The notes under the pieces: generated by a model
What the model was told of the DNA's origin: nothing
What the model saw: the letters and a program-made list of their open reading frames with translations, nothing else
The model's database searches: none
In this document: piece after piece, positions 1-32,624 of the stretch
Layout: each line of letters opens with the position of its first letter
How positions within the stretch are numbered: position 1 is the stretch's first letter
Position numbers and translations under genes: made by a program
Virus record (IMG/VR): IMGVR_UViG_3300045996_001074
Location: 1-32,624 of that record
Strand: one strand, 5' to 3'
Source of the DNA: a virus
DNA length: 32,624 nt

Positions 1-11
1 CCGGGAAGGAA

Positions 12-86
12 TTACCAAACACTCCGCTCGTGCGGATATAGGTGTTCTGATTCGTAAATCAGAGCATCAAAATATCCTATTTGCAT
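12..86 (-). CDS. Possible 24-residue leaderless peptide
   Basis: A short open frame begins with ATG at 84-86 and stops with TAA at 12-14. It encodes a peptide starting MQIGYFDALIYESEHL. It lies just beyond the late-operon terminator. A perfect TATAAT sits at 92-97 on the minus strand, only 5 bases before the ATG, and no ribosome-binding site is visible, so a leaderless message is possible. A frame of this length can occur by chance, and a hairpin at 41-68 lies inside it. No family is recognised. The alternative is that the TATAAT starts a transcript whose gene lies beyond the left edge. Confidence 0.22.
   Translation of the reverse strand: MQIGYFDALIYESEHLYPHERSVW
41..68 (+). repeat. Inverted repeat (hairpin) left of the late terminator
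   Basis: Bases 46-52 and 57-63 are a perfect 7-bp inverted repeat around CGTA. Pairing extends outward to 41 and 68 with two G·U pairs (42-67, 45-64) that would form only in plus-strand RNA. No T tract follows on either strand, so it does not look like an intrinsic terminator. Function unknown. Confidence 0.35.
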
Positions 87-91
87 TGTTA

Positions 92-97
92 ATTATA
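92..97 (-). promoter_or_regulatory. Possible -10 box (TATAAT) reading out of the window
   Basis: A perfect TATAAT lies on the minus strand just after the late-operon terminator. No convincing -35 is present. The weak TTATTG 16 bases upstream falls in the terminator tail. It would start a leftward transcript at about base 85-86, at the ATG of the small frame 12-86. Confidence 0.3.
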
Positions 98-113
98 CCC
101 CGGAATAGCCAAA

Positions 114-155
114 CAATAACAGGGGCATCGTCCCAGTAATGAGACGATGCCCCTG
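114..155 (-). terminator. Intrinsic terminator of the leftward late operon
   Basis: Bases 120-132 and 143-155 form a perfect 13-bp GC-rich stem with a 10-base loop. On the minus strand the stem is followed by TTATTGTTT. It lies 30 bases after the stop of the last tail gene (186-1070), exactly where the leftward structural operon should end. Confidence 0.85.
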
Positions 156-185
156 TCGCTGTGGCTGCCAAGCTGAGGGTGGAGT

Positions 186-1070
186 TTAGCTAACTTCTAA
201 CCCGAGCGCCTCGCGTATCATGTCGCCAATCTCGCCACCTTCAGCAGGAATTTCGATGATAACCGGCAACCCCTTCACGTCAGGTGCACGAACCTTGTAC
301 CGGCCATCGTAGCCAGCAGCAACAAGTTTCGCAGAGCTGTGGAAATAGCCAACATTTGGCCCGCCATCAGTGACGGTGACAGACTTTTTCTTGTCCACTT
401 CGGGTGTCTTTTCCAGCACCACCGTGCGAGGCTCCACCATTTCCAGAGTGAACGTCGTGCCAACCTGAGCACCGTTATCTCCCGCACGAAACGTTACCGG
501 TACAGTCTCAGGATCGGGCGAAGGTGTCGGCACATATTGTTCAATACTCCGCTCCCGAGCCGCCGCCGCACTCACAGACAAAGCTTGAGAAGTCGTGGTA
601 TATCCTGCCTTTGATATCGTCTCAGTGTAGTTGTCAGCAGACGCATACAACACCGCCTCACCATCGTTATCAGTCGTGGCTTCAATGCTCTCTGTGGCGC
701 TCACAAGGCGCACCAGTGCGCCAACTACCGGATCATCATCCCCATCGAGCACGGTATAGGTTTGGGCATGGGGGCCGGTGCCAGACGATGAGGTGTAAAT
801 GGCCGGGTCAATCTCCGACCAATCTATCGAGCCATCCTGCAACGGCGCATCAGAACTTGCAATGTCTGAGACGTAGGAAATCGGCAAATCGTCTGTATCA
901 ATGGCGTGCACCTTCTGATACCGGCCACTGGCAGCAGGCACCTCACTTAGCCCCGTCACTCGCGCCCCAATCTGCGCCCCAGCCTTGTCGTAAAGCGTTA
1001 TCCCAACATTCGCCGCCTCGCCCGAATAGTCAGGATAGAACGCACCTATCAAATGATTCACAGTCGCCAT
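186..1070 (-). CDS. Tail-tip or fibre-associated protein with Ig/CarboxypepD-like domain
   Basis: This 294-residue protein is the last gene of the late operon. No whole-length family is recognised. Residues about 103-168 read as a short beta-sandwich of the carboxypeptidase regulatory/Ig-like type: a VVGALVRL strand, then TDNDGEAVLYA, then a YTETISKAGY stretch. Such domains decorate phage tail fibres and bind carbohydrate or cell surfaces. The first 100 residues also look beta-rich, and the C-terminus ends in a short GGEIGDMIREALGL helix. The ATG start is set by GGAGG eight bases upstream, and this site lies inside the end of the preceding 53-residue gene, so the two are coupled. The position after the adhesin and before the terminator suggests a receptor-binding or baseplate accessory role; this is inference. 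Confidence 0.6.
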   Translation of the reverse strand: MATVNHLIGAFYPDYSGEAANVGITLYDKAGAQIGARVTGLSEVPAASGRYQKVHAIDTDDLPISYVSDIASSDAPLQDGSIDWSEIDPAIYTSSSGTGPHAQTYTVLDGDDDPVVGALVRLVSATESIEATTDNDGEAVLYASADNYTETISKAGYTTTSQALSVSAAAARERSIEQYVPTPSPDPETVPVTFRAGDNGAQVGTTFTLEMVEPRTVVLEKTPEVDKKKSVTVTDGGPNVGYFHSSAKLVAAGYDGRYKVRAPDVKGLPVIIEIPAEGGEIGDMIREALGLEVS

Positions 1071-1232
1071 TTAAACAGCCTCCAGAACCGGCACCGGCAA
1101 ATACTCGTATTGCTGCACGGCTTCAGCTTCGGGCAACGCAATGCAGCCCTCTCCCGGCTCCCATTCTTCTACCCCGTCCCACACCACTGTATTCACGATA
1201 TAGCCGTCACAGATAACACAGTATCGGTTCAT
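1071..1232 (-). CDS. Small fibre-associated protein (WDG-W-P-G type)
   Basis: This 53-residue gene fills the gap between the adhesin and the last tail gene. It starts MNRYCVICDGYIVNTVVWDG and continues with EEWEPGEGCIALP. The pattern of an N-terminal strand, VVWDG, then W-x-P-x-x-G-C is one I know from small proteins encoded directly after phage tail-fibre genes, where they may act with the fibre; their function is unproven. The ATG at 1230-1232 is preferred because AAGGA is about 8 bases upstream. An in-frame ATG at 1239-1241 would leave the same site no spacing. The upstream stop TAA at 1245-1247 abuts the ribosome-binding site, so translation is probably coupled to the adhesin. Confidence 0.65.
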   Translation of the reverse strand: MNRYCVICDGYIVNTVVWDGVEEWEPGEGCIALPEAEAVQQYEYLPVPVLEAV

Positions 1233-1244
1233 AAGAGCCATCCT

Positions 1245-2195
1245 TTACGATGCATAGATACGCACATAACCCGTACCACCGTTTCCGCCAGCGCCGGAAG
1301 CAAAGCCATTCACGGAAGCGCCACCGCCGCCGCCACCGGCCCCACGCTTACCGGCCCCGCCATTACCACCAACGCCGGATGGATTAGACGCGCCACCGGC
1401 ACCACCATTGCCCGGTCTGTCGGTGTCGGGGTCTGGTGCGTCGGTGCCGTTCTGCCCCGCAATAGCGCCGCCTGTGGACGTTGTAGACGATACAGCGTAG
1501 GTCTGCCCACCTCTGCCGCCCACGCCCCCGGTAGCGAAGGCATTGCCCGTGGTGATGCCACCACCTGCACCACCACCACCGGATGCCATTTGCGCAGTGC
1601 TGCCGCTCGCCCCGTTGCCGGTCGTGGCTGCCGAGCTACCGCCACCGATATAGGTGCCCAACCCAGCCCCCGCACCGGTCGTAGTTGTTGCCGTGCCGCC
1701 CGAGCCACCAGCACCGGGTGAAGCCGTCACAAGGTCAGTGGCACCGTTGGCTACTTTGGTAGTGCCGCCGTTGGTCCCTGCACCGCCATTAGTGGCGTCT
1801 GTGGCTGCTGCTGTGCCGCCATTGCCACCAGCGCCAACAGTGACGGCTAAAGTAGTGGCCCCGCCCAAATCTGCAACCAAAATGCGCCTGACAGTGGTAC
1901 CGCCCGATCCACCACCCACGCCACCTGTACGAGCCGTTCCTGCTGCATCGCGCCGCCCTGCACCACCACCACCACCGCCAGCAATGCAAGTGATGTCGAG
2001 GTATTTAGCGGCTGCCGGGATGTTGTAGGTGCCACTGGCGAGGAATGTTTCGGTGGCTGGCTGGAACGCATCAGCGCCGTTGGTGCCGTTCGTTCCATTA
2101 GTGCCCGGTGTGCCTTGCGGCCCCTGAATGCCTTGTATTCCCTGTGTCCCCTGTTCACCTTGCGGGCCACGCGGGCCGGACTTCGTAAATCCCAT
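1245..2195 (-). CDS. Collagen-like, glycine-rich tail fibre adhesin
   Basis: This 316-residue protein has three parts. Residues about 8-40 are Gly-X-Y repeats (GPQGEQGTQGIQGIQGPQG and GTNG repeats), which trimerise as a collagen-like stem. Residues about 50-78 contain FLASGTYNIPAAAKYLDIT, the strand pair that commonly precedes glycine-rich phage domains. The rest, to GTGYVRIYAS, is dominated by GG and GGG runs with short hydrophobic insertions. This composition matches glycine-rich receptor-binding tips of phage fibres (polyglycine type, as in gp38 adhesins of T-even phages), where inserted loops give host specificity. AGGAA eight bases before the ATG supports the start. It lies downstream of an intrinsic terminator (2257-2285) that could reduce its expression. 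Receptor unknown. Confidence 0.8.
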   Translation of the reverse strand: MGFTKSGPRGPQGEQGTQGIQGIQGPQGTPGTNGTNGTNGADAFQPATETFLASGTYNIPAAAKYLDITCIAGGGGGGAGRRDAAGTARTGGVGGGSGGTTVRRILVADLGGATTLAVTVGAGGNGGTAAATDATNGGAGTNGGTTKVANGATDLVTASPGAGGSGGTATTTTGAGAGLGTYIGGGSSAATTGNGASGSTAQMASGGGGAGGGITTGNAFATGGVGGRGGQTYAVSSTTSTGGAIAGQNGTDAPDPDTDRPGNGGAGGASNPSGVGGNGGAGKRGAGGGGGGASVNGFASGAGGNGGTGYVRIYAS

Positions 2196-2250
2196 AATGT
2201 TGGTTCCTAATTGCTATGACGACTTTGTTAAGTTTACCCGAAAAAGGGCA

Positions 2251-2285
2251 AACAAAACGCCCCGGCCATTGACTGACAGGGGCGT
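2251..2285 (-). terminator. Intrinsic terminator after the 2307-2699 gene
   Basis: ACGCCCC at 2257-2263 and GGGGCGT at 2279-2285 form a 7-bp GC-rich stem with a 15-base loop. On the minus strand the stem is followed by TTTGTTTG. It lies 22 bases after the stop of the DUF6941-like gene and before the adhesin, so it isolates the accessory gene from the fibre genes. Confidence 0.7.
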
Positions 2286-2306
2286 GGTACGTTTATTGAC
2301 GGGGCA

Positions 2307-2699
2307 CTATATTACATTCGCCTCAAGGGGCAGTTCCCATACTGTTTTTCCGCGAAATCCGAGATGAACTAAATACCTGCCTGGGGCATCGAATGTCATG
2401 GTAATTGGGGCCACGATCTGAATTAACTTGCTGTAATCTTCATGGTTCTGCGGTAAATCGAACGCTACAACCACATTCCATTTATCCATTGAGTTGCCGC
2501 GCGGAGCCATCACCGTGACCAAAATACTGTTATCGTGGCCATAATCTTCAGTATCCGCTCGTAATTGCACAATCAGATTCACTTGTCTCGTTACAGGGTA
2601 CGACTCATTGGCAATCGAATGACGAACACCTTTGATGTCATACTGCTCATGATCCAACTCAATAATCTCATCTGCAAATAACGCCCAAAGAATTTTCAT
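2307..2699 (-). CDS. DUF6941-like cytoplasmic protein, autonomous accessory gene
   Basis: This 130-residue protein has no signal peptide or membrane segment. The pattern is an opening MKILWALFADEI strand, a G-x-x-x-x-I turn, SYPVTRQVNLIVQL, a polar loop, VTVMAPRG, then FDAPGRYLVHLGFRGK and a closing strand. It resembles the DUF6941 family of small bacterial beta-sandwich proteins of unknown function. The assignment comes from pattern memory only. The gene has its own -10 box (TATACT, 2706-2711) six bases before the ATG, no ribosome-binding site, and its own terminator (2251-2285). It can therefore be expressed independently of the late operon, as expected for a moron gene active in a lysogen. 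It is divergent from the small membrane peptide at 2741. Confidence 0.7.
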   Translation of the reverse strand: MKILWALFADEIIELDHEQYDIKGVRHSIANESYPVTRQVNLIVQLRADTEDYGHDNSILVTVMAPRGNSMDKWNVVVAFDLPQNHEDYSKLIQIVAPITMTFDAPGRYLVHLGFRGKTVWELPLEANVI

Positions 2700-2705
2700 G
2701 GTCTC

Positions 2706-2711
2706 AGTATA
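2706..2711 (-). promoter_or_regulatory. -10 box for a leaderless transcript of the 2307-2699 gene
   Basis: On the minus strand TATACT is followed by six bases and then the ATG at 2697-2699, so transcription would start at or next to the start codon. A partial -35 (TTGTAG) lies 16 bases upstream and overlaps the plus-strand TACAAT at 2729-2734. The 41-base gap between divergent genes therefore holds two overlapping promoters. Confidence 0.55.
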
Positions 2712-2725
2712 AATTGGTTGCTTAG

Positions 2726-2734
2726 TGCTACAAT
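2726..2734 (+). promoter_or_regulatory. Extended -10 promoter (TGCTACAAT) for the 43-residue peptide
   Basis: TACAAT at 2729-2734 has the TG of an extended -10 at 2726-2727. The ATG at 2741 is six bases downstream, which puts the expected start site on the start codon. No -35 match is seen. The ten bases GTGCTACAAT recur exactly at 2878-2887 and with one change at 31646-31655. Confidence 0.6.
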
Positions 2735-2740
2735 AGCCCT

Positions 2741-2872
2741 ATGCTCGGCTTCCTACTCCCCTTCATTGCCATAGCAGCCACTATCGCTGCCGTGGTGCTT
2801 TCCAATCGCCAGGACGAGGATATTAAGAACGGGAAGACTAAGCCGCCAAATAAGCATAAGTGGGAAGAGTGA
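2741..2872 (+). CDS. 43-residue single-span membrane peptide
   Basis: The frame runs from ATG at 2741 to TGA at 2870-2872. Residues 2-21 (LGFLLPFIAIAATIAAVVLS) form one hydrophobic span. They are followed by a charged tail of about 22 residues rich in K, D and E, ending KHKWEE. Orientation is opposite to the late operon. There is no ribosome-binding site, but an extended -10 lies six bases before the ATG, so the message is probably leaderless. The lipoprotein gene follows 22 bases later with its own copy of the same element. No family is recognised. Size and topology suit a small inner-membrane effector, for example in superinfection exclusion or lipoprotein partnering; this is inference. An antisense minus-strand frame is less likely because it lacks any start signal. 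Confidence 0.6.
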   Translation: MLGFLLPFIAIAATIAAVVLSNRQDEDIKNGKTKPPNKHKWEE

Positions 2873-2878
2873 ATATCG

Positions 2879-2887
2879 TGCTACAAT
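2879..2887 (+). promoter_or_regulatory. Extended -10 promoter (TGCTACAAT) for the lipoprotein
   Basis: TACAAT at 2882-2887 with TG at 2879-2880 lies seven bases before the ATG at 2895-2897. The same ten-base element precedes the peptide gene at 2741. An earlier in-frame ATG at 2886 lies inside this box and could not be translated from a transcript starting at about 2894. The promoter therefore decides the start. Confidence 0.6.
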
Positions 2888-2894
2888 GGCAAGT

Positions 2895-3629
2895 ATGAGA
2901 ATATCCCTCGTACTTGCCTTTTTTTGCGCCTGCCTTGCTGGCTGCGGTTCGTCCCCTGTGGATTCACCCGCACCCACGACTAACACAGTTTCGACTACGA
3001 CATCGGCCACAGCAGTACCAAATCGTACTTACGAAATCACGTTCAAGGTCGTGCGAGCGCCAAATGGCTCAGAGATTCACTATAAATATGGCAGCCAGTC
3101 CATGAAAGCAATTGGTGGCAACGACTGGAGTATGCCGATAAAAGCTGCTGGTGGGACGAACTTATACTTAGGCTGCACCCGCCCATTCGATTACGAGCCG
3201 GTGGTCCAGCCTATCACAGTTCAGATCGTTCTTGGGGACAAGGTGCTTGCGGAGAAGACATCCACAGAACGGACGGTTTCTTGTGGCGGTGATGTTCCCT
3301 ACCCTCCCGGCTTTGTCACCCCGACACCTCACCCAGACGCAGAGACAAGGCAGGCAGAGGCACGCGAATATCTCGATGAGCGCGAACTCAAGATGCAAAC
3401 CATAGAAGACGAGCGCAAAGAGCGTAGAGTCCGCGAAGACGCACGGTATAGGGAGAGTCGCGCTGCACGGCTTCAGTCTGAGATTGCCGAAATGAGAAGT
3501 CGGCGGAATGGCATGATCGATAATCTGCGCACCACTTCGAGGCCCGGTTACATTGAACTGGAAATAAAAGAGTTAGATCGGGAAATTGAGAAGTCGGAGC
3601 GGGATTTGGCGAATGTCTATAAACCCTAA
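2895..3629 (+). CDS. Lipoprotein with beta-sandwich domain and C-terminal coiled coil
   Basis: This 244-residue protein starts MRISLVLAFFCACLAGC: a short positive N-terminus, a hydrophobic core and the lipobox LAGC with Cys17 as the lipid-modified residue. Residues 18-42 are a Ser/Thr/Pro linker. Residues about 43-132 form a beta domain (YEITFKVV, EIHYKYG, ITVQIVLGDKVL, TERTVSCGG) that resembles the MmpS-type fold, with Cys94 and Cys130 able to form a disulfide. After a Pro-rich hinge, residues about 148-241 are a highly charged coiled coil. It is a surface or periplasm-facing protein on the strand opposite the late genes, with its own promoter, which points to expression in the lysogen. Phage lipoproteins often block superinfection, for example by masking a receptor; that role here is inference. 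Its TAA overlaps the stop of the convergent methyltransferase. Confidence 0.8.
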   Translation: MRISLVLAFFCACLAGCGSSPVDSPAPTTNTVSTTTSATAVPNRTYEITFKVVRAPNGSEIHYKYGSQSMKAIGGNDWSMPIKAAGGTNLYLGCTRPFDYEPVVQPITVQIVLGDKVLAEKTSTERTVSCGGDVPYPPGFVTPTPHPDAETRQAEAREYLDERELKMQTIEDERKERRVREDARYRESRAARLQSEIAEMRSRRNGMIDNLRTTSRPGYIELEIKELDREIEKSERDLANVYKP

Positions 3630-4465
3630 GATGGTTTCTCAATAATCAGCCCGATAGACGTGGTTACGAAGCCTTCAAGCAATAGCTTAATGTGCTTATC
3701 CCACGAATATGGCGGCAAATCCACGTGCTTGTCGTATGGCAAAGTGCCCTGCCTGTAATCAATCTCAATCCGGCAACCAGTGGCCCTAATGTCGCGCGCA
3801 AGCGCTTGAATGTCGCGCTTGCGATAGATGGATAGCCCCTCAGATTCCAACGTCCGCCAGTTACTTGAACAGTTGTACTCACTGGTATGCACTGCGACCC
3901 CGCCGGGGCGTAAACACTTCAGGGAATTTAAAACAAAGTCATGACCACGCCTGAGTGACCCTAAATGCTCGAATGAGCACGCCGACCATACGAAATCGAA
4001 CTCACCTTGCATCAGATCGGCGGGAATGTGGTTCATATCCACCGGTCGAAAGGTCACACGCTCGTTAAAGGTAGCAGGGTCACAGAGACCATCTTTATTT
4101 AGCTTTTCCAGAGACGCCGCGTGCTGGTTGCTTTCCACCCACCCCGACGCATGGGCATCATTGGCGTCTAGGTCAGTCGCAACAATTGAACATCCCCGAG
4201 AGGCAAACACGGCGGGCAGTTGCTCCTCGCCAACGGCAAACACAAGCCCTTTCGAGTTAAGCCGCAACAAGCCGCGTTCATCTAGCGCTTGGCAAATGTA
4301 ACATAGCTCCCAGTACTTACGGTGCATCCTAATAGGCGAACGAAACACCTCTGCCCATTCAAGGAATGATGGAGTCTCTAGGTCGCTCTGTTGGCAAAGG
4401 CGAGACTTAAGCAATCCATCGGGGGCAGCCTTTTGCGCTTGCCTATTTAGAAAGTTGCGTAGCAC
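3626..4465 (-). CDS. SAM-dependent methyltransferase (class I)
   Basis: This 279-residue protein has a Rossmann methyltransferase core. Motif I is GLVFAVGEEQLPAVFASRG (residues 73-91). An acidic strand end ATDLD (96-100) would bind the ribose. DFVWSACSFEHL (157-168) and LKCLRPGGVAVHTSEYN (182-198) are the motif IV/V equivalents. The substrate is not evident. The position among tail-fibre genes suggests modification of a glycan, surface component or fibre, as for fibre-linked methyltransferases in other phages. The start is GTG at 4463-4465, twelve bases after the spike stop, with no clear ribosome-binding site, so translation may depend on coupling. Met47 (RMHRKYWE) is a later alternative. 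Its stop TAG overlaps the lipoprotein stop tail-to-tail. Confidence 0.8.
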   Translation of the reverse strand: MLRNFLNRQAQKAAPDGLLKSRLCQQSDLETPSFLEWAEVFRSPIRMHRKYWELCYICQALDERGLLRLNSKGLVFAVGEEQLPAVFASRGCSIVATDLDANDAHASGWVESNQHAASLEKLNKDGLCDPATFNERVTFRPVDMNHIPADLMQGEFDFVWSACSFEHLGSLRRGHDFVLNSLKCLRPGGVAVHTSEYNCSSNWRTLESEGLSIYRKRDIQALARDIRATGCRIEIDYRQGTLPYDKHVDLPPYSWDKHIKLLLEGFVTTSIGLIIEKPS

Positions 4466-4477
4466 AGCTTAAAGATA

Positions 4478-6859
4478 CTATGCCCCTAGATTGACAGCCA
4501 CTAGCCGCGAAGTGCCTGGCCCGTCTATGTCGTTTAGGCCGCCAGAATCATTGCCTCGCAAGTCATTGTGCTGCACGATACAATTATCGCATCCAGAATT
4601 AAGAAATATGCCGTATTCTTGAACTCCGCCAAAACCTGAACGGTTATAGCAGCGATTCCCTGTAAGAGTAAAGCCATCTACCGTCGCGCCAACCTCAATG
4701 CCCTTGCCGTCAGTTGCACCAAAGTTGTTTGATATGGCTTGGCAATTGTGCGCCGCATGGTCAGTGCCAAAGTTAATAAGCAGCCCGTGGATTCCGCAGT
4801 TTTCGAACCGGCAAGCATTAAATACGTAACTTTCGCACGAAACATCGTTTACCACAGCGCCAACCCCAGGGCGAGCGGAGAACCAGCAGTTATCAAATGT
4901 TATGTCGCGTCCTGCCGAACCGTATAATCCGTGTTGGTGCGAGTCAAAGTAACATTGTGAGAAGCTACAATATTGGGGCGGGGATACCGCATAATCAACC
5001 GCCTTCAGGTGCAAGCAATTCCCGGTGCCGGTAGTATTATCATTCGCGGAGTTCACGAAGTCACACAAAGAGAATGAGCAGCTTTCGCAACCGCCTTCAA
5101 CAATGACTGATCCGGCACCCACCTTCGCCGCATCGGTGCTACACGCCGATACCCAAATATCCAAGCATCGAACCATATACAAAAAGCGCGTAAAGGTATC
5201 AGCGCGAATGTTCTTAATGAACGCAATCACGCTCATGTTCGAAGTGTTGCCAAGATTAACGCAATGAAAACAGGTGCTAAATTGTAGGTCGGACAGCGTA
5301 AGAATGGCGAAGTGCTCTGCCGCAATCTCCGCCCCACTCGTGCGCGTTACCGATGGATAGAAACGCAGGTTGCGCACGGCGATGCTGTGCCGCTGCGAAG
5401 AGCTATCCACGGCCAGAGTATTGCCCGTCGCGCTGCTCATGCGAATTTGGGAAGCATTGCCATCGCCCAACAACTGCACGCCATTGGCGGCAATGGTCAG
5501 TCCTGTAACCTTATACGAGCCAGGTGGAAAATAAACCGTCCCGCCCGCCACTTCAGCGGCATCAATGGCGGCTTGAATAGCCGTGGTGTCGTCTGTGCTA
5601 CCGTCACCGGTGGCATTGTAGGGCGAATCCTTCACATTGAAGTAAATAGAGGTGCCACCGCCTCCACCTCCGCCTGTTGCACCCAACTCGACAACCGCCC
5701 CGGTATCGTCCTTAGAATAAACCTTGTTATCTGTGCGGGCATAAATTATTGTCTCACCCGTCGCAGGGGTCGCTGGTGCCGAAGCGAGCTGCGGCAATCG
5801 AATCTGATTGTGCACCCATACCCCGGCCTCATCTACCACCAAGCCATCGGTGCGCGTAGTCTCGCCATTAGGGGTAAAGCCGAGACTAATATTGGTGCCG
5901 TGATCGGTCGGCGTATGGTCTTCGGTGGCAGTCCCTACCACAGCCGCGTTGCCCGTTGTGGGGAACGCCGAGCCGTCATAGCCCGCCGCTGTCCAAGCGC
6001 CGATAACATCGCCACTATCCACCGCCGTAGGGCTTGCCACGGTGCCCCGGCTCGTGCGGGTGCGGATGCGCGAATGGAACGCTCCCGCCTCTTCGATAGA
6101 CGACACAATGGTTTGCTGATCGAGGAACGTATTGGCCTCGGACTTCACCGCATAGTCACCAGCCGCCACCTCTATCCGCTCCCATATCGTGCCATTGTAG
6201 ACAGCCGCATCGCCCACGCCCCAGACTATCGAACCGCTGCCCAGATTGCGCGTCCCGGCCACGCTCACAATCAGCAAGTCTCCCACAGTGCCAGTGCCAT
6301 CAATCAGCGTTGGCGTATTCGTCGCCACGTCCCACGAGCCGACATAGTTCGTTGGCCCCTCTATCACGGTGCCACTGCGCGAAATCTCTACCCAAGAAGC
6401 ATTCACCGACACCCCGCCATCGGTCGTCACCACAAACGGCGGCGAAACACTCGGGGAAATGACCGAGAGAATCCCCGTAGGACTTACCGGCGTGGCACTT
6501 TCGGTAAACGCAAATTCCGCCATCACCGTGAGGGGCACATCGTCAAAGGTGTCGGCATCGTCTGCCACCTGAATGCAGAGGCGCAAGGCATCCAGGATGG
6601 TCTCACGCGGGTTGTCGCCGCTTTGCTTGGCCCCGCCGTCAATACTCACCGTGACACCTTCAGGCACAGTAGCATCGCCCAGCCGCACGCCGGTCACTTG
6701 CGACAGATACGCCGGGATGTCAGGAGGGCAGTTGGCCATCGCTAGTCCATTGAGCTGAATGGTGCCGACGTGGGTTTTGCCCAGCGCCGCTGCCTCAACC
6801 GACAGCAGGAAGCGCAAGACAACGATATTGGCGCGTGGTGTGCGCATTGGCATATTCAT
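4478..6859 (-). CDS. Tailspike/fibre with pectate-lyase-like beta-helix
   Basis: This 793-residue protein has an N-terminal half (about 1-395) with beta-rich, low-homology structure suited to tail attachment and a stem. A run of seven glycines (about 396-402) forms a hinge. The second half opens IYFNVKDSPYNATGDGSTDD, then TTAIQAAIDAAEVAGGTVYF and PPGSYKVTGLTI, the classic start of the pectate lyase 3 superfamily (right-handed parallel beta-helix). Repeated C-x-F and N-C rungs follow to about residue 770. Such spikes bind and often cleave capsule, O-antigen or other polysaccharide outside the cell. Catalytic residues cannot be assigned by eye, so binding alone is possible. The ATG follows five bases after the TAA of the upstream gene, with GAGGA about 12 bases before it. 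Confidence 0.85.
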   Translation of the reverse strand: MNMPMRTPRANIVVLRFLLSVEAAALGKTHVGTIQLNGLAMANCPPDIPAYLSQVTGVRLGDATVPEGVTVSIDGGAKQSGDNPRETILDALRLCIQVADDADTFDDVPLTVMAEFAFTESATPVSPTGILSVISPSVSPPFVVTTDGGVSVNASWVEISRSGTVIEGPTNYVGSWDVATNTPTLIDGTGTVGDLLIVSVAGTRNLGSGSIVWGVGDAAVYNGTIWERIEVAAGDYAVKSEANTFLDQQTIVSSIEEAGAFHSRIRTRTSRGTVASPTAVDSGDVIGAWTAAGYDGSAFPTTGNAAVVGTATEDHTPTDHGTNISLGFTPNGETTRTDGLVVDEAGVWVHNQIRLPQLASAPATPATGETIIYARTDNKVYSKDDTGAVVELGATGGGGGGGTSIYFNVKDSPYNATGDGSTDDTTAIQAAIDAAEVAGGTVYFPPGSYKVTGLTIAANGVQLLGDGNASQIRMSSATGNTLAVDSSSQRHSIAVRNLRFYPSVTRTSGAEIAAEHFAILTLSDLQFSTCFHCVNLGNTSNMSVIAFIKNIRADTFTRFLYMVRCLDIWVSACSTDAAKVGAGSVIVEGGCESCSFSLCDFVNSANDNTTGTGNCLHLKAVDYAVSPPQYCSFSQCYFDSHQHGLYGSAGRDITFDNCWFSARPGVGAVVNDVSCESYVFNACRFENCGIHGLLINFGTDHAAHNCQAISNNFGATDGKGIEVGATVDGFTLTGNRCYNRSGFGGVQEYGIFLNSGCDNCIVQHNDLRGNDSGGLNDIDGPGTSRLVAVNLGA

Positions 6860-6864
6860 AATAT

Positions 6865-8592
6865 TTATTCGTCCTCGGTAGAAATCGCTCGCTGTGTCGG
6901 GATGACGCAGGCCGTGGAGCCAAGCGCCGACACCTTGACCGCACCCATGCTTTCATCAATGGCGGCCCGCTCCAACAGATACAGGTGCCCGCTATCCCCG
7001 GTGCCGATTATCAAGCCCCGCCGATAAACTCCCGGCTCTACACTGCCCTCGGTATCGACCGGAGGTTCTATCTCTTTCTCGTATGGCTCCAGCACTGTGA
7101 TACGGTCATCGGTGCCCGCCATGCCCGCCAGCGCCTCTATCTCGCTATCCAGCACCCATGTCGCCCCTGGCTTCACGAACAGGTCCAGAGATTCCTCATA
7201 GGCCGCATAGGGCAGGGTTTCGACTGCATCTAACGTGGTTAGTCCGAGATTGGCCTGATTGATGGCCGCACCTGCCGTAGCCCCGGCTGAATCCACCGTT
7301 GTCCACGAACCAGAATAGACGTAGCGCCTGCCATCTGCCAAAGCCACGGTATTGATACCCAGCGCTGTGATGTCATCACTGAACGTATTATCAAGGGTTG
7401 GTGCCGAGGTGCCGCCCACCGACTTATAAAGCTTGGGACCAGCAGCCATCCACAGATTGCCGCCATGCACATAGGTCATCGTGACCGCTTCGCTGATGGT
7501 GTACTTGGGATGCAGGCCGGTGGCGTCCATGCTGTAAACCTGCGTCTTATTGCTCATTGCCCCAGCATCGACATAAACCGCCATCAGCGTTGTGCCGACA
7601 CCTTCCACGAATTGCAGCGTGCGAGTCTCGCCCCACGCCAGAATACCCCGCGTCTTGTCTTTGGGGATGCTGGAGGGTGCGCGGTCGATATGCAGCAGGC
7701 CAAAGGGGATAACGAGATACAAGTCGGTGCCTATCAGTGCAGCATCAGCGGCCGCTGCCGCTGTATCTGTCCCATTCTCGTAGTCGCTGCCCGTTTCCAG
7801 CAAAGTCAGGGCATCGCCATCGAACGAATAAAACTTCGCCTCGCTGCCGTCCATGTTGCGCGCAAAAACAAAATACAAACCGTCCGAGATGCGGCGAATC
7901 TTCACGATTCGTTCCAGTCCGGTCTCGTGGCCGTCGTAAGATTCGACCGGCACGAACTTGAGCCTGAAAGTAATCTCTTGCCCTGGTGGCTTCAGATAAT
8001 CATAGGCCCGTATCTGCGCACGCTCAGGACGAAGCCCCAGAGCAGGCTCCAGCACGTCCACATGGGGCGCTACCGGCTGGTGCTCATCCCAGTGCTCCGC
8101 CGATTCCTCGGCATCTTCTAAATCCGTTTCCATCGCCTCAGTCCGCACGCCAATAAACATCCAACTTTGACGGCGCGGGTTCGCGCTGATGGCCGGACGC
8201 TCCAAAGCCAGATGCGCGTGCTCGAACTCATTGCCAGCGTCGGGAGCTTGGTCAAGCTCGATATCCATGTAACTGGTTTGAGCACTGATGGAGTTGGAGA
8301 GCGTGACGGCGGCACTGTCGCTGACTATGGCGGCATCGCTACCCGTGGCCCTTGCCGTGACTGCGAGCGGGTCGCTAGGCCAGTCCCGCGTATCCCACAC
8401 CACTTCCATCACCCCGGCCTGCGTCGTGCCGCTGATGCGCACCGGCGTGCCGAGGCTCGCACCATTTTGGTCTACAACAGCATGAGCCGTGACAGCGCCA
8501 CCATTATCCGAATACGAATAGCGCACTTTTGTGACGCCGGACAATGCGGCATCTTCTACCGGCTCGATAAGAGTTAGTGAGAGTGTTGGCAT
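6865..8592 (-). CDS. Tail-tip protein with N-terminal Ig-like domain
   Basis: This 575-residue protein shows an Ig-like domain at about residues 1-100 (LSLTLIEPVEDAALSGVTKV and VRYSYSDNGG, ending AAVTLSNS), a pattern common in bacterial and phage surface proteins. The remainder has many short strands with aromatic and Gly turns (DGLYFVFARNMDG, GTDLYLVIPFG, GGNLWMAAGPKLYKS, GDSGHLYLLERAA), which read like repeated blades of a beta-propeller or similar all-beta fold. No enzyme motif is visible. It lies between the Trp-rich tail protein and the spike with gaps of 4-5 bases, so it belongs to the same tail-tip assembly. It is likely a structural or receptor-binding component. No ribosome-binding site is obvious at the ATG; coupling to the upstream stop is probable. 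Confidence 0.6.
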   Translation of the reverse strand: MPTLSLTLIEPVEDAALSGVTKVRYSYSDNGGAVTAHAVVDQNGASLGTPVRISGTTQAGVMEVVWDTRDWPSDPLAVTARATGSDAAIVSDSAAVTLSNSISAQTSYMDIELDQAPDAGNEFEHAHLALERPAISANPRRQSWMFIGVRTEAMETDLEDAEESAEHWDEHQPVAPHVDVLEPALGLRPERAQIRAYDYLKPPGQEITFRLKFVPVESYDGHETGLERIVKIRRISDGLYFVFARNMDGSEAKFYSFDGDALTLLETGSDYENGTDTAAAAADAALIGTDLYLVIPFGLLHIDRAPSSIPKDKTRGILAWGETRTLQFVEGVGTTLMAVYVDAGAMSNKTQVYSMDATGLHPKYTISEAVTMTYVHGGNLWMAAGPKLYKSVGGTSAPTLDNTFSDDITALGINTVALADGRRYVYSGSWTTVDSAGATAGAAINQANLGLTTLDAVETLPYAAYEESLDLFVKPGATWVLDSEIEALAGMAGTDDRITVLEPYEKEIEPPVDTEGSVEPGVYRRGLIIGTGDSGHLYLLERAAIDESMGAVKVSALGSTACVIPTQRAISTEDE

Positions 8593-8596
8593 GATT

Positions 8597-11056
8597 TTAA
8601 GGGGCTATGATAATTCCCGGCGGTTCATGGTCAGGGCAACTCGGAGCAGTCAAGACAATGACCTCGATTTTCTCTTTGGCTTCGTCCATCAGTAGCTTCG
8701 ACTGCCCGAAGGTGAGACGCTTGGTATAGGTCGTTAAATCGTCCTGGTCAGCATCGCTATCGACCCTTGCCCAAAGAATCGGGTAAATGGCCTGATGTGC
8801 TTCGAGTGGCCTGTCTTTATCCAAATCATCGACCTGCAACCCCGGCCACGGCATGTCGTGAATCTCTTTGCTGTAAACCGTCCAGGTGGTGCCTTCGGGC
8901 ATCTTGTCTTTCGCGCAGGCAGAATGGTTGCACTGCGGGGTCGGTGGTATCCAGGTATCCACTCCGCCATCGGTGCGAAGCACAAAGCAAATCGCGTCAT
9001 AGCCAACAGCGGGGTCGTAGGGCATCACAACGCCGCTGCCGGGGCGATAGCCAATCACTGAGGCTGTGTGCTGGTAGCGGTCAAGAAAGGGCGGTGCTGC
9101 CGATTCTAACCCGCTGGCTCGCCACACGCCGCCACCCTCTGCCGCCAAATCCTCGAACCACATCAAGCGGGCCGGTAGCTTGGTTAAATCAAATCCTGCT
9201 GCTACAAGGTCTGTCTGTGAGAACAAAAATGCTTGTGCGGTGACATTCCAGAATCCGCACACCTTAACCGGACGGCCTGTAAATTTCAGCATCCGCCACT
9301 TATCTTCAATCGCCCCATTAACAACACGCCGCCCCGGCCCCGCAATGATGTATTCACCGTTCACCAGCGATTTAGTCATGCGCCGCATCCGATACGGAAA
9401 ATTCATCTCTTGCCAGCCGTATTGCGTGCCGACAACGCAAATACCGCCTTCGCCTTCAGTGCCTTCCTCGCCATCTTCGTCCACAGAGAGCGGGTTACGG
9501 CCCGTTACGATGAGATAGGAGCCATCGCTATCGCCACCAGTTTCCATGTGCTGCCAGTTGTGCGTGCGAGCTTCATAGATAGCGCCTGATGCCTGGGACC
9601 AGTCCTTGCCTGTCCACCAGGTGATGCGCTGCAATGCCCCGTCTTCGCCAAAGTTCTTATCCTGCGTCACACCATACGGCAGCCCGAGCCACTTGGTCAT
9701 TGAGCTAGGACCATGAAACACCGTGCCTGCCCTGCGCACGCGGCTTTGCCCTTCCTGCACCAGCATGGCGTTGTAGAAGTGCAACGCTTCCTCATCCGGA
9801 TCGCCGCCAAAATACTCCGTCAGGTGATATGTCTTGCCTGCCACTTCGATGATGCACTGCCCGCCCGGTTGGCCATCGGTCGCCAACGGGATACCGGGTA
9901 GCGCGTCCCCAATGTCGGCGTCAGGGTCGTATTTGTGCAGAGAACACTTACTCAAGACGAGGATGGTGCCGTTGCTGAGTTCAAGGATGCGCGTTACCGA
10001 ATGGTCTGCCTTCGCACATTCGCATAGGCCATTACTCGGGTTCAGGTCCAAGCCAAGCAAATCAACGCTACCATCTGCATTCAGCTTGCCCAGATACATG
10101 ACCGGCCCGGTATCGGTAGCGCGGTTGCCGCCAATGAGCGTGCCCAGCGAGGTTTGTGCGTAGGCGGTTACGCTGCGTGCCATCGGGTCGAAGGCGACGT
10201 CACTCAGCACACCCGCCGTGTCTTTGACCAGCGCTGCGCCAGGATTCGGGATGACATTGGCACCGACTGTCCATGAATCCGAACCATCACCTGCGCCCAC
10301 ACGAACCTTCAAGAAACTCCACTCGCCATCCTGCGGCGTCGAACTGATGCGATAAGGCGTGTATTCGGGCGGGTCGGTAGTCTGTCCGCTTTCGAGTAGC
10401 GAGCGCCGAAGAACCCATAACGGATGCAGCGGGTCAAGCGGTGGCCGCCCCACATCTTCTATCGGGTTCCAACCATATTCAACCGTCGATTCGACATACA
10501 GATAATCCTCATCCATCTCGTAACCAGGTGGCAGCACATAGGGGCGGGTGACATTTTGCAGGTGAGCGCACAGCAGGTATGAACCGGCTGCCTGAGCATC
10601 AATGCCCCACGTATTAGCGCCCACGGTGGCCGTAGTGACCACAGCAACGCCGCTATCTGCCACCGTGCCGTCAGAGGCTTTGTAGAGCTTCCATTCAAGG
10701 TTTGCACTTGCAGGCATTCCGGCCCATTCATGCATCCCGCAACTGGCTACCATCGCTTGCCCGGTCGCGACATGGCACACTGGGTCGAGGCCGCTGGTGA
10801 CGGTGGTGCCGGGAGTTGTCACGCCCACCACGCGCAACGTTTTCGGCACAGCCAGAATCGCGCCGCCGCCCAGCCAGCGCCCGAAGCGGTCGAAGTCCCA
10901 CGGCCCACCATAAGCACGGTCGTCGCTTTTCCAGACGGTGCATTGCTGCCCATACCACCATTTACCGTGAGCATAAAACGCTTCTTTAGGCTGCACATCG
11001 ATTAACGGGTCGTATTCTATGGAGTCATCGACTCGAAGCACAGGGAAGTTGCTCAT
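8597..11056 (-). CDS. Large tail-tip protein, family unknown
   Basis: This 819-residue protein is unusually rich in Trp and Gly turns and predicted all-beta. The N-terminus (EAFYAHGKWWYGQQCTVWKS) and repeats such as GTILVLSKCSLHKYDPDADI and GGQCIIEVAGKTYHL look like propeller-type or carbohydrate-binding strands. Residues about 560-580 are acidic (DEDGEEGTEGEGG). Several Cys occur in pairs (CECAK, CNHSACAK). No known catalytic motif is seen and no named family is recognised. The start ATG overlaps the previous stop in an ATGA junction (11053-11056), so translation is coupled. The order after hub-like genes and before the spike suggests a baseplate or central-fibre component. Confidence 0.6.
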   Translation of the reverse strand: MSNFPVLRVDDSIEYDPLIDVQPKEAFYAHGKWWYGQQCTVWKSDDRAYGGPWDFDRFGRWLGGGAILAVPKTLRVVGVTTPGTTVTSGLDPVCHVATGQAMVASCGMHEWAGMPASANLEWKLYKASDGTVADSGVAVVTTATVGANTWGIDAQAAGSYLLCAHLQNVTRPYVLPPGYEMDEDYLYVESTVEYGWNPIEDVGRPPLDPLHPLWVLRRSLLESGQTTDPPEYTPYRISSTPQDGEWSFLKVRVGAGDGSDSWTVGANVIPNPGAALVKDTAGVLSDVAFDPMARSVTAYAQTSLGTLIGGNRATDTGPVMYLGKLNADGSVDLLGLDLNPSNGLCECAKADHSVTRILELSNGTILVLSKCSLHKYDPDADIGDALPGIPLATDGQPGGQCIIEVAGKTYHLTEYFGGDPDEEALHFYNAMLVQEGQSRVRRAGTVFHGPSSMTKWLGLPYGVTQDKNFGEDGALQRITWWTGKDWSQASGAIYEARTHNWQHMETGGDSDGSYLIVTGRNPLSVDEDGEEGTEGEGGICVVGTQYGWQEMNFPYRMRRMTKSLVNGEYIIAGPGRRVVNGAIEDKWRMLKFTGRPVKVCGFWNVTAQAFLFSQTDLVAAGFDLTKLPARLMWFEDLAAEGGGVWRASGLESAAPPFLDRYQHTASVIGYRPGSGVVMPYDPAVGYDAICFVLRTDGGVDTWIPPTPQCNHSACAKDKMPEGTTWTVYSKEIHDMPWPGLQVDDLDKDRPLEAHQAIYPILWARVDSDADQDDLTTYTKRLTFGQSKLLMDEAKEKIEVIVLTAPSCPDHEPPGIIIAP

Positions 11057-11982
11057 GGTTCAATCTCCCCAGCATCGGTATCGATGGTTGTCGTATGGTC
11101 TCCGATATGATTCTCCGTATCACCGCTGCCGTCGCCGCGGACACCGAGCACGATGGTAGCAGCGTGAGCGCGTGAGGGGCCGGGAGGGTTCGATTCGCCC
11201 AATCCGCGCAGGCAGGCATCGATCAGTGAGCGCAGATTGTCCATCGGCAATGCTTGAGGCCGCAACCCGCCAGTCGAGATCGCCGCCAGTGCTTGTGCCA
11301 GCGCCGCTGCAACCATTTCTTCGATAACGATGCGCGATGCCCGTGTATCGCCGGGAGAAGGCAGCCAGGGGCCGGTGCCGACATAAGTGAGACCGCCACC
11401 GCCGCCTCCCCCACCACCAGCTTCGAGCGTATCCAGGCGTGCGAGCATCGAAAGGTAACGAGATTGCTGCAATGCCAGCGTAGGGATAATGTCCGATTCG
11501 GCGGCAGTCGTATCGATGCTGTTTACTGAATCAACATCGGTAACGACTTTGCCGAGGATGCCCGAACCTGCGGCAGGCTTTGAGGCGTGCCAGGTGGCAG
11601 ACCATGTTACCGTGTCGTCGTCTGGATCGACTGTTGGCGTCAGCTTGCCCCACCCGGTAAAGTTGGCCGTCACACCCGAAATAATGACATCTTCATCAAG
11701 CGCGTAAAGCGTGCCCTGATGCACCCACTGCATTCCGTCCGGGAGTTTGATGGTGAGCGAGGGCGAAGAAGGCAATACTGGAGCGCCATTGGTATCGGCA
11801 GTGGTGACAAGGCGGCCATTGCCGAGATAGGCAGATGCCGCCGTGCTGGAGCCAAAGCCGCCAGCAGCAAAGGCGGCCTCCAGTTCCGTCATGGTGGCAT
11901 CCCATGCCGTTTCGAAATTATCGGGCGTGAAGATGATGCCGGTATCGAATATTTCTTGCAGTACGCGTGGTAAAGACCTCAT
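11053..11982 (-). CDS. Tail fibre connector with polyglycine hinge
   Basis: This 309-residue protein is not recognised as a family. Residues 1-60 are helical (LPRVLQEIFDTG, then a T-rich and Ala-rich stretch). Residues about 70-150 are beta-rich. A run of nine glycines lies at about residues 188-196, followed by LTYVGTGPWLPSPGD, an Ala-rich helix and a low-complexity acidic C-terminus. The layout of helical base, beta stem, glycine hinge and tip suggests a connector that attaches fibres to the tail tip; this is inference. It is coupled on both sides by ATGA overlaps, with the 76-residue gene upstream and the 819-residue gene downstream. Confidence 0.55.
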   Translation of the reverse strand: MRSLPRVLQEIFDTGIIFTPDNFETAWDATMTELEAAFAAGGFGSSTAASAYLGNGRLVTTADTNGAPVLPSSPSLTIKLPDGMQWVHQGTLYALDEDVIISGVTANFTGWGKLTPTVDPDDDTVTWSATWHASKPAAGSGILGKVVTDVDSVNSIDTTAAESDIIPTLALQQSRYLSMLARLDTLEAGGGGGGGGGLTYVGTGPWLPSPGDTRASRIVIEEMVAAALAQALAAISTGGLRPQALPMDNLRSLIDACLRGLGESNPPGPSRAHAATIVLGVRGDGSGDTENHIGDHTTTIDTDAGEIEP

Positions 11983-12209
11983 CCATTCATCTCCCGAAAC
12001 TTGCTAGGAACAAAGTAAAAATCATCTGTCCAGGGACTACCTACCAGCCAGCGTCGCCTTACCTTGCCGTCATTGCCAACATTGGTGCTCGTGGTTCGCC
12101 CACCGGTTGCAAAGGTGCCGCTACCGCCCGCATTCATGCGCGACGAAAAGCCCGCCGGTCTCGCCTGCCTGACTATTTCTTTGGCGCGCAGATCGTCTTC
12201 ATTACGCAT
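11979..12209 (-). CDS. Small tail-tip protein, 76 residues
   Basis: The start ATG at 12207-12209 is chosen because GGAGG lies about 8 bases upstream, giving a protein that opens MRNEDDLRAKEIVRQ. A longer frame reading upstream would run through the hub gene and has no start signal. The ATG lies inside the end of the hub gene (8-base overlap) and the stop overlaps the next ATG (ATGA), so three genes are translationally chained. The protein is basic, with a Gly/Thr-rich centre (GGSGTFATGGRTTST) and an aromatic tail (SPWTDDFYFVPSKF). No family recognised. Probably a minor structural or assembly component of the tail tip. Confidence 0.65.
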   Translation of the reverse strand: MRNEDDLRAKEIVRQARPAGFSSRMNAGGSGTFATGGRTTSTNVGNDGKVRRRWLVGSPWTDDFYFVPSKFREMNG

Positions 12210-14874
12210 AATCCATGTCCTCCGCAATCTGGAAGTCCACCACCATGCGCTGCCCCTTATCGCCTGCCAGTGCCCCGGCTTCGATGTTGTTGATAATGGC
12301 CTTGATACCAAATAAGCGCGGCATGTCGCCAGTTACCAGCGACGGGTCGAAATCTATCTCCCCTGGCCCGAATACCGGCGGCAGTCCTTGCGGGGTCTCA
12401 GGCCGAATATTCAACTCTTCCCGCGCCACCTGCAAGCACATCGCATCATCCGTCAGTGAGTCATCCGGCCCGATGGTATCGATGCTATCGTTGCCCAGCC
12501 AGAACAGCGAGTCCTCAAACCCCGGCTCAGTCGCTTGCGGTATCGTTTCAGTCTGCACATACCGCTGGCCCGTTAATCGGTCACGTGCTCCAATAACCGT
12601 CACGCCGGTCAGGTAGCGCCGAATATCCTTGACCATCTTGAACTCATTACGCAGACAAAGCGGACTGAGATAGCTCACATTATTCGGGCCATCATAGGTG
12701 AGTTCGGGCCGATTCCGTACTGAGAACTTGGATAGCCTGATTCCATCCTTATCGCTATACAGGTCATAGCCAGGACAGAAGTTCTTAGACAGGTATTGCA
12801 GCCATTCCCATCCCCGCGCATTCTGACTTGGTTTCACGAGAGGAAACTTACCGGGCTTGGGCGGCTTGATGCGCCGAAGTCCAATATTGCCCGCTGGGAT
12901 ATTGGCATACAGAGATTCAGGCATACCCAGATCGCGGCAGACCGTGCGCATGGCATCATTGGGGAACTCACCATCTGCCGGAACCAGCGCCACCATGTTC
13001 TTATCAAGCCACGCTTCAGGGCCAACTACTTCGAGAATGATTTCGCTACCCACCAGGCCAATCGTGGCAAATCCTGACGCGGTGGAAATCTCCCCCACCC
13101 TGCCCGTCTCATGGGCAACAGGGCGTCCGCCGGTCATCATCGTTACATTGGTTTCGTTATCGCGGTCATAGAGCCACAGCAGAGCGGCGCAGTCCGATAT
13201 GTTCAGCGGTGGTGCGCTTGCCGCGTGCAGTACCACCGTCGCCTTCAACCCGCGCCGCCTATCGCCCTCAATCAGCAAGTCTTTGATATGGTTGCCCGAT
13301 GGTGACAGTTCGTTCTCGCCTTGAACTTGCGAATCCCACACTGGGGCACCCAATGCGGGTGTACCCCCTGCCTTGATATGGCACGCGATGCGATAGACCT
13401 CGGGCGTATAGCTGCGGTTGTCGGATACGAGGGTGAGCTGAAGCTGGAACTGCGAAGAGATAACGATATCGCCGTAAGTGGCTTCCTCTCGAATCTCGAT
13501 AAGCTCCAACTGCACATCAGTCTCGTTTTCGTCGTAAGCCGAATCGCTGGTGAGAACCACATTGTCATTAGAGAATGGATACGGGATATCGAACGGTTGA
13601 GTGAGCACGGTGCCGTAGTTGGCATATTTGGGATGCCCGAATACGACGCCCCAGACGCCGCCATTACTTTTAAGCGTGATGCGCGAACCGGCGGGAAGTC
13701 CGGTGCCATATTGTCCCAGTTCTGTCAGGCGCTTGTTCTCATAAACAAAGCGCGAGTCATCCACCTGCACCACGACATAGCCCGACTGAAGGAACTGAAC
13801 AGTAATATCAATGGCCCTGCCAATCATGTTTACGGCTTCCTCGTTCAGCTTAAACGCAATCTTTTCAAGATAAAGTTCGTATTCCAAATCCTTGCGCTGT
13901 TGCTCATCGTCTGCCGTTAGGTGCTTGGAGTCCTTCAGCGCCTGAATCTGAGTTTGCAGCGATTCAATTTCCGCACTGTCCGCCGTATTGGGCTTGCCGT
14001 CTTTGGCCCGAAGAACCGCAATCCTTTGCTCCCACGTCAGCACCTGCGCCCGCTCCGCCACCGTCAGCCTTCCCCGATCCAGAATAGCCTCAAGCTCCGC
14101 CAGCTTGTCCTGCCGCTCTTTGGCGCTCTTAGGGCTGCCTTTGGCGTTTACGGGCCGATAGTGGATAAAATGGGCGCTGTTACCATCTTCGCCAATCACA
14201 ATGGCGTACAGTGTCTTACCGTTGCCGAACTCAATGGTGTAATCATGATGCGCCTGCCCTTCGGGTGCCTTGTAGCGGTAAAGACGAAGAGAGAAGGCGC
14301 GGTTGCGCCCCAACGTGAATACGCTGTTGATAACGACCGGCACATTGGCCGCCTGCAACTCCCACTTGATACCGCTCACGCCGCTATTCAGATACTGATA
14401 AGCAGTGATGAAATAGCTATAAGAGCCATCATTCAACTGATCGCGCTCGACTATCTTTTGGTCGAGCAATTCCTGCAACTTGGTTTTTTCGTCACCGGTG
14501 GCCGCATTGACTTTAGGCGTCAGGGCTTCAATTTCCGCCAACACTGCCGTCTTCGCCAGTTCCCGCTCCGCCTGCTCTTGTGCCGATGGTTCGTGCAGCC
14601 AGTCCGTCCACTTGCTGTTGCGCCATTCAATCGAATAGGGCAGCGTGATAGCCTGCGCTTTAATCTTTGCGGGCAGCCCCGGCATCCCATCAAAATCTTC
14701 TTCGTGCCCTTCGTCCAAATCAGTCCATTGCAGGTTCGTTGTTTGGCCAGGCGCGATAACGCCCATCGTCGCCAACTGATTCGACATGAAGTCGATGTAG
14801 AACGGCGGATGCGCCGGTTGCGGCCAGCGCGTCAAAGACATACGCGGATACCAGCGGACAGCGTGACGTGCCAT
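12202..14874 (-). CDS. Tail hub / tail-associated protein (Tal position)
   Basis: This 890-residue protein is the second gene after the tape measure, the usual place of the siphovirus tail-associated hub. Residues 1-95 and 150-245 are beta-rich. Two charged helical stretches (about 97-148 and 248-348, rich in E, K, Q and L) are predicted coiled coils inserted between beta domains. The C-terminal part (about 600-890: GMPESLYANIPAGNIG, FKMVKDIRRYLTGVTVIGAR, MVVDFQIAE) resembles the hub fold seen in gp27-like and late-control-D-like proteins, but this is a weak visual match. No lysozyme or peptidase motif is visible. The ATG overlaps the preceding stop in TAATG. The insertions make it longer than a minimal hub. 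Confidence 0.6.
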   Translation of the reverse strand: MARHAVRWYPRMSLTRWPQPAHPPFYIDFMSNQLATMGVIAPGQTTNLQWTDLDEGHEEDFDGMPGLPAKIKAQAITLPYSIEWRNSKWTDWLHEPSAQEQAERELAKTAVLAEIEALTPKVNAATGDEKTKLQELLDQKIVERDQLNDGSYSYFITAYQYLNSGVSGIKWELQAANVPVVINSVFTLGRNRAFSLRLYRYKAPEGQAHHDYTIEFGNGKTLYAIVIGEDGNSAHFIHYRPVNAKGSPKSAKERQDKLAELEAILDRGRLTVAERAQVLTWEQRIAVLRAKDGKPNTADSAEIESLQTQIQALKDSKHLTADDEQQRKDLEYELYLEKIAFKLNEEAVNMIGRAIDITVQFLQSGYVVVQVDDSRFVYENKRLTELGQYGTGLPAGSRITLKSNGGVWGVVFGHPKYANYGTVLTQPFDIPYPFSNDNVVLTSDSAYDENETDVQLELIEIREEATYGDIVISSQFQLQLTLVSDNRSYTPEVYRIACHIKAGGTPALGAPVWDSQVQGENELSPSGNHIKDLLIEGDRRRGLKATVVLHAASAPPLNISDCAALLWLYDRDNETNVTMMTGGRPVAHETGRVGEISTASGFATIGLVGSEIILEVVGPEAWLDKNMVALVPADGEFPNDAMRTVCRDLGMPESLYANIPAGNIGLRRIKPPKPGKFPLVKPSQNARGWEWLQYLSKNFCPGYDLYSDKDGIRLSKFSVRNRPELTYDGPNNVSYLSPLCLRNEFKMVKDIRRYLTGVTVIGARDRLTGQRYVQTETIPQATEPGFEDSLFWLGNDSIDTIGPDDSLTDDAMCLQVAREELNIRPETPQGLPPVFGPGEIDFDPSLVTGDMPRLFGIKAIINNIEAGALAGDKGQRMVVDFQIAEDMDYA

Positions 14875-16004
14875 TAGGCCACCACCTCCGCCACAGCAGC
14901 CCAGCGACGACCACCATTGAGAGATTCAGCCGCTGGCAAGCCCGAACCATCCACAATCAGCACTTTGCCGGTCTCATCCTCTTCCATCGAATAACTCTCA
15001 TCGCTATCGGCTTCCATAACATCGATGACGGCCTGAATAATATTGCGCTCGATACGACGCACGACAAGACGCTCACCCTGAATAGCAAGGGCAAGTCGTG
15101 TCCCGTCTTTAAGTCGCACTGTTTTTGGCATCGTTACACCGGCTTCAAAAATGACTTGTTCTTCAATCTCGGCAGTCTCGGGGTTCACGTATTTAATTCG
15201 TTCCCACCGATGCCGTCCGCTAAATCGTGACTGATATTCGATATAGCCTTTTTCTTCGTCATAAACCGCCAGTATCAGCAACCCGTCATCATCTTCCATG
15301 AGCGAGGGCGACACACCCGGCACATACCCACCGCCATGATAAATCTGATAGCCGCGCCATGCCTGCCCTGCCTGCGTGTACTCACCCACGCCCCGCGCAG
15401 AGAGCAACGCGCCCATGCCGCTGATAGTCGTATCAACACGTTCATCGCTACCTTCTTCGAACGCCCACGCATATTCAACTGTCTTTGGCCCGAATCCCCA
15501 CGTGTCATTTGTGATCGTGACCTTTGTACCTTTGGGTAACCGATGGTTCACATAAATTGGCGAATACCAGTCCGCGACGATGGTGGCGACGGCGTTGGTA
15601 CTTTCCTGCCCTTCAGTCGGTAACAGCAGCCCTTGCTCACTTGCTGCCGTGCCGCCCTGCAAATACTGCCCGATGGTGGCATCAGTAACATCGACTCCCC
15701 CGGCTATCTCGGTATCGAACGTGTCATTGACATAGTTCCAGGTAAAGAAGATGATGCCGGGAAGCCCCAGCCCCACCATGAACAACCGGATACCAATAGT
15801 CGATTTATAAAGCACCTTGCCGCCAGGACTGGTAAATGTCACCGTGAATGCACCGGTGGCCGTCACGCCTGACATGCCTTCACTCGTTAGATTGACTTGC
15901 CAGATAATGGCTTTTTTAAACCGAAACTTCTTCGCCATGCTCTTGATCGGCAGCACGCCTCCGGAGGTTGCGGGTTTAAAATCTTCATACCAAAGGTCTG
16001 CCAT
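14874..16004 (-). CDS. Distal-tail-like protein
   Basis: This 376-residue protein directly follows the tape measure, the position of the distal tail protein (Dit) that forms the adaptor between tube and tip. It is beta-rich, with a GAFTVTFTSPGGKVLYKSTI strand pair near residue 51-70 and a hydrophobic segment LFMVGLGLPGIIFFTWNYV at about 74-92 that is probably buried rather than transmembrane. The C-terminus (RLALAIQGERLVVRRIERNI) forms strands and a helix. Sequence similarity to known Dit families is not evident, so the call rests on order. The stop of the tape measure ends one base before the ATG; the 3' end overlaps the hub gene by one base (TAATG). Confidence 0.5.
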   Translation of the reverse strand: MADLWYEDFKPATSGGVLPIKSMAKKFRFKKAIIWQVNLTSEGMSGVTATGAFTVTFTSPGGKVLYKSTIGIRLFMVGLGLPGIIFFTWNYVNDTFDTEIAGGVDVTDATIGQYLQGGTAASEQGLLLPTEGQESTNAVATIVADWYSPIYVNHRLPKGTKVTITNDTWGFGPKTVEYAWAFEEGSDERVDTTISGMGALLSARGVGEYTQAGQAWRGYQIYHGGGYVPGVSPSLMEDDDGLLILAVYDEEKGYIEYQSRFSGRHRWERIKYVNPETAEIEEQVIFEAGVTMPKTVRLKDGTRLALAIQGERLVVRRIERNIIQAVIDVMEADSDESYSMEEDETGKVLIVDGSGLPAAESLNGGRRWAAVAEVVA

Positions 16005-16005
16005 A

Positions 16006-17874
16006 TCAATAAGCCGGTGAAGGGGTCAGGGTATTAAACCGGGTTTGCCTTGCGTGCCGGTCGCCTTGCGTGTCAGATAGCGTCAGTTCCACCATCACCT
16101 TGCGCCCGCCCTGTCGGCCAATCACTTCGCCTGTCTGTCGTGCGGCTGCAAAGTTCTTTTCACGCTCTGATGCGAGCCATGCTTCGTCCGCTGTGCTTCG
16201 CGCTGCCCCTGCCTGCCCGTCCGCCTGCCGCCTACGTGAATTGGCTACCATGCGTGCCATACCGGCCTCACTGCGTAACTCTTCAGCCTGCCTGCGCTCC
16301 CGGTCGGTAACGAAGAATCCAGAGGTGAGGCTGTTGGCTTCATCTTCGAGGGTTGCTGCCTTACCAAAATAGGCTTCGCTTTGCTGCCGCAACGACAACT
16401 TACCCCGCCCTGCAATTTCCTCGCTCAGTTGCGAACTACGACTGCCTTCAGCTTCGCGCTCCATTGGCCGGTTCACGGCTTCATTAAACGCATAGCGAAA
16501 GCCGGTAGCGATAGCGATAGGAATGGCGGCACCAGGCAGAAACATCGAAGCGGCGGCGGCAGCCACACCCGTAGCCATTCCCTTTGCGGCAGCACCATCG
16601 CCGCCCATAGAGGCATAGTCGTCGTAGGCACCATAACCGGCAGCAGCACCGATGGCCGCACCGCCCACGGCTGCACCTCGCGAAACAGCGTACGTACTTT
16701 GCCCAAAAGCTCCGACCGTGCGAGCACCAGCACCCAAAGGCTTGGTCATCCATGCCTGAGTGCGCTGAAGCAACGTCATTTTCTTGCCGGTATCCAGTGC
16801 CGCATCGCCCAAGTCATTTAAAACTTGGGTTTGCTTGCTGCCTACCGGGATTTTGGCGGCCTCTGCTGCGGTTTCAGCCAACTGAGCCGCGCGCGCCGCT
16901 TTATTAGCCGCTGTAACCTTGCCCAGAACGCCAAAGACTTCACGCCACACCGACACGACTTTCATGCCTGCGCCAGCCAGTGCGGTGGCACCGATTGTTA
17001 CCCCGGCGATAGTAAGGGCCATTTGGACTAAGCCTGGATTATTCTTGATGAACTCAGTGGTGGCATCAGTGAAGTTCGTCAAGTCTTCGATGCTGGCACC
17101 AATCCCCGCACCCTTCACAGCGACTTCGCCCAACGCCGCGCCCAACTGCTGCACCGCACTCTGAAGGTTGCTGACTTGGCCGGGGAACGTTTTGGACGCT
17201 TCGAGCATCGACCCGCCGTAAAGCTCCCTGAAGCCCTTGAGGAGCGCCGGGATAGCTTTGTCGGCCTTAATGGTGTGGTTGCCCGCCATTAAGTTAGTCA
17301 GTTCGTCATCGGTAAGTTTGAGTTGTTTCTGAAGTATTTGAAGCGCCGGGACATTGCGATCTGCCAACTGGTTAATCTCTTCCATCGAGACCTTACCCTT
17401 GGACCGCATCTGCCCAATGGCCCGCCCAATACCCATAAAGTCATCGGTAGTGCCGCCTGTGCCTGCCGCTGCATCGCCAATGTCCGTCAGCACACTCTTT
17501 AGCTCGCCAGCCTCAAAACCTACCGCCTTGAGCCGCATAGCGCCCTTTACCGACTCCTGGAAGTTGAAAGGCGATTGACGGTCAAACTCTTTGAGTTCGG
17601 CAATCTTCGCCTTGGCCGCTTCCATGCTGCCCAGCGACTTCGAGAACCCAATCTCGGCAAGCTGAATTTGTCCGTAGGCTTTCAGAGAAGCCGCACCCAT
17701 TGCCGCAAACGCTGTCGAACCAACCGCACCGACACCAAGTAACGTGCTTGTAAACCTTGCCGTCTTCGCTTCCGCCGTGTCCAATGAGCCAGCATAATCC
17801 TGCAACCCGCGCCGAATCTGCGGAAGGTTCTGGTGGACGTATTGGAGAACGATCTTATCGACTGAGTTGGCCAT
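16006..17874 (-). CDS. Tape-measure protein
   Basis: This 622-residue protein has the tape-measure N-terminal signature at about 145-195: MGIGRAIGQMRSKGKVSMEE, then INQLADRNVPALQILQKQL, matching the conserved GxxxxEExxQLxExGvPA pattern. Hydrophobic Gly/Ala segments lie at about 44-62, 281-303 and 408-470, and long amphipathic helices elsewhere. All are usual for a protein that sits in the tail lumen, sets tail length and helps DNA pass the membrane. The length is modest, so the tail should be fairly short (roughly 90 nm if 0.15 nm per residue applies). No peptidase or lysozyme domain is visible. It follows the chaperone candidate by five bases. Confidence 0.9.
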   Translation of the reverse strand: MANSVDKIVLQYVHQNLPQIRRGLQDYAGSLDTAEAKTARFTSTLLGVGAVGSTAFAAMGAASLKAYGQIQLAEIGFSKSLGSMEAAKAKIAELKEFDRQSPFNFQESVKGAMRLKAVGFEAGELKSVLTDIGDAAAGTGGTTDDFMGIGRAIGQMRSKGKVSMEEINQLADRNVPALQILQKQLKLTDDELTNLMAGNHTIKADKAIPALLKGFRELYGGSMLEASKTFPGQVSNLQSAVQQLGAALGEVAVKGAGIGASIEDLTNFTDATTEFIKNNPGLVQMALTIAGVTIGATALAGAGMKVVSVWREVFGVLGKVTAANKAARAAQLAETAAEAAKIPVGSKQTQVLNDLGDAALDTGKKMTLLQRTQAWMTKPLGAGARTVGAFGQSTYAVSRGAAVGGAAIGAAAGYGAYDDYASMGGDGAAAKGMATGVAAAAASMFLPGAAIPIAIATGFRYAFNEAVNRPMEREAEGSRSSQLSEEIAGRGKLSLRQQSEAYFGKAATLEDEANSLTSGFFVTDRERRQAEELRSEAGMARMVANSRRRQADGQAGAARSTADEAWLASEREKNFAAARQTGEVIGRQGGRKVMVELTLSDTQGDRHARQTRFNTLTPSPAY

Positions 17875-17879
17875 AGAAG

Positions 17880-18542
17880 TTATTCAGCGGGTTCGCGGTT
17901 GTAGGCTTGAATGTCGAAATGGTTGGCAGTTTCAGGGGCTTCCATGAGAGCTTCGAAAGCGGGCAAGGTTTCTTCCCACTTGCGCAGGTCTTCAGCGATA
18001 GCCAGGGCTTCAGGCGTTTCGCCATCGACTAACAGCCAGTCCCGCATCTTGTCCAAAAATCCGGCTTGAACAGCTAGGCGATAGAAAACAAAGGCAAACC
18101 GAGTTGAACTAACTGTTGCTTGGTATTCCTGAACGAGCACATCTTGTGGCGGGTTCACGTCACGAATGGCATGCAGTAAAACCCGGTTATCGGCTTCCCA
18201 CGGGCCATTCATTAGGCCTTCGACAAACTCTAGATCAGGCTTTTCTCCACCTTCGAGATATAAGCCATGCAGAAGATAGGCGCGGTCGCCGTTGTTTTGA
18301 AGGAACTTCAGTCGATCCGGTATCGGCCATTCACGCGCTATATCCGGTAGTATTTCAGCCGCACCCACGGCCTGATAGCCTTCGCGGTTCATGGGACGAA
18401 TCAGGAACGTCTCACCTATGCCCTTATGCTCGACACGCTTCAGGCTCGCCAGGTCCGGCTTGCTGCGTTCCTTGAGCTTGGCTTTAAGCGCATCGAGCGA
18501 GGCGACGGAAGTGGATGGCGGATTGAGGTCTTCAATGTTCAT
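17880..18542 (-). CDS. Tail assembly chaperone candidate
   Basis: This 220-residue, mostly helical acidic protein lies between the tail-tube candidate and the tape measure, the standard slot for tail assembly chaperones. N-terminal residues 1-45 are charged and probably flexible; ETFLIRPMNREGYQAVGAAE starts a folded helical part, and it ends in an acidic helix and EPAE. Many phages make two chaperone products by -1 frameshifting, but here the frame is single. Only five bases separate its stop from the tape measure, so no second chaperone frame fits. No family is recognised by sequence. It could also be a tube-associated structural protein. Confidence 0.5.
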   Translation of the reverse strand: MNIEDLNPPSTSVASLDALKAKLKERSKPDLASLKRVEHKGIGETFLIRPMNREGYQAVGAAEILPDIAREWPIPDRLKFLQNNGDRAYLLHGLYLEGGEKPDLEFVEGLMNGPWEADNRVLLHAIRDVNPPQDVLVQEYQATVSSTRFAFVFYRLAVQAGFLDKMRDWLLVDGETPEALAIAEDLRKWEETLPAFEALMEAPETANHFDIQAYNREPAE

Positions 18543-18548
18543 AAGTCA

Positions 18549-18962
18549 CTAGGCTGGGGTCGGGCCGGATTCGGTAAGCGTCATGGTCAGTTCCGAGTTC
18601 TCCCCACGTGTGTGTTCCATAGGTGCCTCGGTTACGATAAAGTCTGAGCCGGTGGCATCCAGTCCCGTAATCTTCATGTCGCCACTGCCTGACGGAGAAG
18701 CTTTGCATGAAAACTTCGTGCCCCTAGCGTAAAGTGCGATCTTAGCATCTCGGGCCGCTTGGTCTGCCCCGGTGATGCGCATTCTGAGCAATATGGTGAG
18801 CGGCTCGCGTTCATCGGCATCATAGTCGGCAGATGGCTTCCCGCCAATTGGCTTCGTGTCATAGCGAACCAGAGCGCCACCAGAAATAGACACGCCGTTC
18901 CATTGGTCAAGAGCGCCGCCAACATTGATAACGCTGTTAATATCCTTTTGGGATTCGGCCAT
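18549..18962 (-). CDS. Probable major tail tube protein
   Basis: This 137-residue protein is small, beta-rich and Gly/Thr-rich. It has SVINVGGALDQWNGVSISGG, then EREPLTILLRMRITGADQAA, an alternating strand region and a C-terminus TLTESGPTPA. The size and position, between the connector/terminator genes and the chaperone/tape-measure pair, are those of a siphovirus tube subunit. The absence of any sheath-sized gene next to it indicates a non-contractile tail. The ATG overlaps the TAA of the upstream gene (TAATG). The family is not identified by motif, so the call is by size, composition and order. Confidence 0.6.
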   Translation of the reverse strand: MAESQKDINSVINVGGALDQWNGVSISGGALVRYDTKPIGGKPSADYDADEREPLTILLRMRITGADQAARDAKIALYARGTKFSCKASPSGSGDMKITGLDATGSDFIVTEAPMEHTRGENSELTMTLTESGPTPA

Positions 18963-19258
18963 TACTTACCACCTGCCTTTGATGTTTTAGAAGTCACGTC
19001 GCCCGTAGTCACAGAGCCGAAAGGTTCAACGACATCACCTGCAGAGACAACAATGCTGTCCACTTCGCGCGGGGCGTCATCATCTTCAACTTCAGGCACC
19101 GCCGGGATAATCTCAATCTTTTTGTTACGCCGCTCCGCCGCTTCCAGAAGTTGCGGCATCAAATACTCCGGCACCCTTGTCTCGCCAACTCCCACGACGA
19201 ACGAGTTACCGTTCTTGCGGGTCAGTGAGTAGGTGTATTCACTTTTAACTATCGGCAC
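18962..19258 (-). CDS. Small tail-region protein, unknown
   Basis: This 98-residue protein starts at GTG with GAGGTG five bases upstream. The N-terminal half (SLTRKNGNSFVVGVGETRVP, then EYLMPQLLEAAERRNKKIEI) reads as strand-strand-helix. The C-terminal half is acidic then Ser/Thr-rich and probably disordered. It lies between the tail-terminator candidate and the tube protein and is coupled to the latter by TAATG. Not recognised. It may be a minor tail or assembly protein. Confidence 0.55.
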   Translation of the reverse strand: MPIVKSEYTYSLTRKNGNSFVVGVGETRVPEYLMPQLLEAAERRNKKIEIIPAVPEVEDDDAPREVDSIVVSAGDVVEPFGSVTTGDVTSKTSKAGGK

Positions 19259-19280
19259 GCTTGCACCTCACAAATAAACA

Positions 19281-19751
19281 TCAAAGATAAACATCTGTAT
19301 TGCACGTCAGAGTGAGCACGCGGCTCGACTCGGTATCATCGCCAAAATCCATCCCTTCGGAACTTTCCCGCACATCGCAAATGCCAAGCGCAATCAGTTC
19401 GGCTAATATGGTTGGATTCGTAAACAGGCTTTTTAGCACGCTATAAACAGCTTCCTGAGCCTCCATAGCGCCCGCACGTTCATCGCCCTGCACTGCCATA
19501 CCGACACGGTGAAACTCTTCCATCACCTGACCGGTACCATCGTGGTAGCGATGCGGCTGCCCTTCATCCGCTTCAGTGCGTAGAAGCACCACCACGCCGC
19601 CATTACGCTTACCCGGCTTGTCCACTACCGCCTTAACGAATCCACGCGGCAGACGGGCTTTATACGGGGCTGCTGCAAGCTTGGTGTTGATGAAGCTTTG
19701 CAGTTCATCCTTCAGTTTTTTGGCGGCAGGCTGTCCGGCTGGCCAGGGCAT
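19281..19751 (-). CDS. Tail terminator / tail completion candidate
   Basis: This 156-residue alpha/beta protein has an N-terminal helix (AAKKLKDELQSFINTKLAA), a central strand pair (GGVVVLLRTEADEG), a later helix (AQEAVYSVLKSLFTNPTILA) and C-terminal strands (RVLTLTCNTDVYL). Size and fold pattern fit tail completion or tail terminator proteins that cap the tube and join it to the head. The place after the gp10-like gene supports this. AAGG about 8 bases before the ATG is the ribosome-binding site. No decisive motif is present, so the call is mainly from order. Confidence 0.5.
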   Translation of the reverse strand: MPWPAGQPAAKKLKDELQSFINTKLAAAPYKARLPRGFVKAVVDKPGKRNGGVVVLLRTEADEGQPHRYHDGTGQVMEEFHRVGMAVQGDERAGAMEAQEAVYSVLKSLFTNPTILAELIALGICDVRESSEGMDFGDDTESSRVLTLTCNTDVYL

Positions 19752-19755
19752 AAAA

Positions 19756-20136
19756 TCAACCTTTCAGGATGCGGCGTTGCGCGAATTCCCCCAACTGCCT
19801 TATCTTGCGTGCGGTGCGGCGCTGCACGAATTTCGCAGGGTCCATCGTCATGTCATGACCACCAGAACGGGAGCGGCCTTTCTTGGCTAGACGAAGTGCC
19901 GCATATGGTGCCACCCTTCCGTTATATCCCACGACCACAGACTGTCCAGCAAAACGCTGTGTGATACTTCGGTACATTTTGCGACTTACTGGTAATGGCG
20001 TGCGGTCATACAGTTCTGTTTGGGTGGCCTCTTGCAAGGCTGCCACAAGAATCTTTGCCACATCGCCGCGTAACCTCGCAGTCTCAGGCCCTACTCGCCT
20101 AGCTCTGGCTCGATTGGTTTCCGCAAGCTTACCCAC
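19756..20136 (-). CDS. HK97 gp10-like head-tail joining protein
   Basis: This 126-residue basic protein starts at GTG (20134-20136) with GAGGTGG seven bases upstream, overlapping the preceding gene by 8 bases. The pattern of an N-terminal helix (LRGDVAKILVAALQEATQTE), RTPLPVSRKMYRSITQRFAG, a strand (QSVVVGYNGRVAPYAALR) and a basic tail resembles HK97 gp10-like neck proteins, which often have a "P-x-x-T/S-x-x-L-x-x-S" start followed by a VG-x-N-xx-YA strand. It likely acts at the head-tail junction. Confidence 0.6.
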   Translation of the reverse strand: MGKLAETNRARARRVGPETARLRGDVAKILVAALQEATQTELYDRTPLPVSRKMYRSITQRFAGQSVVVGYNGRVAPYAALRLAKKGRSRSGGHDMTMDPAKFVQRRTARKIRQLGEFAQRRILKG

Positions 20137-20662
20137 TGTAAAACCACCTCGCCACCCGCTGCTTTGTTACCGATGCACGCGGCATAGTCGCACTCACGTC
20201 GATTGTCTCAGGATTGTCGGTGGACGCGCCAAACACAATATCTGTGACGAATGCAATCAGCTTCTCAAGCCGCTGGTTGCCCTGTATGCGGTCTTGGTCG
20301 CTGTCGCGGTCGTAGGCCTCAGCATTACTCGCCACCTGCTTGTTCATCTCACTTCGGGCATACGAGACCATAGCGAGATCGTACAGGCGGGTAGCGGTGG
20401 CATTGATGGCTTCGCGCTGTGCCTCGGATAAGGCGGGAAAGCGACGCTCTATCACTTCATCGGGCAGCGGCACACTATAACCGCCCGTTGCCTGCATCAG
20501 CGGTGCATCGACTTCGCTCTGAGCGCCTTCCAGAATGTTGCTCTGGACGTGCTCCAGGAGTTGGGCGACTTGCTCATCTTCGGATAGTTCGGAGTCGATA
20601 ATCGAACCGAACATATCAGGGGTGAGCTGCACTGCGTCAACGAGGTATTGGGCGGTTATCAT
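20129..20662 (-). CDS. Head-tail connector (gp6-like adaptor) candidate
   Basis: This 177-residue mainly helical protein has EDEQVAQLLEHVQSNILEGA (about 28-47), AQREAINATATRLYDLAMVS (about 80-99) and a basic C-terminal strand RVARWFYSG. Repeated surface helices and the YDLAMVSYAR segment are typical of gp6-like adaptor proteins bound under the portal ring. It lies after the capsid and helix-hairpin-helix genes, where connectors are expected. The ATG comes six bases after the upstream stop, without a strong ribosome-binding site. Confidence 0.55.
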   Translation of the reverse strand: MITAQYLVDAVQLTPDMFGSIIDSELSEDEQVAQLLEHVQSNILEGAQSEVDAPLMQATGGYSVPLPDEVIERRFPALSEAQREAINATATRLYDLAMVSYARSEMNKQVASNAEAYDRDSDQDRIQGNQRLEKLIAFVTDIVFGASTDNPETIDVSATMPRASVTKQRVARWFYSG

Positions 20663-20668
20663 GTGGGG

Positions 20669-21130
20669 TTATTCTGCGTCCGGCTCCGCTTCGTCCGATT
20701 CGCCTTCCGGCTGCTCGGGTTCCAGATAAGGACCGTGGACTTCACGAATCTCAGCAAGAACGGCAGGGCCAACGCCTTTGACTTCCAGCAGTTCCTCATC
20801 TGTCATGCGCTGACTTTCGCCAGGCCCCATGATGCCCACGGCCTTAAGAGCTTCGGCGGTTTTCGGCTTTAGCTCCTTCGGCTCTTCGGGTTCCTCTGTG
20901 CCCAGCACAGCAGCAACTTCAGCGGCAGCGGGTGCCAGTGCGGTTTCTACCGCCTCCAGCATTCCCGCCACGTTTTCAAGCTGCTGTATCTGCGACAGTT
21001 CGGGGTCTCGATTGGTTAGTGGTTGCTCTTCGAACGTCACGCCAAGGGATTCGGCTAGACGAGTCTTTACCCCGTCCAGCCTCCCAATCACCACAGCGCG
21101 CCGTTCAGCGATAGCTCGTAAAGAAGCCAT
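20669..21130 (-). CDS. Helix-hairpin-helix protein next to the capsid gene
   Basis: This 153-residue protein has an N-terminal helical half (about 1-75, Ala/Glu/Leu-rich, probable coiled coil), an acidic Pro/Glu hinge (EEPEEPKELKPK) and one helix-hairpin-helix at about 111-130: MTDEELLEVKGVGPAVLAEI, with the GVGPA turn. It ends in a strongly acidic tail (GESDEAEPDAE). Such hairpins bind DNA non-specifically or act as protein joints. In this position, between major capsid and connector, it could guide DNA at the portal or be a head completion factor; neither is shown. The start is supported by GGAGG eight bases upstream, in the spacer after the capsid stop. Confidence 0.65.
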   Translation of the reverse strand: MASLRAIAERRAVVIGRLDGVKTRLAESLGVTFEEQPLTNRDPELSQIQQLENVAGMLEAVETALAPAAAEVAAVLGTEEPEEPKELKPKTAEALKAVGIMGPGESQRMTDEELLEVKGVGPAVLAEIREVHGPYLEPEQPEGESDEAEPDAE

Positions 21131-21143
21131 TTAAATAACCTCC

Positions 21144-22211
21144 TTACGGCATCGGGACGCTGTAGCCGGTCGGCACGGCGTAGGAAGCATTGCCGATGCG
21201 GAACGGTACCGCACCAACACGATTCCAGATACCATAGCCTTCCTGCCGCTCGTATTGGTCTTCAGTGAATGGCACCTCTTGACGGCTGCCGATACGCTGG
21301 AAGCCTTGCAGTTCCGGCTCGGGCTGCTGACGTGCTCCGATAACAGGTTCGCCACCACTGGTAACAGCGAAGCCATAGCCAGCAGGGAGTGACTTCCATT
21401 CAACGATCCAGACTTTGTCCGCCTTCCCAATGACGGTGCCAGGAACAGAGACACCCAAGCGCCCGGTCAGGCGGTCATTGCCGATACCAACGGTGATATC
21501 GGGGTCGCCGTACTCTTTGAAGGTGGCGAGCGCCTCAGTAGTGGCGCGTAGGCTCGAAGAGATGAAAGCGATAGGCTCGCCGCCATTCTCGGGGTGCTCC
21601 ATCAATTCGTCGTAGATGGTTGGGAACGGATTGGTGGCGTCTGCAATGGCTGCCGCCTGTTTGTACAGGTGATCATCAGTTGCGCCCGAATCGGTCCCGG
21701 CCTGGATGGCGTAGACCTGCGAATCGCCATTGGCTACCGGCATAATGGTAAGCGCGCCATGCTCTTTGTCGGTGAACTCCCAAGAGGCAGAGGCAAAGAG
21801 TGTGGCCAGAATGTGATTGCGACGCCAACGAATATCCGCCAGCAATTTCTGCGCAAGGATGTTATTCACTTCCTCCACAGTCATCTTGATACGTGCGGTG
21901 CGGTTCGCACCCCATGCAGTACCAGCAAATTGCAGCGGAAACGCCACATCGTAGGTCGATCCGCCCTGAGTCGGGAGATAACGCCCGTTCTCGTCACCGG
22001 GCTGCAAGGTCTCGCTTCCTGGCGTGCGGTAGCGAAGCTTATATTGCGTGGTTTGACGTACCAGCAGGTTAAACAGGGCATTGCTCTGTCGGTTGTGCTC
22101 TGCGATGGTGCGGTCGATTGCAGTGTTGATGGTTGGGATCATGCTGTCCGTAACCCGCTGCGAGAACACGCTTTGTAAATCGTAAAAGCCGTAAGTGACT
22201 GTATTAGCCAT
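21144..22211 (-). CDS. Major capsid protein (HK97-fold)
   Basis: This 355-residue protein is the major capsid candidate by size, order (scaffold, decoration, capsid, connectors) and composition. An N-terminal helix (DSMIPTINTAIDRTIAEHNR) is followed by VRQTTQYKLRYRTPGSETLQ and DENGRYLPTQGGSTYDVAFP. There is a long spine-like helix (TVEEVNNILAQKLLADIRWR) and beta strands in the C-terminal half. The N-terminal region is not a long cleavable delta domain, which agrees with the separate scaffold gene. GGAGG eleven bases before the ATG is a strong site. A 6-bp hairpin at 22226-22244 overlaps part of it. This should be the most highly expressed product. Confidence 0.85.
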   Translation of the reverse strand: MANTVTYGFYDLQSVFSQRVTDSMIPTINTAIDRTIAEHNRQSNALFNLLVRQTTQYKLRYRTPGSETLQPGDENGRYLPTQGGSTYDVAFPLQFAGTAWGANRTARIKMTVEEVNNILAQKLLADIRWRRNHILATLFASASWEFTDKEHGALTIMPVANGDSQVYAIQAGTDSGATDDHLYKQAAAIADATNPFPTIYDELMEHPENGGEPIAFISSSLRATTEALATFKEYGDPDITVGIGNDRLTGRLGVSVPGTVIGKADKVWIVEWKSLPAGYGFAVTSGGEPVIGARQQPEPELQGFQRIGSRQEVPFTEDQYERQEGYGIWNRVGAVPFRIGNASYAVPTGYSVPMP

Positions 22212-22225
22212 TTGTTTTATATCCT

Positions 22226-22244
22226 CCGTAAAAGTCCCTTACGG
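22226..22244 (-). promoter_or_regulatory. Small hairpin at the capsid ribosome-binding site
   Basis: CCGTAA and TTACGG (plus-strand 22226-22231 and 22239-22244) can pair around a 7-base loop. The stem covers two bases of the GGAGG that serves the capsid gene. It could tune or protect the mRNA 5' to the capsid frame. The stem is short and no T tract follows, so it is not a terminator. Confidence 0.3.
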
Positions 22245-22246
22245 GC

Positions 22247-22666
22247 TTAAACTGCAAAGTCCACTTCCAGAATCTTGTCGGGGCTGTTGAGGCCAACGGC
22301 AAAGCCAGGAACGACGCGCCCTACAACGACACTGACGGTCCCAGCGCCGTCCGCCAGACGGCCATCGGTGTCACTCAGATAAACCGGGGCATCATAGGCC
22401 AGCGAGGAAAGGTCGAAACCATCCAGAAATCCACGGCGCAGGATGGTGACACCCAGCCCCACAGCCTCGGGGGTGCGGGTCGCAATGCCCTTTACTCGCG
22501 CTTCGGCAGTCGTTGTGCCGTTTGCTTTGGTGAGTTTTCCGGTCGTGGTGCTCAAACGCACTGCCTGTCCGGCAGTAACTGCCTCTTCAGCCGGATACGT
22601 GTACTGCGTAGTCGGAATACCGACAATGCGCACAGCATTCGCAGTGACAAGTTCTAAATTTGCCAT
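22247..22666 (-). CDS. Head decoration / capsid cement protein (DUF2190-like)
   Basis: This 139-residue protein is beta-rich, with TYPAEEAVTAGQAVRLSTTT, then VKGIATRTPEAVGLGVTILR, LSSLAYDAPVYLSDTDGRLA and VVVGRVVPGFAVG. This is the pattern of DUF2190-type capsid stabilising proteins (an AV-x-AGQAV stretch, a GIA strand, D-x-G and VGRV). They bind the outside of the capsid shell. It precedes the major capsid gene by 35 bases. AGGAG nine bases before the ATG supports the start. Confidence 0.75.
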   Translation of the reverse strand: MANLELVTANAVRIVGIPTTQYTYPAEEAVTAGQAVRLSTTTGKLTKANGTTTAEARVKGIATRTPEAVGLGVTILRRGFLDGFDLSSLAYDAPVYLSDTDGRLADGAGTVSVVVGRVVPGFAVGLNSPDKILEVDFAV

Positions 22667-22711
22667 GTTGCTTCACTCCTGTTTTGGCGAATGCACGCGC
22701 ATTGCCTGTCT

Positions 22712-23518
22712 TTAATGGTTGCTGCTCGCGTAGAGATTGCTCTGAGATTTACGAGCCGCCTCATCTGCGAGCCTCGGGTCTGCCGGTGTGCCACTAAACG
22801 CCGGATTCACCCGCCGCCCCTCAGCTTCCTGCTTTGCCTTCGCCAGTGTCGGGAATTGATTGAAGGCGTGTTCAACAAGTGGCTTCGTCACGTCCTGACC
22901 CTTATCGTCTTTGGCTGTGACATAAGCAACTTCAATGTCGGTTTTGCCGTCCGCTGCTTTTTCCGTCTTTTTCTCGAACATCCAATCATCCACACCCTTG
23001 CGGGTAGATAAATCGGCATAATCAATCCCGGCGAGTTCACAGGCTTCACGCACCGACTTCTCGCGAGCCATGCTGTCCCGTTCGGTGATAGCGGCATCTC
23101 CAGCATCCAGACGGGTTTTTATTTCGTCCGGCTTGCCATGAGCGCGATAGGCTTCTAGTTCGGCTTGGACATCATCGGGGATTTTCCCGACTTTAGACTC
23201 AGCAAGTTCCGCACGCTGCAATAGCTTATGGTTCTGCCCTACGAGAGTTCGCAGAGCTTCATCGCTGTTATTGTTGTTGCGGGCCAGTAGGTCAGTCACG
23301 GCACGCTCAAGCGCAGACGGTTGCGGGTTTTGGTTGTCGGCTTTTTTGGGCGGGGTTTCGTTGCCGGGGCTGTTGCCACCGGAAGGATTACCACCGTCAT
23401 CGGCCTCAAAGAATACGGCTGGGTAAAGGTTACGGCTGTTGCGGTTCGTGGCGTCGCTCGAAAGCGAATAGGAACCGACTTTAAAAGGGGTGTGGCTGAA
23501 GGGGTTACGGCTAATCAT
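22712..23518 (-). CDS. Scaffold protein
   Basis: A 268-residue product is chosen from the ATG at 23516-23518 because GAGG lies six bases upstream; the longer frame to 23545 begins with TTG and has no such site. The protein has a disordered Asn/Gly/Pro-rich front, then helical, charged coiled-coil segments (RAVTDLLARNNNNSDEALRT, DVQAELEAYRAHGKPDEIKT and onward) and a basic end (PRLADEAARKSQSNLY). This matches phage capsid scaffolds: acidic/helical core, basic capsid-binding tail, placed before decoration and capsid genes. No protease domain is fused, so a separate protease or none is used. Confidence 0.75.
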   Translation of the reverse strand: MISRNPFSHTPFKVGSYSLSSDATNRNSRNLYPAVFFEADDGGNPSGGNSPGNETPPKKADNQNPQPSALERAVTDLLARNNNNSDEALRTLVGQNHKLLQRAELAESKVGKIPDDVQAELEAYRAHGKPDEIKTRLDAGDAAITERDSMAREKSVREACELAGIDYADLSTRKGVDDWMFEKKTEKAADGKTDIEVAYVTAKDDKGQDVTKPLVEHAFNQFPTLAKAKQEAEGRRVNPAFSGTPADPRLADEAARKSQSNLYASSNH

Positions 23519-23524
23519 ATTATA

Positions 23525-23528
23525 CCTC
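23525..23528 (-). promoter_or_regulatory. Ribosome-binding site deciding the scaffold start
   Basis: GAGG on the minus strand is six bases before the ATG at 23516-23518. The TATAAT between them is in the wrong place for a leaderless start and looks incidental. Confidence 0.6.
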
Positions 23529-23567
23529 ATTTGGCTAAAGTTCAAACAGTACGATTGAAACTAGAAG

Positions 23568-23879
23568 TTATTTTTGTTCTGCTTCGATGTTGATGTGGAT
23601 ATATTCGCCCTCCTCGCGATGTCCCAAATCAAACACAACTGCATTGCCCTGACACATCTCGCTACCTGCACCGCGCATTACAGCGGCTTCAGCTAATGGG
23701 TCGCTGCGCCACAACCTAACCTGACTCCACCTGTCCAAAAAATCCTGCTCATTGGCAAGCCAGATATCAGAACCTGCGAGACCAAACAGCATCCCGGCTT
23801 TGTAACACGCAGTTGGTGGTGTGTAACCGCGTTTAATGAGAAATCGTGCGTAACTACTTGCGAGTCTTTTTAGCATCAT
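23568..23879 (-). CDS. Small accessory head-region protein, unknown
   Basis: This 103-residue protein starts MMLKRLASSYARFLIKRGYT and ends in a short acidic strand (GEYIHINIEAEQK). It contains aromatic-rich segments (LANEQDFLDRWSQVRLWRSD). AAAGGAG lies one base before the first ATG and four before the second, so the second (23876) may be the real start. The gene overlaps the end of the HExxH gene by 26 bases. Not recognised. It could be an accessory or immunity-type protein for the MuF locus, or a partner of the metalloprotein. Confidence 0.55.
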   Translation of the reverse strand: MMLKRLASSYARFLIKRGYTPPTACYKAGMLFGLAGSDIWLANEQDFLDRWSQVRLWRSDPLAEAAVMRGAGSEMCQGNAVVFDLGHREEGEYIHINIEAEQK

Positions 23880-24336
23880 GCTCCTTTAAGTGTCTGTGAA
23901 GGCAAAACGCCATATCTTGCACAAACGACTCGTTTCTAACCTTCAGCTCTGCTATTGCGTGCTCGCGAAACTTGGGCGCATCGCTCTCCGGCAAAAGGCG
24001 TTCTATTGTGTCGTAAACGTAATCGTATAGAGGGCCACTGAATGCGTGTATCAGTTCGTGAGTCACTTGTTCGCGCCTCAGGTCGGCATCGCCATAAAGC
24101 CACTCGCTGTAAAACCTGAGAGATATTCGCCGGTATTCGTATTCAGTGCATTCGTCTATGCACGCGGTATTCTCCCCGCCTTCGCTGCACCACTCTACAT
24201 GCACCTTTTGGCACCATCCAGGAACAAGCCATGCCAGCGGCTCAAGGTGATCCTTGATTGCGCCCAGCGTTTCGACGGGTATGCTTTTGTCGTAGATAAA
24301 GTTCAATGTCTCACCTATAAATTCTGTTGCGCCCAA
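23854..24336 (-). CDS. HExxH metalloprotease-like protein
   Basis: This 160-residue protein contains REQVTHELIHAFSGPLYDYV (about 88-107), with the zinc-binding HExxH at H93-E94-H97, followed by a helical stretch IERLLPESDAPKFREHAIAE. This zincin-type signature, with few other features, occurs in small phage hypothetical proteins. No ATG exists; the frame opens at TTG (24336) without a clear ribosome-binding site. An alternative TTG at codon 11 has GGTGAG three bases upstream. It lies between the MuF gene and the scaffold, where many phages encode the prohead protease, and no serine prohead protease is seen nearby. Capsid maturation is one possibility; toxin processing or a host target are others. 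Confidence 0.6.
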   Translation of the reverse strand: MGATEFIGETLNFIYDKSIPVETLGAIKDHLEPLAWLVPGWCQKVHVEWCSEGGENTACIDECTEYEYRRISLRFYSEWLYGDADLRREQVTHELIHAFSGPLYDYVYDTIERLLPESDAPKFREHAIAELKVRNESFVQDMAFCLHRHLKEHDAKKTRK

Positions 24337-24386
24337 ATTGTCACAATGGTGGCTATGTACAGACAGCTTGGAGGCGGGCCACGAGC

Positions 24387-24632
24387 CTAAATAACCGGAC
24401 CAGTAAATGGCTTGGGGTTGGCTTGTGCGGTCTTGCGGTTTTGCTCCGCTTCCTCAATCATGGCGCGATATCGTTCGGGAACTTCTTCCCAGCTATTGCA
24501 GCGAATTACGCCAAGCTCTACTTCTAAGAGTTCTTTGGGGTTGAGGTCGGCCAGTGGCGAGAAGGCGCTTGCCGCTTCGAATCGAATCGAGAGGAGGGGG
24601 TTATTCTTTGTGTAATCGTCAAGAATACTCAT
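24387..24632 (-). CDS. Small acidic protein downstream of MuF
   Basis: This 81-residue protein uses the ATG at 24630-24632, because AAGGTG lies about seven bases upstream; a GTG three codons earlier overlaps that site. It opens MSILDDYTKNNPLLSIRFEA and contains the helical LNPKELLEVELGVIRCNSWE. It is acidic and soluble. It is the first gene after a MuF protein with a possible toxin C-terminus, so a cognate immunity role should be considered. It may also be an ordinary head-region accessory protein. Confidence 0.55.
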   Translation of the reverse strand: MSILDDYTKNNPLLSIRFEAASAFSPLADLNPKELLEVELGVIRCNSWEEVPERYRAMIEEAEQNRKTAQANPKPFTGPVI

Positions 24633-24649
24633 GTTAGTCACCTTTAATC

Positions 24650-25999
24650 TTACCCGTTTTCGCTAATTCGCACGATGAGTGCGCTGCGATTCAATACGAC
24701 ATAATAAATGTCCTTCGCATCTTCCAAGACCACGAAGTAAGCATCGTATCCCTTAGCAGCAGCGTAGTAACCAGGATTAGACCCGGTCGGTATGGTCGGG
24801 TCATACCCATCCCGGCGCATCTGCTCTACTAAATCATCAAAATCAATTATTCTTGCCTCAGGGCGGAATGCCGCATTGATCTCAACTCCTTTGTTCGCTC
24901 CCTGACGCCTATTACCTGCATAAAAATAGGTGCCTGATCCGTAACGATTCTGCGGGCCGTGATAGAGTGGCCCTGACCTGAACTGTTCGGCGAACTCCAA
25001 GAGCGTCTCTTTGGGGGTGGCCTCGTCGTTAACCGCCGTGATGTTCCTGTTGGCCTGAAACGCCCCTGCTACCCCGAAGCGATGAATGTCTTCGACTGAC
25101 ATGGCCTCCTCTGGCAGCCCCGCCGCCTTTCGCCTCGCCTCAACCACACTGACTACATCCTGTTCAGTCCCAAGTGCGGGTAACGCATCGAAGCCTTGAG
25201 CAATCCTAATCTCTCGCAATACAATATCTTCTTTTGTCTGCGGGTCCATTGCGACCGATCTGCCAAAAACAGTAGACGTCCCTTCCGCGCCAACTAACGC
25301 ACCAGTTGCTGTTATCTCTGCTACGACCTCTCTGACATCGCGCGAGAACTTAGCAGGCCTATATGCCCTCGCTTCTGCGGAGTTACGATACTTCCACTTG
25401 CAATGACACCTCCATCGGCAGGTTCGGATTCCTCGCTGCGGCAGGGTGCCAATCTTCCGCCAGCCGCGCCTCGTCACTGTTTTGCACGACGGCAGCGCAC
25501 CGTCCTCACAATGGTTCGCACCGTCATCGAGCACGTTCAAGTACTCGTCCATGCCGCGCTTCTGCATTTCCAGATTTTCGACATGGAAGAATGTATTGGC
25601 GGCTGCGGCAAAGTAAGCCCGAAACGACTGCCGAACATAGCCATCGACGGGCGAACCATTAGCGATAGATTTCATCCGGTCGCGCCAGAATCCTAGCTCT
25701 GGCCTGACCAGCGCCCCTACCCGCCCATAGTCCGCCTGACTCATCTGAGCGCGTCCGCCCTTCGCCGCCATAGCTGAAGCCAAGTGCGCCCTCGCAATGG
25801 CCCGTTCTCCCAGCAACTGCACCTCCTTTACATTCACCGCACCGTCGCGCAACAGATTAAACAGCGTATCGGCCACATCGTCTTGCTGTGCCTTCAGAAA
25901 GCCATCCATTGCATCGACAACAGCATCAGCGGACACGAAGCGCCCATTGCGTCGGTAGCGGCTCTGCGTGGCGTCCCAGGTGAAGTTAGGTCGGTTCAT
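24650..25999 (-). CDS. MuF-like minor head protein with ART-like C-terminus
   Basis: This 449-residue protein follows the portal. Residues about 30-210 are the MuF-type part: helical, then VLDDGANHCEDGALPSCKTV and RTCRWRCHCKWKYR, a Cys/His cluster (C164, C172, C194, C198, C200) typical of SPP1 gp7/Mu F family ends. Residues about 340-449 are separate: GPLYHGPQNRYGSGTYFYAG (H347, Y358), then VEINAAFRPEARIIDFDDLV, GYDAYFVVLEDAKDIYYVVL and NRSALIVR. The YHG and G-x-G-x-YF arrangement resembles the H-Y type of ADP-ribosyltransferase fold; MuF proteins fused to polymorphic toxin domains are known in temperate phages. A catalytic Glu/Gln is not assigned. The ATG lies within the end of the upstream 73-residue gene (14-base overlap). 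Confidence 0.7.
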   Translation of the reverse strand: MNRPNFTWDATQSRYRRNGRFVSADAVVDAMDGFLKAQQDDVADTLFNLLRDGAVNVKEVQLLGERAIARAHLASAMAAKGGRAQMSQADYGRVGALVRPELGFWRDRMKSIANGSPVDGYVRQSFRAYFAAAANTFFHVENLEMQKRGMDEYLNVLDDGANHCEDGALPSCKTVTRRGWRKIGTLPQRGIRTCRWRCHCKWKYRNSAEARAYRPAKFSRDVREVVAEITATGALVGAEGTSTVFGRSVAMDPQTKEDIVLREIRIAQGFDALPALGTEQDVVSVVEARRKAAGLPEEAMSVEDIHRFGVAGAFQANRNITAVNDEATPKETLLEFAEQFRSGPLYHGPQNRYGSGTYFYAGNRRQGANKGVEINAAFRPEARIIDFDDLVEQMRRDGYDPTIPTGSNPGYYAAAKGYDAYFVVLEDAKDIYYVVLNRSALIVRISENG

Positions 26000-26207
26000 C
26001 TTCAGCGGCTTCTAACAAGCCTTTAAACTCTTTTGGCGCGTGTTGCTGCCATTCCTGCTCGGCTTCGTCTGCCAGAGCTGCCATCGCCCCGGCAGGGTTA
26101 TCTTCGAGCGACTGCATAAACGCTGTCTGTTCGATATGCTCGCCGCGCGGCTTACGCTGCTTGAGCGAGCTGGACGGCGGGGTTTCGCTGTTTGTCTTCC
26201 TCATCAT
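25986..26207 (-). CDS. Small protein between portal and MuF
   Basis: This 73-residue protein is hydrophilic: an N-terminal basic half with SETPPSSSLKQRKPRGEHIE, then an acidic helical half (MQSLEDNPAGAMAALADEAE). It overlaps the end of the portal gene by 56 bases, yet AAGGTGA six bases before the first ATG supports this start. It may be a head assembly or portal-bound factor; no family recognised. Confidence 0.55.
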   Translation of the reverse strand: MMRKTNSETPPSSSLKQRKPRGEHIEQTAFMQSLEDNPAGAMAALADEAEQEWQQHAPKEFKGLLEAAEDEPT

Positions 26208-27891
26208 CGTCGTTCACCTTCGCGGTCTTTAGAATCTCCAACTGTTCCTCATCTAGTTTCGCTAATTGCGCCGCAGTGTTGGTGTCAAAGATGCGAGACC
26301 AAACTTCAAACAGTTCCGCCTTCAACTTCTCTTTCTCCAGCATGTAGTTCGGGTCTTTTTCGAGTAATGCGATCTCTGCATCAATGTCTTCGGTGCCCAG
26401 TGTCGTGATAGCAGTCTCGCGGGCCACCAACCCAGCCTGATACGCTTCGATGGTGGCACGGCGCTCATCGGGCGCTAAGGGGCCACCAGAGGCGTGAACA
26501 TCCACTCTCGCCCTAAATGGTGCCAGAGCCGTCACAGCGGACTCAGGGCCAAAGTGAGCGGCCATGTAAGCGAGGGTTTCCAGCAGCCACCGCAACGCGC
26601 TTTCCATGACCACCTTAGTTTCAAGCAAAGACCAGATGAACTGAGCACGGCTTTCGATGCGGGACACAGCAGATGCAGTAGCATCGCCAGTAATCAGGGT
26701 GTGGTCTTGGTCGGCTGCCTTCAGCCCCATCTCTTCTAGGTAACGTAGGCACTTAATGAGATAATCGGGGTCGATGGGTTCGATGCGCGTCACGCCGCCC
26801 GAAGGTGCGAACGTCCACGACTTATCAGCAGGGTTGTATTGAGCTGCGCTGTTGAGGAACGACATCATACCGGGGCCAATCGGTTCGTCGTCGTTCTCCC
26901 GATAAATCATTACCGTGTTATTGTCGGCATCGGTGGTGCTTTCCCATCCACCAGGCGGCAGCAGGTTAGTGGCGATAAGCTGAACGAAGCCCTGAAGGTT
27001 GTTGTTCAGCCCCATCATGGTGACGGTCTTGGTAATCTGCCCCTGAATCTTCTGGATCGGCAAATCTATCAACGGCTTGCGGCGAACCAGTTTGATAGGC
27101 AGCTCGCCATTGAGTTCATACGGCTCCTGCAATGGGTCTTCTACTTCGCCCTTCCATGACCGCACCACGGCCCGTTTTTGGTCATCCAAATAGGTAACTA
27201 CCAGGCGTTTGACCTGGGCGACGTTGCCACCCTCACCGGTCTCATCTTCAGAATACTCGAAGCCAATAATCTCCCGCATGGTGTGGCGGTCAAGGTAGCT
27301 GCTCACGGTACCGTAGTCGAGCAATTCGACATAAAGAATGTCGTAGGCGTCGTCTGCCTTCGCCATGCGCTTAATGATGCCCGATTTATTGATAGCACTG
27401 GAACGCGGGAAGATGCGCCACGCAAACTCACCTGTCACGTCCAACTGGCTCACGCTATTCTGTGCCAAATCGTGCAGGCTGCGCTTCTCCCAGAACGAGG
27501 TGAGTGGTGCCGAGATGTCACCGATAGCCTTTTGCTCGTCATCGCTTGGCTTCTCGTCTTCTTCGAGCGAACGACGCACGGTGAACTCCCAACTAGGTTC
27601 GCGCCCCATAACACCCCGCCTATGCCGCTTCACGATGCCTTGCACCAACGGCACGGTAGCCAGTTCGCGTTCAATGGTAGTCAGTCCGGCGTTATCCATC
27701 TCTTCGACCGGGCCACTGAATGAGAATTGTTTTCCCGCTTGCAAATAGTCCCCGGCCATGAAGTTAATATTGGCCTGAATGACTTCTGCCTCGCTGGTTT
27801 GGTAGGCGAGAGAAGACGCGGCAGCACTAAAGCTACCGATACCAAGTAACTTGCGGAAGGTTTGGGCGTCCGTGGTTTCGTAATTAATCAT
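26152..27891 (-). CDS. Portal protein
   Basis: This 579-residue protein is the portal by order and motifs. The N-terminal half contains AGLTTIERELATVPLVQGIV (about 68-87). The crown/stem half has FVQLIATNLLPPGGWESTTD (about 302-321), HTLITGDATASAVSRIESRA (about 397-416), the usual ITGD/E and S-R motif of siphovirus portals, and a later helix with ARETAITTLGTEDIDAEIALL (about 490-510), a common portal C-terminal pattern. The length is in the normal range. It starts two bases after the terminase stop. Twelve copies should form the ring at the capsid vertex for DNA entry. Confidence 0.85.
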   Translation of the reverse strand: MINYETTDAQTFRKLLGIGSFSAAASSLAYQTSEAEVIQANINFMAGDYLQAGKQFSFSGPVEEMDNAGLTTIERELATVPLVQGIVKRHRRGVMGREPSWEFTVRRSLEEDEKPSDDEQKAIGDISAPLTSFWEKRSLHDLAQNSVSQLDVTGEFAWRIFPRSSAINKSGIIKRMAKADDAYDILYVELLDYGTVSSYLDRHTMREIIGFEYSEDETGEGGNVAQVKRLVVTYLDDQKRAVVRSWKGEVEDPLQEPYELNGELPIKLVRRKPLIDLPIQKIQGQITKTVTMMGLNNNLQGFVQLIATNLLPPGGWESTTDADNNTVMIYRENDDEPIGPGMMSFLNSAAQYNPADKSWTFAPSGGVTRIEPIDPDYLIKCLRYLEEMGLKAADQDHTLITGDATASAVSRIESRAQFIWSLLETKVVMESALRWLLETLAYMAAHFGPESAVTALAPFRARVDVHASGGPLAPDERRATIEAYQAGLVARETAITTLGTEDIDAEIALLEKDPNYMLEKEKLKAELFEVWSRIFDTNTAAQLAKLDEEQLEILKTAKVNDDDEEDKQRNPAVQLAQAA

Positions 27892-27893
27892 GG

Positions 27894-29609
27894 CTAAAAT
27901 GTCCGGCGTGCTTTTGGTTTCGGTGTGGCGGGTGCCATCTGCCTCGGGTGGCGCGGCCTCAGATTCAACATGCGCCTGGCTATCGCTGCATCCATCACAC
28001 GGTCATCATGCGTCTTGCCCTCGCCTCCGGCCTTGCCGCCGGGAAGCTTCACAAAGCGCATCATATCGCCAACCAGTTCACGACTCCGAGGATGGAAAGC
28101 GCCGTCTTCAACTGCGGTGGCGAGTTCATCCAAAATGAAATACTTCGTTGCCACAGTTGTCGGGTAGCCAGCCTTGCGAATGGTCGGCGCTTTCTTCTCA
28201 TCGTATTCCTGATGCATATACAAGCCGGTGCTGTTATCGCTCATCGCTTCCGGATAGCGCGCTTCGTAGATAATGGCATTAAGCACCGCATGGCCGTGGT
28301 TATTGCGTTCCACGCCTAAGAGCGCCGTGTTGTACCAAAATCCCAGTTCTGCCAGCATCAGACCAAACATCCTTGTATCCCACCGGCCATGCAAATGCGC
28401 GACTTCAATCTCTGTCTCAGCATCCCAAACACTTGCGCTATCGTAGTCATGGTCACCGTTATGGTTCAATCCTTCAGCAGTGTCAGCACCGATCACATAC
28501 ACCCGCCCCGGCTGCGGCATCTCCCATAGCTTCAGGAATGACCGTTCGCGCCTCAGATTCGCATACTGGACCGGCACGTCAGGCGCTACCGGGTCGAACT
28601 CCTTACCCTGGAGAATCGCCGCCAAATCCGCAAGTTTCTCGTTGTCGAAATAGGGATTACCCGATGCAATGAAAGCTTCGTCTTCATTCGCCGGGTATTC
28701 CTGCGGGAACATCGCCTTACGCTTTGCCCCGCGTGTTTTGGTCCGCCTCCATGCCAGTTGTTCATCATTCAATCCATAGACGGCCTTGAGCTTCAATTCT
28801 TCGTCGTTGGGCTTAAATCCCTTCGGCACTTCAATGGCGTATGTCGGGTCTTCGAACCAAGAGAAGAATCGCGGCCTGAACTCATTCTCCTCGTTACGCA
28901 TCTCTTGCCGCTCATCGTAGTAGTCGTTAATCCCGTTTGCCGTGGTTTCGCGCGTTGCATTGCCATCGACCGGCACCGCTTCCATGAGACCCAGTTCGAT
29001 ATCGCTGCCATCCTTCCAGAAAGCTCGCTCCGACATATGAACGTTGTTAATCGTGCCACCGCGCCCGATGCCAGAACTTCCCGCTGTTCCTACATAGATC
29101 GCGCTGTCGATATCGGAAAACTCAATTTCACGGCGATTGCTGTACTTCTTCGGTCGCTTCTTATCAGCCGGAAGATTCTCATAGAACCGATGGATGATTT
29201 TAAAGAGCTTCTCAGTGGCACCGGCATCATGCGCAACAATGATGGTCTGCGTCATCGGCGTATTGATGGTATCGAGGAAGTAGAGTGCAAGTATCAACGT
29301 GCTCATGCCCTGCTGCCGAGCCTTCAACACATCTTCCCGGATGCCACGCAACGTATAAATACCCTCGCGCCATCGGAAGGAAGGATTCTCTTTTGCCAGA
29401 ATGTCAAGGTACTTGATCTGCACCGGGTTAGGCTCGAATGTAATGAGCTTCTTTTCTTTGGTGCGAATCATTAGGTCGGATAGAGTGACTAGCTGCCTTT
29501 CCTTCTCAAGAACTGGCAGCACCAGCCCGCGCCGTGCCGCTTCCTCCATCACCCTGCGTAATGAGGGCGACAATTTCCTCGTCTGTAAGCTTGCGTAGTT
29601 CGTCGTCAT
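27894..29609 (-). CDS. terL: Terminase large subunit
   Basis: This 571-residue packaging motor has an ATPase and a nuclease domain. The Walker A-like KARQQGMST lies at 96-104; a Walker B strand with catalytic acid is INNVHMSE (187-194, E194). The RNase H-like nuclease has D376 in YVIGADTAEG, E434 in GVERNNHG and D535/D536 in GKTHDDRVMD. It translocates DNA through the portal using ATP and cuts the genome. The first ATG overlaps the small subunit by 104 bases and has a poor ribosome-binding site; Met21 (MEEAARRG) is a possible later start. Both ATPase and nuclease residues are kept, so the enzyme appears functional. Confidence 0.93.
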   Translation of the reverse strand: MTTNYASLQTRKLSPSLRRVMEEAARRGLVLPVLEKERQLVTLSDLMIRTKEKKLITFEPNPVQIKYLDILAKENPSFRWREGIYTLRGIREDVLKARQQGMSTLILALYFLDTINTPMTQTIIVAHDAGATEKLFKIIHRFYENLPADKKRPKKYSNRREIEFSDIDSAIYVGTAGSSGIGRGGTINNVHMSERAFWKDGSDIELGLMEAVPVDGNATRETTANGINDYYDERQEMRNEENEFRPRFFSWFEDPTYAIEVPKGFKPNDEELKLKAVYGLNDEQLAWRRTKTRGAKRKAMFPQEYPANEDEAFIASGNPYFDNEKLADLAAILQGKEFDPVAPDVPVQYANLRRERSFLKLWEMPQPGRVYVIGADTAEGLNHNGDHDYDSASVWDAETEIEVAHLHGRWDTRMFGLMLAELGFWYNTALLGVERNNHGHAVLNAIIYEARYPEAMSDNSTGLYMHQEYDEKKAPTIRKAGYPTTVATKYFILDELATAVEDGAFHPRSRELVGDMMRFVKLPGGKAGGEGKTHDDRVMDAAIARRMLNLRPRHPRQMAPATPKPKARRTF

Positions 29610-29898
29610 TCTTAGGCGGCCCGTCTATCTGTGCATAAATCCACTTCAGTGTGTCCAGCCAGTCACGCGGCGATATTTCTAATTCGGTGCCATTCGGGAA
29701 TTTGGCTTTGCCCTCGGTTACGATCTGGCAAGCCAATTGCGCCATCACCTCTTTGCGCGCTACCTTCTTCCCGCTAACCAGAACCGTCGTGTCTAATTGC
29801 TTCAGCAGGATGTCAGTGAGAGCACGAGCCTTCGGCGGCCTTCCACTTGGATTGCCGCTTTGTCCTTGCTTCCACGATGGGTTCCCTCTCTGAGCCAT
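29506..29898 (-). CDS. terS: Terminase small subunit candidate (DUF5681-like)
   Basis: This 130-residue protein begins MAQRGNPSWKQGQSGNPSGR, with the GNPSGRP stretch of the DUF5681 family, which is regularly encoded just upstream of large terminases. The middle is helical (DILLKQLDTTVLVSGKKVA and WLDTLKWIYAQIDG), and the end (KLTDEEIVALITQGDGGSG) is acidic then Gly/Ala-rich. It likely recognises phage DNA and hands it to TerL. The ATG has only an A-rich leader and no clear Shine-Dalgarno site. The start lies inside the 3' end of the preceding gene (86-base overlap), so it may depend on coupling. Confidence 0.75.
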   Translation of the reverse strand: MAQRGNPSWKQGQSGNPSGRPPKARALTDILLKQLDTTVLVSGKKVARKEVMAQLACQIVTEGKAKFPNGTELEISPRDWLDTLKWIYAQIDGPPKNDDELRKLTDEEIVALITQGDGGSGTARAGAASS

Positions 29899-30094
29899 TT
29901 TGTTTTAATTTGTTAATCAAATTCGAGTCATCCAACTCGACCGTGACCTTCAACCCCACACCTTGCAGAGCAATCAACGCGACTGCCTTCTCGATATCGG
30001 ACTTCGGCACTTCCAACGTCACCCCGCCAGCATCACCGCCAAACTTCAGAGCGGAAGAGATGGGAGCGATGATGCATCGAAATTGAACCTTCAC
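29813..30094 (-). CDS. Small conserved phage protein upstream of terminase
   Basis: The GTG at 30092-30094 is chosen because GGGGAG lies six bases upstream; the longer frame starts with TTG at 30127 and reads through this site. The 93-residue product has two beta segments (VKVQFRCIIAPISSALKFGG and GGVTLEVPKSDIEKAVALIA) followed by LQGVGLKVTVELDDS and a basic, disordered tail. The pattern of "FGGDaGG-xxLEVP..." with "lKVTVE" is one I associate with small proteins near phage packaging genes, function unknown. The 3' end overlaps the terminase small subunit by 86 bases. Confidence 0.6.
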   Translation of the reverse strand: MKVQFRCIIAPISSALKFGGDAGGVTLEVPKSDIEKAVALIALQGVGLKVTVELDDSNLINKLKQNGSEREPIVEARTKRQSKWKAAEGSCSH

Positions 30095-30100
30095 ACGTTT

Positions 30101-30106
30101 CTCCCC
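30101..30106 (-). promoter_or_regulatory. Ribosome-binding site deciding the 29813-30094 start
   Basis: GGGGAG on the minus strand (within GGGGGAGGGGAG) is six bases before GTG at 30092-30094, the ideal spacing. The TTG at 30127 has no such site. Confidence 0.65.
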
Positions 30107-30162
30107 TCCCCCATCCCTGGGACGCAAAATGGTAAGACAGTCCTAATACCAATCTCTGCCTC

Positions 30163-30546
30163 TTAGCCCATCGGCATCCAACCAATAACCGGCAACTGCC
30201 CTTCGTCAACTACCCAGCAACTCAACACCTTGTCATAATAGCCGTTCACCACTTCACCATCAGTCAATCGGCAAATAACTTTTTCATCAGCAGACGAATC
30301 TTCGGGCGGCTGCGCTGCATCGTCCCACATCGTTCGTTCGCCCGTTATCGCTGACTCGGTTCCATCTCGCCGCCCACACTCCCCGCACTCAAGGTCGCAG
30401 ATATCGCACTCAATCGGAAACACTGCGGACCACTTGTGGCCACAATGAGCACACCTTACTGGAGCATGACACCATCCCGGCTCGGCAGCGCGAATATCGT
30501 CCTCGATAGATTGGCTTAAGGTCATACTTTTATCCACTCCGTTCAT
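30163..30546 (-). CDS. Zinc-ribbon protein
   Basis: This 127-residue protein has a Cys-rich stretch, RCAHCGHKWSAVFPIECDIC, continuing DLECGECG: C32-C35, C47-C50 and C54-C57 are CxxC pairs, with C26 nearby, so it binds one or two zinc ions. The C-terminal third (VICRLTDGEVVNGYYDKVLS, then VIGWMPMG) resembles the DUF551-type ending found in small phage proteins. The first ATG overlaps the previous stop (ATGA). A second ATG at 30523-30525 has GGAG eleven bases upstream and could be used. Not known to bind nucleic acid, but ribbons often do. Confidence 0.7.
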   Translation of the reverse strand: MNGVDKSMTLSQSIEDDIRAAEPGWCHAPVRCAHCGHKWSAVFPIECDICDLECGECGRRDGTESAITGERTMWDDAAQPPEDSSADEKVICRLTDGEVVNGYYDKVLSCWVVDEGQLPVIGWMPMG

Positions 30547-30725
30547 AGGTTGCGCACATTACTCGGACTCGCATCTGTCCATCCAAAACTTTTATGACCG
30601 CAATGCAGGCATGTCATGGAGCCATCAGCAGGCTCATACTGACTTACATGCCCATTGCTTCGCGGATTACGATTCCAGGGCCGTTGTGACCATAGCGCGC
30701 GAAAAAAACAGAAAAGATGCTTCAT
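30543..30725 (-). CDS. Small Cys-pair protein, 60 residues
   Basis: The protein starts MKHLFCFFRALWSQRPWNRN and carries TCLHCGHKSFGW near the C-terminus (C39, C42). It shares the C-x-H-CGHK core with the zinc-ribbon protein encoded next to it. A lone CxxC would bind zinc only as a dimer or with a partner, or act as a structural pair. It overlaps its neighbours by ATGA on both sides. Function unknown. Confidence 0.6.
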   Translation of the reverse strand: MKHLFCFFRALWSQRPWNRNPRSNGHVSQYEPADGSMTCLHCGHKSFGWTDASPSNVRNL

Positions 30726-31186
30726 ATCGTTTTATCTCCCGCCCGATCCTGCGGCCTCAACTCAACTTCATCCGCCAACTTGCGTAGCGCCGCTGCATCA
30801 AACTTCCCATTCTTGACGAACTCGTAACCGTCCAACTTTTGCTGCAACTGCCGAATCTCAAAGTCCCAAGCAACCTTTTCAGCGGCATACACGGAACGAG
30901 CTTCGTGTAAATCAGCCTCGCACTTCGCACGACTCGCCTGAGACTCCTTTAGCTGTTCAGCCTGAAGCGCGTTCAAATCCTGCAACGCCTTGAACACGAT
31001 GCCGAACTGCGTCACCTCATTGGTTTCGTGTTGCTGCTCCCTCTGCACGATAATCTTATTGGCCTCGGTGCGTTCGTCTGAGCGCTTCTCCAGATACTTG
31101 AGAACAGCCCACACCATTGCAGCAGCACCGCCGCCCTGCGCCCAGTTTGGAACGGATTCAAGCATGGTTTTAAGAAGTTGTTCCAC
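30722..31186 (-). CDS. Spanin-like membrane-anchored coiled-coil protein
   Basis: This 154-residue protein has a short hydrophobic N-terminal segment (WAQGGGAAAMVWAVLKYL, about 15-32) and a long charged coiled coil at about 35-120 (QREQQHETNEVTQFGIVFKA and following), ending in a helical tail. This topology, an N-anchor plus a periplasmic coil next to holin and endolysin genes, is that of an inner-membrane spanin (Rz type). A partner outer-membrane lipoprotein is not seen in the operon, so it may not be a true spanin. Start is GTG at 31184-31186 with GGAG eight bases upstream, one base after the holin candidate's stop. Confidence 0.55.
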   Translation of the reverse strand: MEQLLKTMLESVPNWAQGGGAAAMVWAVLKYLEKRSDERTEANKIIVQREQQHETNEVTQFGIVFKALQDLNALQAEQLKESQASRAKCEADLHEARSVYAAEKVAWDFEIRQLQQKLDGYEFVKNGKFDAAALRKLADEVELRPQDRAGDKTI

Positions 31187-31187
31187 C

Positions 31188-31607
31188 TCATGCTCTCCGC
31201 TCCATATCGTTCGTTATCGCCCCCCGATGCTTGCGCAAATGGGCATGAATGAATACCTGGGCCGCACATGCGACAAAGGCCATGCCGTAGACAAAGCCCT
31301 GAGAATTGTTCTGCCAGACAATCCACATCACCCCGGCCCAGTTGGCAGCGGCACAGGCGGCCACACTGCGACGGGCGAAGTAGTTGCGACTTATGAACGC
31401 GGCCAATTGGAATGCCCCGGTCAGGATGAATAGCAACATGCAAGCGACGGGTGGCGCTTCAGCCCATTCGCTCGCTGTCGGCATCAGGTAAGACCATGAC
31501 CCTGATACGATGGCCATGAAAGCCAGTACAATCTCCGCCCACGCCGGGGACGCGGTTTTGAGTTCGTTCCATGCGTCAATCAGGTTTGAGCGGAAATGTT
31601 TGGGCAT
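31188..31607 (-). CDS. Holin-like protein with four membrane spans
   Basis: This 139-residue protein has hydrophobic spans at about 23-42, 53-72, 82-98 and 104-122, with a charged C-terminus (LRKHRGAITNDMERRA). It sits between the endolysin and the spanin-like gene, the classic place of a holin that opens the inner membrane on schedule. Four spans are more than usual for the smallest holins, so it may be an antiholin or another membrane protein. The start ATG follows AGAGAA about twelve bases upstream, a weak site. The 132-base gap before it contains the plus-strand small RNA. Confidence 0.55.
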   Translation of the reverse strand: MPKHFRSNLIDAWNELKTASPAWAEIVLAFMAIVSGSWSYLMPTASEWAEAPPVACMLLFILTGAFQLAAFISRNYFARRSVAACAAANWAGVMWIVWQNNSQGFVYGMAFVACAAQVFIHAHLRKHRGAITNDMERRA

Positions 31608-31646
31608 AAGATTATTAAGTTCTCTTTATAATTAATGGCTCGCCAG

Positions 31647-31655
31647 TGCTATAAT
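31647..31655 (+). promoter_or_regulatory. Extended -10 promoter (TGCTATAAT) of the small RNA
   Basis: TATAAT at 31650-31655 is preceded by TG at 31647-31648. The ten-base element GTGCTATAAT matches, with one base changed, the promoters of the peptide and lipoprotein genes at 2725-2734 and 2878-2887. No good -35 is visible. Expected start is near 31662. Confidence 0.65.
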
Positions 31656-31661
31656 CTCATG

Positions 31662-31738
31662 CACCGCTGGCCTGCTTTCTCAGGTCTAGCGTAGTCCCCG
31701 GCATTGGTATCAGGCCGGTGTCGGGGGCGTTTCCTTTT
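31662..31738 (+). ncRNA. Predicted two-hairpin small RNA
   Basis: About 77 nt follow the extended -10. The first hairpin pairs 31665-31674 with 31681-31691 (10 bp, one bulge, 6-base loop). The second pairs 31696-31707 with 31715-31726 (12 bp, 7-base loop) and is followed by GCGTTTCCTTTT, an intrinsic terminator. One G·U pair in the first and three in the second would be C·A mismatches on the minus strand, so the structure favours plus-strand RNA. A tiny frame from ATG 31659 (MHRWPAFSGLA) begins before the expected start. It lies opposite the late operon between the endolysin and the holin-like gene. Function unknown; a regulator of lysis, packaging mRNA or host genes is possible. Confidence 0.55.
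31696..31738 (+). terminator. Intrinsic terminator of the small RNA
   Basis: The 12-bp stem CCCCGGCATTGG / CCGGTGTCGGGG with loop TATCAGG is followed by a T-rich run on the plus strand. Three wobble pairs (31701-31721, 31704-31718, 31705-31717) are only stable in plus-strand RNA. On the minus strand no T tract follows the stem, so it should not stop the late operon. Confidence 0.7.
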
Positions 31739-31739
31739 A

Positions 31740-32282
31740 CTAAATCAACTTGGCCTTAATCCATTCCTGCAACTTCTCTTTGCTCACTTCGAAATGCATG
31801 GAATCCTTCCTTGAGAATTCCATGCCCGAGTACCACCCTGCATTATGCAGATATGGATAGAGCCTCAATACTCCAACGTGCACTAATGGCCTGCCGAGCG
31901 GCACCACGCCCGAGCCAAAATATAAATCAATGGCCGCGCCCCATGAGTGAATCGAATACGAGCGAGTAGAGCCGCGTATCAGGCGGCAACACAGCATCCC
32001 GGCACAGCGAATCTCTCGGTAAAGCGTTTTGTCTTTTTGCTCAATCTTGGCAAAGATTTCTTTGAGCGAAGCGACGGCGGGCTTTAAGCCGGTGACGTTG
32101 AATGGCCCGACATCAGCAGTCACGAGCGCCTTTTTGAGCTTGGCATTGGTCGGTTGGCTGCAATCGGTTTTCTTCGGGCCAGGTATGCCAAAGTGAGCCA
32201 TCAGGATAGTTCCCGTTGGACTCAGGCCGCTGTTGATGCTCGCGGGTGGCGGTATGGCGGTGGTGTCGGAGAATTTGCTCAT
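31740..32282 (-). CDS. M15 family peptidoglycan peptidase (endolysin)
   Basis: This 180-residue protein has the M15 zinc peptidase signature: SIHSWGAAIDL with H112 and D119, and SMHFEV with H163, completing the His-Asp-His zinc site; D160 may be the catalytic acid. The region from about residue 44 leads into the fold (KLKKALVTADVGPFNVTGLK, then LKEIFAKI), and a GW-Y-S turn precedes the last motif. M15 phage enzymes cut D-Ala-D-Ala or L-Ala-D-Glu links of the cell wall. No signal peptide is seen, so it needs a holin to reach the wall. It overlaps the preceding holin candidate (ATGA) and has GGGAG four bases before the ATG. Confidence 0.88.
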   Translation of the reverse strand: MSKFSDTTAIPPPASINSGLSPTGTILMAHFGIPGPKKTDCSQPTNAKLKKALVTADVGPFNVTGLKPAVASLKEIFAKIEQKDKTLYREIRCAGMLCCRLIRGSTRSYSIHSWGAAIDLYFGSGVVPLGRPLVHVGVLRLYPYLHNAGWYSGMEFSRKDSMHFEVSKEKLQEWIKAKLI

Positions 32283-32620
32283 TTGGCTCCCTTCGCTTTT
32301 TCAACAACGCGCCGCGCCGCACTGACTTTACCGGCCAGCGTCTTTGCGCCTTCAAGGTCGCTCACGGCGTTTCTAGCCTGCGCAATCTGGGTCTGAGCCT
32401 TCGCGTTCGTTCTAATCAAGCCTTGCCCCAACATGGTCAGCCCAGCGCCCGAACCAACCCACTGCAAGATGCTTTTCATTACGTCGCGGATGGAGTCACG
32501 ATCTACCGGGTCGATGTCTATTTGCTTGAGCACCCAATAGACGGCCATGAGGTAGAATGGCCCGAGAACCAGGCATAGGGCGAAAATGATAGCGCTGCTG
32601 GCCTTCCACCAATCCTTCAT
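32279..32620 (-). CDS. Holin-like protein with one or two spans
   Basis: This 113-residue protein has a clear hydrophobic span at about 8-31 (SSAIIFALCLVLGPFYLMAV), a second, weaker one at about 51-66 (ILQWVGSGAGLTMLGQ) and a basic helical tail (about 72-113). The layout resembles small phage holins encoded right before the endolysin. Its stop overlaps the endolysin start in ATGA, so the two are co-translated. Only four bases upstream of the ATG are in the window, so the ribosome-binding site cannot be checked. With the four-span protein at 31188-31607 it may form a holin/antiholin pair. Confidence 0.6.
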   Translation of the reverse strand: MKDWWKASSAIIFALCLVLGPFYLMAVYWVLKQIDIDPVDRDSIRDVMKSILQWVGSGAGLTMLGQGLIRTNAKAQTQIAQARNAVSDLEGAKTLAGKVSAARRVVEKAKGAK

Positions 32621-32624
32621 CTTG

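Follow-up and report, generated by a model that had tools for sequence, protein, structure and literature searches.

To our knowledge, control of phage lysis timing by antisense or small RNAs has rarely been proposed; PAK_P4as15 is one example. This RNA of the Pseudomonas phage PAK_P4 is antisense at the endolysin gene, and it was proposed to delay lysis (PMC12197685). The P22 sar RNA is an intergenic RNA of 68/69 nt, which has its own promoter and lies opposite an operon (PMC12197685, PMC13397905). Lambda OOP is a phage antisense RNA of 77 nt that works by an RNase III route, and aQ is a further phage antisense precedent (PMC12197685). In E. coli prophages, the genes of the Pas sRNAs adjoin the holin/lysozyme operon (PMC13192938). 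The sRNA svsR acts on host genes (PMC12803456), and anti-sRNAs such as AgvB have been summarised (PMC12197685). Here we describe an element in the late operon of an uncultivated phage (IMG/VR record IMGVR_UViG_3300045996_001074; the whole stretch analysed, 32,624 nt, is called the window here). Judged from its sequence and that of one homologue, the element is very probably a real, previously undescribed phage small-RNA gene. The predicted RNA is a new and rare two-member family within a known kind, the phage-encoded small antisense RNAs.

The element is placed in the intergenic gap of 132 bp that separates two minus-strand genes:

31740–32282, minus strand: endolysin-like M15 peptidase gene (Pfam PF13539, E=1e-6; PHROG endolysin, E=4e-4), which precedes the element in the late operon.
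31188–31607, minus strand: gene of a 139-aa protein with three to four predicted membrane segments (hydropathy only), a possible holin, downstream of the element.

The minus-strand late operon begins with a 113-aa protein (one predicted membrane segment), followed by the M15 endolysin, the gap, the 139-aa protein and a 154-aa protein. Further along are small proteins, a putative terminase small subunit (DUF5681), the terminase large subunit and a likely portal, which was assigned by position alone. The 139-aa protein gave no family match in Pfam or PHROG, and the searches for its relatives were empty. A preliminary description, made from the letters of this DNA, had set the element inside a lysis cassette. 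This is reasonable in view of the neighbouring M15 peptidase/endolysin and of the small proteins beside it that have predicted membrane segments; a family match backs the endolysin alone, and the other small proteins are placed there by those segments. At the far end, after the last late gene, a 14-bp terminator-like hairpin is found at window positions 122–153 on the minus strand (−26.3 kcal/mol, 3′ end near 121). It is likely the end of the late operon.

The element itself can be divided as follows:

31647–31655, plus strand: extended −10 promoter element TGCTATAAT, with an exact TGNTATAAT; it lies in a stretch identical in the homologue (27/27).
31661–31738, plus strand: predicted small RNA of approximately 78 nt, from folds and z-scores of both strands and from the homologue.
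31665–31691, plus strand: hairpin 1, 10 bp with a bulged U and the 6-nt loop CUUUCU (fold).
31694–31728, plus strand: hairpin 2, 15 bp with the loop AUCAG, a terminator-like stem (fold, and compensatory pairs in the homologue).
31729–31738, plus strand: U-rich tail GUUUCCUUUU, which stops just short of the endolysin stop codon (31740–31742).

The exact TGNTATAAT occurs once in the window, where 0.49 occurrences are expected, and no −35 is recognisable upstream of TGCTATAAT. A second TATAAT at 31627–31632 was set aside, as it is not conserved in the homologue. The start of the RNA was set by its distance from the −10 (31661–31663 is likely) and the end by the U-run (approximately 31738). The two hairpins are separated by a linker of 2 nt. 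Hairpin 2 (−26.4 kcal/mol over 31694–31728) is the strongest plus-strand hairpin followed by a T-run that was found in the window. When the interval 31640–31745 was folded as the plus strand, the energy was −46.2 kcal/mol (z −5.35), and none of 200 shuffles was as good; the minus strand folded at −29.6 kcal/mol (z −1.34). The minimum-energy fold contains six G-U pairs, of which hairpin 2 has five and hairpin 1 has one. All are wobbles of the plus strand, and neither helix contains an A-C pair on that strand. The extended −10 and the two-hairpin plus-strand element of the preliminary description were thus recovered at the same place, together with the 10-bp bulged first hairpin and the restriction of the wobbles to the plus strand. 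Its 12 bp for the second hairpin became 15 pairs, and its four wobbles became six. A search for tRNA/tmRNA returned none. No conserved short peptide is encoded; the sole in-frame ORF has 11 aa and is frameshifted in the homologue.

We searched for homologues with a pattern built from the promoter and the 5′ end of the RNA. The pattern scans gave a single true homologue, the locus L038 on IMGVR_UViG_3300045996_001835 (whole contig, G009). By BLASTN, window positions 31602–31730 match L038 positions 1661–1532 with 79.4 % DNA identity over 131 bp (E 9e-25). This conserved module of 131 bp spans from the end of the endolysin to the start codon of the next gene, and it includes one further part:

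31602–31646, no strand assigned: conserved leader, from the sRNA promoter to the start codon of the 139-aa gene.

Identity peaks at the promoter and the RNA 5′ end, where 27/27 nt are the same from CCAG onwards, and is 44/52 in the stems. The leader (31/44), the two loops (3/6 and 1/5) and the tail (4/12) are less conserved. Almost no unpaired sequence is shared beyond the 5′ GCAC and the UA linker. In L038, hairpin 1 has 11 bp and is unbulged. The strand bias runs the same way (z −5.16 in the plus-strand sense and −0.44 in the opposite sense), as does the wobble polarity. The tail of L038 is GUCCUGGUUA; it lacks the U-run, unlike the terminator of the window copy, and the 3′ end of the L038 RNA is therefore uncertain.

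The L038 element is also antisense. On one side of it is the gene of a probable endolysin (weak PHROG match, E 0.049) and on the other a gene whose product has a single predicted membrane segment; terminase is downstream of the element. None of the flanking proteins is convincingly similar between the two loci (best E 0.003, over 39 residues). Between the whole contigs, the common genes are limited to the gene at 24650–25999, its neighbour at 23854–24336 and two tail-fibre-like genes. The longest protein match has 45 % amino acid identity, and the longest DNA match has 66.6 % over 610 bp. Because these whole-contig matches are weaker, the element is the best-conserved DNA longer than 100 bp between the two phages. 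The L038 phage carries ParB and ParA genes (G009:529–2242; L184:529–2242), so it is probably a phage-plasmid and temperate. Its locus also encodes a response-regulator receiver domain that stands alone, immediately upstream of terminase, and, beside the probable endolysin, a Mom-like DNA modification protein (L038:2156–2530 and 655–1104).

The preliminary description had named compensatory changes in homologues as a test of the RNA. Between the window and L038, no stem pair is broken; both partners have changed in two pairs and one partner in two more, and one pair is bulged. The two double changes are in hairpin 2 (C-G to U-A and G-C to A-U). In alignment A4, 51/51 cells pair, as against 37–47 % in slid controls. 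A shuffle control on this alignment gave 131/500, a comparison that has little power with two sequences. Under a model of random transitions, the probability of no broken pair is approximately 0.08, and that of no broken pair together with at least two double changes is approximately 0.004. The covariation is limited because the family has two members only.

Since the stem pairs are kept with compensatory changes and the strand bias recurs in L038, a plus-strand RNA from the element is very likely on the sequence data. The wobble polarity of the homologue and the promoter also support the earlier proposal that this transcript would oppose the late operon. The late mRNA necessarily crosses the region, and the hairpins could in principle be chance, or a structure of the minus-strand late mRNA, for example for its processing, with no RNA gene at all. 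This is highly improbable: the minus-strand folds are ordinary in both phages, all wobbles are polarised towards the plus strand, and conservation is highest at the promoter.

Either the family is rare, or it has been poorly sampled. None of the 4227 models of Rfam release 15 reached the gathering threshold, in agreement with the earlier statement that no known RNA family is recognised; the best match by E-value, CRISPR-DR52 (E=4.5), was taken as chance. When phage and plasmid records were searched with the element by BLASTN, nothing was returned at the thresholds used, and weak T4-like matches to the L038 copy (E ~1) were also taken as chance. Model R1 found the element absent from the terminase relatives (G001, L004) and the endolysin relatives (L003, L011–L036), and it gave no convincing match in the phage loci examined. 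The same holds for approximately 1,150 bacterial genomes (a class and an order chosen around an Azonexus genome, plus the class around one of Sphingomonas), where the weak matches were inspected and judged to be chance. With a looser pattern on viral and bacterial genome contigs, no homologue beyond L038 was found among the 45 best-folding matches listed; prophages in bacterial genomes may still carry copies.

Two other loci can be recorded here. L012:6298–6390, which follows a holin-like gene, resembles the element at its start (GCTATAAT, ATGCA) and folds into strong hairpins (z −4.92). It was the third-best match of model R1 (13.3 bits, E=2) and has the same orientation as the lysis genes of L012; it was rejected as a member and is a possible analogue. 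Another viral contig, L054:271–292 (minus strand), has TTGACA-17-TGCTATAAT, then GCACCGC and a strong hairpin near the contig end.

We tentatively favour, at a little under an even chance, an antisense RNA encoded in cis, of the same type as P22 sar and lambda OOP, that would act on the late lysis mRNA through RNase III cleavage or processing. The host sigma-70 polymerase would read the small RNA from the putative extended −10, against the late operon, in lysogens or early in infection. Between the endolysin and membrane-protein genes, the full length of the RNA would be paired with the late mRNA. This mRNA would then be cleaved or processed by RNase III, with convergent transcription perhaps adding to the effect. 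A threshold would thereby be set, and expression of the downstream lysis and packaging genes would be delayed or trimmed. The RNase III or processing route is proposed because the RNA leaves the downstream ribosome-binding site uncovered, with its 5′ end approximately 54 nt upstream of the ATG of the 139-aa gene. This gene has no good Shine-Dalgarno sequence close to its ATG (window 31608–31625, minus strand). The motif GAGAAC, approximately 18 nt upstream of the ATG of the downstream gene, is conserved in the window phage and L038.

Action in cis is favoured by the antisense position, which is alike in both phages despite unrelated flanking proteins, and by the extension of the module to the start of the next gene. 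The drift of the loops with retention of the stems is tolerable for a cis-antisense RNA, whose target co-varies with it. The small number of members, the uncovered ribosome-binding site and the loss of the U-tail in L038 count against it. Orientation alone is no proof of action in cis, because any oppositely placed gene is antisense.

Morons usually have their own promoter and terminator and an opposite orientation within the late operon, and the autonomous layout of the element fits this arrangement. As an RNA moron, it would be an independent small RNA between late genes, acting in trans, either on mRNAs of the host or other mRNAs of the phage or on a protein (bound, for example, by Hfq or ProQ), to the benefit of lysogens or infected cells. 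The probably temperate L038 phage with ParA/ParB agrees with this, as do the precedents of Pas, svsR and AgvB (AgvB reportedly acts on host genes) and the tail genes, hence perhaps hosts, common to the window and G009. However, the loops are not conserved, little unpaired conserved sequence is left as a seed for pairing in trans, and complementarity to the rest of either phage's own genome was no better than to shuffles, with no target above them. We consider a trans-acting moron possible, if less probable than action in cis.

The HK022 put RNA has two hairpins that make the polymerase read through terminators and on into same-strand genes downstream. Two hairpins 2 nt apart directly after a strong promoter recall this RNA. 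In L038, which is without the U-run, hairpin 2 may not be a terminator, and the structure is more conserved than the loop sequence. An element of this sort, with put-like action on RNA polymerase, or a promoter-terminator pair that insulates or causes collisions, is nevertheless unlikely. In L038 the genes that follow are on the opposite strand, and read-through would yield only the antisense of the endolysin and earlier genes; a good terminator ends the window copy, and Rfam returned no match.

The promoter, the two-hairpin RNA and the region where the next gene starts may together be a new, horizontally exchanged phage RNA family. In phages that are otherwise largely unrelated, the 131-bp module would then serve as a timer of lysis, or set a threshold for it, through its RNA; we offer this with reserve. 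The module is fixed in place while both flanking genes have been replaced, which makes control of lysis by RNA directly testable. The polarity of wobble pairs can reveal non-coding genes of uncultivated phages.

Compared with the known systems, the element shares with sar and OOP a position opposite an mRNA of its own phage with full complementarity, in both phages by location, with transcription predicted. An own promoter and a discrete structured transcript are likewise present at the sequence level. By description, the target of sar is ant in the immunity region, where the RNA interferes with the initiation of translation, whereas the element lies in the lysis/packaging operon and stops short of the downstream ribosome-binding site. 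OOP targets cII in the early region; the element is in the lysis/packaging operon and has no Rfam match. PAK_P4as15 is approximately 550 nt long and lies at the endolysin gene itself, whereas the element is approximately 78 nt long and lies in the gap after the gene. Pas, svsR and AgvB are, by description, autonomous sRNA genes in phage genomes like the element, but they belong to E. coli prophages, and those with a known action work in trans.
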